From the NCBI GenBank assembly GCA_025655555.1, contig JAHXIQ010000001.1:248001-312000 (forward strand): a DNA stretch of 64,000 bases, in the 5' to 3' direction. Both the position numbers and the translations under genes were made by a program. The notes beneath the pieces were generated by a model. It was not told the DNA's origin, ran no database searches, and was given only the letters and a program-made list of their open reading frames with translations. Below, piece by piece: positions 1-64,000 of this stretch. This DNA comes from Candidatus Thiodiazotropha sp. (ex Myrtea sp. 'scaly one' KF741663). Its GTDB lineage: Bacteria; Pseudomonadota; Gammaproteobacteria; Chromatiales; Chromatiaceae. Numbering within the stretch: the first letter of the stretch is position 1; every line of letters begins with the position of its first letter.

Positions 1-321
1 CCGTCTTCCCAGCTCTCCATCCCGGAACACACGGCAGATCTGGTAGATGGGGCCACTGCCTGCCGCCAGCAATCGTTTCATGGGGAATTCAGGTGAGGTC
101 TGCAGATAGAGATCACACCCCTGAGGGGCTGTGGGACCGGTGTAACGGGTGGTAAGACTTTCGATGGTGGGATCGGTAACACCAAAACGGGAACAGACCG
201 GGGTCTCTACTTCGAGCACTCCGGCCTGTCTGAAAAAATCACGAATCCGTGCGAGCAGACTGGCTCGAGCCTGGATCATCTCCAGGGAAGCAGACGGCCG
301 CCAGTCGGGCTTTTCAGTCAT
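1..321 (-). CDS. epmA: EF-P--(R)-beta-lysine ligase EpmA (GenX/YjeA), N-terminal part
   Basis: This is a lysyl-tRNA synthetase-like enzyme that attaches (R)-beta-lysine to the conserved lysine of EF-P. Only the first 107 codons are inside the window; the gene runs off the left edge. The visible protein begins MTEKPDWRPSASLEMIQAR and continues with VLEVETPV, TSPEFPMKRLLA and ICRVFRDGE, the class II synthetase core. As in GenX proteins it has no N-terminal anticodon-binding OB domain and starts directly in the catalytic region. It lies 26 bp downstream of efp on the same strand, its substrate gene, and epmB is divergent beside efp, so the whole beta-lysylation module is together. The ATG at 319-321 is the only good start seen. 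Confidence 0.93.
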   Translation of the reverse strand, partial: MTEKPDWRPSASLEMIQARASLLARIRDFFRQAGVLEVETPVCSRFGVTDPTIESLTTRYTGPTAPQGCDLYLQTSPEFPMKRLLAAGSGPIYQICRVFRDGELGRR

Positions 322-347
322 GAGACCTTTGGCCGGAAGCGTTGAAA

Positions 348-920
348 CTAATCCTCTTTAGCGCGTGAGACATACTCGGCAGAGCGCGTGTCGACCTTGA
401 TCGCCTCACCAATCTGCACGAACAGAGGCACGCGCACGACGGCTCCTGTCTCTAGCGTGGCAGGCTTACCGCCGCTGCCAGAGGTATCACCCTTCAGGCC
501 GGGATCGGTATCGGTGATTGTCAGGACCACAAATTTAGGTGGCTCAACAATGATGGGGGCGCCGTTCCATAGGGTCACGGTGCAGAGATCCTGCTCTTTT
601 AGCCATTTAATACTCTCACCCACTGCAGCCTTATCGGCACTGACCTGTTCAAAGGTGTCCGGGTCCATGAAGTACCAGAACTCACCATCCGCATACAGAT
701 ACTGCATATCGGTCTCGTGGACATCGGCAGCCTCTACCGACTCACCGGATTTGAAGGTCTTCTCCAACACACGGCCGGTCTTGAGATTGCGGATCTTCAC
801 CCGATTGAAGGCCTGCCCTTTGCCAGGCTTGACGAATTCGTTTTCAATAATGGAGCAGGGATCGCCATCCAGCATGATCTTCAACCCACCCTTAAACTCA
901 CTGGTGCTATAACTAGCCAT
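348..920 (-). CDS. efp: Translation elongation factor P
   Basis: EF-P binds stalled ribosomes between the P and E sites and rescues polyproline stalling. The protein is 190 aa, the normal length, with a KOW-like N-terminal domain and two OB domains. The modification loop reads KPGKGQAF with the lysine at residue 34, the known site of beta-lysylation. The C-terminal signature includes [10 protein letters not shown] and [11 protein letters not shown]. The start was chosen at 918-920 because GAGGAAG lies five bases upstream on the minus strand and [19 protein letters not shown] matches the E. coli start. A longer open frame upstream is antisense to epmB and was excluded. It is followed by epmA in the same direction. 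Confidence 0.98.
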
Positions 921-1959
921 GTCTTCCTCACGAAACAGATCGATTGCGGCGCACATCATACCTGAGTGCGAAGCAAGTTTGCAGACACCCGATTGGCAAC
1001 AGGCGCTCTCCAGGGCCTTCACCGACCTGTCTTCACTGCTTGAGTACCTCCAGTTGGATAGCTGCGAGTCACTCGACACACTGCAAGCCTCGCAGGATTT
1101 CAGCCTCAGAGTACCGAGAGCGTTCGCCGCCCTGATGCAACCGGGCGATGTCCACGATCCGTTACTCAGGCAGGTCCTTCCCCTGGCGGAAGAGATGTCT
1201 CTGGCACCGGGATTCACAGGTAATCCGGTCGGTGACAAAGAGTCAGAGGCCTGTCCAGGTCTACTGCATAAGTACCAGGGCCGCGCCCTGATCGTCGCTA
1301 CCGGCGCCTGTGCCGTGCACTGCCGGTACTGTTTTCGTCGTCACTACGCCTACTCCAATGGCTCCGCCTCTCCCCGCCAATGGATGAGGATTCTGGACTA
1401 TCTGCGGAAGCACAATGAGATTGAAGAGGTCATCCTCAGTGGCGGTGATCCGTTGATGGTGAATGACGAGAGACTGGCCGACTGGCTGGAGCAACTTGAA
1501 TCACTGCCCCAGATTAAACGACTTCGTCTGCACACCCGTTTGCCGGTGGTGCTGCCACAAAGGATCGGCCCACAACTGATTGGGCTTTTAACCCGCGGCC
1601 GTTTCGAAACCGTGATCGTTATTCATGCCAACCACCCCAACGAGCTCTCGCCACAGGTGGCTGAGGCCATGGGGCAATTGAAAGCGGCAGGTATCACCCT
1701 GTTAAATCAGTCTGTACTGCTGAAGGGCGTGAATGACAAGGCGGAGACCCTTGTAAAGTTAAGTGAGCGGCTGTTCAGCATTGGCGTCCTGCCCTACTAC
1801 CTTCATCTGCTCGACCGGGTGGCGGGCGCTGCCCACTTTGAGGTGGAAGAGACACGCGCACTCGAGATCCAACAAGCCTTGCGAGCCCGGCTGCCCGGTT
1901 ATCTGGTGCCGAGAATGGTGCGGGAAATTGCGGGAGAGCTTTCAAAAATACCGGTTTAA
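919..1959 (+). CDS. epmB: EF-P beta-lysylation protein EpmB (lysine 2,3-aminomutase family)
   Basis: This radical SAM/PLP enzyme converts (S)-alpha-lysine to (R)-beta-lysine for EF-P modification. The radical SAM cluster motif CAVHCRYC (C-x3-C-x2-C) is present, with SGGDPLM, the LHTRLPVV region and [13 protein letters not shown] typical of the family. The length, 346 aa, fits EpmB (about 342). The ATG at 919 shares the four bases CATG with the efp start codon on the other strand. It has no visible Shine-Dalgarno sequence, and the first about 9 residues look unconserved. A TTG at 979 is an alternative, although residues AHI at positions 11-13 resemble the E. coli N-terminus. The function is secure; the exact start is not. 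Confidence 0.95.
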
Positions 1960-3020
1960 CCTGCAGATGAGGACGGGTGACTGTCCTCATCCCCAAATGC
2001 CAAAGCCTCCATCGACCAGCGGGGCGTCACCTTAATACCCAAAGGTTCACTGAGGCCTGCCTTGAGTCGCTGCCAACCGGCAAAAGCGATCATGGCACCA
2101 TTGTCGGTGCAGAATTCTGGTCGGGGATAGAAGGCCTCACCCTCTTCCTTCACCATCATCTCGCTGATTTGCTCGCGCAGTCTGCGATTGGCGCTGACAC
2201 CACCCGCCATCACCAGGGTCTTGAAGCCAGTCTCGCGAATGGCTCGCCGGCATTTGATCTTCAGGGTATCCACCACCGCATCTTCAAAGGCTCGGGCAAT
2301 ATCGGCCTGGGTCTGCCGGGGAAGGGGATCACCCTCCTGCTGTTTGGCATCCGTCAGCGTATTGAGGGCAAAGGTCTTCAGACCACTGAAACTGAAATCG
2401 AGCCCGGGACGATCCGTCATCGGCCGGGGAAAGCGGTAGCGTTTGGGATCACCCTCCTCGGCCAGTCGGGCCAATTCGGGACCGCCGGGATAAGGTAGCC
2501 CCAAAAGCTTGGCAGTCTTGTCAAAGGCCTCTCCAGCCGCGTCATCCAGCGAATCGCCCAGCAATCGGTATTGACCGATACCGGTCACCTCCACCAGCTG
2601 CGTGTGTCCACCGGAGACCAGCATGGCGACAAAAGGGAAAGCCGGCGGATGCGCTTCCAGCATCGGCGCCAAAAGATGCCCTTCCATATGATGCACCCCC
2701 ACCGCAGGAATCCCCCATGACCAGGCCAGACTGCGGCCCACAGCGGCCCCGACCAGTAGCGCCCCCACCAAGCCCGGGCCTGCGGTATAGGCGATGCCGT
2801 CCAATGAATCAGCCTTGATGGCGGCGTCATCCAAAAGCTGGCGAATCAGGGGCAAGACCTTACGCACATGATCTCTGGAAGCCAGTTCAGGCACGACCCC
2901 GCCATAGGCCGCATGCAGTTCAACCTGGCTATGCAGGGCATGCGCCAGCAGCCCCGCATCGCTGTCATAAATGGCCACTCCCGTCTCGTCGCAGGAGGTT
3001 TCTATACCCAATACACGCAT
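1956..3020 (-). CDS. tsaD: tRNA N6-adenosine threonylcarbamoyltransferase TsaD
   Basis: TsaD transfers the threonylcarbamoyl group from TC-AMP to A37 of ANN-decoding tRNAs, working with TsaB and TsaE. The 354-aa protein begins [19 protein letters not shown], as in the Kae1/Qri7/YgjD family. It carries the metal-binding HHMEGH motif and VSGGHTQL, plus [10 protein letters not shown] and [10 protein letters not shown] near the C-terminus. The stop codon overlaps the epmB stop region by four bases in convergent orientation. It is divergent from rpsU, as in most gammaproteobacteria. Confidence 0.97.
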
Positions 3021-3057
3021 TTTTCTGAAGTTTTCTTGGTTTTTTGCAGCTGCGCCT

Positions 3058-3086
3058 TTGCAAACGCCGCCGCCAATGAGTAGAAT
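3058..3086 (+). promoter_or_regulatory. Sigma-70-type promoter of rpsU
   Basis: A -35 box TTGCAA (3058-3063) and a -10 box TAGAAT (3081-3086) are separated by exactly 17 bp, giving a predicted start near 3093 and a leader of about 47 nt before the rpsU ATG. It sits in the intergenic space between divergent tsaD and rpsU. The assignment rests on sequence match only. Confidence 0.55.
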
Positions 3087-3139
3087 TTCCGCCTTTCACG
3101 TTGCTGAGCCAGCTTAACAGATCTGAGGAAACAGAATAG

Positions 3140-3355
3140 ATGCCTAACGTACGCGTTAAAGAGAACGAACCTTTTGAAGTCGCCATGCGCCGTTTCAAGC
3201 GCTCTTGTGAGAAGGCAGGCGTTCTCGCCGAAGTCCGTCGTCGCGAATTCTACGAAAAGCCCACTTGGGAACGTAAGCGTAAGGCTGCAGCCGCCGTCAA
3301 GCGCACCCTCAAGAAGGTCTCCCGCGAAAGCCGCCGCTTCGAACGCCAGTACTGA
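3140..3355 (+). CDS. rpsU: 30S ribosomal protein S21
   Basis: S21 is a small basic protein of the 30S platform near the anti-Shine-Dalgarno region. The 71-aa product has the standard sequence from [19 protein letters not shown] to the Arg/Lys-rich C-terminus ending RRFERQY. A strong ribosome site (GAGGAAACAGAATAG) lies just upstream of the ATG. It is the first gene of the rpsU-yqeY-dnaG-rpoD operon. Confidence 0.98.
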
Positions 3356-3384
3356 TCGACGCTGCTCAGCAATAAACCGCCAGC

Positions 3385-3828
3385 ATGTTGAAGACCCGCA
3401 TCCAGGATGACGTCAAGGCCGCCATGAAGGCCAAAGAGAAGGATCGGCTGACGACCCTGCGTCTGATTACCGCCGCCATCAAGCAGCGTGAAGTCGATGA
3501 ACGGATCGAGATGGATGACGATCAGGTGCTGGCTGTATTGGAAAAGATGATCAAGCAGCGGCGGGATTCCATCACCCAGTACGAAAATGCAGGCCGCCAG
3601 GAACTGGCCGACCAGGAGAAGCGCGAGATCGCCATCATCCAGGTCTACATGCCGGAAGGCCTCAGCGACGAGGAGATCACATCGATGGTCGACGCTGCCG
3701 TCAACGAGACAGGCGCGTCGTCCGTGCGGGACATGGGCAAGGTCATGGGCATCCTGAAGCCCAAGATGCAGGGCCGGGCGGACATGGGCAAAGTCAGCGG
3801 CCTGGTCAAACAGAAGCTGTCAGGCTGA
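3385..3828 (+). CDS. yqeY: GatB/YqeY domain-containing protein
   Basis: The 147-aa protein has the YqeY fold: an N-terminal helical part starting MLKTRIQDDVKAAMKAKEKD, the segment TLRLITAAIKQREVDER, and a C-terminal part (MGKVMGILKPKMQGRADMG) resembling the tail domain of the GatB amidotransferase subunit. In GatB this domain contacts tRNA; the role of stand-alone YqeY is not established. It lies 29 bp after rpsU and 69 bp before dnaG, the usual position in gammaproteobacteria other than enterics. Confidence 0.93.
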   Translation: MLKTRIQDDVKAAMKAKEKDRLTTLRLITAAIKQREVDERIEMDDDQVLAVLEKMIKQRRDSITQYENAGRQELADQEKREIAIIQVYMPEGLSDEEITSMVDAAVNETGASSVRDMGKVMGILKPKMQGRADMGKVSGLVKQKLSG

Positions 3829-3897
3829 CGGCTGCACTCACCTCACTATCGGCTATCCTCCAGATGACGGCCGATCGCAACGGGCACTCTGACTGCC

Positions 3898-5664
3898 ATG
3901 CCCGGTAAGATCCCCTCCCAGTTCATCGACGAACTGCTCAATCGCATTGATGTGGTTGAGATTATCAACCGCCGTGTCCCCTTGAAAAAAGCAGGGCGCG
4001 ATTTCCAAGCCTGCTGCCCTTTCCACGACGAGAAGACCCCCTCATTCACCGTTAGCCAACCGAAACAGTTCTACCACTGCTTCGGTTGCGGCGCCCACGG
4101 TTCAGCCATCGGCTTTCTGATGGAATACGACAACCTGGGCTTCGTCGAAGCGGTGGAGGAGCTTGCAGAATCAGCAGGCATGGAAGTGCCGCGTGAGGCA
4201 GGGCACGATCAGGGGCCGGACCTGCGTCCCCTCTTCGACTTGATGGAGGAGGCCTCCCGCTTCTACCAGCAGCAGCTACGCCACCACCCTGAGGCCTCCC
4301 GCGCTATCGACTACCTCAAATCACGGGGGCTCACCGGCGAGATTGCGGCAAAATTTCATGTCGGCTACGCCCCGCCCGGCTGGGACAATCTGCTCTCAGC
4401 GCTGGGACAAGACCAGTCCAGCATCAGTCGCCTCAGTCAGTGTGGCCTGACCAGCGAACCCGAGGGAAAACGCTACGACCGCTTCCGCGACCGGATTGTC
4501 TTCCCAATCCACGACACTCGCGGCCGCGTCATCGGTTTCGGCGGTCGGGTGCTGGGGGACGACAAGCCCAAATACCTCAACTCTCCCGAAACCCCGTTGT
4601 TCCATAAGGGACGGGAACTCTACGGACTGCACGAAGCACGCCGGGCGAACAACAAACTCCAGCGGCTACTGGTGGTCGAGGGCTACATGGACGTGGTGGC
4701 GCTGGCTCAGTTCGGCATCCTCAATGCGGTGGCCACCCTGGGCACAGCCACCACCCAGGACCATCTGGAGCTGATCTTTCGCACCTGTCCGGAGGTGGTT
4801 TTCTGCTTCGACGGCGACAGAGCCGGTAAAGATGCGGCCTGGAAGGCCCTACAAACCACATTGCCGATAATGCGTGAAGGCCGTGAAGTGCGTTTTCTCT
4901 TCCTGCCCGATGGTGAGGACCCGGACACCCTGATACGCAAAGAGGGTCAAGACGCCTTCGAACAGCGTATTGACGATGCCCTACCCCTCTCCGAATTCCT
5001 TTTTCAGCAGCTCACCCGGCAGGTCAAGATGGAGACCATAGATGGCCGCGCCCACCTGGCCGAGCTGGCCAAACCCCACCTGGATCAACTCCCCCCCGGA
5101 CTGTTCCGGCGCATGATGTATCAGCACCTGGAAGGCCTGGTGGGTATTCGTGACGGCCACCTGGACAGAGGCGAGGGAAAACCCCGGAATGTGACGCGTC
5201 AGGCGGTTAACAGACAATCTTTCAAGAGTACGCGCCCCACGCCGATACGTTTGGCTATTGCACTTCTGCTGGATAACCCCCATCTGGTAAATACAGCAGA
5301 CCAGGTGGAAGACAACTGGAAACAGTGGGATACAACAGGTACACAGATTTTGTCGCAACTGCTTGAAATTATTCGTTCTCAACCTACGCTTAACAAGGCG
5401 GCGCTACTGGAGCGCTGGCGGGATAGTGAGCACTTCACCCATCTCAACAAGCTTGCCGAACACACTTTCAACCTACCGGAAATGGACCAGGAGACAGAAC
5501 TACACGACGCACTGGTCAAAATTAATGCCCAATTTCGCAAGGAGAGTCGCCCACTGCCAGGGAATCTCAAACCCAGCGAACTGTCTGAAACAGAGCTGGA
5601 AGCACTGAAAAAACGCTATCCGGGGTCACTCGACACCGACAGTGACGACAAGTCGGCAGATTGA
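3898..5664 (+). CDS. dnaG: DNA primase DnaG
   Basis: DnaG makes RNA primers at the replication fork. In the 588-aa protein the CHC2-type zinc finger is clear (CPFHDEKTPSF then HCFGCGAHG). The catalytic TOPRIM core shows VVEGYMDVVALAQFG and FCFDGDRAGKDAAWKAL with the acidic metal ligands. The C-terminal helical part that binds DnaB follows and is less conserved. The start MPGKIPSQFIDELLNRID matches the family. It lies between yqeY and rpoD in the macromolecular synthesis operon. Confidence 0.97.
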   Translation: MPGKIPSQFIDELLNRIDVVEIINRRVPLKKAGRDFQACCPFHDEKTPSFTVSQPKQFYHCFGCGAHGSAIGFLMEYDNLGFVEAVEELAESAGMEVPREAGHDQGPDLRPLFDLMEEASRFYQQQLRHHPEASRAIDYLKSRGLTGEIAAKFHVGYAPPGWDNLLSALGQDQSSISRLSQCGLTSEPEGKRYDRFRDRIVFPIHDTRGRVIGFGGRVLGDDKPKYLNSPETPLFHKGRELYGLHEARRANNKLQRLLVVEGYMDVVALAQFGILNAVATLGTATTQDHLELIFRTCPEVVFCFDGDRAGKDAAWKALQTTLPIMREGREVRFLFLPDGEDPDTLIRKEGQDAFEQRIDDALPLSEFLFQQLTRQVKMETIDGRAHLAELAKPHLDQLPPGLFRRMMYQHLEGLVGIRDGHLDRGEGKPRNVTRQAVNRQSFKSTRPTPIRLAIALLLDNPHLVNTADQVEDNWKQWDTTGTQILSQLLEIIRSQPTLNKAALLERWRDSEHFTHLNKLAEHTFNLPEMDQETELHDALVKINAQFRKESRPLPGNLKPSELSETELEALKKRYPGSLDTDSDDKSAD

Positions 5665-5774
5665 ACACGAATATCATGGAAAACCCCTATACTGTGGAAT
5701 ATGAGCACAAAGCTGTGCTAATATGGTGAGTTCAGCCCGAAGGCGGTAGCTCTCGTACAAATTCAAGGTAAAAG

Positions 5775-7637
<1,863 letters not shown>

Positions 7638-7670
7638 TTGGACAGATTCCACCTGCAACAACAGCAACAG

Positions 7671-7701
7671 TTGCTGAAATTACGGGTGAATCTGTTAAAA
7701 T
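7671..7701 (+). promoter_or_regulatory. Possible promoter of the CAU tRNA gene
   Basis: TTGCTG (7671-7676) and TTAAAA (7695-7700) are spaced by 18 bp and end 13 bp before the mature tRNA 5' end. The same stretch can fold with upstream bases (GCAAC/GTTGC), so part of it may also act as the end of the rpoD transcript. This is a weak call. Confidence 0.35.
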
Positions 7702-7713
7702 CCCGCCGATTCC

Positions 7714-7790
<77 letters not shown>

Positions 7791-7887
7791 ATAAAAACAA
7801 TAAGTTATAAAATAATCGTACCTATCATCTTTTTTATGTAGACATTAAGTAGGCCACCAATCATCTGAGCCTATGTGGTTTATTTTC

Positions 7888-9795
7888 TTAACCAAAGAGT
7901 TCAATCTCGTCGGGTTCAAACCAGCCCTGCCCGATCACGGCGTAGCGCGCTAGTTCGAGATTGGCTGCATAATAAACAACTGCAAGGCTTTCCTCGGCGC
8001 GACTACATGTCACATAGAAAAGCCGACGCGTTCGATCGATTGTGGTCTCCTTACCAGCTTCTTCATTTTCATGATCGGTCTTGCTCATCTCCTTCACTCC
8101 AAAGAGCTTGTCATAAGCGAACATAAACCCGCGAGCCTCTTCATCGCTCACGATGACCATCACACGCGGGAACTCCAGACCTTTAACGCCCTGGTGCGTA
8201 TCGAACTGTGAGATCCCCCGGACATAACTGTCATATTTCTCGATCTGATCAAATGGTGCCTCGAGCGCCTGGCGCCACCCGCCAAGCTCACTATGGTGAT
8301 CAATCTCTTCCTCCTCATTAACCTCATCGGCATCCTTTCCCCCAGCATCGCCTTCGGGTGCAACTTCATCAGCTGTTGCAAATGGCAACAATACGTCAGG
8401 TATTAGGAAAAGATTGGTCTTTGCTACATACTCCAATACAGATCGAGCAGATGGTTTTTCATTAGCCGACACCAGAGCCAGCAGACCACCACAGGCGACT
8501 TTCGCCGTACGGAGAATGTTGGTTTGTTCATCACCAGCATCCTCGAGCACCTTACGCTCAAGAAGCGGTGAGGTGCGCCTAACGATTGCAGCAGTTGCGA
8601 AGGGATCCGATGCACGTAACGCCTTCACTAGAGGTAGGATTTCTCTCGTGAATAATCCAATGCCAGCTCCAGATCCTTGGAGAAAACTCGTACGGGTATG
8701 CTTCACCGAATAGAGTGGTTGAAAAAACGCTTCGAATCCAAATCGGCGAGCTGACATTAGATGTTCCAAAGCGAGAGTCTTGATTGCATCAGATCCTGAA
8801 GCCCAATTCTGATCGCCCGTGATCTGAGCCATTCTCGTGGCAACTTGTGCCTCAGCCGATGTTTTGTCAGCTGTCTCATGGGGCAATATGAACAAACGGA
8901 CAATGCCGGTTTTGGCATCGCTACGTGGGAGCTGTTCCTCACCGTCCGTGTCTTGGCGGATCCTGTTGATTAGCTCGATGACTCTGGTTGGGCAGCGATG
9001 GTTCATTCGCTTATATGGCCGCGCCCAATTTTCAGGGACTGCCTCCACGAGACGATCTTTTCCGTCGGCATAGATGCGCTGCATCATATCTCCGAAGAGA
9101 CCTAAGCAAAAAGAATCACGGTGCGCCGCCTCAATGTCGAACAGCGCATCCATGAGACTACTGTTCGTATCTTGACTCTCGTCAATAAGCAGGATTGGAA
9201 AGCGGGTGATGAGGAAACGCCTTAATCCAGGTTTCATACCCAAGAAATCGGCTGTCATTGCGATAACCTCGGGGTGGTTAAGGGAGTCTCGAGTCCTATT
9301 ATCGCCAGTTGGGCTGTAGATAAAGCGCGTTATAGAATCGAGACTAGCTAAGCGACGCCGCTTGCTCTCGATTGAGCGGGCACGATCTCTGGCAGCCTTA
9401 GTTCCTGCACGGCCTTTGGCCTGGTCCTCTTCAAGCTTGGTTATATCCTGATGCAGCCTATCGACTAACCAGCATAGAATATCCATGTCATAGCCACGAA
9501 TAAGGAACCAAGCAAAAGAATGAATTGTGGATACCTCAACGCGCGGGTCAAATTCTAGTCGTTGCTTAATCTCGTCACATGCTGCGTTGGTGTATGTAAT
9601 GACCCCGATTTTCTGACCGGTTAGCGTTAGAAACCGGCCTTGCTCATCGCAGGCCGAACGAATTGCTTCTACAAGAGAACGCGTTTTACCAGAGCCTGCT
9701 CCTGCGTACAGAAAGAAACTCTTCGGCTTTTTCAGATCAAGACAGTCGGCTATTATTACGTCAGCTTCGGCATCAAACTGGTCGTCGTCTTTCAT
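7888..9795 (-). CDS. UvrD/PcrA-like helicase of a Gabija-like defence system (GajB-like)
   Basis: This 635-aa superfamily 1 helicase shows all the core motifs: Walker A AGAGSGKT, motif Ia GVITYTNAACDEIK, motif II LLIDESQDT, motif III LFGDMMQRIY, motif IV NHRCPTRVIELIN, motif V HQGVKGLEFPRV and motif VI FYVTCSRAEESL. Its ATG overlaps the TGA of the upstream OLD-type gene (ATGA), so the two are translationally coupled. That pairing is the hallmark of Gabija (GajA-GajB), where GajB is thought to sense DNA ends and activate the nuclease. At 635 aa it is longer than the roughly 500-aa GajB I know. It contains an acidic insert (about residues 470-500) ahead of motif V. The start was moved to MKDDDQFDAEADV at 9795. 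Confidence 0.85.
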   Translation of the reverse strand: MKDDDQFDAEADVIIADCLDLKKPKSFFLYAGAGSGKTRSLVEAIRSACDEQGRFLTLTGQKIGVITYTNAACDEIKQRLEFDPRVEVSTIHSFAWFLIRGYDMDILCWLVDRLHQDITKLEEDQAKGRAGTKAARDRARSIESKRRRLASLDSITRFIYSPTGDNRTRDSLNHPEVIAMTADFLGMKPGLRRFLITRFPILLIDESQDTNSSLMDALFDIEAAHRDSFCLGLFGDMMQRIYADGKDRLVEAVPENWARPYKRMNHRCPTRVIELINRIRQDTDGEEQLPRSDAKTGIVRLFILPHETADKTSAEAQVATRMAQITGDQNWASGSDAIKTLALEHLMSARRFGFEAFFQPLYSVKHTRTSFLQGSGAGIGLFTREILPLVKALRASDPFATAAIVRRTSPLLERKVLEDAGDEQTNILRTAKVACGGLLALVSANEKPSARSVLEYVAKTNLFLIPDVLLPFATADEVAPEGDAGGKDADEVNEEEEIDHHSELGGWRQALEAPFDQIEKYDSYVRGISQFDTHQGVKGLEFPRVMVIVSDEEARGFMFAYDKLFGVKEMSKTDHENEEAGKETTIDRTRRLFYVTCSRAEESLAVVYYAANLELARYAVIGQGWFEPDEIELFG

Positions 9796-12137
9796 GCTTC
9801 CGCCTGCTCGGTTTGTTCTGGTTGTGCGGCCTGTTCCTCCAGAGGCAAGATCTCTACTTGCTTCTTCTTCAACTGAACGAGGAGCCATTCGAGTCCCTCA
9901 GAGATATAGCTAGGCACGACGATCTCGTCGAAACCTTCTACTTCGAGAACATCGAGCGCGAACTCTGCTTTCTTGCCGTCCTTGAGGGCAAGATACATTT
10001 GTTCACCAATCGCAGTTGCGCTACCTCCAGCTTGAATTGCTTCACGAAACTTGCGTACAAGCCCCCTCCCATTAAGAGCGGAGAAAACGGCGAGGTTCTC
10101 AAATGCGAGCGCATCCTCGAATGTATATGGATAGGCGGTTTCCGGCTCAGCAGCATCAGGTATTGTCACGGCCAAGGGTGTCTGGTAGGCGACGCGCACT
10201 GCAAATAGTGGATCACCGTCTACGCTAAGTGTCTTGTCCGTAACTTCAGCCTCCATAAGGGTGTCAACGTCATCATTACACGGCACCCAGGTCTTTAGTG
10301 TTGCATTGTTCGTCTTCTGGTTGGCACCCTTATTGGGCTGAACCGATTTCCCGCTGGTTTCATCAAGAGTATCCAGGTCGGTGATGATTAGCGTTAGCAG
10401 CCCAAGATGCTCAATCAGCGGCTTGAGACGATGAGCATGACTGCCACCTATCTCAAGAAGTGTTATGTAGCACTGGTTGAGCTCGTCGAAATGCGCACGG
10501 ATGAAGTTAGGAACAAGCATACGCTCCGCTGGCCCCTCCACAAGGATGGCAGCATCGGCGAAGAAAAGATCAGCATGCTGTGCGCGCAGATATCGCGTAA
10601 CGAACCGTTCAGTATCACTTCCTGATCCGAACACATCAGATAAGTTGATGACAGCAGAGACCGGCACCTTGGCTACCATACCAGCCGGTAGCCGACGGAA
10701 ATATCGCAGGCAGGAGAAGGACGTTTCATGTGCCACATGGCTCGAGTGGGTGCTGACTACAAGTTGGGTGCTTAAAATTTTGCTATCACCCAAGTCCTCA
10801 TGATCGCGTAGCACGTCATAGGCCTTTTTGATAAAAACCTGCTGGACCTGAGCATGGAGATGGGCTTCGGGCTCCTCTACTAACACCAGGTGGAGTGGTT
10901 CAGTACTAGTGATCGTTACACCTTTTGATGCTTTGCCGACGCGCATCCATGCGTCACGGAAGCTCATCAGTCTAAAGATCATTGAGATCAAATTTTGATA
11001 ACCGAGTCCGTTGCTAGCCTCTGGCAATCGGAGGAGAGGTGTGGTCGCACCATCCTCCGCAATCACATCAACCTCGAAGCTGATGGCTGCGCTGTGGTTG
11101 AGACCATCAATTGCTTTAAGGCGAGTTGATACCCGTGGACGAGGATCTGTCACACCGGGATATCCCATGCCTTCGACTTCAGTGAAGGCTTCCTTGAAAC
11201 TCTCGGTTAGTCGCTTGTCAAATGCATCTTGGGCGGCCTCAATTGCCTGGAGTGCCCCGAGATCTTTGGGGTCGGGCCCCTTGGTCGGATCGAGATGCTT
11301 GGCATAGTAGCTTCTCAGCTGGCCTGACAAGCGCCCCCCTGACGCAGCAGCTGGGGCGTCCTCGTCATCTTGGCCTGACTGTTCCTCGCCAAACCCGCGT
11401 TGTGCAGGTATGTCGTGCACGCGGATTAGACCGTCCAAGGGATCACCTTCGATCGGTAGCGAAGTGGCCGGTAATGCCTGCAGTCGCGCTTGGGACTTGT
11501 CAGGCGCGGTGAGTTTGGCAGGATCCAGTGGATAGGCACGGATTATGAAGTGGGTGGAGAGTCTCTTCCTAAGAAAGTCGACAAGGTTCTCCGGCCAAAT
11601 CGTTAGCTTTGGAGGGGCCTGAGGTGAATCAGCATCAGGATCTTCCGCCGCCGCAGCGGCTATTGCCGCTTCTTTCATCACTTCAGCGTCACTCATAACG
11701 CTGATGAAGTCCTTGTACAATAAATCGAGATCTTTGGGTTCGTAGCGTAACCGGACGCCTAACCTGCCGCCTTCCCACTCGAGCGTCGGAATAAGATCGC
11801 GGACATGATGCATCTCGCCGGTCTCGATGTGCAGCCATAGGTCAAGCGTCGGGAGAACGTTGACCCAGGGAGCGACGACCAGATCAATGACTTCCCCGTC
11901 ATTGTGCGCTGTAATCCAGCTCTTCCCAAGCGCATGAATATCGGGCCAGTGACACAGGGTAAAATCGTGTATTTCAAAGGGGCAGCGGCGTGGTGTCAGG
12001 AAGCGGCGCATTGCTAGCATTGCCGACGTCTTGCCACTATTGTTGGCTCCGACAAAAAGCGTTGTTGTGTTTGAAAGGTCAACGCGCGTCGACAGCAATT
12101 TTCTAAAATTGGCAATTTCGACAAACTCAATATGCAT
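9792..12137 (-). CDS. OLD-family ATPase with TOPRIM nuclease domain (GajA-like)
   Basis: The 781-aa protein begins with an ABC-type ATPase lobe: Walker A GANNSGKT at residues 30-37 and Walker B LVLVEEPEAHLHAQ followed by a D-loop/His switch region (VVSTHSSHVAHE). The C-terminal part is a TOPRIM nuclease: AAILVEGPAERMLVP with the catalytic glutamate, then LLEIGGSHAHRLKPLI and LIITDLDTLDE with the acidic pair. This order defines OLD nucleases. Class 2 OLD proteins sit beside UvrD-like helicases, as here. A 20-bp-class insert between the Walker motifs makes it about 200 aa longer than characterised GajA. The ATG at 12137 was preferred to an upstream TTG. A perfect -35-like TTGACA lies at 12219-12224 on the minus strand. 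Confidence 0.85.
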   Translation of the reverse strand: MHIEFVEIANFRKLLSTRVDLSNTTTLFVGANNSGKTSAMLAMRRFLTPRRCPFEIHDFTLCHWPDIHALGKSWITAHNDGEVIDLVVAPWVNVLPTLDLWLHIETGEMHHVRDLIPTLEWEGGRLGVRLRYEPKDLDLLYKDFISVMSDAEVMKEAAIAAAAAEDPDADSPQAPPKLTIWPENLVDFLRKRLSTHFIIRAYPLDPAKLTAPDKSQARLQALPATSLPIEGDPLDGLIRVHDIPAQRGFGEEQSGQDDEDAPAAASGGRLSGQLRSYYAKHLDPTKGPDPKDLGALQAIEAAQDAFDKRLTESFKEAFTEVEGMGYPGVTDPRPRVSTRLKAIDGLNHSAAISFEVDVIAEDGATTPLLRLPEASNGLGYQNLISMIFRLMSFRDAWMRVGKASKGVTITSTEPLHLVLVEEPEAHLHAQVQQVFIKKAYDVLRDHEDLGDSKILSTQLVVSTHSSHVAHETSFSCLRYFRRLPAGMVAKVPVSAVINLSDVFGSGSDTERFVTRYLRAQHADLFFADAAILVEGPAERMLVPNFIRAHFDELNQCYITLLEIGGSHAHRLKPLIEHLGLLTLIITDLDTLDETSGKSVQPNKGANQKTNNATLKTWVPCNDDVDTLMEAEVTDKTLSVDGDPLFAVRVAYQTPLAVTIPDAAEPETAYPYTFEDALAFENLAVFSALNGRGLVRKFREAIQAGGSATAIGEQMYLALKDGKKAEFALDVLEVEGFDEIVVPSYISEGLEWLLVQLKKKQVEILPLEEQAAQPEQTEQAEA

Positions 12138-12465
12138 CCAGCATTCTCCGTCCAAAATCTAAGGGTACTAAATCCTTATATGTCCGTGACAAATTCTACC
12201 ACTTCCATTCAAACATATTGTCAAGACTCTTAAGAAAACCGGGACAGATTTATTTTATTCGAAACTGGGCAACACGATAGTGGTGAACAGGTGGATCTAT
12301 TGAAGTAGGTGACCGGCTTAACGGGAATAATTTTTTTTATTATTGAGCCAGACTGCGTGATCTTTAGCCATCCATCCAATAGAGGATGCTCACCAGAGAC
12401 CCAGAAATCGCCTCCTGCCTTCCGCCTGATTCACTCACCAGAGCCCAATACGGAGAAGGATATTC
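12138..12465. other. Non-coding gap between the defence operon and the CNNM gene
   Basis: This 328-bp stretch is AT-rich near the defence operon (12150-12260), where the operon's promoter should lie. It contains GGGACAGATTTATTTTA near 12240, a phrase I associate with repetitive or transposon-related intergenic sequence in gammaproteobacteria. There is also a T-rich run at 12330-12340. No gene, no integrase and no copy of the tRNA 3' end was found in it. Confidence 0.5.
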
Positions 12466-13521
12466 TCATCCCTGGGAGTCGATATCGAGACCCATCTCAG
12501 CGGCCCGCTTGCGCCAGAGTCTGCGCGCCAGCTTGCGCATATCCTCGACCTTGTCCATCTCGTCGACGATCTCGATTCCGATCAGGGTCTCCAGCACGTC
12601 CTCCAGGGTCAGTATACCCTCCATGCCTCCGTACTCGTCGACGATGAGCAGGATGTGGCTGCGCTCTTCAAGCAGCAGCTCGAAAGCGTTCTGTAGGGAA
12701 CTGGTGTCGGGCAGTGCGGCCAGATGCCGGCGATAGATGGAAAGCGGTTTATCTGAGTTGCCACGGGCATGGGCCAGCAACAGGTCGCTGCGCAGGACGA
12801 ACCCGGTCACGTGGTCGCGCTCCCCCTCATAAACGGGAATACGGGAGAAGCGGCTGTCGCCGTGCATGTTGAAATAGTCTGCGACCGACAACGACTCATC
12901 CAGCGAGAAAACCACCAGACGGGGTGTCATCACATCGCTGACCCTGGCTTCTCTCAGGAGGAACAGGTTGTTGAGGATGAGTGATTCACGCTCCAGCAGC
13001 TTGCCCTCCTCCACACCGGCCTGGGCCATCGCCGCAAACTCATCCTGTCGAAACTGCCCATGCTGATGCCCCCGCGACAGCAGTTGCGTCAGCACAGCAG
13101 ACATCTTGATGAACGGATAGAGTATCCAGATGAGGAATTTCAGCAGATAGGCCGTGGACGGCGCCAACTGCCGCCAGTAGACCGCACCGATAGTCTTGGG
13201 AATGATTTCCGAGAAGATCAGGATCATCAGGGTGAGGACCGCAGACACCACCCCCAGATAGGCATCGCCGAACACCACCGTAGCCTGCGCGCCGGCACCG
13301 GCCGCACCGATGGTGTGTGCCGTCGTGTTCAGGGTCAGGATCGCCGCCAGCGGATCGTTGATGTTCCGCTTGAGCCGCTTGAGTAGCTTGGCGGCGCCGT
13401 TACCTTCCTGCTCCAACACCGAGATATAGGGATGGGTAACGCTCAGAATCACCGCTTCGGCGATGGAACAGAGGAAGGAAAAGCCCAGGGCTATCGAGAT
13501 ATAGACAAGAAGTAACAGCAT
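12466..13521 (-). CDS. CNNM/CorC-family membrane protein with CBS pair
   Basis: The N-terminal half (about residues 1-150) is the DUF21/CNNM transmembrane domain: MLLLLVYISIALGFSFLCSI, repeated small-residue-rich helices and the signature SEIIPKTIGAVYWRQLAP. Residues about 195-320 form two CBS motifs (VSDVMTPRLVVFSLDES; HILLIVDEYGGMEGILTLEDVLE). The protein stops at 351 aa and lacks the C-terminal CorC_HlyC domain. Relatives are linked to magnesium or cobalt transport. It stands alone with 150 bp or more of non-coding DNA on each side. Confidence 0.88.
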   Translation of the reverse strand: MLLLLVYISIALGFSFLCSIAEAVILSVTHPYISVLEQEGNGAAKLLKRLKRNINDPLAAILTLNTTAHTIGAAGAGAQATVVFGDAYLGVVSAVLTLMILIFSEIIPKTIGAVYWRQLAPSTAYLLKFLIWILYPFIKMSAVLTQLLSRGHQHGQFRQDEFAAMAQAGVEEGKLLERESLILNNLFLLREARVSDVMTPRLVVFSLDESLSVADYFNMHGDSRFSRIPVYEGERDHVTGFVLRSDLLLAHARGNSDKPLSIYRRHLAALPDTSSLQNAFELLLEERSHILLIVDEYGGMEGILTLEDVLETLIGIEIVDEMDKVEDMRKLARRLWRKRAAEMGLDIDSQG

Positions 13522-13675
13522 ACGCTAACCGGGGGGTTCAACCTTTTAGACAAATCCAACAGGTCCATTAAACGGATAACCACCCTGCAATGCAAATCGC
13601 TCAATGCGCAGCGGGAAAACGGGACCCACTGTGGATCACAATCCGCTCAACTCGATCCGGCATGGTGAGATATGA

Positions 13676-14569
13676 CTACTGCTTAAACAGCATACGCGCA
13701 TTTTCGAATCGGATTTTTTTTGCCATATCCGTCGGCAGTTCATCGAGCCATCCACGGTGAAAAGAGAGGAACCTCGGCAGCTCTTGCCAACCTGTGTCGG
13801 GCTCATCCCAGGGATTCAGCCGCTCTACCGGCCACACCGTGTCGGAACCGATCATGAAGCGATCGGCATAGCCGAGCACAAGTCTCCGCCACTCGGGTTT
13901 GAGTGACCCGTCATCATCGATCTGTCGAGCCACGTGGCGCCAGGGGTCACGCGCCGAAAGCTCAACCCAGAGGTTATCGCAGGCATCCAGACTGCGGGCT
14001 ACCTCTTCAGGTGGAAGAATCGAACCCGCATGGGCCCAGAGAAATCGTGTTTTCGGATGGGCCTGACAGAATCCAATCACATAGTTGGCTCGGGAGAACT
14101 CAGTATGCACCAGGACGGGGACATCGAATTCAGCCGCCAGCTGGAATAATTCAGTGATCACAGGGTTCTTCCAGTCGCTGATGAACCCGCCGATCATATG
14201 TACCTCGCCGATACCCTGATATTGTCCCGATGCCAGAGCTTGCCGGACACGCCCAATCAATGTGGGATCGTTATGCCAGGTGGACCACGCTTCCGAGAGG
14301 CGATAGATGCCGTAGATCGGTATGACTAAATCGGGAGCCAATGCCTCCAGTTCCAGCGCCAACTCCGGCGGAGTACCCGTGACAACGGCGAGTGAGACGC
14401 CGTTACGCTTGAGGATCTCAATGGCCTGTGCAGGTGTGGTTGTCTCTTTCTGATTCCATTTCCAGTGCAGATGAACATCCGCCAAAGGTAACAGTGACTG
14501 GCCGGATTGACCCGCAAGGGGCCAGACCAGCAGGGTGATCAATATGGCATTGAGTAGCGCTCGCAGCAT
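13676..14569 (-). CDS. Exported amidohydrolase-family protein
   Basis: The 297-aa product starts with a signal peptide (MLRALLNAILITLLVWPLAG) and then a metal-dependent hydrolase TIM barrel. The N-terminal DVHLHWKWN resembles the HxH motif of amidohydrolases. Further metal-site candidates are GIGEVHMIGG, VPVLVHTEF, RFLWAHAGS and MIGSDTVWP with the late aspartate. This order fits the amidohydrolase-2 (COG2159-like) group. The substrate is not predictable. The ATG at 14569 was preferred over a GTG at 14596 because it begins the signal peptide. Confidence 0.75.
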   Translation of the reverse strand: MLRALLNAILITLLVWPLAGQSGQSLLPLADVHLHWKWNQKETTTPAQAIEILKRNGVSLAVVTGTPPELALELEALAPDLVIPIYGIYRLSEAWSTWHNDPTLIGRVRQALASGQYQGIGEVHMIGGFISDWKNPVITELFQLAAEFDVPVLVHTEFSRANYVIGFCQAHPKTRFLWAHAGSILPPEEVARSLDACDNLWVELSARDPWRHVARQIDDDGSLKPEWRRLVLGYADRFMIGSDTVWPVERLNPWDEPDTGWQELPRFLSFHRGWLDELPTDMAKKIRFENARMLFKQ

Positions 14570-14833
14570 GGTTCCATGCTCGATAGTCAGGTTCACAAAA
14601 ACCAGTAACGGTTTCGATCAATAGAGCAATAAAGGGGACAGCCCCCTTATAGTGCAAAGTGGTAATAATAGTACGCCGTCAGAAATCTTTCCCTGTCTGT
14701 TTACTGAATTATGGAGACCATAACCCCTTAATCCCAGCTGGGATTGGTAGCGTAATCAGGCAGCGATTCTTCGCAGTCGATCAGTAGATAGTGAATCACC
14801 TATCATCTATCCAAGTGAATCTGTAACACCACC

Positions 14834-15487
14834 TTAAGCAGCTGTTTCAGTTGCAATACTCTGCCGCTCAAACGCCATGTATTGCTGAGTCAACTCAGCC
14901 ATATTCCGATAGAAAGGGATTTCAGCTTGATCCACAACGGCATCGCAGAACTGGTTTACCCAACATAATAGATGTTGTTCAAGAAATTGGTGTTGCACTG
15001 TCAAACAATATTCTGCCTGTTCGTGATCCCGCTGCCGCCACATGTCAGTTTCCCAATCCGCCAGCTTCTGCATAAACTCAAGTTCAACGCTGATATGATC
15101 AGGAAGACCGGTAAAGTCTTTCCCATAATCGAGGCCGGTTGTCTCGATAAATTTTTTCACTTCAACGGTCTTTACACCCCATAGACCACCCGTATCGCCA
15201 TCCATCTCGCTAAAGATAGACTCATGGGCCGAGATATGCGGACCAGGACCAACGAATAAGCGGGTATACTCTATTGCCAACGCTTCTATCACCTTGGACT
15301 CAGGGTCAGTATAGAATCTCTCACCTAACTCAACGCCCAAACCAGTGAAGGTCTCCGACAAACGGTGACTTCTCATTTCCTTGATGAGGTCCTTACTGGG
15401 TTCCTCCCGAAAAACAGTGCTCAACAGCCCGTAAATATCACTTCGCGACTTGGCATTATCTGCCAGCTCTTTCCAGTTAATTCCCAT
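14834..15487 (-). CDS. TorD/DmsD-family redox-enzyme chaperone
   Basis: This 217-aa all-helical protein belongs to the TorD family, cytoplasmic chaperones that bind the Tat signal of a molybdoenzyme and help cofactor insertion. The family signature is visible in EYTRLFVGPGPHISAHESIF, followed by VKKFIETTGLDYGKDFTGLPDHISVELEFM. It is the last gene of the leftward respiratory operon, directly after the molybdoenzyme it presumably serves. MGINWKEL at 15487 was chosen as the start because GAGGA lies five bases upstream. Confidence 0.9.
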   Translation of the reverse strand: MGINWKELADNAKSRSDIYGLLSTVFREEPSKDLIKEMRSHRLSETFTGLGVELGERFYTDPESKVIEALAIEYTRLFVGPGPHISAHESIFSEMDGDTGGLWGVKTVEVKKFIETTGLDYGKDFTGLPDHISVELEFMQKLADWETDMWRQRDHEQAEYCLTVQHQFLEQHLLCWVNQFCDAVVDQAEIPFYRNMAELTQQYMAFERQSIATETAA

Positions 15488-15508
15488 TTCAATCCTCCAC
15501 TCACTCTC

Positions 15509-15554
15509 AATCATTCGTAATGATTCAGCAGCCCCTTGTTTGGGACTGCTGAAT
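15509..15554 (-). other. Overlapping hairpins between the molybdoenzyme and torD-like genes
   Basis: ATTCAGCAG (15523-15531) pairs with CTGCTGAAT (15546-15554), with CCC/GGG continuing inward. AATCATT (15509-15515) pairs with AATGATT (15519-15525), so the two stems overlap at 15523-15525 and exclude one another. No U-run follows on the minus strand, so this is more likely an mRNA processing or stability element than a terminator. Confidence 0.5.
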
Positions 15555-15567
15555 GGTGACTGTCAAT

Positions 15568-18090
15568 TTATGCCTTGGCGACCCTTACTACGGTATCCAT
15601 CCACCTCTGCCCACCGCTAATCGGGTCTGAACTGTTCGGAATGATTGAATTGGGATGAATGCCATGTTTATCCCACCACATGTTCTTGGCATCCGGATCT
15701 GCGGCTGCGCCACCGGGTGTGGGAGAACTTTTACCCGACCCGTAGATGCCGGAATGCTGACGCCCAAAGTGATGTGAAATGGCGATGATGCCCGGAATGA
15801 TACCTTCGGTGACATGTGCCGTGGTTATTATCTCACCGAGGTCACTGGCCACCTTAATACGATCACCATCCTTGATGCCGCGATCGGCAGCGGTCTTGCT
15901 GTTGATCCAGGCTGGGTTGTCGTGCTTGATCTCAGAGAGCCACTTACAATGTGCTGTACGAGAATGGGTATGGACGGCAACCTTGTAGGTCGTCAGATGT
16001 AAATCATCCTTACCCATCTTCTGATGCTCAGGTATCGGCGTATAGGTCGGGAACGGCGGGAAGCCCTTGGCCGCGAAGTTGTCGGAGTAGAAGTCAAGCA
16101 AGCCGGACTTTAAGAACGATGTGTTCGGTGGATAGGCTTTGCGTGGCGTTCCCTCAATATTCTGCGCGACATAGGCATCCTTGGCTCCTTCTACGCCCAG
16201 GTAACCTTTACTCTTGGCTTCGGCCTCGCTGACCCCCGCCTTCTTGTAGTTCCAGTAGACGCCTGTTTTTTCATCGAGAATGACACCATCGCCGGAAACA
16301 TCAACCTTGGCCTCATAAAAACCGAAATTGGGCTTGGCGTTCTTGTCGTGCCAGACACCATGCTTCTTCATGTATTCGAAGCCACCGGCCTCCTTGACAC
16401 CCGGTGTCATTTCGCAGGCCTGACGGACATACTCCTCCTTGGTCGAATAAACCAGTTCGATACCCAACCGTTTCGCCAAACCGGCAAAGATCTCACCCTG
16501 GTCCCGCGCTTCACCCAACGGTTTAATGAGGGGTTGTCGGATGTAAAACTCGGCAACACCGGTCGGCGATACCATATCTTCTGTATCCCACCTTTCCAGA
16601 TAGGTGACATCCGGCAGGATAAGGTCGGCGTATTGCGAAGACTCGTCATAAACGATGTTTGAATTCACATAGAAGGGGATCAAGCTCTCATCCTTCAACA
16701 CCGCTTCAGCCTCTTTATTGTTTCCGTTGATGAAGGCTTGGTTGTTACAGCTCGACCAGTAGACTTTGGGTCTGCCATTTTGACCGTCCTTGATCATCGG
16801 AAGGTTCTGCTGGCTGACTTGATGCGTGGGAAAAGCCGCTTCACCGGGGAAACCATTCACGATATCCAGACCTTTTTGTACTTTGGCTTTAGGTGAGTGG
16901 GGTGTCTTCCAACCGGCACCGACGCCCATAACCCGTCCGCCTTTTCTATCGAGGTTATTGGTGATCGCCGACAGTAACATCGCTGCTCGTTCCTGATCTG
17001 CACCATGATAATGCATGACGGTGCCACGATAACCGATCAAACAGGCCGATTTAGCCTTGGCGTAGCCGCGTGCAATCTGCTTGATCTTGTCGGCCGGCAC
17101 ACCACTTTTCTTTGCAGCGAACTCCGGTGTGAACTTGGCAACATGCTCCTTGATAGCCGCGATTTTTTCATCATCAGAGGCATGATAATCCGGTGACACA
17201 CGCATATATTTGAGATGATCTCTACGGAACAATTTTTCGTTCATGATGACGTTGACCATGGAAAGCATCACAAGACCATCCATGCCCACATTGATGGGGA
17301 TCCACTCGGTTGACTTGGCAGCCGTGTTGGAAAGGCGCACATCAAAGGTGTATAGCGGGACGTTGCGGTCAACCATTGCACTAATCAGACGTTGCGAAGT
17401 GGGAATGTGGTTGGTATGCGTCTCGAACTGGTTCGAACCAAAATTGACCACGAAATCGGTATGATCGTAGTCCCAGTTATCGTACATCCCTCCCCACAAG
17501 CTCTCCTGGCCAACCCATTTCGGCCCCTCACAGACCGATGTGTGGGTACCAATGGTATGAGAGCCGAAGGCATCCATAAAATCGTGCATGATCGAGGACT
17601 GGCTGCCTTTGTGACGACCGTACTGGTACATAAACAGCTCTGGTGTACCGGCATCAAGCAGCGGCTTGAGCTTGGATGCCATAAGATCCAGCGCCTCGTC
17701 CCAGGAGACTCTCTTCCATTTATGTTCACCGCGCTTGCCCACCCGTAACATCGGATAGAGAATACGATCCGGGAAGTAGACATGATTGACACCGGCTTGT
17801 CCCTTGGCGCAAAGCTTGCCGAGGGTGCGGATAGAGTCCGGGTGTCCCTCCAGTTTCACCAGACGGCCATCTTCAACATAGCCCATCATGGCATCACGGG
17901 TCACACACTGCCAACACGCGGTGGGGATTGCCTGCAACTCTTTCTTTGTGGTTGGGGAAAAATCACGACCACCTGCCTGCAGCTTGATCGATCCGGCCAA
18001 TGCGCCTTGACTAAAACCCAATCCTGCAGCCAGTGCACTGCCGCCACCTGCTGCCAATTTAATAAAATTACGACGATTTAATTTTTTCAT
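15568..18090 (-). CDS. Tat-exported molybdopterin oxidoreductase (DMSO reductase superfamily), unknown substrate
   Basis: The 840-aa catalytic subunit starts with a Tat signal (MKKLNRRNFIKLAAGGG). The [4Fe-4S] ligand spacing is canonical (x2, x3, x27), but the residues are C59, C62, D66 and C94: the third cysteine is aspartate. Cys187 in HTSVCEGPKW is the likely molybdenum ligand, as in the Psr/Phs/Arr branch. C-terminal motifs AHCKWLSEIKHDNPAWIN and NSIIPNSSDPISG belong to the molydopterin dinucleotide-binding domain. It lies 32 bp after its ferredoxin partner gene. The substrate could be a sulfur, selenium or arsenic oxyanion; the sequence alone does not decide. ATG 18090 has AGAGGAAT upstream and was preferred to ATG 18111. 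Confidence 0.9.
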   Translation of the reverse strand: MKKLNRRNFIKLAAGGGSALAAGLGFSQGALAGSIKLQAGGRDFSPTTKKELQAIPTACWQCVTRDAMMGYVEDGRLVKLEGHPDSIRTLGKLCAKGQAGVNHVYFPDRILYPMLRVGKRGEHKWKRVSWDEALDLMASKLKPLLDAGTPELFMYQYGRHKGSQSSIMHDFMDAFGSHTIGTHTSVCEGPKWVGQESLWGGMYDNWDYDHTDFVVNFGSNQFETHTNHIPTSQRLISAMVDRNVPLYTFDVRLSNTAAKSTEWIPINVGMDGLVMLSMVNVIMNEKLFRRDHLKYMRVSPDYHASDDEKIAAIKEHVAKFTPEFAAKKSGVPADKIKQIARGYAKAKSACLIGYRGTVMHYHGADQERAAMLLSAITNNLDRKGGRVMGVGAGWKTPHSPKAKVQKGLDIVNGFPGEAAFPTHQVSQQNLPMIKDGQNGRPKVYWSSCNNQAFINGNNKEAEAVLKDESLIPFYVNSNIVYDESSQYADLILPDVTYLERWDTEDMVSPTGVAEFYIRQPLIKPLGEARDQGEIFAGLAKRLGIELVYSTKEEYVRQACEMTPGVKEAGGFEYMKKHGVWHDKNAKPNFGFYEAKVDVSGDGVILDEKTGVYWNYKKAGVSEAEAKSKGYLGVEGAKDAYVAQNIEGTPRKAYPPNTSFLKSGLLDFYSDNFAAKGFPPFPTYTPIPEHQKMGKDDLHLTTYKVAVHTHSRTAHCKWLSEIKHDNPAWINSKTAADRGIKDGDRIKVASDLGEIITTAHVTEGIIPGIIAISHHFGRQHSGIYGSGKSSPTPGGAAADPDAKNMWWDKHGIHPNSIIPNSSDPISGGQRWMDTVVRVAKA

Positions 18091-18122
18091 ATCAATTCCT
18101 CTCTCATACATGCCACAGGGGA

Positions 18123-18974
18123 CTAAACAATCTGATCCACAAAGTGGTCAAGTTTGCCCTTCTTCCGCTGTGTATAGAGGGTCTTTAAGATGTTATCCGG
18201 ATCAATATAGAACACATGCGGTTTGGTTCCCTCCTCAGCAAGCAACACGTTATCGGGTGTGGCAAGATTGTGCTCTTTCACAAGTTTCGAAACATGACTG
18301 TTTGGATCGTTAAGATCACCGAAGATACGCGCACGTCCCTGACAGGTATTGACACAGGATGGCTCTACACCGTTGTCGACTCGATGTGCGCACATATCAC
18401 ACTTGTCCGCGGCCTGTTTGGTAGGATCACCACCGGCTTTGACAAAGGGGTCGAATGAACGAACGCCATACGGGCAGGCATCAATACATTTGCCACAGCC
18501 GATACACTTCTCTTTATCGATCAGGATCAAGCCATCCGGTCGTTTGTATGTGGCACCGACACGATAGCGAATTGTCTTGCCATCAGCAGTCTTGAACTTG
18601 GCGCGTTCACCGGGATATTCAGGACAGGCTTTCACACAAGGCGGAACACCATCCTTTTTGTTCCCTTCACAGTGATTGCACATCAAAGGCAAAAACATCT
18701 TCTTGGTATTCGGGAAGGTACCCATGGTCTTCTCTTGAATAACCGCCCTGAATCGGCCAAGAGAGACCCTGTTCTCCGACTTACATGCCACCGTACAGGC
18801 TCTACAGCCTATACATCGCCTGAGATCCATGACCATTGCCCAGCGGGGGGCTTTCTTTTGCGCCGCCTCAAGATTTACTGTGGGTGTCGCCAATGCTGCA
18901 GCACCAGCAGCTGCGGTACCGACGCCACCTAGAAATTTGCGTCGACTGATTTCCGGTTGTTTCTGATCACTCAT
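18123..18974 (-). CDS. Four-cluster ferredoxin subunit of the molybdoenzyme
   Basis: The 283-aa protein has its own Tat-like leader (SRRKFLGGVGTAAAGAAAL) and four cysteine groups for [4Fe-4S] clusters: CIGCRACTVAC, CNHC with CVKAC, CIGCGKCIDACP and CDMC with CVNTC. This is the DmsB/PsrB/NrfC layout that wires the molybdenum subunit to a quinol-linked partner. A twin-arginine-type leader on the iron-sulfur subunit suggests export together with or beside the catalytic subunit. It lies between the multiheme cytochrome and the molybdoenzyme genes. Confidence 0.93.
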   Translation of the reverse strand: MSDQKQPEISRRKFLGGVGTAAAGAAALATPTVNLEAAQKKAPRWAMVMDLRRCIGCRACTVACKSENRVSLGRFRAVIQEKTMGTFPNTKKMFLPLMCNHCEGNKKDGVPPCVKACPEYPGERAKFKTADGKTIRYRVGATYKRPDGLILIDKEKCIGCGKCIDACPYGVRSFDPFVKAGGDPTKQAADKCDMCAHRVDNGVEPSCVNTCQGRARIFGDLNDPNSHVSKLVKEHNLATPDNVLLAEEGTKPHVFYIDPDNILKTLYTQRKKGKLDHFVDQIV

Positions 18975-19027
18975 ATTGTTCTCTCCTCATCCTCCACGAT
19001 AATTGTTGGCGCTACAGATCTAACGCC

Positions 19028-20542
19028 TCATTCAGTTGCCCTTGCTCCTTCAAGCAGTTCAATAGTGTCTTCGAAATTACCGAAAGCGCCATCGAGAATA
19101 GTGATTGCATATTTCTTGTTGTGAACACCGTTGCCGACTCGCACTATATTCAACAGCTCTTTACCCTTGGCCATCATCGCCTCCACTTGGTTTAACTGCT
19201 CCTCATCCAAATTCGCCTTCAATTCAGTGAGGAGGTCAACCGCCTCCGCTTCAACCTCTTCTGCACCCGCAACCTCTTTGCCTAGTAACTCCTTCCAGTC
19301 ATCGAGCATTTGTATATGCTGATCCGTGTGACAAGCGGCGCAAGTATCGCCGGATGCAGTTCTCACGTCATGCCCCCTGCTCAATGTTTTCTTTAGATGG
19401 CAAGCCATACAGTTGGTATTGACTTCAAACATCAGATGCGGCGTACCTGAAGTCTCTCCATCAACTGGGATACCGGCGAGCAGCAGCTTTTGATATTTGT
19501 GTTGATCCACATGGCAGAGCTGACAATCATTACGCACAAAATCAAGATGATCGGTTCTATTTTTGTGCTCAACGACACTGTGACAATCGAAGCAGTCTGC
19601 CTTGTCTGGCACATGCTTGTCGTGCATTAGCGTCTTATCACCTGAAGTGGCCAACAGTGTCTGGCTCCTGTTATGGCAGGTCAGGCATCCGTTAGAGACC
19701 ACATTTCCGGTATTGATCTCACCCGCTCCCTTCACCACCTCAAAATGGCAACTCTCACAGGCCACATCCGATTCCTGTATTGTCTGATGCGTAATCGGCT
19801 TCTTGGTTGTTGTCTCATCGCCTACCTGCAACTGGCTTTGTAATGACTTGACGGGGATTGTGTGGCAGATATCGCAACGGGAGGCACCTTGATTGAAATC
19901 GATAGATGACCTGCTGGCAAAGGTGATCTTCCTGATATCTCCATCGCCCATTTCTGCCTTATCAAGTGTGGGCTTCTCCAACTTCAAATGACACAGAAAG
20001 CAGATATCATTTGGAACCTCGAAATGCTTATCTTCGGTAACCTTGAAGTGACAGGTATCACAGGTTATTTGATGACCATCCAGCGCCTTATCGCTGAAGT
20101 GAACCTCGTGTTTAAAACGGATCTTCTCTGTGTACTGTATCTCCAGCTCGCCAAGTTTCTTACTGTTATGGCAGCCTGACTGCAGACAGGCACCATCCTT
20201 AATTACCGGACGTATGGGTAGTGGGGCATCCGGGTCGTAAAGGTACGCTGCCAAGTGACGTAACCCTTCGTATTTAGCCTTGAGTGAACTATGCTCACCC
20301 GGCAGAAAGTGACAATCTATGCAGTCTGCCTGCATCCCGTCGGGATTGTTATCCTTATAGTGAAAATTCGATTGCCAGGCTTCATACTGTTCTGTCATGG
20401 TGTGACAACTGCCACCACAAAATGAGGATTGCGCGGTATAGTATTCAACACCACCCCAGGCAGTTAAAAAAAACAGAATTGTTCCGGCGAAAATGAATGC
20501 TGCCAGTCGCCATGTAAGATTAATTCCACTGCCACTGTTCAT
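19028..20542 (-). CDS. Membrane-anchored 12-heme c-type cytochrome, NapC/NirT-like N-terminus
   Basis: The 504-aa protein has one N-terminal membrane helix (about residues 10-30) followed by heme-binding sites. Ten are canonical CxxCH (CIDCH, CDTCH, CFLCH, CDICH, CESCH, CLTCH, CFDCH, CQLCH, CMACH, CAACH). The first is CGGSCH (x3) and the third CLQSGCH (x4), giving 12 candidate hemes. The start of the protein resembles NapC/NrfH quinol dehydrogenases. The last about 100 residues are heme-free, acidic and helical. As first gene of the operon, and with no NrfD-type anchor encoded, it is the likely quinol-side electron donor or acceptor of the molybdoenzyme. Confidence 0.9.
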   Translation of the reverse strand: MNSGSGINLTWRLAAFIFAGTILFFLTAWGGVEYYTAQSSFCGGSCHTMTEQYEAWQSNFHYKDNNPDGMQADCIDCHFLPGEHSSLKAKYEGLRHLAAYLYDPDAPLPIRPVIKDGACLQSGCHNSKKLGELEIQYTEKIRFKHEVHFSDKALDGHQITCDTCHFKVTEDKHFEVPNDICFLCHLKLEKPTLDKAEMGDGDIRKITFASRSSIDFNQGASRCDICHTIPVKSLQSQLQVGDETTTKKPITHQTIQESDVACESCHFEVVKGAGEINTGNVVSNGCLTCHNRSQTLLATSGDKTLMHDKHVPDKADCFDCHSVVEHKNRTDHLDFVRNDCQLCHVDQHKYQKLLLAGIPVDGETSGTPHLMFEVNTNCMACHLKKTLSRGHDVRTASGDTCAACHTDQHIQMLDDWKELLGKEVAGAEEVEAEAVDLLTELKANLDEEQLNQVEAMMAKGKELLNIVRVGNGVHNKKYAITILDGAFGNFEDTIELLEGARATE

Positions 20543-20624
20543 TACCCTTGTCTACTCCCTCACCAAGCCATCGCATTAACCTGTTTGTTTTTTGATTGGC
20601 ATGGATTGTCTATTCTGGACAGAG

Positions 20625-20640
20625 TGCAAAAGTCGAGCCA
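20625..20640 (-). promoter_or_regulatory. Sigma-54 promoter of the respiratory operon
   Basis: On the minus strand the sequence is TGGCTCGACTTTTGCA. It keeps the invariant GG (-24) and GC (-12) with the required 10-bp spacing and matches the consensus TGGCACG-N4-TTGCA at all but one position. Transcription would start near 20614, leaving a leader of about 70 nt before the cytochrome ATG. A sigma-54 activator is encoded in the divergent operon. Confidence 0.75.
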
Positions 20641-20702
20641 GATCACTATCCCATTGAAATTGAGGGAGTAAATAACTTACCGTGAGAATGAACTGTTATT
20701 TT

Positions 20703-20718
20703 GTTACCTGACGGTAAC
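20703..20718. promoter_or_regulatory. Activator palindrome 1 (GTTACC-N4-GGTAAC)
   Basis: GTTACCTGACGGTAAC is a perfect 6+6 inverted repeat centred about 72 bp upstream of the -24 element of the sigma-54 promoter, a usual distance for an NtrC-type enhancer site. The same arms recur at 20794. Confidence 0.65.
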
Positions 20719-20793
20719 ATCTATGAGGAAACAGTAACTACAAAGACTATTTCTTTAATTTCAGATGTTTAGATCAATCATTCACAAGATGAG

Positions 20794-20809
20794 GTTACCA
20801 ATCGGTAAC
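20794..20809. promoter_or_regulatory. Activator palindrome 2 (GTTACC-N4-GGTAAC)
   Basis: GTTACCAATCGGTAAC has arms and spacer length identical to the first site, with a different spacer sequence. The two centres are 91 bp apart. Conserved arms with a drifting spacer are what a dimeric DNA-binding protein would select for. Confidence 0.65.
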
Positions 20810-21095
20810 AAACAGCAGAGTTTTAGAATAGGTCTAAGAATACCCACATGTTCCTCCACATTCATGCAGACAATTCTGAATCAAATTTTACGCAACAAAC
20901 TTGCATCTAAAATGCATGTCAGCGATACCCAGAAATAAAAAGCGGTTTTTTGCTATCCTTATTGAGATAGTGATTTACTTTACAGCGCTGGCTGCTCTAA
21001 CTTTCTTTACCAAGTGAAAGTATAAAATAGTTATCACTATGCAGGACCATGAAACCTAAATCTGAATCTGCATAGTTATCCTATGAGGAACACCA

Positions 21096-21965
21096 GTGCG
21101 ATTGATCTGTTTATTATTACTTTTCTGGACCACCCCCATTCATGCCAGCAAGCCGGAGCCACCTATCCGTTTTGGTTTGACGGCTGTAGTAGTGACTGAA
21201 AATCTCAGATTTCTAGACCAGTGGAGCCAGTACCTAAGCCATAAAATGGGCCGAAAGATTGAATTCGTCCTTCGTAAATCCTACCAAGATGTCATTGATC
21301 TATTGGATTCAGGTGGTATCGAATTTGCCTGGATCTGCGGTTACCCGTATGTTCAAACAAGAGAACCTGAATCCCTTCAACTCCTGACGGTACCCATCTA
21401 CCGGGGGGCGCCCCGATATCACTCTTATATCATTGTTCACCATAGCAGCCCGTATAAACATTTTAGCGACCTGAAAGGGAAGATTTTTGCCTTCTCTGAC
21501 CCAGATTCCAATTCGGGATTTCTCTATCCTCTGAACTTAATGACAGAGAAAGGTGACAAGCCAGAATCTTTTTTCAGGCAGACTTTTTTCACTTTTAATC
21601 ATGCTGAGACGGTTCAGGCTGTTTCCGAGCAAGTCGCGGACGGTGGAGCCGTCGATTCCTATATATGGGAATATCTTGCCATCTTCAGACCGGAAATCAC
21701 TGAGAAAACCCGAATCATAAAAACATCACCAAGCTTTGGCTTTCCGCCTATCGTTTCCCGTAAAGGCGTAAATGACAGTACCGTCAGTTTAATGAAGCGT
21801 ACCCTTGAGAATATGGATGAGGATTCAGCCGGTAAGGTGCTCCTCGATCGGCTCAAACTGGACGGCTTTGGCCATTTTTCTGATTCTCTGTTCAACGAAA
21901 TCCGCGCTATGGCGCATAAAACACAGAGAGCCAATCCAATTTACTCCATGTTACCAACTGATTAA
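21096..21965 (+). CDS. PhnD-like periplasmic binding protein, probable sensor component
   Basis: The 289-aa product has a short signal peptide (MRLICLLLLFWTTPIHA) and a PhnD/transferrin-type periplasmic binding fold: IRFGLTAVVVTENL, EFAWICGYPYVQ and KGKIFAFSDPDSNSGFLYP. No ABC permease or ATPase follows; instead a histidine kinase gene starts 13 bp downstream. Such orphan PhnD-like proteins act as ligand-binding partners of kinases, and the sensor domain of the tetrathionate kinase TtrS is of this type. The GTG start at 21096 is supported by GAGGA seven bases upstream. Tetrathionate, selenate or arsenic oxyanions are possible ligands by inference. Confidence 0.85.
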   Translation: MRLICLLLLFWTTPIHASKPEPPIRFGLTAVVVTENLRFLDQWSQYLSHKMGRKIEFVLRKSYQDVIDLLDSGGIEFAWICGYPYVQTREPESLQLLTVPIYRGAPRYHSYIIVHHSSPYKHFSDLKGKIFAFSDPDSNSGFLYPLNLMTEKGDKPESFFRQTFFTFNHAETVQAVSEQVADGGAVDSYIWEYLAIFRPEITEKTRIIKTSPSFGFPPIVSRKGVNDSTVSLMKRTLENMDEDSAGKVLLDRLKLDGFGHFSDSLFNEIRAMAHKTQRANPIYSMLPTD

Positions 21966-21978
21966 GTGCAGAGAACCG

Positions 21979-23454
21979 ATGCCGATACTTAGCCCAAAAT
22001 CCTGGTCATTGGCGGTCAAACTGTCACTTACAATCACTGCTGTTGTGACTGCTGTAGGCTTCATGATCGGCGCAGTGATCATGGCACAGGATTGGAAACG
22101 CTTTCAGGATGAATTAGGCGCCAAGGCCCTTCTGCTATCTGAATTCGTTGCCATCACCACACCCAAGGCAATGCTGCGTAAAGACTACTGGCAACTCCAT
22201 CTAAGCCTGAAAAACATGGCATCCAGAAGATCAGATAAAACAGGAGGTCATGAAGTCATCACCGCAATGATACTTGATACAGAAGGCAAGGTTTTGGCGC
22301 ATCTTCATCCAGCAGAAAATAAAATAGACCTACCATTTTCACCTGAAAATAAAATTGAAGAGAAGCTGTTCCAACAAGCCATGAGTACAAGATCCACCAT
22401 CGTGTTAAGCAGTGGTGGGTTTTCAAAGAGCGGTTTTCAGGAAGGTGTCGTTCCTATCTTCTCTGATCAGAAATATATGGGTGTTGTGCGTGTTCGTTTA
22501 TCTGTTGCGCAGCTATACGAAAAAGCCAAAGATAGCGCGTTGATTGTACTTGCCTTGGTCTTCTGCTTCGTTATTCTTGGTAGTGGATTGGGTACAATTG
22601 TGTCCCGACGTATGGTCAAGCCCCTCGCTGCAGTCACCCAGGGACTGGAAGCGGTCGGCCGGGGTGAAATGACAGACTTTACACCCATTCCTATCAACGA
22701 AAGGGATGAGATCGGCCATCTCAGTGTCACCTTCAACCAAATTATGGCTGAACTGGCTGAGAAAAAGATGCTTGAAGAGGAGATCGCAATGAGTGAAAAA
22801 CTGGTTGCTCTCGGTCGCATAACAGCAGGTGTTGCGCATGAAGTAAACAACCCCCTTGCCGGCCTTCTGAACTGTATCGATACGTTGCGCAAGCATCCTG
22901 ATGATAAAAAACTGATTGACCGTTACTTACCGGTCATAGACCAAGGACTGCACAGAATCAAAGACATCGTTCACAGCCTGCTGGTGGGACTTAAGATTGA
23001 AGAGAGCCACGAAACAGTTAGTATTCAGCACATTGACAAGCTTCATGACCTGATTACAGCTGAGATTGGAGAGAGAAATATTGATGTTATCTGGGAAAAT
23101 CGCACGAATAGAGATCTCCATATTCCTGGAAAGATTGAACAGATCGTCTGTAACCTGCTAAAGAATGCTGTGGAGATACTTCCAGAAGGCGGAAAAGTGG
23201 CTTTCTGTATGTATCAGGATGGATCACACCTGGTCATCGAGGTCAGTGATAACGGTCCAGGTATACCTTCCAACATAAGAAACCAACTGTTTGATCCGTT
23301 TTTCACTACCAAGACAAATGGCACAGGGCTGGGTCTCTGGGTAGTCTATCGCTTGGTTCAAAGTATGGAAGGTATCATTGAAGTCATGAGTGACGAAGAT
23401 CAGGGTGCAACATTCCATGTATCAGTACCGGTAATTACAATGAAGGCAGCCTGA
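21979..23454 (+). CDS. Membrane sensor histidine kinase
   Basis: The 491-aa kinase has a membrane helix at about residues 12-35, a periplasmic domain of about 150 residues, a second helix (about 187-208) and a HAMP domain. The dimerisation box is GRITAGVAHEVNNPLAG, with the phospho-acceptor at His287. The ATP-binding domain shows NLLKNAVEI, VSDNGPGIP and TNGTGLGLWVV. It probably reads the state of the PhnD-like protein encoded just upstream and phosphorylates the regulator encoded just downstream, whose ATG overlaps its stop codon. ATG 21979 was chosen over an earlier in-frame start that lies inside the preceding gene. Confidence 0.92.
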   Translation: MPILSPKSWSLAVKLSLTITAVVTAVGFMIGAVIMAQDWKRFQDELGAKALLLSEFVAITTPKAMLRKDYWQLHLSLKNMASRRSDKTGGHEVITAMILDTEGKVLAHLHPAENKIDLPFSPENKIEEKLFQQAMSTRSTIVLSSGGFSKSGFQEGVVPIFSDQKYMGVVRVRLSVAQLYEKAKDSALIVLALVFCFVILGSGLGTIVSRRMVKPLAAVTQGLEAVGRGEMTDFTPIPINERDEIGHLSVTFNQIMAELAEKKMLEEEIAMSEKLVALGRITAGVAHEVNNPLAGLLNCIDTLRKHPDDKKLIDRYLPVIDQGLHRIKDIVHSLLVGLKIEESHETVSIQHIDKLHDLITAEIGERNIDVIWENRTNRDLHIPGKIEQIVCNLLKNAVEILPEGGKVAFCMYQDGSHLVIEVSDNGPGIPSNIRNQLFDPFFTTKTNGTGLGLWVVYRLVQSMEGIIEVMSDEDQGATFHVSVPVITMKAA

Positions 23455-24839
23455 TGCAGAATATGATTGAACAAATACCAGACAGCAATGATTTCAGCGA
23501 CTACCGTGTACTGCTGGTCGAGGACGATGAAATCATGCGTCTGTCACTTGAAGACCGATTAAACCTTGAACAGATCCCTGTACGCGCAGTGAGTAACACT
23601 GCCAGTGCCAGACAGGCACTTGAGGAAGGTGATATCGACCTTGTTGTCACAGATATCCGATTACCTGATGGGACAGGTATGGAACTGTTTAGTGATATAT
23701 CTCTCCACTTTCCCGGTATTCCGGTAATCCTCATGACAGCTTACGGCGATGTATCGGATGCCGTTACGCTGGTTAAGGCCGGGGCACTCGATTATCTGAC
23801 CAAGCCCTTTGATATCAGTGACTTTATTAAAAAAGTAGAACACCATCTCTCCTGTAGGGCCGATGCACGATTGACACTCGATCATGCAGATGCTGACAGC
23901 AGTTTCAAACCAGGCAGTGGACGCCTTGGCAAGAGTGCTTGCATGCGAAAAATAGAACGGCTGGTAGCCCGCCTTGGTGAGAGTGACAGCTCAGTGTTGC
24001 TCACAGGTGAATCAGGAGTAGGTAAGGAGGTGGTTGCTACCCTGATCCATAACAACAGTCTCCGTGCCGACGGACCTATGATTAAGGTCAACTGCGCCGC
24101 ACTTTCCTCCAACCTGATTGAAAGTGAACTCTTTGGCCATGAAAAAGGCGCATTTACCGGTGCAACGCAGCAGCGTACCGGACGCTTCGAACAGGCCCAA
24201 GGAGGGACTATCTTCCTTGATGAGATCGCCGAAGTGTCACCCGATATACAGGTCAAATTATTACGTGTCCTGCAGGAACGTGAATTCGAACGTGTCGGCG
24301 GTACGGAAACAATCAAACTGAATGTCAGAGTCATCGCTGCAACACAGGCCGTATTGGAAGAGTCCATTAAGAGAAATGAATTTAGGTCTGACCTCTATTG
24401 GCGCCTCAATGTCATTCATGTGGAAATCCCTCCACTGAGAGAGCGGAGGGAGGATATTGTCTATCTCGCTAGAATGTTCGTCACTGAATTGGCAAGTAAG
24501 TCAGGAAACTCAATTAAAGGATTATCAAAAGAAGTAGAGTTTCAACTGCAGGCTATGCCATTCCCTGGAAATGTGCGTGAACTTAAGAACATTATTGAAA
24601 GAGCTATCACTTTATGTAATAGCCCATGGATCAGCACGAGTGATCTGCAAACCCAGGAATACATCAGCCACGATACCAACACGCCCACGTTGAGAAAATC
24701 TATTGAAGAGACAGAGCGTAAAGCCATTAGCAACGCACTATCCGAAAATAATGGAAAAATAAACTTGGCCGCTGAATCTCTCGGTATTTCTCGTAAAAGC
24801 CTATGGGAAAAGATGAAGCGTTACGGAATTGAGAAGTAA
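23454..24839 (+). CDS. NtrC-family sigma-54-dependent response regulator
   Basis: The 461-aa regulator has a receiver domain (VLLVEDDEIMRLS; phospho-acceptor Asp67 in VVTDIRLPDG; conserved lysine in YLTKPFD). A AAA+ domain follows with Walker A GESGVGKE, the sigma-54 contact loop GAFTGA and Walker B GGTIFLDEIAE. A Fis-type helix-turn-helix ends the protein (NLAAESLGISRKSLWEKMKRYG). Start and stop codons are fused with the kinase gene (TGATG). The divergent respiratory operon has a sigma-54 promoter with paired palindromes, so it is the likely target. Confidence 0.95.
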   Translation: MQNMIEQIPDSNDFSDYRVLLVEDDEIMRLSLEDRLNLEQIPVRAVSNTASARQALEEGDIDLVVTDIRLPDGTGMELFSDISLHFPGIPVILMTAYGDVSDAVTLVKAGALDYLTKPFDISDFIKKVEHHLSCRADARLTLDHADADSSFKPGSGRLGKSACMRKIERLVARLGESDSSVLLTGESGVGKEVVATLIHNNSLRADGPMIKVNCAALSSNLIESELFGHEKGAFTGATQQRTGRFEQAQGGTIFLDEIAEVSPDIQVKLLRVLQEREFERVGGTETIKLNVRVIAATQAVLEESIKRNEFRSDLYWRLNVIHVEIPPLRERREDIVYLARMFVTELASKSGNSIKGLSKEVEFQLQAMPFPGNVRELKNIIERAITLCNSPWISTSDLQTQEYISHDTNTPTLRKSIEETERKAISNALSENNGKINLAAESLGISRKSLWEKMKRYGIEK

Positions 24840-25052
24840 CAAGTATGGGTATTTATTCCAAATAGAATCAATCATTTCGGCTTTTTATTTTAAATTCAAG
24901 TATTTATCCTGTGAGTCCTGAAAGCAAACCACGATATGCATTTGCTAGGTGATGGGTCAATTCCAACAGTGAACCTCTATGGGTTAGTACTACATGTCTG
25001 ACAAGCTGTATTTCGACTTGTATGAGACCCTGCTTTTATTTAGCATTCGCTG

Positions 25053-26573
25053 ATGCTAATAAAAAGGAATCTAGAGTACCGATGGATAGGGCTTTGGCTG
25101 CTGACCGCTCTTTTCATTTCGTCTACCTCTCAAGCTATCCCCTGCGCTGACAGACAAGATCTGTTCAGCACCGAGACCCCAACCGACCAACTCGACCGAT
25201 CTCTCAGACACTATCAGCCGCTGGTGGAGAAGAGCATCGCTTATCGTCAGGCCTCGCTGGAATTGGCTAATGAGGTGAAACATTCCCTGGATGCCGGACG
25301 GCCAATGTCAGGCAGGCAACTGGAGGAACTGAAACTCGGCACTCGCGCTCACCTGGATCTCAGGCAGTCACTTTATGACATTGCTTACCAGTATGAGTGC
25401 TGGCTCGATGACAAGGTAAAAAAACAGCAGGCAGTCACACCCAGTCAACGTCTGCAAGGCGTCATGATCTCCCTGTCCGCCGCGTTGGTGCTCTATGACA
25501 ACTACCTGTTGGCAGTCTCCATTTTTCAGGATGACGGCCAGCTGAGACGTGCAATCAATGCCAGCGACAGTGGCTATCAGGTCGAGAGATATGAGCTGGA
25601 AGCGGTCGGCAGATCCTATCACAAGCTCGATAACTACCTGAGAGTTCAGCGGGCCATCCGCTTCTATCAGCGTGAGATCAACAATCATCACCAAGCGATA
25701 GATGAGAATGAGGATTTTGCCTACCTGCACCAGCTGATAGAACAGAGTCCCTCATACAGCGCGACTTTCGATGGCTCTCCCCTTCGGCATGTGGATAACA
25801 AAATAAATTTTCTCGTGGCCTCGGCCGGGGACAGGTTAAACGGCATCAGAAACGAAGGGGTGAATCTGCTCAGCGGCCTGTTCGGCAATACGGTCGGATT
25901 GGTGGAGACGCGCAAGGGTAAGCTGTACGGCAAACCCCAGGTGGAGAGTGCGGTGGTCTCCCGGTTGACGGCAGGAGATATCCTACTGGAGAAGACGCCG
26001 TTTCGTCTAACCGACAAACTGATTCCCGGTCACTGGGGACATGTGGCCATCTGGGTCGGCAGCGAAGCTGAATTGCAGGCCCTCGGGATCTGGGATCATC
26101 CGTTGATCCAGCCCTGGCAATCGAAGATTCAGCAGAAACACGGTGTGATCGAGGCTTTAAGGACAGGCGTGGCGATCAACCCCCTCTCCCAATTTCTGAA
26201 TGTGGATGATCTGGCGGTGATACGTGCAGCTGATCTCTCGACAGAACAGCGCAGGGAAGTGCTACTGCGTGCTTTTCGTCAGATCGGCAAGAAGTACGAC
26301 TTCAATTTCGATCTCGAAACCACTGACCGGATCGTCTGCTCAGAGCTTGTCTATACCGTCTATGTTAACCGCGAGTGGCCGGTCAAAAAGATGTTGGGGC
26401 GTTATACCATCAGCCCGGATCATGTGGCCGATATGGCACTCAACAATGAGTCCTTACAACTGGTGGCGCTCTACCACAATGGCGAGAGGGTCAGCACCCG
26501 ACCGGAAGAGAAGCTGCAGCAGCTGATGGCCGACAGAAGACCTGTCGACATCTCCCCCTATCTTCAGCCGTAA
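25053..26573 (+). CDS. Exported YiiX-like permuted NlpC/P60 cysteine peptidase
   Basis: The 506-aa protein begins with a signal peptide (about residues 12-28, ending SSTSQA). A helical N-terminal region of about 280 residues follows, with no match I recognise. The C-terminal 190 residues have the permuted papain-like arrangement: GDILLEKT, then GHWGHVAIWVG with the histidine, and DRIVCSELVYTVY with the catalytic cysteine after it. This order (His before Cys) is that of YiiX/YebB proteins. A role in cleaving amide bonds of peptidoglycan or lipids is possible. No clear ribosome site precedes ATG 25053, so the start is uncertain. Confidence 0.8.
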   Translation: MLIKRNLEYRWIGLWLLTALFISSTSQAIPCADRQDLFSTETPTDQLDRSLRHYQPLVEKSIAYRQASLELANEVKHSLDAGRPMSGRQLEELKLGTRAHLDLRQSLYDIAYQYECWLDDKVKKQQAVTPSQRLQGVMISLSAALVLYDNYLLAVSIFQDDGQLRRAINASDSGYQVERYELEAVGRSYHKLDNYLRVQRAIRFYQREINNHHQAIDENEDFAYLHQLIEQSPSYSATFDGSPLRHVDNKINFLVASAGDRLNGIRNEGVNLLSGLFGNTVGLVETRKGKLYGKPQVESAVVSRLTAGDILLEKTPFRLTDKLIPGHWGHVAIWVGSEAELQALGIWDHPLIQPWQSKIQQKHGVIEALRTGVAINPLSQFLNVDDLAVIRAADLSTEQRREVLLRAFRQIGKKYDFNFDLETTDRIVCSELVYTVYVNREWPVKKMLGRYTISPDHVADMALNNESLQLVALYHNGERVSTRPEEKLQQLMADRRPVDISPYLQP

Positions 26574-26595
26574 GCGAAAAGCCCCGGTTTTTTCT

Positions 26596-26864
26596 TAGGG
26601 CCTGTTAACACTAATCCAATGCGCCCTGTTGAGCCTGAAAAAGCGCCAATCAAGGCGTGAGGAGAGAAGTTTGGTTGTTCCAAATGAGCGACGAGCAACG
26701 CTGAGTGGCGCTTTTTCAGGCGCAACCCGAAGGGCTGGGGCTGTTTTTGCACCCAGCGGCGTTATCATTCGCTCATGTAGCCAGGCTACACCACGCTCAT
26801 TCTGCCTTGCTGGGCACAAAAACAGCTCCAGCAGGGCGTATTGGATTAGTGTTAACAGGCCCTA
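26596..26864. repeat. 269-bp inverted-repeat element with two internal hairpins
   Basis: The ends (26596 onward and up to 26864) are inverted copies of TAGGGCCTGTTAACACTAAT, continuing to about 33 bp with one mismatch. Inside, CCTGAAAAAGCGCCA pairs with TGGCGCTTTTTCAGG, and GGGGCTGTTTTTG...CCCAGC pairs with a copy near 26805-26828. The whole can fold as a long stem closed over two side hairpins. No transposase gene is present. A partial copy of the end lies at 32754. It looks like a non-autonomous, MITE-like repeat. Confidence 0.8.
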
Positions 26865-26910
26865 GTGAAAAATAGTCCGATAGCGGTCAATCGGCGGCTA
26901 TGCCCTTCGA

Positions 26911-27588
26911 CTAAGCAATACGCTTGGCAAACCAGATGATATGTCTTGCACCCTTCTTGCCACGTGCACGCACGCGCACCTCATCGACCTCGAATCCCAC
27001 CTTCCTTAAGCGTTGCATAAATACCCGATCCGGACTGGCCGACCAGACTGCCAATACACCTTGAGGCCGCAATGCTGCGTAAGCCGCATTCAACCCGTTC
27101 ATGCTATAGAGCCAATCGTTCTCTCGACGTGTGAGGCCTTCAGGGCCATTGTCCACATCCAGTAAGATCGCATCAAAGGCTTGCTGCTCGGTCTTAAGGA
27201 TGCGGGCGACATCCACCTCACGTACCAACACGCGGGGATCTTGCAGCGGATGACCGGCATGGACCCCAAGCGGCCCCCTATTCCACTCAACCACAGCCGG
27301 TACCAATTCAGCCACCACCACCTGTGCCTCTTCGCCTGCCTGCCGGAGCGCTGCAGCCAAAGTAAATCCCATACCCAGCCCACCAATAAGCAGTCGCGGT
27401 TTGACACAGTCCACCAGTCTTGCACAGGTGCGTTCCGCCAGAGCATCTTCTGAGCCGTGAACCCGGGTACTCATCAGTTCACCATGGCCTACGATTTTGA
27501 TCGAGAAGTCATCGTCGCGCTGATAGAGACGCAGCTCCCCACCATTGCCGGGGACTTGTGTGCTATCCAGTAAAACCCAAGGATTCAT
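26911..27588 (-). CDS. Spermidine synthase-like methyltransferase-fold protein
   Basis: The 225-aa protein has a Rossmann SAM-binding fold of the spermidine synthase type: LLIGGLGMGFTLAAAL (glycine-rich loop), VVVAELVPAVVEWN (acidic end of strand 2) and FDAILLDVDNGPEGLT. It lacks the N-terminal beta domain of true spermidine synthases. Its substrate is unknown. ATG 27588 lies eight bases after the stop of the VF530 gene, so the two are probably cotranscribed. Confidence 0.8.
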   Translation of the reverse strand: MNPWVLLDSTQVPGNGGELRLYQRDDDFSIKIVGHGELMSTRVHGSEDALAERTCARLVDCVKPRLLIGGLGMGFTLAAALRQAGEEAQVVVAELVPAVVEWNRGPLGVHAGHPLQDPRVLVREVDVARILKTEQQAFDAILLDVDNGPEGLTRRENDWLYSMNGLNAAYAALRPQGVLAVWSASPDRVFMQRLRKVGFEVDEVRVRARGKKGARHIIWFAKRIA

Positions 27589-27595
27589 AACCACT

Positions 27596-27844
27596 TCAAG
27601 CCATTGACCTCAAGTACTGCAGATACAAAGCTTCCACCTTCTCTCTGGCCCAGGGGGTTTGCCGCAGAAATTTCAGGCTGGATTTAATACTGGGTTGATG
27701 TGTGAAACATTTTATCTTGATGATTTGTCCCAATTCGTTCCAGCCATAGTGATCCACCAAATGATTGAGGATCATCTCCAATGTCACCCCATGCAGGGGG
27801 TTATTGGGTTGGGAGTCGATCACTTCGGTACCCGCTTCGGCCAT
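27596..27844 (-). CDS. VF530-family (DUF2132) small protein
   Basis: This 82-aa protein carries the family's sequence almost throughout: [22 protein letters not shown], then [30 protein letters not shown]-binding role has been proposed for VF530 from Vibrio fischeri. Its ATG lies inside the end of the RRM gene (25-bp overlap in a different frame), which suggests coupled translation. Confidence 0.88.
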
Positions 27845-28134
27845 ACACTTTGCTTGGGCACAGCCTCTGAGTCCTTTTTACTGGAACGCTCATCGTGCTT
27901 TTCTGCCTTTTTCACACGTATTTTATTGCCACCGACATCCCTGCCGTTCAGTCCCTTGATCGCTGCCTTCGCCTCACCCACGCGGGGTATTTCAGCAAAA
28001 CCAAAGCCTTTGGATTTTCCTGTGGCTTTATCCATCACCAGTTTGCAGTACTGTACATCTCCATACTCTTTGAGCAGGGACAACATTTCCGCTTCTGTCG
28101 TTTCTCGGGATAAATTACGCAGTAAAATTTTCAT
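27820..28134 (-). CDS. Single-RRM RNA-binding protein
   Basis: The 104-aa protein has one RNA recognition motif: RNP2 ILLRNL near the start and RNP1 KGFGFAEI at about residues 42-49. A basic tail ([13 protein letters not shown]) follows. Bacterial single-RRM proteins of this size are usually cold- or stress-related RNA binders. ATG 28134 was chosen over an upstream TTG because the RRM starts immediately after it. The gene overlaps the following VF530 gene. Confidence 0.9.
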
Positions 28135-28186
28135 CTTTGCACCAGACAACTGTTGAAGTGTGTGTCACCAAAAAATGTTTTGCCCG

Positions 28187-28444
28187 CTATAACAGCGGGT
28201 GGTCTTTCGGTAATTGTTTCGCATACCAGATGGCAAGCTTGTGTTTCATGGATAACTGGGAGACTTGATTTTCCGGCAAGGGCTGGATGACTTTGTCATG
28301 TACCAACAGTCGATAGATGTAGAGAATCTTTTCACTTGCGGAGTCTGTCGGTTCGAATACGGCAGCGCCACGTTTTTCAGCATATTTCACGCCCGCAATA
28401 ATGGCGCCTTTGACCAGCTCCGCTTCATTTTTGAGTTTCTTCAT
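28187..28444 (-). CDS. DUF5062-family small protein
   Basis: The 85-aa product (MKKLKNEAELVKGAIIAGV...) matches what I remember of DUF5062, including IYRLLVHDKVIQPLPE and KHKLAIWYAKQLPKDHPLL. No function is known. It is predicted to be soluble and mostly helical. It lies upstream of the RRM gene on the same strand after a 52-bp gap. Confidence 0.75.
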   Translation of the reverse strand: MKKLKNEAELVKGAIIAGVKYAEKRGAAVFEPTDSASEKILYIYRLLVHDKVIQPLPENQVSQLSMKHKLAIWYAKQLPKDHPLL

Positions 28445-28685
28445 CACAGCCTCTGATTAATCTCATGAGCCTAAGGCGACTATTGGGAAGCGCCGCAAAC
28501 CGCAAAAAAAACAAATCACATCATCATTACGATCACAGCTTATCATTAAGCTGGCTCAATCTTCGCACTGCAAATCTCTCAGCTCTCTAAACCATAGACG
28601 ATACCGGGTTATGAAGTGATTTTGGCGGGAAGTAACGACCGAATGATCTGTCAAACCCATAGAGCGAACAACCGAGGGGATTACC

Positions 28686-29207
28686 TTGAAGGTTTCTCAC
28701 TACCACTTATTAACTATGATGATCATGCTCACCCTGATATCAGCACCCATTCAAGCTGTCGACACCTCGCCCGATCTCAAACAGCTGCATGCGACAGGTG
28801 AATGCAATGGCTGCAACCTGGAAGGCGCTGATTTACACGGTATCGACCTGACTGGCGCCAAACTCAGATGGGCCAGACTCAAAGGTGCAGATCTTCAAGG
28901 TACCAACTTGCAACGTGCTGATTTAACCGGCGCCGACCTGAGACAGGCTCACCTGACAAATACCCAACTTGAAGGCGCAATCTTGCAAGGATCACGTTTG
29001 TCCGGCGTGGATCTCAGTGAGACACGACTAATGGGCGCCGACCTGCGCTGGGCGGACATGACTCATTTGGATGTGGATTTAGCCCTCGAATCCATCGACC
29101 TGATCGGTGTATTACTGGAGGGCGCCCGATTCAGCCACGGTGTACGTTGCGGCGCCTTTCCGGCCAAGGGCGGGTTTGGCTGCGCAGCCCATCAATCGAC
29201 GTATTAA
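28686..29207 (+). CDS. Exported pentapeptide-repeat protein
   Basis: The 173-aa protein has a signal peptide (MIMLTLISAPIQA) and then about 17 pentapeptide repeats of the A(D/N)LXX type (for example GADLHGIDLTGAKLRWARLK), predicted to form a right-handed beta-helix. The motif CNGCNLEGADL opens the repeat block, and two further cysteines lie near the C-terminus, so a disulfide is possible in the periplasm. The start is a TTG at 28686, supported by GAGGGG six bases upstream. Confidence 0.8.
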   Translation: MKVSHYHLLTMMIMLTLISAPIQAVDTSPDLKQLHATGECNGCNLEGADLHGIDLTGAKLRWARLKGADLQGTNLQRADLTGADLRQAHLTNTQLEGAILQGSRLSGVDLSETRLMGADLRWADMTHLDVDLALESIDLIGVLLEGARFSHGVRCGAFPAKGGFGCAAHQSTY

Positions 29208-29235
29208 ATCTTCACATCAGGTATTGGATCGATAT

Positions 29236-30792
29236 TCAAGCCACCCGGTCATCCGCCACCCGATAGGTGGGATCCTCCATCATATTGACCTCCACCAGAT
29301 TGCCCGCCTTGACCAGAAGATTCTGACACTCCTGGCTCAAATGACGGATATGTAACGCCTTCTGTGCACGCATATAGCGATCCGCCAAAGCATCGATAGC
29401 CTCAAGGCCTGAGTGATCGTAGACCCGGGCATCAGCAAAATCGACGATAACCTCATGGGGATCATTTCGCGGATCAAACAGATCGGCGAAGTTCTGCACT
29501 GAGCCGAAAAAGAGCGGTCCTTTGAGTTTGTAGTACTTGATGCCGTACTTATCCATATGGGTATCTGCATGAATATGCTTGGCATGTTCCCAGGCGAAAA
29601 CCAGGGCAGAGACAATCACACCTACGATGACTGCGATAGCCAGGTCAGTCAGCACAGTCACCACTGCCACCAAAATACCGACAAAGGTATCCGCCAGGGG
29701 AATACGGCCAATGAGTCGAAAGCTGGCCCATTCGAAGGTACCAAGTACCACGATAAACATCACACCCACCAGCACGGCCACTGGGATTATCTCGATGAGA
29801 CTGGCACCGAAAAGAATAAAGACAAGCAGAAACAGTGCGGCTGAAATGCCTGAAAGACGGCCTCTGCCACCGGAATTAATATTGATCATACTCTGACCGA
29901 TCATCGCACAGCCGCCCATGCCGCCGAACAGACCGTTAACCGTATTCCCCACGCCCTGGCCAATGCACTCCTTGTTGCCGCGCCCGCGGGTTTCGGTCAG
30001 TTCATCGATCAAACTCATGGTAAGCAGAGACTCGATCAGCCCAACACCCGCAAGAATAATGGCGTATGGCAGAACAATCTGCAGGGTTTCCATGTTGAAG
30101 GGGACCATCGGCAGATGGAATTCAGGCAGGCCGCCTGCGATGGTAGCCGCTGGATCACCCGAAAGATCACGCAACACATCCTGTACCAGCCGTGTATCCA
30201 GATCCAGCAAGATCACTGCCAGGGTCACAGATACGATGGCCACCAGGGAGGCCGGCACGGCGGTAGTCAGTTTAGGCAAATAGTTGATGATCGCCATGGT
30301 GATGGCGACCAGACCCAACATGATCCAGAGTTGAGACCCACCGAGCCAGACCAGCTCCCCCGCTTCACCAGGAACCTGGAACTGCTTGAGTTGCGCCAGA
30401 AAAATAACGATGGCCAGACCATTGACGAAACCCAGCATCACCGGATGAGGCACCAGGCGAATGAATTTACCCAGGCGTAACAGACCGGCACTGATCTGTA
30501 TCGCACCCGCCAACAGGACAGCCGCAAAGAGATACTCCACCCCATGTTCAGCCACCAGCGCGACCATCACCACGGCCATCGCACCGGTAGCGCCGGAGAT
30601 CATGCCGGGACGCCCACCGATCACAGATGTGATCAGCCCCATCATGAATGCCGCATAGAGTCCTACTAACGGCTCCACACCGGCCACAAAAGCGAAAGCG
30701 ACTGCTTCAGGCACCAGGGCCAGGGCGACCGTAAGGCCCGACAGCACATCATTCTTGATGCACTGCTTTCCCGGACAGGTCAGTTGAAACAT
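29236..30792 (-). CDS. SulP-family anion transporter with STAS domain
   Basis: The 518-aa membrane protein has the SulP core of many hydrophobic helices, with [15 protein letters not shown] near the start and [22 protein letters not shown] in the middle. A cytoplasmic STAS domain (about residues 420-505) ends it, with [19 protein letters not shown] in place of the usual anti-sigma antagonist loop. SulP proteins carry sulfate, bicarbonate or other anions, usually with sodium or protons. No neighbouring gene decides the substrate. It converges with the pentapeptide gene. Confidence 0.93.
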
Positions 30793-31076
30793 GGGCCACC
30801 TCGTTTGCCTGATGCAAAAAGCGGCGCAGTATATCAGAGTAAGTTAATATAACTAAGCACTAATTATGTTTCTTAATGGCAACTTGACTGAATCTGTGAG
30901 CTGCCACCCTCTCAGCATTCATCCAGGGAGGCCCCATCCCTCAGGCGATAAGTTTTTTATCTAAACCATGTCGAGTTTCACAATTCTTTTCAAAGAGGTT
31001 GTGTACCACTCGATGAGTAAACCATAGACTTCATTTAGTGGTCGGGAAGACCTGTTTCACAAAAAGCGGGAAAAAC

Positions 31077-31253
31077 ATGGAACCAAGAAAGCGATCATCA
31101 AGAAGTGCCAAGGTGAGATCTCAACTCTACCTGGATGCCATTACAAACTTCATTCATGCCGAGACACCGGACCCCAAAGTTCAAGCGGAGGATCGACGGA
31201 TTCTGCAGCGTCTAAGAGACTGTGCTGAGCGTTGGCACAAGGAATCTGAATAA
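31077..31253 (+). CDS. Small basic hypothetical protein
   Basis: A 58-aa soluble protein, MEPRKRSSRSAKVRSQLYLD to ERWHKESE, with an Arg/Ser-rich start and an amphipathic helical remainder. I do not recognise the family. A weak ribosome site (GCGGGAAA) precedes ATG 31077. An in-frame GTG at 31038 would add 13 residues. Confidence 0.5.
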   Translation: MEPRKRSSRSAKVRSQLYLDAITNFIHAETPDPKVQAEDRRILQRLRDCAERWHKESE

Positions 31254-31448
31254 AATCTCACTTTAATTCCTCTCTGGTGCCTCAACCTTCATATTCAGGC
31301 ACTCAGCCATGATCCACTTTTGTTGATCTTGTCCTGCAGTCACACGGAGCATGCCCACTTCATGCGAATTACCTGAGTTTGACTGACCTATAACACTTTT
31401 CATCACCAGGATTGTTACCTATCATTTGGATTTACAAGAGCGGTAGCG

Positions 31449-32237
31449 ATGCCTCAGCAATCTTCATCTCTCTCCATGGCTCATCGAGTACGGGAGGCCC
31501 TCATCCGAGGCGCAATCTGGGCCTTCGTCGGACTCCTCTACGCGATGCTGTTCATCTTTTTTGCTGCACTGGCGGCACACTGGCAACTGCCGATTAATCC
31601 GGTCTTTCTAGCCGGCATCTTAGCAGGCACACTTGGCGCATTAATCTATAGCAGCATGCGGCTTGCCGTTCTGATGACAATCATCATCGCACCCTTCTCC
31701 ATCTTCTACTTCATCCTGGCAAGCTGGCCCATCAATCTCTTTTATCTCTTGTTGATCGTCTCAACCATCGGCGCGGTCATCGGTGCACTGTACGGGGTCT
31801 TCTCCATGGGTTCCCGTGTTCACCGCGCAGACGCCAAGACACTGGCCGGCTTCAGTGCAGGCTGGCTGGCTTCACTCGGTTACCTGCTTTTCTCCAGCCT
31901 GCTCGACAGCATCTCCCTGAGCACCATTGTGGCTTTCATGTGCCCAATCACCGGCATCCTCTATGTCTGGATGGTGCCGACTTTCATTAAGCACTACGAT
32001 GACCTGTTACCCCCCGTCGGGGATGGATTGATCGTGGGTGTCGGTGTCTCAGGATTCGTCGCGCTGACTTTTTTCGTCATGATCAGCAGTGTGGATAGCG
32101 GTGTCGCGGGACCGTTGATAGCCGTTCTCGAGCAAGTACAGGAGACACTGCCAAAAGCTATCATCGGCGGTATTCTGGGGGGGGGACTTGCCGGGATCGC
32201 ATCCGGCCTTTTACTGACTGACTGGCAGGATCTGTAG
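31449..32237 (+). CDS. Integral membrane protein of unknown function
   Basis: The 262-aa protein is mostly hydrophobic with about seven or eight predicted helices, among them RGAIWAFVGLLYAMLFIFFAA, the stretch from AVLMTIIIAPFSIFYF, and LPKAIIGGILGGGLAGIASG near the C-terminus. A glycine-rich repeat (GTLGALIY / GAVIGALYG / GGILGGGLAG) recurs in three helices. I do not recognise the family. A strong hairpin terminator follows eight bases after the stop, so it is likely a single-gene unit. Confidence 0.75.
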   Translation: MPQQSSSLSMAHRVREALIRGAIWAFVGLLYAMLFIFFAALAAHWQLPINPVFLAGILAGTLGALIYSSMRLAVLMTIIIAPFSIFYFILASWPINLFYLLLIVSTIGAVIGALYGVFSMGSRVHRADAKTLAGFSAGWLASLGYLLFSSLLDSISLSTIVAFMCPITGILYVWMVPTFIKHYDDLLPPVGDGLIVGVGVSGFVALTFFVMISSVDSGVAGPLIAVLEQVQETLPKAIIGGILGGGLAGIASGLLLTDWQDL

Positions 32238-32244
32238 TGATTAA

Positions 32245-32267
32245 CCCCGCCGAAGCGGGGTCTCTTT
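32245..32267 (+). terminator. Rho-independent terminator of the membrane protein gene
   Basis: CCCCGC (32245-32250) pairs with GCGGGG (32255-32260) around a CGAA tetraloop, followed by TCTCTTT. It lies eight bases after the stop of the plus-strand gene and just before the 3' end of the convergent gene at 32280. Confidence 0.8.
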
Positions 32268-32279
32268 GATGCCTTAGCA

Positions 32280-32672
32280 TCAGAGTCTGTGAGCATAATC
32301 CCGCTGACCATAGCGTTCGTGCAGACGCACATAGCGGTTGAGATCATTATTTTTCAGTCGTTTTATCTGCTGGCTGCTTCTGTCCAGGCGATGCTGAAGA
32401 TAACGCCGCTCCCTTTTCGAGAGTCGCCCATCATCACGAAAGAGACGGACCAGCTGCCTGATGTCTCTTTGGTCACGCTTCAGTAACTTGACCTCCTTGC
32501 GAGTCAGTTCATCTTTCTTAATGCCTTTGGCAATACGTCTCTGTTGCCGATCAAGCCGTTCTATAATTCTGTCCGACTTGCTGTATCCATCACCACCATG
32601 TGAGGCAAATGCAGGAACAATGGCAAACATCGTGAGTGATGCGACTAATAGTGTCTGAGTAAGGATTTTCAT
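32280..32672 (-). CDS. Small exported Arg/Lys-rich helical protein
   Basis: The 130-aa product has a signal peptide cut after about VPAFA and a mature part of nearly 110 residues that is very basic and predicted helical. A repeating pattern is visible: RRIAKGIKKDELTRKEVKLL and later RDDGRLSKRERRYLQ share the order basic helix, acidic turn, L(T/S)(R/K)(K/R)E. This resembles EF-hand-like or Zn-resistance-type periplasmic proteins only loosely. I do not recognise the family. Confidence 0.7.
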   Translation of the reverse strand: MKILTQTLLVASLTMFAIVPAFASHGGDGYSKSDRIIERLDRQQRRIAKGIKKDELTRKEVKLLKRDQRDIRQLVRLFRDDGRLSKRERRYLQHRLDRSSQQIKRLKNNDLNRYVRLHERYGQRDYAHRL

Positions 32673-32753
32673 TTGTGCTCTCCTTTCGGGTCAATTTGTG
32701 ATCCTCGAAGACAGCATAAGGTGCCTAAACTGAACAGCGACTGAATCGTACAG

Positions 32754-32774
32754 TTTCACTAGGACCTGTTAACA
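32754..32774 (+). repeat. Partial copy of the end of the 26.6-kb inverted-repeat element
   Basis: TTTCACTAGGACCTGTTAACA matches the reverse complement of the right end and flank of the element ending at 26864 at 20 of 21 positions. No second end was found nearby, so this is a solo or decayed end. It lies about 95 bp upstream of the SH3 gene. Confidence 0.6.
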
Positions 32775-32869
32775 AGTCAGAAATGTGTTGAACTGCATAG
32801 TATGATCGGCGCCTATTGGATATCCTCCGGATATCGACAAACCAAAAAAACTCATTCCTCTCTTAGACC

Positions 32870-33514
32870 ATGACTATCTGTACTCTCTGGCCTGAAAAAA
32901 CCTCGACCCTGGCCCTTGGGCTATTCTTGTCCTGCAACAGCATCTTTGTATGCGCAGAAACCCGATATGTGACGGATGAGCTCCAGCTCTCCATGCATGA
33001 GGAGATCAACTCCCAGGGCAAGTTGCTGCAACGACTCAACAGCGGTACTGAACTCGAGCTCATCGAGACCGAAGGGCTCTATGCCCTTGTTCGCACAAAA
33101 GAGGGTGTAGAGGGCTGGACCAAAGCCGGTTTTCTCATCTCGGATAAACCGGCTCGGGCACAACTGCTCGACTCCCAGGCCAAGATCGAGGATTTGCAGC
33201 AGAAGCTCAACCAAAACCAACAACAGCTGGCAGCTTCACAGGCGGACCTGAAAAATATGAGAAATAAAGAAGGGCAGGCCTACACCGAATTGACTCAAAA
33301 GCTTGATACAGCGGAGAAGATTGCATCCACCGTGGGGCAGCTGCAACATGAGAACGAAGCTTTTCGCGCTCAGCTAAATAGTGACAAGGCAGAAATACCG
33401 TTCAAATGGGGATTGATTGCCAGTGGATTGTCACTGCTATTAGGGCTCATAGGGGGAATCGCCCTGTTCGATTACCGTAGCCGGAAACGCCATGGTGGAT
33501 ACCGCATTTATTAG
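32870..33514 (+). CDS. YgiM-like SH3-domain and membrane-anchor protein (TIGR04211 type)
   Basis: The 214-aa protein has an N-terminal signal region (LALGLFLSCNSIFVCA), a bacterial SH3 domain (about residues 30-95, with RYVTDELQLSMHEEI and VRTKEGVEGWTKAGFL), a coiled coil (about 100-170, Gln- and Leu-rich) and a C-terminal helix (LIASGLSLLLGLIGGIALF) followed by RSRKRH. This is the order of the TIGR04211/YgiM family, likely anchored in the inner membrane with the SH3 domain in the periplasm. Its partner is unknown. Confidence 0.88.
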   Translation: MTICTLWPEKTSTLALGLFLSCNSIFVCAETRYVTDELQLSMHEEINSQGKLLQRLNSGTELELIETEGLYALVRTKEGVEGWTKAGFLISDKPARAQLLDSQAKIEDLQQKLNQNQQQLAASQADLKNMRNKEGQAYTELTQKLDTAEKIASTVGQLQHENEAFRAQLNSDKAEIPFKWGLIASGLSLLLGLIGGIALFDYRSRKRHGGYRIY

Positions 33515-33594
33515 GGCTACGCAGCACCTTTAACAGAAGCAGCGAACCGTATTCTACTCAGCGGCGCTCACCACATCAGGACTTAAACTCTCGG

Positions 33595-34536
33595 CTACGC
33601 GATAGCGTACTTCTTCATGCGATAGAGCAGGGTATCCCGCGACAATCCCAAGAGACGGGCTGCCCGACTGCGATTACCCGCAGTTTTATACAACGCCTGT
33701 TCGATCAGATTGGCTTCGAGCTCATCCATACGAATGCCCTGATCCGGTAGTTGAAAACCATCGCTGGTAACCGTTGCCTTGGGCGCAACCGACTGTTGGA
33801 ATTCAGATGGCAGATTCGTAGGTTCGATGTCCCGTCCGGAAAAAAGAATCAACATACGTTCGCAGAAATTTTTCAGTTCACGCACGTTGCCGGGCCAGCG
33901 GTAGCCATTCAGAATTTTCATTGTGCTCTTGCTGTAGCGTGGCGGTAGCAGACTATATTGTGCCGCCAAGGCCTCTGTCAGCCCTTTCATGAGGAGTGAA
34001 ATATCACCTGGCCTATCACGCAGCGGGGGAAGCTCCAGTGGCACCACATAGAGCCGATAGTAGAGATCACCGCGGAAAGTGCCCTCCTCCACCGCCTGGG
34101 ATAGATCGCGGTTGGTTGCCGCAACGATGCGTACATCCACTCGCTGGCTCATGGGCTGCCCAATCGGCTGACACTCACCGGTCTCGAGAAAACGTAGCAG
34201 TTTGGCCTGTACCTGCAGGGGCAGCTCGCCAATCTCATCAAGGAATAGGGTGCCGCCATTGGCCGCCTGCATCTTACCGATTCCGTCAGACGTAGCACCG
34301 GTGTATGCACCCTTGCGATGACCGAAAAGCTCGCTTTCGGCCAGCTGAACCGGGAGTGCGGCACAATTGACAGTCACGAAGGGTTTGTCTCGCCGGCGAC
34401 TGCTCTCAAAAAGTGCTTTGGCCAGAAGCTCCTTGCCTGTACCGCTCTCCCCTGTCACCAGTACGGTGGCATCGGTGGCTGATACGATTCGCATGGCACG
34501 AAGTACGCTCTGAAATTCTGGGGCTTGGCCTAACAT
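33595..34536 (-). CDS. Orphan sigma-54-dependent activator (PspF-like layout)
   Basis: The 313-aa protein is a AAA+ domain plus Fis-type helix-turn-helix without a receiver or sensor domain. Walker A is GESGTGKE and Walker B GGTLFLDEIGE. The sigma-54 contact loop is GAYTGA, with tyrosine in place of the usual phenylalanine. The C-terminus is NRSRAARLLGLSRDTLLYRMKKY. The start ATG 34536 has GGAG seven bases upstream. With no regulatory domain it should be controlled by a separate partner or by expression level, as PspF is by PspA. Its target is not evident here. Confidence 0.92.
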   Translation of the reverse strand: MLGQAPEFQSVLRAMRIVSATDATVLVTGESGTGKELLAKALFESSRRRDKPFVTVNCAALPVQLAESELFGHRKGAYTGATSDGIGKMQAANGGTLFLDEIGELPLQVQAKLLRFLETGECQPIGQPMSQRVDVRIVAATNRDLSQAVEEGTFRGDLYYRLYVVPLELPPLRDRPGDISLLMKGLTEALAAQYSLLPPRYSKSTMKILNGYRWPGNVRELKNFCERMLILFSGRDIEPTNLPSEFQQSVAPKATVTSDGFQLPDQGIRMDELEANLIEQALYKTAGNRSRAARLLGLSRDTLLYRMKKYAIA

Positions 34537-34705
34537 AATCAATCTCCATTGAAACTGCCAAGCTATTCTAAAACACTTTTTCCCTAAGGTTAAATGGGGT
34601 GTTTACCCGATATCCACATGAGATTAGGAAGATATCGCCCAAAAACGGCAGATAAATAGAAATAAAAATCTGAAAACGACCGTGAGAGGCGCACTAAGCG
34701 CTTTT

Positions 34706-37606
34706 CTATATCTGTAAGTCCACTTTCGCTACAGCACCCGCCTCCTCATTCAGCGCAGGACGACAGACCACCGCCCTGCCGGCGCTTATCCCATGCTGCT
34801 TGACGAAATAGTCCTCAACCAGCTCTGCGCGCCGCTGGGCCAGTGCCATCAGTTCTTCATCCGAAACTACTGGCGCTGGTGACTGTTTGCTACTGGATGC
34901 CTCTGCATTTGGTGGCTCTTCGGATTTTTCCGCCCCCTCTTTTTCCACTTTTTCGGTAGCCTTTGCTTTTGTGGCCAGTGCCTGATTGAGGGCCTGCCGA
35001 TCCAGTGCCGTCGCTACACCGCAAAGCTTGATGGCGATCTTCGGACGATCCTTGAGCACCTGAGCCACTTTGCTGAGATAGTCCCGGTCCTTATCGTCCA
35101 ACTCAGCCATTGCAGGTTCGAACTCAACCGGATCCAGTTGTACCGCGCTGGCATCACCCGCCATTTTCAGCAAGGCCACTACAGTGCCATAGGGAAACAA
35201 AGCCGTTGTGAGATAGGTCATGGCGCCCTTTTTCAGGGCATTACCGAGGGCGGTATTGATGACATCACCAAGTTCCACATTGGGATCGGAGAGCTTGCCG
35301 CTGACGGGCAGATTGAGATCGATGGTGTCGTTCTTATCCATCAGCATGCCTAGCGCCGCATCCAGCGGCATGGAGATCTTCGCATTGAGCTTCTCCGCCT
35401 GTGCTTTGCTGACCTGCGAGACCTCAAGGCGGCGGATGATCAAATGATTCTTGCCCGCCATCTCACCAGCGGTAAGTGTAAGACCGATATCGGCATCCAA
35501 CTCACCACTGTCCAGATGATAACCGATGGCATTGGTGGTATATGAAGAGAGCGGTACCAGCTCCACACCCTCGAGCCGACCATTGATTTTACCGCTGGGG
35601 TCTGTCTGAAACAGCGTCAGTTCGCCGTCGACCTTCACCTTGGAATGCCTGCCGGTGCTTCCTACCAGTTTGAACGGTGAAGCCACATCGGGGCGGCTAC
35701 TATCCACGCCCTTTAATTCCAGACTTTCCACCTTGAGCACCGTCTTGTAAGCGGGGGAGACGGACTGGTCAGAGAAGTGCACCTGGTTATCACCTGCCCA
35801 AACCAAACGGTCGATCTTGATCTGTAGAGGCTTCCCCTGCTCGTCTGTTGGCGCTTCCTCAGGCTGATCTCCCATCGAGGCCCGTTGCAGACGCTCTGCA
35901 AAGACCTGAAAATTCGATTGGCCGGCCTTATCGAGAGAGATGCGGCTCTGCATGCCCTGCTGCTCGATCAGCACGATACCCAGTCCTGTTGTTTCTGAGA
36001 AACGGATATCGTTGAGTGTCAGTTTCTCCGTGGCCACCATGGCATCAGCAGCGCCCGGTGTCCCGGTCAGGCGGATACCCTGTAAGACTGCCTGTTCTAA
36101 GACCGCCTGATTGTCAGAGGAGAGGTTAAATCCGGCCAGCTTGATCTGCTTCAGATTCACCAATTGCCCACTGTCCCCCGTCTCCTCTGCATGGATACCC
36201 TCGAGTAAACCGGCACCCTGCGCAGTCAACTCAGGCGCCGCTTCTGTCGTCTGTAAAGAAAAACTGCCGTCCCACTGTAAAGCAGCCAATCCGGCATTCA
36301 GCTCATGCTGAACCACACCCAGTCCGGCGAGGGAGAGATGCCCCTGCTGAGTCAGCGACAACTGCCCGGCTTCATCTTGTTTCACCTCCAGGGCAAGACC
36401 TTTTAATCGCAGTTTCTCATTACTTATCCGCTGCGGGTCGCCATTCGCCTGAATTACCTGGGCATCATCAATCTGTAGATCTCCATCAGCTTTCAGTGTC
36501 ATACCCTGTGTGCCCTGCTGTAGGTTCACCCCTCCCTTCCAACTATAACGACCGAGCGAAAGATCTATGGTCTGATCAGGTAACTTTAATGCAGGCAGCG
36601 CACCGCTCAGCTCCCCATTTATGTCAAGCAATAACCCCTTTGCCTGCGAATAACTGCCGGCGAGCTCTCCATCCCATCGGGTGGATTGATCCTGGCTGGT
36701 CAGCTGCGGCATGCTGGCATTCAGCTCATTACCCTCCAACTGACCTTGGGTTCGCCATTGGATCTCATTCGATGTCGACAACGTGAGCTGAAACGCCTGT
36801 TTCAGACTGAGCATACCCGTGATATCGGGTCCATCATTACGTGTCAGCAACGGCTGTAAATCGGCCAATGAGAAAGCACCCAATGACAACCGTCCATTGA
36901 TGACAGGCGCTTCGGAAAAAGGATGCGCATTGAGCTGAATTTCCACTGGGGCTTTGTTGACCTGCCCATTGAGACTCAGCTTTGCCACAACTTCCTGATT
37001 CCAGCTGACGAGTTTCTGCAAGGCCAGATGCTCCAAAAAGAGCTCAATGCGCAGATCTTTTTCCCGGTAGGTCAGCTCGCTCTCACGGATCTCGACACTA
37101 TCCAGAGCGAAGCCCCAAGGCGCCGAATCATCAACCGGTGCCGGCTGCCCCTCATCCAGTGGAAAGCTGAGACCACTGAGTTTCAGGGTCTTACTGTCAC
37201 TCATATCAACCTCGGCCTGAAGGCCTTGCAGATTGACAGCATGAACACGAGCCCGCTTAGAGAAAAGGTCACGCCAACCCACTTCCAATTCAAGCCTGTC
37301 TAGTCGCAGGTCCTGGGCTTCATCCACCTGTGCACGGACATTCTGAAACAGCAGCCTTCCTGTAAATGGGTTGAAATCGATATTCTCTATGTGAACCTGG
37401 CGTGCGCCATGCTGCTTGAGGAAGTCCGCTAAACCAAAGCTGATACCAAACGGCAGTGAGATCAGGATCAGTAGAAAGAGTATGAGAAGCCCCGTACTGA
37501 TCACCCAGATTTTTTTTCTTTGATACCAGGCCCTTACCGGGGCCGGAGGTTGATCGGTCGTCACAACAGGTCTCCGGATTGTATTGAAAAAATAGCCCTC
37601 ACTCAT
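34706..37606 (-). CDS. DUF748/AsmA-like large envelope protein
   Basis: The 966-aa protein has one N-terminal membrane helix (about residues 33-58) and a very long periplasmic region rich in beta-strand repeats, with FGLADFLKQHGARQVHIENI and FNPFTGRLLFQNVRAQ at the start of the DUF748 region. Such proteins belong to the AsmA-like group, some of which bridge the inner and outer membranes for lipid transport. Toward the C-terminus, LDDKDRDYLSKVAQVLKDRP resembles an OmpA-like domain start, and a Glu/Lys-rich low-complexity segment lies near residue 890. It is flanked by unrelated regulators. Confidence 0.85.
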   Translation of the reverse strand: MSEGYFFNTIRRPVVTTDQPPAPVRAWYQRKKIWVISTGLLILFLLILISLPFGISFGLADFLKQHGARQVHIENIDFNPFTGRLLFQNVRAQVDEAQDLRLDRLELEVGWRDLFSKRARVHAVNLQGLQAEVDMSDSKTLKLSGLSFPLDEGQPAPVDDSAPWGFALDSVEIRESELTYREKDLRIELFLEHLALQKLVSWNQEVVAKLSLNGQVNKAPVEIQLNAHPFSEAPVINGRLSLGAFSLADLQPLLTRNDGPDITGMLSLKQAFQLTLSTSNEIQWRTQGQLEGNELNASMPQLTSQDQSTRWDGELAGSYSQAKGLLLDINGELSGALPALKLPDQTIDLSLGRYSWKGGVNLQQGTQGMTLKADGDLQIDDAQVIQANGDPQRISNEKLRLKGLALEVKQDEAGQLSLTQQGHLSLAGLGVVQHELNAGLAALQWDGSFSLQTTEAAPELTAQGAGLLEGIHAEETGDSGQLVNLKQIKLAGFNLSSDNQAVLEQAVLQGIRLTGTPGAADAMVATEKLTLNDIRFSETTGLGIVLIEQQGMQSRISLDKAGQSNFQVFAERLQRASMGDQPEEAPTDEQGKPLQIKIDRLVWAGDNQVHFSDQSVSPAYKTVLKVESLELKGVDSSRPDVASPFKLVGSTGRHSKVKVDGELTLFQTDPSGKINGRLEGVELVPLSSYTTNAIGYHLDSGELDADIGLTLTAGEMAGKNHLIIRRLEVSQVSKAQAEKLNAKISMPLDAALGMLMDKNDTIDLNLPVSGKLSDPNVELGDVINTALGNALKKGAMTYLTTALFPYGTVVALLKMAGDASAVQLDPVEFEPAMAELDDKDRDYLSKVAQVLKDRPKIAIKLCGVATALDRQALNQALATKAKATEKVEKEGAEKSEEPPNAEASSSKQSPAPVVSDEELMALAQRRAELVEDYFVKQHGISAGRAVVCRPALNEEAGAVAKVDLQI

Positions 37607-37683
37607 ACCCACGCATCCTTGCGCCAGTACTTATAGTGGGAGTTTAGTGTACTAAGGGGAAGTGGGCAGGCTGGTTAGGGTCC

Positions 37684-38595
37684 TCAGTTGAAGACCTCAT
37701 GCATGACCTGTAAAAAGCGTTTCGCCTGCGGCGATAAAAATTTGCCACGACGCTGCACGATACCGTAACTTCGTTCGGGGAAATATTCGTCCAGCGGAAT
37801 GGTCTCCACTTCTTCTTCACCGGTGAGACAGACATCCGTGACAATGGAGATCCCCAAGCCGATCTCCACATACTTCTTAATCACCTCCCAGCCACCCGCC
37901 TCCAGCGTGACGTTATAACTGGCATTGTGTTGCTTGAAGACCAGATCGACCATACGCCAGGTGCTTAGATGGTGCGGGGGCAGAATCAATCCATAGGGAC
38001 TGATGTCATGCAGACGGATGCCATCTTTCTTTGACAACGGGTGATTCAGCGGTGTGATCAGTACGGGTGCATAGTTGACCACCGGCTTGTAAGTAACATC
38101 GTCGGGGATATCCAGCATGGAGCCGACCGCCAGATCAGTCTCATCCGCTCGCAGCATGGCCATACCGTCACGACCCGTCACGTTGTGAAGTTTGACCCGA
38201 ATGCCGGGATACCGCTCGGCAAAGATGCGAATCGGTTCAGGCAAGATATAGAGCAGTGTTGACTCACCGGCAGCGATATTCAGCTCACCGCTCTCCAGTT
38301 TGCCACAGGTGGCGGCAAAGGTTTCCTGCAGCTTGTCCATGCCCTCCACCAGGGGTTGGGAGAGCTTATAGAGCGTTGCACCTTCAGGTGTGAGTTTGAT
38401 TTTGGGTCCACGCCGCTCGAACAACACCGTTTCCAGCTCCCGCTCGAGCGCCTGGATCTGCAGGGAGACCGTTGGCTGACTCAGATAGAGCCGTTCAGCA
38501 GCTTCGCTGATCGAGCCGGTCTGGGCTGCGTGGCAAAAGGCGCGCAGTTGTTTGAGCCGGTTCTGTTTGTAATGGATCTGCGGTGTGCTGGCCAT
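37684..38595 (-). CDS. LysR-type transcriptional regulator
   Basis: The 303-aa protein has a winged helix-turn-helix (LKQLRAFCHAAQTGSISEAA, then LSQPTVSLQIQALE) and a substrate-binding effector domain. The effector domain (ESTLLYILPEPIRIFAERYP) looks CysB-like in arrangement. The ATG at 38595 is well placed. The divergent small pentapeptide gene (38836) is the nearest potential target. The effector is not predictable. Confidence 0.9.
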   Translation of the reverse strand: MASTPQIHYKQNRLKQLRAFCHAAQTGSISEAAERLYLSQPTVSLQIQALERELETVLFERRGPKIKLTPEGATLYKLSQPLVEGMDKLQETFAATCGKLESGELNIAAGESTLLYILPEPIRIFAERYPGIRVKLHNVTGRDGMAMLRADETDLAVGSMLDIPDDVTYKPVVNYAPVLITPLNHPLSKKDGIRLHDISPYGLILPPHHLSTWRMVDLVFKQHNASYNVTLEAGGWEVIKKYVEIGLGISIVTDVCLTGEEEVETIPLDEYFPERSYGIVQRRGKFLSPQAKRFLQVMHEVFN

Positions 38596-38682
38596 AGAGG
38601 CTTCCTATATTATTGGTATTTTCAATGCTAGATGCGTTTACCAATAAATTCAACGGCAGATAGACCTACTTAAGGATCAACT

Positions 38683-38717
38683 CGTAGGTTGGGCCGATGC
38701 AAGAGGCCCAACCTACG
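38683..38717. repeat. REP-like palindrome (GTAGGTTGGGCC hairpin)
   Basis: CGTAGGTTGGGCC (38683-38695) and GGCCCAACCTACG (38705-38717) form a perfect 13-bp stem around a 9-base loop. The phrase GTAGGTTGGGC is a very common extragenic palindrome in gammaproteobacterial genomes. It lies between the divergent LysR and pentapeptide genes. Confidence 0.7.
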
Positions 38718-38835
38718 GACAAACATATTTAATAATGGGTAGTGCTACCTTTTGCATTGAAAGCAAGCGCCTCGGATTTGGCTATTCTTCTATTCAGGAG
38801 ATGGAATCAACCTTCCCTGTTCGGAACAAAATACA

Positions 38836-39174
38836 ATGCTTAACCCAGAAGTTAAAAAAAACCCGATGTATCTACTGCTCAAAGAGGGACATGCAGAAGA
38901 GTTCAACCGCCGTAGAGAAGAAGGAGAATCTTTCGATCTGCGCGGTGCCGATCTCAGGGGTGCAGATCTTAGGGGACTGAATGCCAAAGACCTGGATCTG
39001 GCCAATGCGTATCTACGTCATGCAGACCTGCGCGGGATTGATCTGACCCATACCAACCTGGAAGGCGCCAGCATCAACAGCGCCAAAATATCTGGCACCT
39101 ATTTCCCTGCGACGCTGTCGGCAGATGAGATCATGCTCTCACTGGTCCACGGTACCCGTCTGCGCTACCGCTGA
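38836..39174 (+). CDS. Short pentapeptide-repeat protein
   Basis: The 112-aa cytoplasmic protein has a charged N-terminal region (MLNPEVKKNPMYLLLKEGHA) and then about nine pentapeptide repeats (DLRGADLRGADLRGLNAKDL and on), ending in a non-repeat tail (ATLSADEIMLSLVHGTRLRYR). No function is evident. It stands alone between the LysR gene and tatC. Confidence 0.8.
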   Translation: MLNPEVKKNPMYLLLKEGHAEEFNRRREEGESFDLRGADLRGADLRGLNAKDLDLANAYLRHADLRGIDLTHTNLEGASINSAKISGTYFPATLSADEIMLSLVHGTRLRYR

Positions 39175-39204
39175 GAGGTTTGGCCAATGCGGACTGTGGT
39201 CCTT

Positions 39205-40356
39205 CTACGCGTCTGAATCGAGCTGGTTAAGGATGTTTCGCGCCACCCTGCGCTGGTCATCGTCTCCCTCTTCGAGGATTTCGTAGAGAAGATCCCTCGC
39301 CTCACTCACATTCCCAGCCTTACGCAGGGCCTGGATCGCTTCGAGTTTGGCCTGAACAGCATCGACTTCGGGCTCTGATTCTGAGAACTCCTCATCGTCA
39401 TCATCATCCTCTGCCTCGATGGCATCCAGTTCTTCTTCCATCTCCTCATCGGTCAGCGGTACAAAACGATCAGGATCCGTATAGTCACTGGCCGGGTCGA
39501 TATCGCTGCCGATCATCTCACCCAGATCTTCATCAGTAGTCGCACCTGCTCCGGCGGTAGCGGAGGCTGTCGCAGGTATATCGGAAGATTCGGATGTCGG
39601 TTCCTGCTCATCCTCCTGCTTTCTGACAAAGCCCTTGGAAAAGATAATACCCAGCTCGAACAGCACCCACATAGGTAGAGCCAGCAAGGTCTGAGAAATG
39701 ATATCAGGCGGCGTCAGAAACATGCCTACCACAAAGGCACCGACAATCACGTAGGGTCGCTTATGGCGCAGCTTTTCCGGTGTGGTGATGCCCATCCAAA
39801 CCAAAATAATTGTGGCAATCGGCACCTCAAATGCCACACCGAAGGCAAAAAACAGGGTCATCACAAAATCGAGATAGCTGCCCATATCGGTAGCGACCTC
39901 AACACCCTCAGGCGCTGTGCTGGCGAGGAAGGTGAAGACCAAAGGAAAGACCACAAAATAGGCAAAGGCCATGCCCAGGTAGAAAAGCATCGTGCTGGAG
40001 ACCAGCAAGGGGATCACCAGCCGCTTCTCGTGCTTGTAAAGACCCGGCGCAACAAAAGCCCAGAACTGATACAAAATGAACGGTACCGAAATAAAGATAG
40101 CCAACTGCAGGCTCAACTTAAACGGGATCAGGAATGGGTCGATGGGCTTGGTGGAGATCATGGTACTGCCGACCGGCAGCGCCTCACGCATGGGTCCGGC
40201 AATCGCCGTATAGAGATCGTTGGCGAAGGGAAACAGCACCAGAAAAATGGCCAACACCACAAGCACCATGCGTAGCACACGATCACGCAGCTCGATCAGA
40301 TGTGCGACTAGCGGTTGTTCCTGGCTTGGAGTTTCTGTGGAAGGGTTAACCGACAT
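39205..40356 (-). CDS. tatC: Sec-independent protein translocase TatC with FimV-like C-terminal extension
   Basis: TatC is the signal-peptide receptor of the Tat pathway. The first about 250 residues are a normal six-helix TatC, with [15 protein letters not shown] at the N-terminus and [19 protein letters not shown] toward the end. The protein then continues to 383 aa: an acidic, Ala/Thr-rich linker with a run of Glu and Asp, and a last segment (about residues 335-380) with [19 protein letters not shown] and [15 protein letters not shown], which resembles the C-terminal domain of FimV. The cytoplasmic face is the expected side for this tail. It is the last gene of the his-tat cluster and would serve the Tat-dependent molybdoenzyme encoded near 17 kb. 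Confidence 0.95.
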
Positions 40357-40375
40357 CGGTCTATAAGGCTACCGG

Positions 40376-40717
40376 TTATGACTGTTTATTCTCTGCGGTG
40401 TCTTGGCTGTCGAGCGCGTCTTTACCCGCCTGCACATGCTGTTCCGCATCTTGTTTAATCTGATTCAGATCCTGCTGGGTCTCTTCGAGTATCTCATGTA
40501 CCGGATTGGCCTGCTTGATTTGCTTATCGAGAATCTCTTTAAGCTCCTCGGCCTTGATCTCCTTATCGATATCGGCCTTGACGCTGGCAACAAAGCGACG
40601 ACCCCGCCCCAGCCAGAGACCTGCGGTTCTCGCCACTTTGGGCAGCCGCTCGGGACCAATCACGACCAACGCCACCAGGGCGATGATACCCAGTTCCCAG
40701 AAACCGATATCAAACAT
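40376..40717 (-). CDS. tatB: Sec-independent protein translocase TatB
   Basis: The 113-aa protein has the single N-terminal helix and amphipathic helix of TatB: MFDIGFWELGIIALVALVVI followed by GPERLPKVARTAGLWLG with the conserved glycine, glutamate and proline. The C-terminal tail is charged and helical. It lies 19 bp upstream of tatC and downstream of tatA. Confidence 0.96.
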   Translation of the reverse strand: MFDIGFWELGIIALVALVVIGPERLPKVARTAGLWLGRGRRFVASVKADIDKEIKAEELKEILDKQIKQANPVHEILEETQQDLNQIKQDAEQHVQAGKDALDSQDTAENKQS

Positions 40718-40756
40718 ATGGCGTTCTCGGCACGAAGTTGATGGCTGCAGACCCTA

Positions 40757-41002
40757 TCAGCTCTTATCCTTCTCTTTGGAAGTCACCTCACCATCCACCA
40801 CAGTGCCGGACTCGGACTTTTCAATCTGATCCTGCGCCTCTTTGTCTTCGGCCTTCTCACCATCTTTAATGGCGCCCTTGAAGCCTTTGATGGCGCCACC
40901 CAGATCGGAACCGATGTTTTTCAACCGTTTGGTGCCGAACAACAGCAACACGATGGCCAAAACGATCAATAACTGCCAGATACTGATTCCGCCAAAACCC
41001 AT
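40757..41002 (-). CDS. tatA: Sec-independent protein translocase TatA
   Basis: The 81-aa pore-forming component has [20 protein letters not shown], then [20 protein letters not shown] (the FGTKRLR-type hinge) and a charged tail. ATG 41002 has GGAGAA seven bases upstream and was preferred to a longer frame starting at 41056. It precedes tatB. Confidence 0.96.
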
Positions 41003-41150
41003 AATTTTCTCCACTCTCCGACCGGCTGGCCGGTCTATCGTTTGAATAATGTTCAACCCTGTCGTATCAGGGCATTAAGCCACACTTATCGATGGCGTAG
41101 TCGGGGGATGATAACCCAGTTAAGGCCTGACCGTAAGTTCAGCCTGCTGC

Positions 41151-41477
41151 TCAATCGGTCGACTGGCTGCGTTGTGCCTTCTCCTCCAGGCCGGAAAGCC
41201 CGAAACGCCGCTGCAACTCCTGGAGTACATCCGCCGGTCCCAAGCCCTGATGGGCAAGCAGAACCATGGTGTGAAACCAGAGATCTGCCGTCTCGTAAAC
41301 AATCTTGTCCGCCTCTCCATCCTTCGCTGCCATCACAGTCTCGGTGGCCTCCTCGCCGATCTTCTTGAGAATGGCATCGAGTCCCTTGGCGTATAGCTTG
41401 GCCACATACGAGCTGTCGGGCTCTGCTTGTTTGCGTTCTTCCAGCACTTGCGCCAGTTGTAGCAGGACATCACTCAT
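41151..41477 (-). CDS. hisE: Phosphoribosyl-ATP pyrophosphohydrolase HisE
   Basis: HisE hydrolyses phosphoribosyl-ATP to phosphoribosyl-AMP, the second step of histidine synthesis. The 108-aa helical protein has [19 protein letters not shown] and [14 protein letters not shown], with the acidic metal ligands of the MazG-like fold. It is separate from HisI, as usual outside enterics. A repeat element separates it from hisI. Confidence 0.96.
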
Positions 41478-41506
41478 ATTGGATCCTTAGACCGTTAAAT
41501 TTGCTT

Positions 41507-41664
41507 GGGGTTGTTCATAACGCTTTATAACTCAAAGAAGCGCCAAAGACTCAGGGTTGAAAAAAATTCTCTACCCCCTACAACCTGGGGTCCATAGAGA
41601 CTGCTTGCAAACCTCTGGATTCCACCTACACAGGAATGACGGTCTTTGCGTTATAAACAACCCC
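41507..41664. repeat. 158-bp MITE-like inverted-repeat element between hisI and hisE
   Basis: GGGGTTGTTCATAACGC (41507-41523) and its inverted copy (41648-41664) match at 16 of 17 positions. The interior contains GGATTCC and GGAATGAC, a pair common in short gammaproteobacterial repeats. The right end coincides with the stop codon of hisI (41664-41666), so an insertion may have fixed the end of that gene. Confidence 0.65.
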
Positions 41665-42047
41665 TATTTGTTGTAAATCTCATCGGGATCTTTCAGCACC
41701 GGCAGAACTTCTACCCATTCATCACCCTGTAACTCCCGAAAGAAGCAGTTGTGTCGCCCGGTATGACAGGCGATGCCGCCCTTCTGTTCCACTTCCAGCA
41801 GCACCACATCCCCATCGCAATCGAGGCGAATGGCATGCACCACCTGCTGATGGCCGGATGCTTCGCCCTTGTGCCAGAGTTTATTCCTTGAGCGGGACCA
41901 ATACACGGCATGGCCATTCTGTGCCGTTAGCTGAAGTGCCTCGCGGTTCATCCAGGCCATCATGAGAATCTTGCCACTACCCGCTTCCTGAGCGATTGCG
42001 GGCACCAGGCCCTGTTCGTCCCACTTGATGCTGTCCAGCCAGCTCAC
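41664..42047 (-). CDS. hisI: Phosphoribosyl-AMP cyclohydrolase HisI
   Basis: HisI opens the adenine ring of phosphoribosyl-AMP, the third step. The 127-aa enzyme has [31 protein letters not shown] and the zinc/magnesium motifs [13 protein letters not shown] and [14 protein letters not shown]. The GTG start overlaps the hisF stop (GTGA). The C-terminus ends at the border of a repeat element. Confidence 0.96.
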
Positions 42048-42814
42048 AGACGCACCTCGACACCCTGCCCCTGCATGAATTGCTTTGCCTCACCAATGGA
42101 GTATTCAGCAAAGTGGAAAATGCTGGCGGCCAACACTGCATCGGCGCCACCCAGTTTTACACCATCCACCAGATGATCAAGATTGCCGACACCGCCGGAG
42201 GCAATCACCGGAATCGGCACCGCTTCGACAATGGCGCGTGTCAGCTTGTTGTCAAAGCCAATCTTGGTACCATCCCGATCCATGCTGGTAAGCAGAATTT
42301 CTCCGGCGCCATAGTCACTCATTCGCTTTGCCCACTCAATGGCATCCAGGCCTGTGGGTTTGCGCCCGCCATGGGTAAAGATCTCCCACCTCATAGGCTC
42401 CCCCTCAGCACTGACCTGCTTGGCGTCGATGGCCACCACAATGCACTGGGAGCCGAAACGCTCGGTGGCTTCTTTAACAAACTCTGGGTTGAAGACCGCT
42501 GCAGTGTTGATCGCCACTTTGTCGGCACCGGCATTGAGCATACGGCGAATATCGTCTGCCTTGCGGATTCCGCCACCCACCGTCAGTGGAATAAAAACCT
42601 CGCTGGCCACTTGCTCGACCACATGTACGATGGTCTCGCGATCATCTGAGCTGGCGGTAATATCGAGAAAGGTAATCTCGTCGGCCCCCTCCTCGTTATA
42701 GCGTCGCGCCACCTCAACCGGATCACCCGCATCACGGATATCGACGAACTTGACACCTTTGACCACACGGCCGGCATCAACATCGAGGCAGGGGATGATT
42801 CGTTTGGCGAGCAT
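42044..42814 (-). CDS. hisF: Imidazole glycerol phosphate synthase cyclase subunit HisF
   Basis: HisF uses ammonia from HisH to make IGP and AICAR. The 256-aa TIM barrel begins [20 protein letters not shown], with the catalytic Asp11, and shows [30 protein letters not shown] with the second catalytic aspartate and [13 protein letters not shown]. It precedes hisI with a four-base overlap. Confidence 0.98.
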
Positions 42815-42830
42815 ACTCTTGTTCCTAAAA

Positions 42831-42944
42831 TTTTGAGTTGCGAATTATGAATTTTGAATTGAGGCGCTCGCTAAAGCTCGCAGCCTTTTTAATATACAAA
42901 AGAACCATGTGCACTCGTGTAATTCAAAATTCAGCATTCAAAAC
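42831..42944. repeat. Inverted repeat between hisA and hisF
   Basis: TGAATTTTGAATT (42848-42860) is matched by its inverted copy AATTCAAAATTCA (42921-42933). The outer flanks are also AT-rich and loosely complementary. Between them GCTCGC occurs twice as a direct repeat. It fills most of the gap between these two otherwise close genes. Confidence 0.55.
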
Positions 42945-42950
42945 TAACCA

Positions 42951-43688
42951 TTAACCCATCAATTCATCTGCCAACTTTTGACCTGCGGCGAGATCCAAGG
43001 TGCCCTCGTAGATGGCACGGCCAGTGATTGCACCTGTGATATTCCGAGTATCAGCCCGGCAAAGGGCGTCGATATCATTGATGTCTGTAATACCACCGGA
43101 AGCAATAACCGGTATGGAGATCGCATTGGCCAACGCTGCTGTGGCCTCCACGTTGGGACCACTGAGCATGCCGTCCCGGCCGATGTCGGTGTAGACGATG
43201 GCGGAAACCCCATCGTCCTCGAACTGTTTGGCCAGCTCGGTGACTTCCTGATCGGTTACCTCAGCCCATCCGTTGATCGCTACCATGCCTTCTTTGGCAT
43301 CCAGCCCGACAATCACATGGCCGGGAAACGCCTGGCAGGCACGGGCAACGAATTCGGGCTCCTTCACGGCCTGGGTACCGATTATGCAATAGCTGACACC
43401 CGCTTTCAGATAGGCCTCGATGGTGGCTTCATCACGAATGCCGCCACCCACCTGGATCGGTACTGCCGGGTAGGCGCTGGCGATGGCACGAATCACCTCA
43501 CCATTGACCGGCTCACCGGCAAAGGCGCCGTTGAGGTCCACCAGATGCAGACGACGCCCTCCAGCCTCGACCCAGCGAGTCGCCATATCGACGGGATTGT
43601 TGGAGAAGACCGTGTCGTCTTCCATGCGACCCTGGCGCAAACGCACACATTGGCCGTCTTTGAGATCGATTGCGGGGATTAAAAGCAC
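42951..43688 (-). CDS. hisA: 1-(5-phosphoribosyl)-5-aminoimidazole isomerase HisA (ProFAR isomerase)
   Basis: HisA isomerises ProFAR to PRFAR, the fourth step. The 245-aa barrel starts (GTG codon) [19 protein letters not shown], with catalytic Asp8, and shows [31 protein letters not shown] and [13 protein letters not shown]. The start is seven bases from the end of hisH. Confidence 0.98.
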
Positions 43689-43694
43689 GGTGAT

Positions 43695-44336
43695 TTATAC
43701 CTTCCAGTTGACGAAATTTTTTAACAGCTGCAACCCCGCATCGGCACTCTTCTCCGGATGGAACTGCACCGCGAAGAGGTTATTCTCGGCAATGGCGCTG
43801 GCGAAGCTGACGCCGTAATCGGTAGTCGCCGCCGCCAGATCTTTCCTCTCCGGATCTACATAGTAACTGTGTACGAAATAGAAACGGCTATCCTGGGGAA
43901 TCTGATGCCAAAGAGGATGATCAGATAGTTGATGTACCCGGTTCCAACCCATATGCGGTATCTTCATCGCCTCTCCGTCGGGAGCGATGCCACCTGGGAA
44001 GTGATGCACATGGCCTTTATAGAGACCCAGTAGTTGCGTACCGCCGTTCTCTTCACTGAAGTCGAGCAGTACCTGCTGTCCCATACAGATACCGAGGAAG
44101 GGCTTGCTATGCGCCGCTTGCAGGATTGCTTTATTGAGGTGGTGATCAGAAATAGCAGCCATGCAATCCCTCGCAGCGCCCTGGCCGGGAAACACGACCC
44201 GGTCTGACGTAAGGATCAGGGCAGGATCGTCAGTGACCAGCACCTCATCTCCCTCGCCCGCCACGTGTTCCACTGCCTTAGCAACGGAACGCAGGTTGCC
44301 CATCCCGTAATCGATCACGGTGATACGTTGTGTCAT
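43695..44336 (-). CDS. hisH: Imidazole glycerol phosphate synthase glutaminase subunit HisH
   Basis: HisH releases ammonia from glutamine for HisF. The 213-aa class I glutaminase has VVFPGQGAARDCM (oxyanion region), the nucleophile loop LGICMGQQVLLDFSEE with the cysteine, and a late VQFHPEKSADAGL holding the His-Glu dyad. It lies 23 bp downstream of hisB and just upstream of hisA. Confidence 0.98.
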   Translation of the reverse strand: MTQRITVIDYGMGNLRSVAKAVEHVAGEGDEVLVTDDPALILTSDRVVFPGQGAARDCMAAISDHHLNKAILQAAHSKPFLGICMGQQVLLDFSEENGGTQLLGLYKGHVHHFPGGIAPDGEAMKIPHMGWNRVHQLSDHPLWHQIPQDSRFYFVHSYYVDPERKDLAAATTDYGVSFASAIAENNLFAVQFHPEKSADAGLQLLKNFVNWKV

Positions 44337-44359
44337 CGGCTTACTACCCGTGAATGCAG

Positions 44360-44950
44360 TTAGAGGCTGCCCTTGGTGGAGGGCACCTGGTCAGACATGC
44401 GGGGATCCGGCTCCAGCGCCATACGCAGGGCGCGACCCAGGGCCTTGAATACCGTCTCCGCCTGATGGTGAGCGTTGATACCCCGTAGGTTGTCGATGTG
44501 CAGGGTGATACCGGCGTGATTGACCAGGCCCTGAAAGAACTCCTGGAACAGGTCCACGTCAAAATCTCCGATACGGGCCCGGGTGTAGTCCACCTCATAT
44601 ACCAAGCCGGGACGGCCGGAAAAATCGACCACCACCCGCGACAACGCCTCATCCAGCGGCACATAGGCGTGACCGTAACGACGAATACCTTTTTTATCCC
44701 CGACCGCCTTTGCCAAGGCCTGACCCAGGGTGATACCGATATCCTCCACCGTGTGGTGAGCATCGATGTGCAGGTCTCCCTCTGCAGTGACAGCAAGATC
44801 GATCAGCCCGTGGCGGGCGATCTGATCCATCATGTGATTGAGGAACGGCACCCCTGTCTTGAAAGCGGTATTACCGGTACCGTCCAGATTCAAACGAACC
44901 TGTATCCGGGTCTCCAGGGTGTTGCGCTCAACCTCCGCGGTACGCTGCAT
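44360..44950 (-). CDS. hisB: Imidazoleglycerol-phosphate dehydratase HisB
   Basis: HisB dehydrates IGP to imidazole acetol phosphate. The 196-aa monofunctional enzyme shows the two metal motifs [11 protein letters not shown] and [13 protein letters not shown], with [16 protein letters not shown] early on and PSTKGSL at the end. ATG 44950 was chosen over ATG 44974 because GGAG lies nine bases upstream and the N-terminus then aligns with Pseudomonas HisB. It is the first gene of the cluster in this window. Confidence 0.97.
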
Positions 44951-45143
44951 GGTGGTGGCTCCGATCTGAGTCATTCAAGCGGGCTATGCCCAAAGGAGCG
45001 TATTCTAGCCCGGATATTTCACCCGGTCACTTATATATTTAGTTAACGCTTTGTTTCTAGGCCCGTTAGAACGACTCAGATTGTGGACCACTGACAGCGG
45101 GCAGGTTGACTCGCAACAGCATATCTTCAGCTCGGTAAGTCGT

Positions 45144-46106
45144 TCAGAAAAGCTCCGACTCGACCTCAAGGTAGGCCAGATTGATATGCCGGCCGATATT
45201 GTGTTCAAAATCGACCCAATCGTGAAAAGGTCCGAGTGTCTCGATAATCTTCGGCTTCATCTCGAAATCACTGAGCCCTTCATCGAAATACTTAGCGACC
45301 TCCGCCTTCATTGTCGACAGGTATCTGCGGTATGTCTGAGGCACTTCACGACCGCCCGTATCGCCATGTCCTGGCACAAAGATCTCAGCCTGGGTGGTCA
45401 GGGCCATATCGATGGCTGCGATATTGCCGCCGAAAGTACCGCTATCCATCCGGCCAAAACGGTTGTTCATGACATTGTCGCCGAGGAATACGACCTTGTG
45501 CTCAGGCAGTTCGATCATGATGTCGCTATGGCTGTGAGCCTTGGGTTCATAGAGAATACGAATGGCAATACCCGCCAGGCTCAGCTCGTCGCCATGTGCA
45601 GCCATATTTCCCGGCGGCACCTCAATCGTACCTTTGACGGCACCCTCGGTCATACGCATCAGGGTAGCCAGGAAAGCCTGGCCATCACCCTTTTCGACCA
45701 TTTTCCGCATCTCTTCATGGCCGAAAATCGGTGTGTCGGGATAGGCCTCGCGAACCGCCTGATTGGCGAACCAGTGGTCGCCATGAATATGGGTATTGAA
45801 TACCGCCACCACGGGCAGATTGCTGATACTGCGGACCTGGCGAAGCACCATTTCACCAACCTGAACACTGGAGCCTGGATCAATCAGTATGATGCCGCTG
45901 TCACCAATGACGAAGGCCGGGTTGTTGATAAATCCCTGGTTCTCAACAGAAGGAACACCCAAAGGCCCATGAATCACATAGACCCCTTTAGCTACCTCTT
46001 TCACCGGGTAGTCAGGTACTTCTGGCCCCCGTTCCGCCATCACTGGCGTCAACATTGCTAATAGTAACAGGCCCAGGATCAGGTAGCTTGGTAGGTTACG
46101 CATCAT
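45144..46106 (-). CDS. Exported metallo-beta-lactamase-fold hydrolase
   Basis: The 320-aa protein has a signal peptide (YLILGLLLLAMLTPVMA) and an MBL fold with the zinc motif THIHGDHWFAN (HxHxDH), LYEPKAHSHSD, VFLGDNVMN and EIFVPGHGD. It resembles periplasmic MBL proteins found near sulfur or PQQ-related genes, but no such neighbour is present. Two adjacent ATG codons (46106 and 46103) are both possible. The reverse strand carries a long spurious open frame over it. Confidence 0.88.
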   Translation of the reverse strand: MMRNLPSYLILGLLLLAMLTPVMAERGPEVPDYPVKEVAKGVYVIHGPLGVPSVENQGFINNPAFVIGDSGIILIDPGSSVQVGEMVLRQVRSISNLPVVAVFNTHIHGDHWFANQAVREAYPDTPIFGHEEMRKMVEKGDGQAFLATLMRMTEGAVKGTIEVPPGNMAAHGDELSLAGIAIRILYEPKAHSHSDIMIELPEHKVVFLGDNVMNNRFGRMDSGTFGGNIAAIDMALTTQAEIFVPGHGDTGGREVPQTYRRYLSTMKAEVAKYFDEGLSDFEMKPKIIETLGPFHDWVDFEHNIGRHINLAYLEVESELF

Positions 46107-46215
46107 TGTTAACTCGCTCTGTTTTTATATAACTGATTAAACAAAGTAATAGACAGGCCATTACCAGACGGCACTTAATATCCGTTTCCATACAGATAAA
46201 AAGATGTCGTCAGGA

Positions 46216-46611
46216 TTATGATTTCGAGGCTGCGCGGGCAGCCTGGGTTATTCCATTGTACCCCCATGAGTTTGCTGGCACATCATCAATCACGACATAG
46301 CAGGCTTCCTGAACGGCACCCACCACATCATGTAGCATTTTTTTCGTATGAGAAAGCATCTCTGCTTTTTCCTCCGGTGTATTAGTGCCCTCTGTAACCT
46401 TAATGTCCACATACGCACTAGCTGGATCTTCGGTTGCTAATGCAACTGCATTGGTAGCCCATGTCTGTGGATCCGACTCCTGGATATGCACCACAGTGAC
46501 TTCTCGTCGTTTGCGCATTATGGCACTCATTAGCGCGGTTGTTTTTTCATAGAGCTGAGCTCTCTTTGCTTCGTTTAAGGTAGTACCTAACCGAATGTTT
46601 ATGTATGGCAT
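46216..46611 (-). CDS. Tautomerase-superfamily protein
   Basis: The 131-aa protein begins MPYINIRLG with Pro as second residue, the catalytic base of 4-oxalocrotonate tautomerases once Met is removed. It is about twice the length of 4-OT and seems to contain two beta-alpha-beta units: residues 1-45, and from about 66 (AYVDIKVTEGTNTPEEKAEM) to the end. Only the first retains the N-terminal proline. A palindromic operator lies 43 bp upstream of its start, and a marR gene precedes it. Confidence 0.8.
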   Translation of the reverse strand: MPYINIRLGTTLNEAKRAQLYEKTTALMSAIMRKRREVTVVHIQESDPQTWATNAVALATEDPASAYVDIKVTEGTNTPEEKAEMLSHTKKMLHDVVGAVQEACYVVIDDVPANSWGYNGITQAARAASKS

Positions 46612-46653
46612 TCTGGCCCTCCTATTAACAGGGTTAAAACAAATCTACTATTA

Positions 46654-46667
46654 ATTGTATATACAAT
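46654..46667. promoter_or_regulatory. Palindromic operator upstream of the tautomerase gene
   Basis: ATTGTATATACAAT is a perfect 14-bp palindrome in the gap between the marR 3' end and the tautomerase start. A near copy (12 of 14) is upstream of marR at 47127. It is the likely MarR binding site for the tautomerase promoter. Confidence 0.65.
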
Positions 46668-46681
46668 CATTTGGAAAAAAT

Positions 46682-47104
46682 TTATCTTGTTTCTAGAATA
46701 TTATGAAGTTCCCGCAATTTATTAACTGTTTGAGAGACATCATCCCGACCAATCATTTCGTTCATCAGCCTGGACAGCGCCGCCCCAGTTTGATCCAGCT
46801 TTTTATGCATCAGTTTTGCCTTTTTCTTCGGGTAAACCTGCACCTCTCTTCCATCTTGAGTTGTCGCCTTTCGTACGAGCAAATCTCGTTTTTCTAAGCT
46901 ATCTAAAAAACGAGTAACCGTAGAGCGGGACAGGCTAAGCGCTTCAGCTAATTCACGCGGCATCAAGCCCGGTTTATTCAGAACAACACGTAACAAAAAT
47001 GCGTGTGGCGGTGATAAGTCAAAAGGCTTATATGCCTCGATCCAGATACGACTTACCGTACGCGCCAAGGCGTTGCTATTGAAATACAGACACTCTTCGA
47101 ACAT
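46682..47104 (-). CDS. MarR-family transcriptional regulator
   Basis: The 140-aa regulator has a winged helix-turn-helix: LMPRELAEALSLSRSTVTRF followed by DSLEKRDLLVRKATTQDGRE (the wing with a conserved DxR). ATG 47104 (MFEECLYF) was chosen over longer in-frame starts that run through the operator. It lies just upstream of the tautomerase gene, and both genes are preceded by similar ATTGTATAT sites, pointing to autoregulation plus control of the tautomerase. Confidence 0.9.
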   Translation of the reverse strand: MFEECLYFNSNALARTVSRIWIEAYKPFDLSPPHAFLLRVVLNKPGLMPRELAEALSLSRSTVTRFLDSLEKRDLLVRKATTQDGREVQVYPKKKAKLMHKKLDQTGAALSRLMNEMIGRDDVSQTVNKLRELHNILETR

Positions 47105-47126
47105 ATAGAAATGGTAGCTGACTGTA

Positions 47127-47140
47127 ATTGTATATGCAAC
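47127..47140. promoter_or_regulatory. MarR operator copy upstream of marR
   Basis: ATTGTATATGCAAC differs at two positions from the palindrome at 46654-46667 and lies 22-36 bp upstream of the marR ATG, overlapping where its promoter should be. Confidence 0.55.
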
Positions 47141-47246
47141 TATATTCAAGAAAAAAAGTAACTGCAATTTGTCTTTGAATTTGTTGAGAGAAACGCTTTA
47201 CGTGCATATACCGCACAATTAACCCATATAGCGCTGGGAGAGGAAT

Positions 47247-47684
47247 TCAGCTCTCAAGCCAGAAGGTCACAGGACCATCGTTGGTCAAACTGACCTGCAT
47301 GTCTGCACCGAACTCACCGCTGGCAACAGTTTGGTGGTTTTGCTTGGCTTGACGCATCAGGTGTTCAAACATTCTGGCTCCCAGCACCGGATCTGCCGCA
47401 CTTGAGAAACCAGCCCGCGTCCCCTTCTGCGTATTAGCTGCAAGGGTGAATTGGGGGACCAGAAGAAGACCACCGTCGATATCCCGTAAGCTAAGATTCA
47501 TGCGCCCCGTCTCATCGGGAAAGACACGATAGCCCAGCAGACGCTCCAGCAACCTTTCAGTGCTGGCTTCATCGTCAGTTTTCTGCACCCCGATTAATAC
47601 GACTAACCCCTGCGCAATCTCTCCCACGCAATGACCGTCGACCACCACCCTTCCTTCAGTCACCCGCTGCAATAGGCCGATCAC
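47247..47684 (-). CDS. dtd: D-aminoacyl-tRNA deacylase Dtd
   Basis: Dtd removes D-amino acids (and glycine from tRNA-Ala) from mischarged tRNAs. The 145-aa protein has MIGLLQRVTEGRVVVDG, the active-site LLVPQFTLAA (a variant of SQFTL), and the cross-subunit NDGPVTFWLES. The GTG start overlaps the pip stop (GTGA). Confidence 0.96.
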   Translation of the reverse strand: MIGLLQRVTEGRVVVDGHCVGEIAQGLVVLIGVQKTDDEASTERLLERLLGYRVFPDETGRMNLSLRDIDGGLLLVPQFTLAANTQKGTRAGFSSAADPVLGARMFEHLMRQAKQNHQTVASGEFGADMQVSLTNDGPVTFWLES

Positions 47685-48631
47685 TTAAACTCCCGGGCAA
47701 ATCTGTCAGTGGCTTCAATCAGGGCTTGTCGAATACCAGGTTCAGTTGCGGAGTGCCCCGCATCCGGGATCACCTTCAACTTACTACCTGCCCAGGCTTG
47801 GTGTAATTGCCAGGCAGAATCCATGGGGCAGATGAGATCGTAGCGCCCCTGCACAATGACCCCGGGGATACCCGCAAGCTTTGTCGCGTCCTCCAGCAGT
47901 TGATTGGGACGCAGAAAGGCCTGATTGACGAAGTAGTGGCTCTCTATGCATGCCAGGCTCAGGGCGGTATGGGGCTGAGAAAAAAAGTCGACCACCGACG
48001 CGTTGGGGCGAAGGCTGGCGGTTCGGCCCTCCCAGATAGACCAAGCTTTCGCAGCCGCCATCCGCTGCAACTCGTTATCACCTGTCAGCCTGCGATGATA
48101 GGCCTCAAGCATATTGTCCCGCTCAGCATCCGGAATCGGTGCCACGAAATCCTCCCAGTAATCGGGGAAGACCTTGCTGGCGCCGGCCTGGTAAAACCAG
48201 GCAATCTCCTCATCTCGACAGAGAAAGATCCCACGCAGCACCATACCAAGCACACGATCCGGGTGAGATTGGGCGTAGGCCAGCGCCAGCGTGGAACCCC
48301 ATGACCCGCCGAACAGCAGCCAACGCTCGATACCGAGCGATTGACGAATCGCCTCAATATCATCGACCAGATCCCAGGTGGAATTGTTCTCTAACTTTGC
48401 ATGGGGCGTGGAGCGACCGCACCCACGTTGATCGAAGAGCACCACGTGATAGGCAGCCGGATCGAAGAATCGGCGATGATAGGGCTCGCATCCAGCCCCC
48501 GGTCCACCGTGCAGAAAGAGGATGGGAATGCCTTTAGGGTTGCCTACTTGCTCGATATAGAGCTGATGCCCACCTTCTACGCTGAATTTGCTAGAGGTAA
48601 AGGCATCAACCTGAGGGTATAAGTCTTTCAT
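47681..48631 (-). CDS. pip: Prolyl aminopeptidase (proline iminopeptidase)
   Basis: The 316-aa alpha/beta hydrolase removes N-terminal proline from peptides. LHGGPGAGCEPYH provides the oxyanion hole, the nucleophile elbow is FGGSWGSTLAL, and VIPDAGHSATEPGI supplies the catalytic histidine. It starts with a clear ATG at 48631 and is coupled to dtd by a four-base overlap. Confidence 0.95.
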   Translation of the reverse strand: MKDLYPQVDAFTSSKFSVEGGHQLYIEQVGNPKGIPILFLHGGPGAGCEPYHRRFFDPAAYHVVLFDQRGCGRSTPHAKLENNSTWDLVDDIEAIRQSLGIERWLLFGGSWGSTLALAYAQSHPDRVLGMVLRGIFLCRDEEIAWFYQAGASKVFPDYWEDFVAPIPDAERDNMLEAYHRRLTGDNELQRMAAAKAWSIWEGRTASLRPNASVVDFFSQPHTALSLACIESHYFVNQAFLRPNQLLEDATKLAGIPGVIVQGRYDLICPMDSAWQLHQAWAGSKLKVIPDAGHSATEPGIRQALIEATDRFAREFK

Positions 48632-48651
48632 TTTATGAATAAAAATTTCCG

Positions 48652-48669
48652 TGTAGGAATATGCCTACA
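48652..48669. promoter_or_regulatory. GacA-type palindrome upstream of the candidate small RNA
   Basis: TGTAGGAATATGCCTACA is an inverted repeat TGTAGG-N6-CCTACA. The GacA upstream activating sequence of Pseudomonas rsmY/rsmZ genes is TGTAAG-N6-CTTACA; this differs at one symmetrical base pair. It lies eight bases upstream of a -35 candidate (TTGAAA at 48677). Confidence 0.55.
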
Positions 48670-48711
48670 GAGATAGTTGAAAATTCTCACACTCGGACTG
48701 TTAATTTTTGT

Positions 48712-48847
48712 GTAATTATTAAGTTGTCGTCATCAAGGACGTACCCCCAGGATCACTTAAGCACAGGAGGGCGTCAGGGAAGATAAGCTTTGCCAACCAA
48801 GCCGACGACTATAAGCCCGACTGCATGGAATGCTGTCGGGCTTTTTC
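48712..48847 (+). ncRNA. Candidate CsrB/RsmY-like regulatory small RNA
   Basis: This plus-strand unit contains no protein gene but has a promoter candidate (TTGAAA at 48677-48682, 17 bp, GTTAAT at 48700-48705), a strong terminator, and five GGA motifs at 48737, 48750, 48766, 48778 and 48827. The contexts include CAGGAT and CAGGAG, close to the CsrA site consensus. The fifth GGA is the triloop of GCAT-GGA-ATGC inside the terminator hairpin. A stem GACG...CGTC can form around the second and third motifs. Such RNAs sequester CsrA/RsmA. The upstream GacA-type palindrome fits. The exact 5' end is a guess. Confidence 0.6.
48813..48847 (+). terminator. Strong rho-independent terminator of the candidate small RNA
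   Basis: AAGCCCGAC (48813-48821) pairs with GTCGGGCTT (48835-48843). The inner GCAT/ATGC extends the stem to a GGA triloop, and a T-rich run TTTTTC follows. The T-run lies on the plus strand, so it ends a plus-strand transcript. The minus-strand typA reads toward it and may use it weakly. Confidence 0.8.
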
Positions 48848-48872
48848 TTGTCCGGTCGATTTTAAGTTGAGT

Positions 48873-50684
48873 TCAATCCCGAGCAGCGCGTTTGCGCTCG
48901 TGCTCCTTCAAGTATTTTTTGCGGATACGGATTGCACTTGGTGTCACCTCGACCAACTCATCATCCTCTACGAACTCCAGCGCCTGCTCCAGACTATAGC
49001 GCAGAGGTGGCGTCAGCATAATAGCGTCGTCCTTGCCTGATGCCCGGACATTGGTTAGTTGCTTGCCTTTCAGCGGATTGACCACCAGATCGTTCTCACG
49101 CGAATGGATACCGACGATCTGGCCTTCATAGACCTCATCACTCGGCTTGGCGAAGAGTCTGCCCCGCTCCTGTAGATTGAACAGAGCAAAGCCAAGCACC
49201 TTTCCCTGGCCATTGGAGATCAGCACACCATTTTTTCGCGGTGCTATCCCTCCATGGGAGGCCGGTCCGTAGTGATCGAAAACGTGGTAGATCAGCCCCG
49301 TACCCGAGGTACTGGTCATAAACTCGGTCTGGAAACCGATCAGACCACGTGAAGGAATGATGTAATCCAGCCTCACACGCCCTTTTCCGTCAGGCACCAT
49401 GTCCTTCAGATCTCCCTTACGTTCACCCAAGGCCTCCATGATGGTGCCCTGGTGATTCTCTTCCACATCCACAGTGACCTGTTCATAGGGTTCGCAGACC
49501 TCACCGTCGATCTCGCGAAAAATCACCTCTGGACGGGAGACTGCCAGCTCGAAGCCCTCCCGGCGCATCGACTCAATGAGTACGGAGAGATGCAGCTCAC
49601 CGCGTCCTGAGACCTTGAATTTCTCCGGGTCGGTGCCCTCTTCCACCCGCAGTGCCACATTGTGGATCAGTTCGCGCTCCAGGCGCTCCTTGAGCTGACG
49701 GGAGGTGAGGTATTTTCCCTCACGTCCGGCAAACGGGGAGGTGTTGACCTGGAAGGTCATAGAGACGGTTGGTTCATCCACACTGAGGTGGGGCATCGCC
49801 TCCACATGCTCAGGATGGCAGAAAGTATCCGAGACATTGGGTGCCTCCAGACCGGTCACCGCAATGATATCTCCCGCAGCGGCCTCATCCACTTCGAAAC
49901 GATCCAAACCCAGATAGCCATAGACCAGGCCGACCTTTGCCCGCTGTTCTTCACCATCGTACTTGACCACGGTGATCTGCTGGTTGGGCCGCACCTTGCC
50001 CCGAGTCACGCGGCCGACCGCAATGGCGCCCACATAACTGTTGTAATCCAGATTCGAGACCTGCATCTGAAACGGACCGTCCGGATCCACATCGGGTACA
50101 GGACAATGCTCGACGATGGTTTCGAACAGGGGTGTCATATCACCTTCACTGATACCACTCTCCAGCCCGGCGAAACCGTTTATTGCCGAGGCATAGACGA
50201 TAGGAAAATCGAGTTGTTCATCCGTGGCACCCAGCTGATCGAAAAGTTCGAAAACCTGATCAATGACCCAGTCCGGTCGTGCACCCGGTTTGTCGATCTT
50301 ATTGACGACCACAATCGGGCGTAGCCCATGTTTGAAGGCCTTCTGCGTCACAAAACGCGTCTGCGGCATGGGGCCTTCCTGCGCATCCACCAGCAGCAGA
50401 ACGGAATCGACCATGGAGAGTACCCGCTCTACCTCACCACCGAAATCCGCATGGCCAGGTGTGTCGACCACATTGATGCGGAAATCATTCCAGCGAATCG
50501 CCGTATTCTTCGACAGGATAGTGATACCCCGTTCCTTCTCCTGGTCATTGGAATCCATGACCCGTTCCACAATACCGAAGCGCTCTCCCAGCGTACCGGA
50601 CTGTTTCAGCAACTCATCCACAAGGGTTGTCTTGCCATGGTCAACGTGGGCGATGATAGCGATATTTCTGAGAGACTGAATCAC
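48873..50684 (-). CDS. typA: Ribosome-associated GTPase TypA/BipA
   Basis: TypA is a translational GTPase for 50S assembly and stress adaptation. The 603-aa protein has the G1 box [10 protein letters not shown], switch region [12 protein letters not shown]3 DTPGHADF, G4 [13 protein letters not shown], and the characteristic C-terminal domains ([40 protein letters not shown]). The start is a GTG with AGGA eight bases upstream. Confidence 0.98.
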
Positions 50685-51320
50685 GGAGATGTCCTGCGGA
50701 AAAAAGAGGGCGGATTATACCTATTTAATGGCGCTTGTCCGTCTTATTTTAAAATAATAATAAATTACAATATGTTATCTCGCATTCGAAGAATCATTAA
50801 TACAAGTTATCGACAACCCCTTTTCATAATAAAAAATTATCGCTTACTCACAGATGCTGTGGATAACTCTGTTGACAACACCACAGAATGCCCTCTCAAG
50901 CCGCATGTTTCTTACATTTTCATTAAATTGTAAAAAAACTAAACGATTTAATTTTTTACTTCTATAACAACAAGTTAAATACATTACGCCTGCTAAATAA
51001 CTGACAGAGCGCATACCGAACATTACTTTTTCATGCCGCAAAAAAGGACTGTGTATAGGATAACCAGAGAGAAGGCTAACACTTAGTGAAAACAGTCCTT
51101 TAGCGATTAAAAAACCATCCATTGTTAAAATTTCTGGTATTTGGCTTTTCCCTAATAATCAAATACACCGGTCTACTTCTACTGCTTGCACTCACCCTCA
51201 ATTAGCGACAGGATAGTTCGCTATTGGCGGCAAACGCACCCTATAAAGCCGGGGTTCTCCCAACGGGAAAACACCTGAGTGCCGCGTCTACATCAGTCAC
51301 ATTGAAGAAGTGAAGCAGTT
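50685..51320. other. AT-rich 636-bp gap between typA and the moxR operon
   Basis: The typA-proximal part is strongly AT-rich and holds one perfect DnaA-box sequence in inverse orientation (TGTGGATAA, 50858-50866) and one near match (TTATCGACA, 50807-50815). A 10-bp inverted repeat AAAGGACTGT/ACAGTCCTTT is at 51043-51101. Just before moxR, GCGGCA (51227) and TGCCGC (51280) can close a folded 59-nt leader. No convincing gene was found; an open frame across 50844-51122 on the minus strand lacks any start context or familiar sequence. Confidence 0.6.
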
Positions 51321-52277
51321 ATGAATCCTTCCGTTCTCGATCCCCTGCGCGCGCATTTGGCCTCTCGGGTCATTGGCCAGACCAGCTTTATCGACAGCAT
51401 GTTGATCTGTCTGCTGAGTGATGGTCATCTTCTGATAGAGGGCCTGCCCGGATTGGCAAAAACCACCGCGGTCAAGGCCCTGGCAGAAGCCATCGAGGGA
51501 GACTTTCACCGCATTCAGTTCACCCCCGATCTGCTGCCGTCAGATCTTATTGGTACGGATATCTATCGTCACGAAAAGGGGGATTTCGAATTTCGTCCAG
51601 GCCCTCTTTTCCATAACATCTTACTGGCGGACGAAGTCAACCGAGCACCGGCAAAGGTACAGTCGGCCCTGTTGGAATCAATGGGTGAGCAGCAGATCAC
51701 CGTGGGCCAAACCACCTATCCGTTACCCGCATTTTTCATGGTACTGGCAACCCAGAATCCAGTGGAACAGGAAGGTACCTATCACCTCCCGGAGGCCCAG
51801 CTTGACCGCTTTCTCATGCAGGCCAATGTGGACTATCCAAGCCGCAGCGAAGAGTTACAGATTTTGGAGCTGGACAGCGCCCAGCAGAAAGTGAAACCCT
51901 CCCCGCCGAAGAAGCCGCTGTCACAGAAGCAGTTATTTTCCATTCGCAAGGATGTGGCTGATCTCTATCTGGATCCCAAGCTCAATAGCTATATCGTCGA
52001 CCTGGTGCAGGCCAGCCGTAATCCTGAGGCCTATGACAAGGACCTGGCCCGCTGGTGCCGCTTTGGCGCTTCCCCCCGGGCCAGTATCGCCCTGGCGAGA
52101 TGCGCCCGAGCACGTGCCTGGATGGATGGCGAGGAGTTCGTCGCACCCCACCACATACAGGCCGTGGCACCCGCCATTCTGAGACACCGCATCCTGTTGA
52201 CCTTCGAAGCGGAGGCGGAGGGCATCACGACCGATGACTTTCTCTCCCGCCTTCTGGACATGGTCGCGATTCCATAG
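51321..52277 (+). CDS. moxR: MoxR-family AAA+ ATPase
   Basis: The 318-aa ATPase has the MoxR layout: Walker A GLPGLAKTTAVKAL, PDLLPSDLIGTDI, Walker B NILLADEVNRAPAKVQSALLE, sensor 1 ATQNPVEQEGTYHLPEAQLDRF and a C-terminal lid. MoxR proteins work as chaperones with VWA-domain proteins, and here the gene leads an operon containing two. The ATG at 51321 has only a weak ribosome site (GAAG). Confidence 0.95.
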   Translation: MNPSVLDPLRAHLASRVIGQTSFIDSMLICLLSDGHLLIEGLPGLAKTTAVKALAEAIEGDFHRIQFTPDLLPSDLIGTDIYRHEKGDFEFRPGPLFHNILLADEVNRAPAKVQSALLESMGEQQITVGQTTYPLPAFFMVLATQNPVEQEGTYHLPEAQLDRFLMQANVDYPSRSEELQILELDSAQQKVKPSPPKKPLSQKQLFSIRKDVADLYLDPKLNSYIVDLVQASRNPEAYDKDLARWCRFGASPRASIALARCARARAWMDGEEFVAPHHIQAVAPAILRHRILLTFEAEAEGITTDDFLSRLLDMVAIP

Positions 52278-52294
52278 CGCTCCAGGCAACTGCC

Positions 52295-53206
52295 ATGAGC
52301 CTCTATCCCCATATTGACGACCTACTGGAACTGCGGCACCAGGCCCATACCCTTGGGCTCGCCTCGCACCATCTGGTCAACTCCAGTTTCAGCGGACTCT
52401 ATGCCTCTGTGTTCCGTGGCACCGGCCTCGATTTTGAGGAGGTGCGTGAGTACCGGGAGGGCGACGACATCCGCAACATGGAGTGGAACGTCACCGCACG
52501 CACCAATGTTCCCCACCTGAAGATCTTCAGTGAAGAACGCGAACGCAGTGTAGTACTTTGCGTGGATCGAGGTCCCCACATGAGCTTTGGTACCCGGGGC
52601 ACCTTCAAATCAGTACAGGCGGCCAAAGCCGCTGCCCTGCTCGGTTGGGCCGCTTCCCGATTGCACGACCGGGTGGGTGGCATGCTGTTCGGCGATACTG
52701 AACAGGGTATGCAATATTTTCGTCCAACCAAGGACCGCAGGGCGCTGTGGCGTCTGCTCCACGCTCTGACCCAGGAAGGCGATACCCAACAACCCTCAGT
52801 TGATTGCCTCTCTGAAGCGCTGCAACGGGCCGACCGCGGCACCGCCACTGGCGCACTGATCTTCGTCATCGCCGACATGAACCGAGAGATATTGGGGCTG
52901 GAACAGACACTGGGACGTCTCTGCCAACACCATACCCTGGTCCTGCTGCCGGTGGACGATCCAGCCGATCAAACACTACCAGAGATGGGACGGGTGACCT
53001 TTGTCGGACCCGACGGCAAAACCATCGAGATCGACACCAGCAACCGACAGGCCAGAGAGCGTTACCGCGAGGCATGGCAGGAACGCCGCCAGCTTCTCAT
53101 CAGCCTAACCAACCGTCTGGGTATCCCCCTCATGCCGGTAGCCACCAATGAAGAGATTCATCTGGCCCTGACCCATGGACTGGCCCGGCACTTCGGCGGG
53201 CGCTGA
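52295..53206 (+). CDS. DUF58 domain protein
   Basis: The 303-aa protein has the DUF58 signature FRGTGLDFEEVREYREGDDIRNMEWNVTART split over about residues 40-75, followed by a VWA-like fold (VVLCVDRGPHMSFGT). DUF58 genes regularly follow moxR. It is the second gene of the operon, 17 bp after moxR and 5 bp before the DUF4381 gene. Confidence 0.92.
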   Translation: MSLYPHIDDLLELRHQAHTLGLASHHLVNSSFSGLYASVFRGTGLDFEEVREYREGDDIRNMEWNVTARTNVPHLKIFSEERERSVVLCVDRGPHMSFGTRGTFKSVQAAKAAALLGWAASRLHDRVGGMLFGDTEQGMQYFRPTKDRRALWRLLHALTQEGDTQQPSVDCLSEALQRADRGTATGALIFVIADMNREILGLEQTLGRLCQHHTLVLLPVDDPADQTLPEMGRVTFVGPDGKTIEIDTSNRQARERYREAWQERRQLLISLTNRLGIPLMPVATNEEIHLALTHGLARHFGGR

Positions 53207-53211
53207 ACAGC

Positions 53212-53691
53212 ATGGATGATCTACGAGACATACGCGGCATCGATCCTGCCTCCTGGTGGCCACCCGCCCCCGGTTGGTGGTTAGTGCTGTTGGGTCTGCT
53301 CCTAATTGTATTATTAGTCTGGTGGCTGATCAGAAGGCGGCGCCTCTATCCCTTGGGACGCTGGCAACAGGATGCCCGCAATCACCTGTTGGTGCTGCGG
53401 CAACGCTTGAAGCAGGAACCTGCCAAACAGGTTGCCGGGGAACTCTCCGAGCTACTCAGGCGCATTGCCATAGCCCGCTGCGGACGTGAACAGACGGCTT
53501 CACTGACCGGAGAGATGTGGCTCGACTGGCTGCAAAGCAATGATTCGACCGGTTTCCCATGGCGTAATAAAGGACAGCTTTTACTGGAACTCCCCTATGC
53601 CCCACCCGACCATGCCACCGATTTGGCCACACTCGCTGAATTAATTGATGCCGCCGTCTACTGGGTCAGTGAGGAGGCGTGTCATGTTTGA
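53212..53691 (+). CDS. DUF4381 membrane protein
   Basis: The 159-aa protein opens with RDIRGIDPASWWPPAPGWW and one membrane helix (about residues 24-40, LLGLLLIVLLVWWLI) and a cytoplasmic helical domain with LSELLRRIAIARCG and GEMWLDWL. This is the DUF4381 pattern found between DUF58 and BatA genes. Its last eight bases overlap the start of the next gene. Confidence 0.9.
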   Translation: MDDLRDIRGIDPASWWPPAPGWWLVLLGLLLIVLLVWWLIRRRRLYPLGRWQQDARNHLLVLRQRLKQEPAKQVAGELSELLRRIAIARCGREQTASLTGEMWLDWLQSNDSTGFPWRNKGQLLLELPYAPPDHATDLATLAELIDAAVYWVSEEACHV

Positions 53692-54730
53692 GTTTCACTG
53701 GCCCTGGATGGCGTTACTTCTGATACTGCCCCTGTTGGTCAGGTTTTACTGGTTACGACCTCCCAGTGAACACCACACATCGGTTGAGGGGGTACAGACA
53801 ACCCTGCTGCATCCATCGCTCTCCCATCTGGGGGAAGCCTTTGAGACAAGAAGTCCCCGACAACCTTTCAGTAAGCATCTGCATACCTGGCTGCTCTATC
53901 TTCTATGGCTTGCACTGGTACTGGGCCTGATGCGTCCGCAGTGGTTGGAACCCCACACTGAGAATCGTACTGCAGGCTACGATCTGATGCTGGCGGTCGA
54001 CACTTCCCGCTCCATGACCGCCCTCGACTTTACCCTCGACGATAAGCAAGTGAGTCGCATGCAGGTGGTCAAAGGCGTCGTGAGCAAGTTCGTCCAGGCG
54101 CGCCGTGGCGACAGGGTCGGCCTGGTCATCTTCGGCAGCAGAGCTTACGTGCTCTCACCTCTCACCTTCGATTTGAATGCAGTGGACAAACTGCTGAGTG
54201 AACTGGTCCCCGCCATTGCGGGACCCGCCACCGCCATGGGCGATGCCATGGGGCTGGGCGTAAAAAAGCTGAGGGAACGCCCCGAGGGCTCCAGGGTCCT
54301 TATCCTGGTCACAGACGGGAAAAACGAAGGTGGCATCATTCCGCCACTCAAAGCGGCGCAACTCGCCAGCCGAGAGGGGATAAAGATCTACACCATCGGT
54401 GTGGGCAGCAACGAAAAGCGAGTCAAGATACTCGACCCCGAGATGCGTAATTACGTTTTGGCTGAGGGACTGAGTTTCGATGAGGAGACCCTGAAGGAGA
54501 TTGCCAAAATCACCGGCGGTGCTTATTTCAGGGGCACCGATACCGAGGCACTGGAAAAGATCTACCAGCGTATTGATGAGCTGGAAAAGACCGAGGCCGA
54601 GTCACGTACTGTTTTCATACCCCGACCGCTCTACCATTGGCCACTGGCCCTCGCCCTGCTCTGCTTGTTGGCGCTGGGTCTCTATCCCGAAGGTCGCCAG
54701 CGCCAACTGAAGGGAGGTGGTTATGCCTGA
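53684..54730 (+). CDS. batA: BatA-like VWA-domain membrane protein
   Basis: The 348-aa protein has two N-terminal helices (about residues 7-20 and 65-83), a VWA domain with a complete MIDAS motif (AVDTSRSM, then TAMGDAMG and LVTDGKNEGG) and a C-terminal helix (ALALLCLLALGLYP). ATG 53684 follows GAGGAGG and overlaps the DUF4381 gene by eight bases. Bat proteins form an envelope complex with MoxR; roles in stress tolerance have been proposed. Confidence 0.92.
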   Translation: MFEFHWPWMALLLILPLLVRFYWLRPPSEHHTSVEGVQTTLLHPSLSHLGEAFETRSPRQPFSKHLHTWLLYLLWLALVLGLMRPQWLEPHTENRTAGYDLMLAVDTSRSMTALDFTLDDKQVSRMQVVKGVVSKFVQARRGDRVGLVIFGSRAYVLSPLTFDLNAVDKLLSELVPAIAGPATAMGDAMGLGVKKLRERPEGSRVLILVTDGKNEGGIIPPLKAAQLASREGIKIYTIGVGSNEKRVKILDPEMRNYVLAEGLSFDEETLKEIAKITGGAYFRGTDTEALEKIYQRIDELEKTEAESRTVFIPRPLYHWPLALALLCLLALGLYPEGRQRQLKGGGYA

Positions 54731-55748
54731 GACGGGCTTCCATTTTGCCCGGCCAGAATGGCTTTTCGCCCTGCTGGGACTGGTCCCTGTACTGGCTTGG
54801 CTGATCTTCAGTGTGGTGCGGCCACGCAAAGGTTCTATCCATCGCTATGCGGATGAACATTTGCTGCCCCATCTGACCGGCGTACGGGAACTGGATGTCC
54901 ATGAACGCTGGAACCGCTACTCCCGCTGGGCATTACTGTGGATTCTTCTGGTTCTGGCTATTGCTGGACCGCGATGGGACTTTACCGACGTGGAGGCCTT
55001 CTCGCCAGCCAACGACCTGGTCATCCTGATGGATATCTCCCGCTCCATGAATGTGGCCGATGTGGCGCCGTCCCGCCTGGCGCGTGCGCGACAGGAGGTG
55101 CAGGACCTGGTTCAACTTAATCGGGAACTGCGCATCGGCATGATTGCCTTCGCCTCCGTACCCCTTGTGATATCGCCAATCACCGAGGACAGCCAAAGCC
55201 TGCTCAATGCCCTGCCGGCAGTCAATTCGGATCTGGCCAATCTCCAGGGTAGTCGGCTACAGGCGGCGTTGGAAAGAGCGGGGCAACTGCTGGGGAGCGG
55301 CGAAACTGACAGCGGGAGAAGCATCCTATTGATCAGCGATGGAGATTTTGATGAGCCTGGGCTCACCAGCGCTATCAGTGAGCTAGCGAATCAGGGAATC
55401 AAGCTGCATACCCTGGGTATCGGCACGTCTGGAGGCGGACCGGTCCCTGCCCAACCGGGTCAAAGTGATCTATTGCGCGAACCTAACGGCAGGATCGTCG
55501 AATCGAGACTCAACGAAACAATCTTGCAACAGTTGGCAAATGCCGGTACCGGCAGGTACATAAAGGCCGATTTCCGTGATCAAGACAGCCGCGCCATCCT
55601 TAAGCTGGCAGCCGGAGAGATAGGCAAACCCACGCCCACTCAAGAGAAGACACGAGTCTGGAATGATCATTTCTACTGGCTGCTGCTACCACTGCTTATT
55701 TTACTGCTGCCCCGTTTCAGGCAATACGGCAGGGAACCGCAAGGATGA
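54723..55748 (+). CDS. batB: BatB-like VWA-domain membrane protein
   Basis: The 341-aa paralogue of the preceding gene starts MPETGFHFARPEWLFALLG, with membrane helices near residues 14-30 and 62-80, a VWA domain with MIDAS motif LMDISRSM and LLISDGDFDEPG, and a C-terminal helix (FYWLLLPLLILLLP). ATG 54723 has GGAGG five bases upstream and overlaps the batA stop by eight bases. Confidence 0.92.
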   Translation: MPETGFHFARPEWLFALLGLVPVLAWLIFSVVRPRKGSIHRYADEHLLPHLTGVRELDVHERWNRYSRWALLWILLVLAIAGPRWDFTDVEAFSPANDLVILMDISRSMNVADVAPSRLARARQEVQDLVQLNRELRIGMIAFASVPLVISPITEDSQSLLNALPAVNSDLANLQGSRLQAALERAGQLLGSGETDSGRSILLISDGDFDEPGLTSAISELANQGIKLHTLGIGTSGGGPVPAQPGQSDLLREPNGRIVESRLNETILQQLANAGTGRYIKADFRDQDSRAILKLAAGEIGKPTPTQEKTRVWNDHFYWLLLPLLILLLPRFRQYGREPQG

Positions 55749-57109
55749 GATCTCTCCTCGCATCGTTCATTTTATTGCTGTCTCTGATCACGACACCTGT
55801 ACATGCGAACTGGTTTCTGAATCAGGAACAACAGGCCGCCGAGGCCTATGGTCAGGGACTCTATGAAGATGCCGCCAAGGATTTTGAGGACCCCTATCGC
55901 AGAGGGGTCGCCCGCTATCGCACGGGTGACTACGAGGCGGCAATCGAAGATTTCAACCAGGTGGAGCGAGAGGAGGTCAAGCTGGATGCCCTCTATAACC
56001 TGGGCAACAGCCGATACAAACTGGAAGACTTCGAGGGTGCTATCGAGACATTCGAGTCAGTTTTGAGTAGTGACCCTGAGCATGCGGACGCCAGGCATAA
56101 TCTTGCCCTGGCCAGGGAAAAGCTCGCTCAACAACAAGCAACTGACGAGCAAGAGCAGAAAGAGGAGCAGACACAAGAGGAAAAAGAGAAAGAAAAGAAA
56201 GAAGAGGAGGAAAAACAGGAAGAGTCAGACTCTGGTGATCAGCAACAGGAAGAGGAGCAGCAATCGGGGGAATCTGACTCAGAGCAGCAACAGAGCTCGG
56301 GGGACCAGGAGCAACAGGAGGAGTCTGAATCGGGACAGCAACAAGAGGATCAGGAGAGCGAGTCCGGCGACCAGCAACAAGATCAAGCAACTGAATCCGG
56401 TGAGCAGGATCAAGAGCAGCAAGGTACTGGCGGCAACGCCACGGAAGCGTCGCAGCAAGGTAACGAGCAGCAGGAGAGCGAGGGAGGAGGCACTGAAGAG
56501 ACTTCACAACCGGATGACGCAAGCGGTATGCCCGAGAGTGAAGAGAACCAGTCGGATGGTGAGGGGAAGCAGGAGCAGGAATCCACCAACGGAAAAGATG
56601 AAACGTCCCCTCAGGATGATGCTCAACACGGCGATGAAGAGCAGCAGGACTTGGCCGGAGATGAGCAAACACCTGAAGCACCTGAGCCAGGTTCCTCTGA
56701 AGAGAAGGAGAATCCTGAATCGGGTGAGGGAGAACAGCCCGATGAAAAGTCTGCTAACCTCGAAAGACCCGAGAAGCAAAAGAACGATGCCCAGAGCCCA
56801 ATGCCGGGAAAAGAAAAACTGGGCCGGGAAAATAGTGAAAACCAGATATCTCCTGGAGAGGAGGCCCACTCCGAAGCGGTGGAGCAGGTTGACCAGAGTG
56901 GCGAATCTCAGTCACCCGACAGTGATTCAATAACTGGTGGTGGCAGCGAGGAAAGACAACCTATTCGTGGGGGTCACGCCTTGATGGAACAGTGGCTGGA
57001 ACAGATCGAAGGCGACCCCGGCCAGCTGATGCAGCAACAATTCAGGCTGGAGGAGTACAAATATCTGCGCAGTCAGGGCGGTAGAGACAAAGAAACGAGA
57101 CCCTGGTAG
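55745..57109 (+). CDS. BatC-like TPR protein with long Gln/Glu/Ser-rich region
   Basis: The 454-aa protein has a signal peptide (LLASFILLLSLITTPVHA), two or three TPR units (about residues 25-125: ARYRTGDYEAAIEDFNQVER, ALYNLGNSRYKLEDFEGAIE) and then about 260 residues of low complexity made of Gln, Glu, Ser, Asp and Gly. The end (about 400-454) is ordered again (GGHALMEQWLEQIEGDPGQL). The ATG overlaps the batB stop (ATGA). The low-complexity part is predicted disordered and periplasmic; it gives rise to spurious open frames in the other frames. Confidence 0.88.
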   Translation: MRSLLASFILLLSLITTPVHANWFLNQEQQAAEAYGQGLYEDAAKDFEDPYRRGVARYRTGDYEAAIEDFNQVEREEVKLDALYNLGNSRYKLEDFEGAIETFESVLSSDPEHADARHNLALAREKLAQQQATDEQEQKEEQTQEEKEKEKKEEEEKQEESDSGDQQQEEEQQSGESDSEQQQSSGDQEQQEESESGQQQEDQESESGDQQQDQATESGEQDQEQQGTGGNATEASQQGNEQQESEGGGTEETSQPDDASGMPESEENQSDGEGKQEQESTNGKDETSPQDDAQHGDEEQQDLAGDEQTPEAPEPGSSEEKENPESGEGEQPDEKSANLERPEKQKNDAQSPMPGKEKLGRENSENQISPGEEAHSEAVEQVDQSGESQSPDSDSITGGGSEERQPIRGGHALMEQWLEQIEGDPGQLMQQQFRLEEYKYLRSQGGRDKETRPW

Positions 57110-57200
57110 TCAATCCCTATCAGTAATAAAAAAAACAAAAGAGAAACAGGCGATGTAGCAATACAGGCCTGAACAAAAAACAGCGTTTTACGGAGGCAGG

Positions 57201-58913
57201 ATGGAGAGTGGCAAGAGATTCACGATACTCAGTCTTGCTGGGTTGTGCCTGCTGGTTTTTTTACAGCCTGCAGCGACAAATCCCTATGCAGGCCGAGATC
57301 TCTGGCAGACCCTTCCTCCCGGCCAATGGACCTATGCGCCTCCCACTCAGAGACAACCGACACAACAGACCCAAACACAAAAGCAACCCAAGACCCAACC
57401 TGTTTACGGAAGCTGGCCGGGTCAGCAAAGACCCAATTACGCTCAACAGACCTACTACCCAGCACAACACGAAAAGCCATACATCGAGAGTGAGGTCACA
57501 CAGAAAAATCCCTATGTTCAGCAGGGAGTGATTCTGAAACTGAGTGTTGTCAGTCGTCATAACCTGTTAACTGCAAAACCCCGGGTACCCGAAAGCGACC
57601 ACTACATACTGCAGCACCTGGAGGGACCCACCACCTATTCTCGGACACACAAAGGAAAGCGTGAGATTGTCAGTGATTACTTCTATGAACTGACACCACT
57701 CAGAGCAGGGGCCCTGGCAATATCCGGTTTTCGCGTCACCGGTGAAGCGGAACAGGTATCGGGATACAACCGCAGTAAAATTCCCTTCGACGTTACCAGC
57801 AAGGAATCAGTGGAACTACAAATTCGGGAATCCAATCCAAACAGCATGCCCTGGCTGCCGTTGGAACAATTGACGCTACAGGTCGACCTGCCAACTTCCT
57901 ATAAAGCCGCGGCTGGCAAGCCCCTGCCGGTAAAGGTCGAGCTGACAGCCCTGGGTCAGGGTGGAAACCAGCTGCCCAGTCTTGAACAACAGCTGAAGAG
58001 TGAGGCCTTCCGTGTCTATCGTGAGCACAGCGAGGTATCCACCACCCTCAATAAGAACAATAAAAAAACCAAGGGGCGCCGGGTAGAGACCTTCATTCTC
58101 GTACCTCAATACGGTGGAGATCTGAAACTGCCCGAACTGAGCATCAACTGGTGGAACACCCGCAGCAACATGCCCCAACGCACCTCTTTTCCACTGCAGC
58201 CCATTGCCGTCAGTGGCAACCGACAAACTTCGAATTTTTTTGCTGACGACGAAGAGAGTTCCCTCTTCCCTGCTGGAACATCTTCAGCCTTCTGGATCCC
58301 ACTATCCATCGTATTCGGCGTAATCTTCGGTTACTGGATGGCTGTATGGATCTCCCACCGCAGGAAAGGCGATACGCAGATCTCACCCCTGCAGCCATTG
58401 GTGACTTTTTTACAACGCCCGATGCGGCAGATGGCGCCTGCCTTCTCTCCGCTAAAAGAGAAACTGCGTACTGCCGGACACGCTTTCAATCCCATCGCCC
58501 GTTGGCACCGTTGGCGCAGGCACCTGGTCGGCATGCTGCCGCTATCGGTCAGGTTTTGGTTTTGTGTGCGTTTCGTCGATGAAGAGAGCGACCCTGAGAT
58601 CTGGGGATACACTTTGAGATTCCTCGCCAATAAGCACATGGGTCTGCCAATCAATGCCCCATTCAGCGTGATCGGTAAACACATCCTGGCATTCCACCCC
58701 AAGGCTGAGCCAAAGAAAATCCACGAACTGATTCACCAGTTGGAAGAATCCATCTACGGCCACCACAGCCTTGACTTCGAAAGTTGGAAAGCCGCCTTTA
58801 AGCACGAAATACGGCCCAGCATGAGATTGATTCCCCGTAGCTGGAGCAATAGGGAAAGGGCACCAGATAGCGACCTGCCAACCCTGAATCCTGACCGGTT
58901 ATTGAGCAGATAA
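57201..58913 (+). CDS. batD: BatD-like envelope protein
   Basis: The 570-aa protein has a signal peptide (about residues 8-25), a Gln/Pro/Thr-rich segment (about 45-90) and the BatD beta-rich region (PYIESEVTQKNPYVQQGVIL, then SDYFYELTPLRAGALAISGF, and a second repeat near residue 215). One membrane helix lies at about residue 365 (FWIPLSIVFGVIFGYWMAVW), followed by a cytoplasmic tail. GGAGG precedes the ATG. It follows the TPR gene after 91 bp and ends the operon. Confidence 0.9.
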   Translation: MESGKRFTILSLAGLCLLVFLQPAATNPYAGRDLWQTLPPGQWTYAPPTQRQPTQQTQTQKQPKTQPVYGSWPGQQRPNYAQQTYYPAQHEKPYIESEVTQKNPYVQQGVILKLSVVSRHNLLTAKPRVPESDHYILQHLEGPTTYSRTHKGKREIVSDYFYELTPLRAGALAISGFRVTGEAEQVSGYNRSKIPFDVTSKESVELQIRESNPNSMPWLPLEQLTLQVDLPTSYKAAAGKPLPVKVELTALGQGGNQLPSLEQQLKSEAFRVYREHSEVSTTLNKNNKKTKGRRVETFILVPQYGGDLKLPELSINWWNTRSNMPQRTSFPLQPIAVSGNRQTSNFFADDEESSLFPAGTSSAFWIPLSIVFGVIFGYWMAVWISHRRKGDTQISPLQPLVTFLQRPMRQMAPAFSPLKEKLRTAGHAFNPIARWHRWRRHLVGMLPLSVRFWFCVRFVDEESDPEIWGYTLRFLANKHMGLPINAPFSVIGKHILAFHPKAEPKKIHELIHQLEESIYGHHSLDFESWKAAFKHEIRPSMRLIPRSWSNRERAPDSDLPTLNPDRLLSR

Positions 58914-59017
58914 ACTACCAGCAGATATTACAATGGCTTTGCTTATTCACTCGGCAGCTTAATATCTTACATCTGTAGGGCACTTGCCGAGAAAAAGGCC
59001 TGTATACTTCGTCCGTT

Positions 59018-61150
59018 ATGTCCCAACCCGCAAACATATTCTCCCACCGATCCTACTGGGCCGCCCGCTTCGGTATCGCGCCAGTGCTGCCCATGAGCCG
59101 GGCCGAGATGGACGAGCTCGGCTGGGACAGCTGCGACATCATCATCGTCACCGGCGACGCCTATGTGGATCATCCCAGCTTCGGCATGGCACTGATCGGG
59201 CGGCTGCTGGAGGCTCAGGGGTTCCGGGTAGGAATTATCGCCCAGCCAGACTGGAGCAATGCGGAGGCCTTCCGCGAGCTGGGCCGACCCAATCTTTTCT
59301 TCGGCATCACCGCCGGCAACATGGACTCCATGGTCAACCGCTACACCGCAGACCGGCGCATCCGTAGCGACGATGCCTACACGCCGGACGGCGAGGGGGG
59401 CAAACGCCCTGACCGCTCGGTGATCGTCTACGCCCAGCGGGCACGCGAGGCCTACAAGGGAGTGCCGGTGATCATTGGTGGCATCGAAGCCAGCCTGCGG
59501 CGAATCGCACACTACGACTACTGGTCGGACAAAGTGAGACGATCGGTGCTACCTGACTCCAAGGCCGATCTGCTGATCTACGGCAATGCGGAACGGGCTG
59601 TGGTCACTGTGGCTCATCGCTTGGCCGCCGGAGAAAAGATCACTGATATTCAGGACGTCAGGGGTACTGCATACATGCGTCAGGGAATGCCTGATGGCTG
59701 GAGCGAAATCGACTCCACTCACCTCGACAAGCCGGGTCCCAAGGCTCATCACCCAGACCCCTATCAGGCCGAACCCGCCTGCGACAAGGTGATCAGCTTT
59801 ACACCACATCAGAGACCACGCAGTCTCAACCGGGCAAAAACGGTGGTGCGGCTCCCCTCATACGATCAGGTGGTGGAAGACGAGGTAATCTACGCCCATG
59901 CTTCCCGGGTCTTCCATTTGGAAACCAATCCCGGTAACGCCCGTGCCCTGGTTCAGCTGCACGGCAAGCGGGATGTATGGCTCAACCCACCACCGATCCC
60001 TCTCACCACCGAAGAGCTTGACCAAGTCTACGAACTGCCATACACACGAAAGCCACATCCCGCATACGGTGAGGCGCGCAACCCTGCCTGGGAAATGATC
60101 CGCTTCTCGGTGAATATCATGCGTGGTTGCTTTGGCGGTTGCACCTTCTGCTCTATCACCGAACACGAAGGGCGCATTATTCAGAGTCGCTCGGAGGACT
60201 CAATCGTGCGTGAGGTGGAGACAATCCGCGATCAGGTACCCGGTTTTACCGGTAACATCTCGGACCTTGGCGGCCCAACCGCCAATATGTATCGACTGGC
60301 CTGTAAAGATAAGAAAATAGAGTCTGCCTGCCGACGCCTCTCCTGTGTCTATCCTGACATCTGCAGCAATCTCGGCACAGACCACCAGCCGTTGATCAGG
60401 CTCTATCGTCGCGCTCGAGCATTGTCCGGCATTAAGCGGGTCTTTATCGCCTCCGGTCTACGCTATGACCTGGCAATTCGTTCCCCCGAATACATTCGTG
60501 AACTGGTGACACATCATGTAGGCGGCTACCTGAAGATTGCACCGGAACATACTGAAGCGGGCCCCCTGAGCAAAATGATGAAACCGGGTATCGACAGCTA
60601 TGAGCGATTCAAAAAGCTGTTCGAGAAGTACTCCAAAGAGGCAGGCAAGGAGCAGTATCTGATCCCCTATTTCATCGCCGCTCACCCCGGTACCAGTGAC
60701 CAGGATATGCTCAACCTGGCACTGTGGCTCAAGCAGAACAGCTTTCGACCAGACCAGGTACAGGCTTTCTTGCCGACACCACTGGCTATCGCCTCAGCGA
60801 TGTACCACACAGCAAGGAATCCACTACGGAAGGTATCACGCAATAGTCGCCAGATTAACGTTGTACGAGGCCTGAAACAGCGTCGCCTGCACAAAGCATT
60901 TCTGCGCTATCACGACTCAAAAAATTGGCCGCTTTTGCGAGAAGCCTTGACCAGCATGGGCCGTGCAGACCTCATCGGTAACGGCAAAAAACATTTGGTG
61001 CCTAAGTGGCAACCAGGGCATTCGAAGAGTGATACGAATAATAAAAAGACACGCCGGACCAGCCCATCCAGAATGGCTGTACCCAGTACAAAAATGCCGA
61101 AAAACAAGCACATGAGAAAAGTGACTTCTTCTCGAAAAACAAAAAAATAA
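59018..61150 (+). CDS. ygiQ: YgiQ-family radical SAM protein
   Basis: The 710-aa protein has the YgiQ N-terminal domain ([40 protein letters not shown]) and a radical SAM domain with the cluster motif [18 protein letters not shown] (C-x3-C-x2-C), and the DUF3362 tail at the end ([19 protein letters not shown]). The last 50 residues are Lys/Arg/Thr-rich. The reaction is unknown. It is unlinked to its neighbours. Confidence 0.94.
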
Positions 61151-61210
61151 AATTCTTTATTATCAAATAAATACGCCACTCTAACAGCAACCTGAAAAGC
61201 CTTGATGGTA

Positions 61211-61239
61211 GTTGAAAAAATGCCATTTCGGGACCATAT
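61211..61239 (+). promoter_or_regulatory. Sigma-32-like heat-shock promoter
   Basis: GTTGAAA (61211-61217), 14 bp, then GACCATAT (61232-61239) matches the sigma-32 pattern CTTGAAA-N14-CCCCATnT at most key positions. It would start a transcript near 61246, about 32 nt before the small heat-shock gene. Confidence 0.6.
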
Positions 61240-61277
61240 TTATAGTAGGGACGGGAAGTTGTTTAAGGAGGTATATC

Positions 61278-61721
61278 ATGAACATGACACGTTATGATCC
61301 TTGGCACATGATGGATAATTGGCGGCAGGAAATGGACCGTGTATTCCACCCGCTCCTGCAACGGGAAGACGACACCTCCCGCGTCGTAGGCGGCGAGTGG
61401 GTACCAGCGGTCGACATCAAGGATGAAGACAGCAGGTATGTCATTCGAGCCGATATCCCGGGCGTCAAACCGGAAGATATCGAAGTCACTATGGAAAACG
61501 GTGTGCTGACTATCCGGGGCGAGCGTAAGTTTGAAGAGACCGAGGAGAAAGAGAACTTCAAACGTATCGAACGCAGCCACGGCATCTTCTATCGTCGTTT
61601 TTCACTGCCGGATAACACTGATGCTGAGGCCATTGAGGCACAGGGTAAAGATGGTGTGCTGGAGGTGACTATTCCGAAGACGGTGGAAAAGCACTCGAAA
61701 AAAATTGAAGTGACACATTAA
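61278..61721 (+). CDS. Small heat-shock protein Hsp20
   Basis: The 147-aa chaperone has an alpha-crystallin domain (about residues 40-140): DIKDEDSRYVIRADIPGVKP, VTMENGVLTIRGERK, SHGIFYRRFSLPD and the A-x-x-x-G-V-L motif (IEAQGKDGVLEVTIP). The C-terminal KIEVTH lacks a clear IXI motif. ATG 61278 follows a perfect AAGGAGG ribosome site. A sigma-32-like promoter lies upstream. Confidence 0.96.
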   Translation: MNMTRYDPWHMMDNWRQEMDRVFHPLLQREDDTSRVVGGEWVPAVDIKDEDSRYVIRADIPGVKPEDIEVTMENGVLTIRGERKFEETEEKENFKRIERSHGIFYRRFSLPDNTDAEAIEAQGKDGVLEVTIPKTVEKHSKKIEVTH

Positions 61722-61747
61722 TCATTTAACGATGATAGCGCTTTCCT

Positions 61748-61777
61748 CCCTCTCCTGTGCCTGAGAGGGGGAATTTA
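61748..61777 (+). terminator. Probable terminator after the small heat-shock gene
   Basis: CCCTCTC (61748-61754) pairs with GAGAGGG (61763-61769) around an eight-base loop, followed by GGAATTTAT. The T-run is short, so efficiency is uncertain. It lies between two convergent genes. Confidence 0.45.
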
Positions 61778-61793
61778 TGTTGTTAACCTGGCA

Positions 61794-62399
61794 CTAGAAG
61801 CTGAAGATGAGTCCCAGATTGGTCTCAAATTGAGGAAACAGATCGCTGTTCAATTCGAGATCACAGCCCCCATCACAAAAGAGTGATCCACTGGTATCTA
61901 CCAGTGTGCCATAGCCTCGCATTTCGAAACGGATACCCAAGCGCTCCGTGGGATACCACTTCAAACCGCCACCAAAGCTCAGCGAGAGGCGAGTCTCATT
62001 GTTGAATCCCGAACGACCGGGGCTCAAATGGGTCATGCCGATACCACCGCTGAAGAAAGGGATCACCCGATCATGGCTCATATCCACTGTACCGCCTAGA
62101 TGCAGATAGTGGACATCCAGGTCGAAGGCATCCTCTGGGTTGGTGCTATCGGTGAGGCGGGTGTCCTGGCGTGAATAGAGAAATTCATACCGGGTATCCT
62201 GTGACGCCAGCTTGCTGACAGTGAAGCCCCAGTTGCCATTGTCATCAGCATCTAGAGACTGACCGGTGGTTACATCATCAAAAGCACCACCGAATCGATA
62301 TCCGACAAATGGCACAAACTCCAGGCCATCGGCCGTCGCCGTACCCATTGGCAGCCCTGCTGTGAGCAGACATATTGTTAGTGTCAGAATTCTGACCAT
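61794..62399 (-). CDS. Outer-membrane beta-barrel protein
   Basis: The 201-aa protein has a signal peptide (MVRILTLTICLLTAGLPMGTATA) and a beta-rich body with alternating aromatic and small residues (GLEFVPFVGYRFGGAF; IPFFSGGIGMTHL; ETRLSLSFGGGLKWYP). It ends in a typical barrel terminus (ETNLGLIFSF, with the last Phe). This fits the small OmpW/porin-like eight-stranded group. The exact start is uncertain: ATG 62414 is also possible and no good ribosome site was seen. Its role is unknown. Confidence 0.8.
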   Translation of the reverse strand: MVRILTLTICLLTAGLPMGTATADGLEFVPFVGYRFGGAFDDVTTGQSLDADDNGNWGFTVSKLASQDTRYEFLYSRQDTRLTDSTNPEDAFDLDVHYLHLGGTVDMSHDRVIPFFSGGIGMTHLSPGRSGFNNETRLSLSFGGGLKWYPTERLGIRFEMRGYGTLVDTSGSLFCDGGCDLELNSDLFPQFETNLGLIFSF

Positions 62400-62471
62400 G
62401 AGAACGATAGTCATTGATGTAAGAGTGTTGGGAATTATCGAACAAAACGCCAAAAGTAACCCGGAAGCCCA

Positions 62472-63323
62472 TCACACCCTCGATTCTTTTATTCTAAGCG
62501 CCTGATCATAAAGCTTATTTTTTTTATTACCGGTCAGTTCCGCCACCAGGGCGACGGCTCGCTTCAGGGGTAGTTCATCAAGTAATCGGGAAAGTAACTG
62601 GTCGACGACTATCTCTGCCTGTACTCCTGTCGAGCCGGCCGGCGCACCTGCGACCAGTATGACAAACTCCCCTTTTCGCTGGTTTTCATCTTGCTCCACC
62701 TGCGACAGCAGTTCATCAAGGCTACCGCGCAGAAAGGTCTCATGCAGCTTAGTCACCTCCCTGGCGATGACAGCCTCCCGTTCACCACCGAACACCTCTA
62801 CCATTGCCTTCAGAGAGGCGACAATACGGTGACTCGACTCATAAAAAACCAATGTAGCCCGCTCACGTATCAGCTCACCCAACCAATCCCGACGCTGGCC
62901 CTGATTACGGGGCGGAAAACCGGCAAACAGAAAACGATCCGTCGGCAGACCTGCGGCAGAGAGCGCACAGATCATTGCGCTGGGTCCGGGAACCGGCACG
63001 ATGCGTATCCCTAATCCTGCCGCCTCACGCACCAATGGAAAGCCAGGATCACTGATCAGCGGCGTACCGGCATCTGATACCAGAGCCACAGAGCGGCCAG
63101 ATTGCAGTACTTCGGTCAGCTTCGCCACCTGAGCCCGCTCATTATGCTCATGAAATGATTGCATGGGCGTATCGATAGCGTAGTGGCGTAACAGGGGTTT
63201 CGTATGCCGGGTATCCTCAGCAGCGATCAGATCGACCTCCCTGAGTATCTCGACCGCCCGCATGGAAATATCGCCAAGATTGCCGATCGGTGTTGCAACA
63301 ACGTAAAGTACGCCCTTTGACAC
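62472..63323 (-). CDS. rsmI: 16S rRNA (cytidine-1402-2'-O)-methyltransferase RsmI
   Basis: RsmI methylates the 2'-OH of C1402 in the decoding centre. The 283-aa protein has the TP-methylase fold: LYVVATPIGNLGDISMRAVE, AAEDTRHTKPLL, SDAGTPLISDPG and VPVPGPSAMICAL. The start is a GTG at 63323 (V-S-K-G-V-L-Y) supported by CAGGAA about eight bases upstream. A longer in-frame ATG is not supported. It is divergent from the lpoA-like gene, as in E. coli. Confidence 0.96.
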   Translation of the reverse strand: MSKGVLYVVATPIGNLGDISMRAVEILREVDLIAAEDTRHTKPLLRHYAIDTPMQSFHEHNERAQVAKLTEVLQSGRSVALVSDAGTPLISDPGFPLVREAAGLGIRIVPVPGPSAMICALSAAGLPTDRFLFAGFPPRNQGQRRDWLGELIRERATLVFYESSHRIVASLKAMVEVFGGEREAVIAREVTKLHETFLRGSLDELLSQVEQDENQRKGEFVILVAGAPAGSTGVQAEIVVDQLLSRLLDELPLKRAVALVAELTGNKKNKLYDQALRIKESRV

Positions 63324-63378
63324 AGCGCTTCCTGATGTAGAATGAGTAGGTTGAACATCCTGCCACAGAACCCAAACC

Positions 63379-64000
63379 ATGCAAATCAATCGCCGTCTTG
63401 CCACCGCCCTGCTAATGCTCATACTGATACTTCAGGGTTGCGCCACCCTAAAGCCCGACCGTCAAACTGAAGCACAGTTGTTGCCTGAAATCCGAGAGAA
63501 GATCGATCTTCTACTGACCAATGAGTCTTTTGAAGCGGCTGCCGCGCTATTACAGACAGTGGCACAACAAAGTGAATCCCCATTGCGTGAGCAGCTCTAC
63601 CTGGAGGCGGCAGAAACCTGGCTGAAAGCAGGATATATGGAGAACAGTCTCAGCCTGATCGACAAGCTGCAACCACCAACATCGGATGACCCGGCATTTG
63701 CCTTCCGTCTACGCATGTTGCGCACTGAAATAGCCATTCTCAGGGGTGACATTGAGCAAGCCCTCGACCTGATGGAGCCCTCACCCGGAGAAGAGACACC
63801 AATCCCATTGCGCCTGCGCTACCACGCGAATATGGCCGAGATCTTCCGTCTCTCCGGCAACCTGCTGGAAAGCGCCAGGGAACTCAACGTGATGGATCTT
63901 CTCCTGGCAGACGATGAAGTACAACGATTGGAGATACAGGAGTTGCTGGTACAGACACTGGCATCAATGACCGATACAGCCCTGCAACTGCTGCAACCGC
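63379..64000 (+). CDS. lpoA: LpoA-like outer-membrane lipoprotein (penicillin-binding protein activator), partial
   Basis: The first 207 codons of a gene that runs off the right edge. It starts MQINRRLATALLMLILILQGC, with the lipobox LQGC (lipidated cysteine), and then a helical, TPR-like N-terminal domain (ALLQTVAQQSESPLREQLYL; SARELNVMDLLLADDEVQRL). LpoA activates PBP1a from the outer membrane. Its position divergent from rsmI matches E. coli lpoA. The periplasmic-binding-like C-terminal domain is outside the window. Confidence 0.85.
   Translation, partial: MQINRRLATALLMLILILQGCATLKPDRQTEAQLLPEIREKIDLLLTNESFEAAAALLQTVAQQSESPLREQLYLEAAETWLKAGYMENSLSLIDKLQPPTSDDPAFAFRLRMLRTEIAILRGDIEQALDLMEPSPGEETPIPLRLRYHANMAEIFRLSGNLLESARELNVMDLLLADDEVQRLEIQELLVQTLASMTDTALQLLQP

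Follow-up and report, generated by a model that had tools for sequence, protein, structure and literature searches.

CsrB and CsrC of the Enterobacteria and RsmX, RsmY and RsmZ of Pseudomonas are intergenic RNAs with repeated GGA motifs, an upstream GacA/UvrY-type palindrome and an intrinsic terminator, all of which are shared by the RNA described here. Rsm RNAs are approximately 100–130 nt in length, and this RNA is close to that size. Csr RNAs are usually presented as sponges acting on CsrA protein, and the available text of a review contrasts CsrB/C with base-pairing sRNAs (PMC7652899). SrbA of Pseudomonas aeruginosa is an sRNA that is reported to act on rsmA expression and has a predicted duplex with rsmA mRNA, according to the available part of its description (PMC12203948). 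The antisense sRNA0654 of Pseudoalteromonas fuliginea is a predicted csrA mRNA regulator in a Csr-regulated genome; in the accessible text, the GGA-rich Pf sRNAs are separate from sRNA0654 and are predicted to pair imperfectly with 'a few' mRNAs (PMC11882849). Among the matches listed by our literature search, which stopped short of subscription journals and preprints, the available text describes neither the present RNA nor any CsrB-type RNA that pairs with csrA mRNA, and no such CsrB-type RNA appears in the accessible portions of PMC2375449, PMC7366521 and PMC10729762.

The window, the 64,000-nt stretch of Candidatus Thiodiazotropha DNA analysed here, belongs to a genome (G000) of 3.98 Mb with a completeness of 98.7%. 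The element lies in a 241-base gap between pip (47681-48631, minus strand; the product is an alpha/beta hydrolase, and dtd adjoins the gene) and typA (48873-50684, minus strand). The window and contig L157 (Thiodiazotropha sp. ex Monitilora ramsayi L095) encode identical TypA proteins (100%). From its conservation, we conclude that the element at approximately 48723-48847 is a small RNA gene whose transcription, from the plus strand, is predicted. This extent is based on covariance-model matches, with an inferred start: model R1, built from 42 sequences (alignment A1), gives 48722-48846 at 120.7 bits (the window's sequence is part of the model), and model R2, built from 52 diverse sequences (A3), matches the window RNA at 101.7 bits.

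The RNA is closed by a stem in which GTCGTC (48726-48731, plus strand) pairs with GACGAC (48804-48809, plus strand), as indicated by covariation: 99.7% of the cells are paired, and one pair shows a CG/UA double change in 14 of 52 rows. The terminator hairpin (48815-48841, plus strand) has a GGA triloop in the predicted fold and double changes in 8 of 10 pairs of the alignment. It is followed by TTTTT (48842-48846, plus strand), which is the strong T-run claimed by an earlier, sequence-only reading of this DNA; the hairpin is absent from the output of a simple terminator scan. Closing stem and terminator together show 95.9% pairing and a covariation of 0.371 compared to 0.141 ± 0.010 in shuffles (0/500 reaching this value), far higher also than in slid registers. 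The fold of the 123-nt window RNA is moderately better than that of shuffled sequences (z -2.18; 4/200). The double changes within pairs show a conserved structure, which, along with a terminator of its own, is what is expected of a conserved non-coding RNA.

Upstream of the RNA lies a perfect 18-bp palindrome, TGTAGGAATATGCCTACA (48652-48669, no strand assigned), which matches TGTARG-N6-CYTACA exactly; the UvrY consensus given in the available part of PMC4682653 is TGTAAGN6CTTACA. Its centre is approximately 65 bp before the likely RNA start. The sequence-only reading had counted TGTAGGAATATGCCTACA, at the 5' end of its interval 48652-48847, as a stem belonging to the unit. TGTAGGAATATGCCTACA is better read as a GacA/UvrY operator, and the first ~70 bases of the interval are probably promoter instead of RNA, because a promoter is inferred from the box plus a -10-like stretch. 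This putative -10-like element (48714-48719, plus strand) was picked out by eye as a conserved AT-rich stretch in the genus sequences. A simple scan of the plus strand found no 9-of-12 sigma-70 promoter here.

For comparison, 58 distinct relatives were kept from 78 R1 matches after removal of 15 same-locus duplicates under two names and 5 weak or antisense matches. The best box site within 160 bases upstream has two mismatches or fewer in 46 of these 58, compared to 19 of 1160 shuffled regions, and three or more in 12. In 52 of the 58 it is found at -68 to -71 or at -91/-92 (44 of these with two mismatches or fewer), two spacings that differ by approximately two helical turns; the exceptions are L024, L114, L137, L031, L091 and L092. 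In the 3.98-Mb genome the operator pattern has only 2 exact sites, with 26 at one mismatch or fewer compared to 19 for the reversed control. Since the one-mismatch pattern is not rare in this genome, it is the conserved place of the box that counts. A GacA/UvrY operator upstream, as expected of CsrA-sequestering RNAs, was therefore found. The best GacA homologue (G000:C6:137320) is a LuxR-type response regulator near a UvrC-like ORF and scores 259 bits against an NCBIfam cut-off of 280; the best BarA homologue (G000:C5:397549) scores 686 bits, below the cut-off of 890.

Other box-like sites were considered as further RNA genes and set aside: a model search of 20 loci (of the 26 sites) recovered only the folK-linked copy described below. 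The second exact box site (C2:138965) and several one-mismatch sites are part of a dispersed repeat. This intergenic repeat of at least 80 bp, of which eight copies were compared, carries TGTAGTCTTTTTCCTACA or a near-match and mimics the GacA box. Its copies in this genome (L033, L034, L036, L037 and L042-L045; e.g. G000:C1:560176) have no sRNA model match and no evident common downstream gene.

The RNA carries five GGA motifs on the plus strand, two of them in CAGGA context, as the sequence-only reading had it. GGA 1 (AAGGA, 48737-48739) is seen in the sequence and the alignment, GGA 2 (CAGGA, 48750-48752) has GGA at the same alignment column in 45 of 52 rows, GGA 3 (CAGGA, 48766-48768) lies between short complementary arms in sister species, and GGA 4 (AGGGA, 48778-48780) has GGA at the same column in 49 of 52 rows. 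GGA 5 (48827-48829) is, in the fold, the triloop of the terminator hairpin 48815-48841, just where that reading had placed it. Two more GGA in 48652-48847 (at 48656 and 48695) fall upstream of the likely start. Five GGA per 123 nt are reached by 7.3% of dinucleotide shuffles and by 3.3% of the window's 123-mers. The number of GGA alone is thus weak evidence, and the case is therefore comparative; the count in a single sequence was discarded as proof owing to insufficient significance (7.3% of shuffles), and comparison was used instead.

Across the 58 distinct relatives, the RNAs contain a mean of 5.9 GGA (range 3-9), and GGA, with 340 compared to 147.6 expected (2.3-fold), ranks second to TTT in trinucleotide enrichment. 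Hairpin loops contain 112 of the 340, and GGA sites are less paired than average in 48 of the 58 RNAs (the exceptions include the folK copy of this same genome, L168). A covariance-model search for conserved GGA-in-loop positions across related genomes, which had been proposed as a check, finds GGA in the terminator loop of 57 of the 58. As the terminator stem varies in compensation while its loop stays GGA, these data point to a protein that reads the loop. Multiple conserved GGA, partly in loops, are thus present, as in CsrA-sequestering RNAs. The earlier reading had named a genome without csrA/rsmA, or loss of the GGA motifs in otherwise conserved relatives, as outcomes that would speak against it: this genome encodes one CsrA (90.6 bits), and the relatives keep their GGA motifs. 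Its assignment of the locus to the CsrB/RsmY type is strongly supported by comparison (GGA enrichment, GacA-type box and terminator-loop GGA in the 58 relatives), and the window RNA is predicted to sequester CsrA.

By DNA search, the element is present in 21 of 21 further genomes of the genus (no best E weaker than 2.1e-22) and in some of the family's other genera. Model R1 has matches in 50 of the 96 genomes of the family, 105 of the 195 of the order and 6 of 274 at class level (own genome counted); R2 matches 16 of 369 class genomes, three of which are in the family (G000, G009 and G028). Outside the family, the matches in G049, G448 and G543 were accepted (box and core are present, and typA is next door in G448 and G543). 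The G520 match has a plausible score but was rejected, since it is without the core and the csrA leader of that genome is without the motif; the remaining nine class-level R2 matches were judged by eye to be chance. When 30 of 50 named loci with the RNA pattern were run against the models, 27 matched (L125, L147 and L158 did not). Among the named carriers confirmed by a model are Ca. Sedimenticola endophacoides and other Sedimenticola, as well as symbionts of Solemya velesiana and of the tubeworms Lamellibrachia and Escarpia, and the pattern is present in many named Candidatus Thiodiazotropha records. The claim that the RNA is undescribed held against Rfam 15, the covariance models of which give no family at gathering score in the window stretch or in 11 homologous loci; CsrB, CsrC, RsmX, RsmY and RsmZ have no match up to E=10 in 48560-48900. 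SdsR is the best sub-threshold Rfam match (18.3 bits, E 0.74, gathering score 38), but this identity was rejected because the similarity is mainly in the terminator.

A second copy in the same genome (G000:C4:29551-29676) has 7 GGA and a one-mismatch box at -69, and sits between folK and a DUF1015 gene. Among the 50 named pattern loci, typA is in the fetched stretch of 38, five loci from tubeworm symbionts (L134, L142, L143, L146 and L161) have folK without typA, and L144, L152, L155 and L160 have neither; the last three are L125, L147 and L158, which gave no model match. In five Thiodiazotropha genomes (G002, G007, G010, G012 and G016; loci L017, L018, L021, L022 and L023) the RNA stands at typA in four tandem copies, all with a box-like site. 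As if decaying, the outermost of them has a degraded box (2 mismatches), 3 GGA only and an altered core.

The best-conserved part of the RNA is GCCAACCAAGC, which is no CsrA motif. It lies within a core, CTTTGCCAACCAAGCC (48788-48803, plus strand), that is complementary to the csrA mRNA leader (G000:C3:64002-64017) in a perfect match of 16 nt; the reverse complement of GCCAACCAAGC occupies G000:C3:64003-64013 and stops 72 nt short of the csrA start codon. That reverse complement occurs exactly 3 times in the genome compared to 0 for the reversed control, and GCTTGGTTGGC has only 3 exact sites genome-wide: the csrA leader, the RNA gene itself and an antisense site within an ORF. When the core-bearing half of the RNA was scored by ungapped helix, the csrA leader outscored 1110 window segments of 230 nt (both strands) with two exceptions, which score as self-complements of the RNA. 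The predicted fold of the window RNA puts most of the core in a hairpin loop. Complementarity of the core to csrA mRNA, like the GacA box, the second copy and the tandem amplification in five sister genomes, goes beyond what had been noted earlier; the csrA-pairing core appears to be what is new in an otherwise CsrB/RsmY-type RNA.

Several other features were seen in the sequences around these sites. In some genera (L071, L073 and L027) the 5' strand of the closing stem is GUCGCCAACCA, a second copy of the csrA-pairing seed. In the genus, the 5' end of the csrA leader (CCAGUC) is complementary to the ribosome-binding-site stretch (GACUGG; e.g. L001:1398-1500); CCAGUC and GACUGG form a possible switch that RNA pairing might tip, to which the folds give no consistent answer. 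Downstream of csrA, L001:1910-2745 contains, by eye, open frames in multiple phases from one tandemly repeated unit, and is probably a DNA repeat array rather than genes.

We searched 80 genomes for csrA and fetched the leaders of the 72 with a match. The 8 genomes with no csrA match (G005, G012, G026, G066, G088, G112, G128 and G132; completeness 69-99%) all carry the RNA, and several others have three to five CsrA-like matches, some of them weak (G126, G087, G032, G120 and G043). The pairing set comprised 59 genomes with an RNA sequence and a recognised csrA start; left out of the counts were G005, G012, G026, G066 and G128, for which an RNA but no csrA match was available, G010 and G017, whose csrA start the script did not recognise, and G088, G112 and G132, with neither a csrA match nor an extracted RNA. 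Pairing was scored as the best ungapped helix between the RNA minus its terminator and the leader from -200 to +30, as whole-length RNAduplex gave sprawling, unrealistic duplexes with mostly weak z-scores and was abandoned.

The core and the leader site form the top helix in 54 of the 59 genomes, with the leader site 48-118 nt before csrA. The five others are G030, the leader of which is truncated at a contig end, G057 and G120, in which the leader site pairs better with the RNA 5' end, and G075 and G520. In several same-genus relatives the match is limited to a 12-nt core. With 100 dinucleotide-shuffled leaders per genome, none reach the real helix in 31 of the 59 and five or fewer do so in 52, while at least one equals it in 28. 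More than five shuffles reach it in seven genomes (G030, G031, G032, G075, G124, G448 and G520), including G448, which has the site pair, yet not above shuffles. Across a family with free-living as well as symbiotic members (Sedimenticola, lucinid and tubeworm symbionts), the putative csrA-pairing seed is conserved, as it is outside the family in G049, G543 and, weakly, G448.

Partners within a genome fit each other better than foreign ones. In a partner permutation of 32 genomes, one per genus and with kinship ignored, own pairs score 31.6 compared to 27.1 for foreign pairs (0/20,000 reaching). Taken singly, only 3 of 32 RNAs have their own leader as the best or a tied partner, and 11 of 32 leaders their own RNA, the core being so similar from genome to genome. 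Intermolecular covariation was assessed on 31 rows (G520, which is without the motif, was dropped), with shuffles that preserve the make-up of each column. The helix has 85.4% pairs compared to 79.6 when shuffled, an absolute level that is biased upward by windows anchored on the motif, and 8 pairs have double changes. Covariation is 0.212 compared to 0.113 ± 0.012 in shuffles (0/500 reaching; 31 genomes, kinship between genera ignored). RNA and leader have changed together in G028, G049, G070, G071, G078 and G122. With kinship ignored, complementarity to a target mRNA therefore covaries, as would be expected of a trans-acting base-pairing sRNA. Of the 59 RNA-bearing genomes, 51 have the motif TGGTTGG in the 250 nt before csrA, compared to 0 of 10 genomes without a confident copy (Fisher P 1.3e-7, kinship ignored). 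These ten are G027, G064, G067, G068, G074, G035, G038, G041, G043 and G545. When 20 genomes were rescanned less strictly, 9 had matches of E <= 0.1; those among the ten were weak (G035, 0.0017; G545, 0.0035; G027, 0.051).

Reverse-complementary RNA motifs are also the same double-stranded DNA motif, and the window RNA might be a plain CsrA sponge, its match to the csrA leader being a DNA-binding site common to both genes and not RNA pairing. With one double-stranded DNA motif in both genes, shared drift could mimic covariation. Such a site would, however, sit inside the RNA, with most of the core in a hairpin loop of the predicted fold. On the csrA side, a loose -10-like pattern occurs within 80 nt before the motif in 51 of 56 leaders, and the leader motif is probably transcribed because this pattern precedes it. 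Deviations in the 11-nt core comprise 14 G-U, 4 A-C and 13 other plain mismatches; this 14:4 excess of G-U over A-C (P=0.03) argues against a shared DNA site and, as far as sequences can tell, favours RNA pairing, for which it is expected. We consider the DNA-site explanation improbable. The hairpin as merely the typA terminator on the minus strand is scarcely credible: although typA runs towards this palindromic hairpin and an antisense model match reaches 23.8 bits, only the plus strand has the T-run, a typA terminator has no use for the conserved box, start and core, and both tandem copies and a folK-linked copy exist.

If RNA pairing is accepted, the GGA motifs could be incidental to an ordinary base-pairing sRNA, a reading that agrees with a pairing core more conserved than most GGA sites and with a GGA count near chance in the window RNA alone. 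The 2.3-fold enrichment over 58 relatives, the GacA box and a terminator-loop GGA that is kept while its stem covaries make it very unlikely. The pairing might also work in the opposite direction, with abundant csrA mRNA as a decoy that traps the RNA and so shields CsrA from it. Gill symbionts have csrA as one of their most abundant transcripts: in the available part of PMC13137333 (Table 1, hypothetical proteins omitted), no listed gene has a higher median TPM in two of three hosts, and in the third csrA comes after rbcS alone; the accessible text of PMC12172469 likewise counts csrA among the most abundant in the symbionts of lucinid gills. Decoy and repression rest on the same pairing and are indistinguishable here; we hold the decoy to be unlikely, if less so than a shared DNA site.

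Our preferred reading, which we consider quite probable, is that the gene encodes a GacA-controlled RNA of ~125 nt, of Csr/Rsm type, that would both titrate CsrA and pair with the csrA leader. When a BarA/GacA-like pair is active, the RNA would be made; its GGA motifs would capture CsrA dimers, freeing target mRNAs from them, and the core (48792-48802) would pair with the csrA leader ~70-85 nt upstream of the start codon (~50-120 nt in relatives). This pairing would most likely lower CsrA synthesis, and therefore one RNA would both titrate and starve CsrA. We give repression of csrA about an even chance as the effect of pairing, the remainder being shared by activation or homeostasis and the decoy by csrA mRNA. 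In folds of 56 leaders with the site blocked, access to the csrA Shine-Dalgarno went down in 14 and up in 9; as the folds disagree between genomes, we discarded the idea that pairing has one fixed effect on it, be it hiding or freeing.

If true, a Csr RNA that pairs with csrA mRNA would add a second arm to a much-studied post-transcriptional circuit. The RNA is a candidate CsrA antagonist in lucinid and tubeworm symbionts, and as such a handle on symbiont lifestyle control. With slightly more reserve, we think it likely that it is the first member of a dual-mode class of Csr RNAs, a predicted GacA-driven CsrA sponge with a covarying csrA-mRNA seed in one interlocked circuit.

The RNA shares with SrbA a predicted pairing to csrA/rsmA mRNA, but SrbA is not described as a GGA-repeat, GacA-driven CsrA sponge in the available text (PMC12203948). 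The sRNA0654 of P. fuliginea differs in being a putative cis-encoded antisense RNA without a GGA motif, as far as its accessible description goes (PMC11882849). Copy number has been raised by duplication, as for the csrB copies of Vibrio tasmaniensis (PMC6262261, available part) and rsmX-2 of Pseudomonas brassicacearum (PMC7911923, available part); in contrast to these, four tandem copies are found in five symbiont genomes, in addition to a distant copy linked to folK in the present genome. For CsrB and CsrC of E. coli K-12, the best helices with csrA lie in the coding start rather than the leader (3 and 37 of 100 shuffles, respectively, reach them). Unlike CsrB/CsrC and RsmX/Y/Z, this RNA is located at typA or folK without an Rfam match, has a terminator-loop GGA (57 of 58 relatives), and carries a conserved core with predicted pairing to csrA mRNA.
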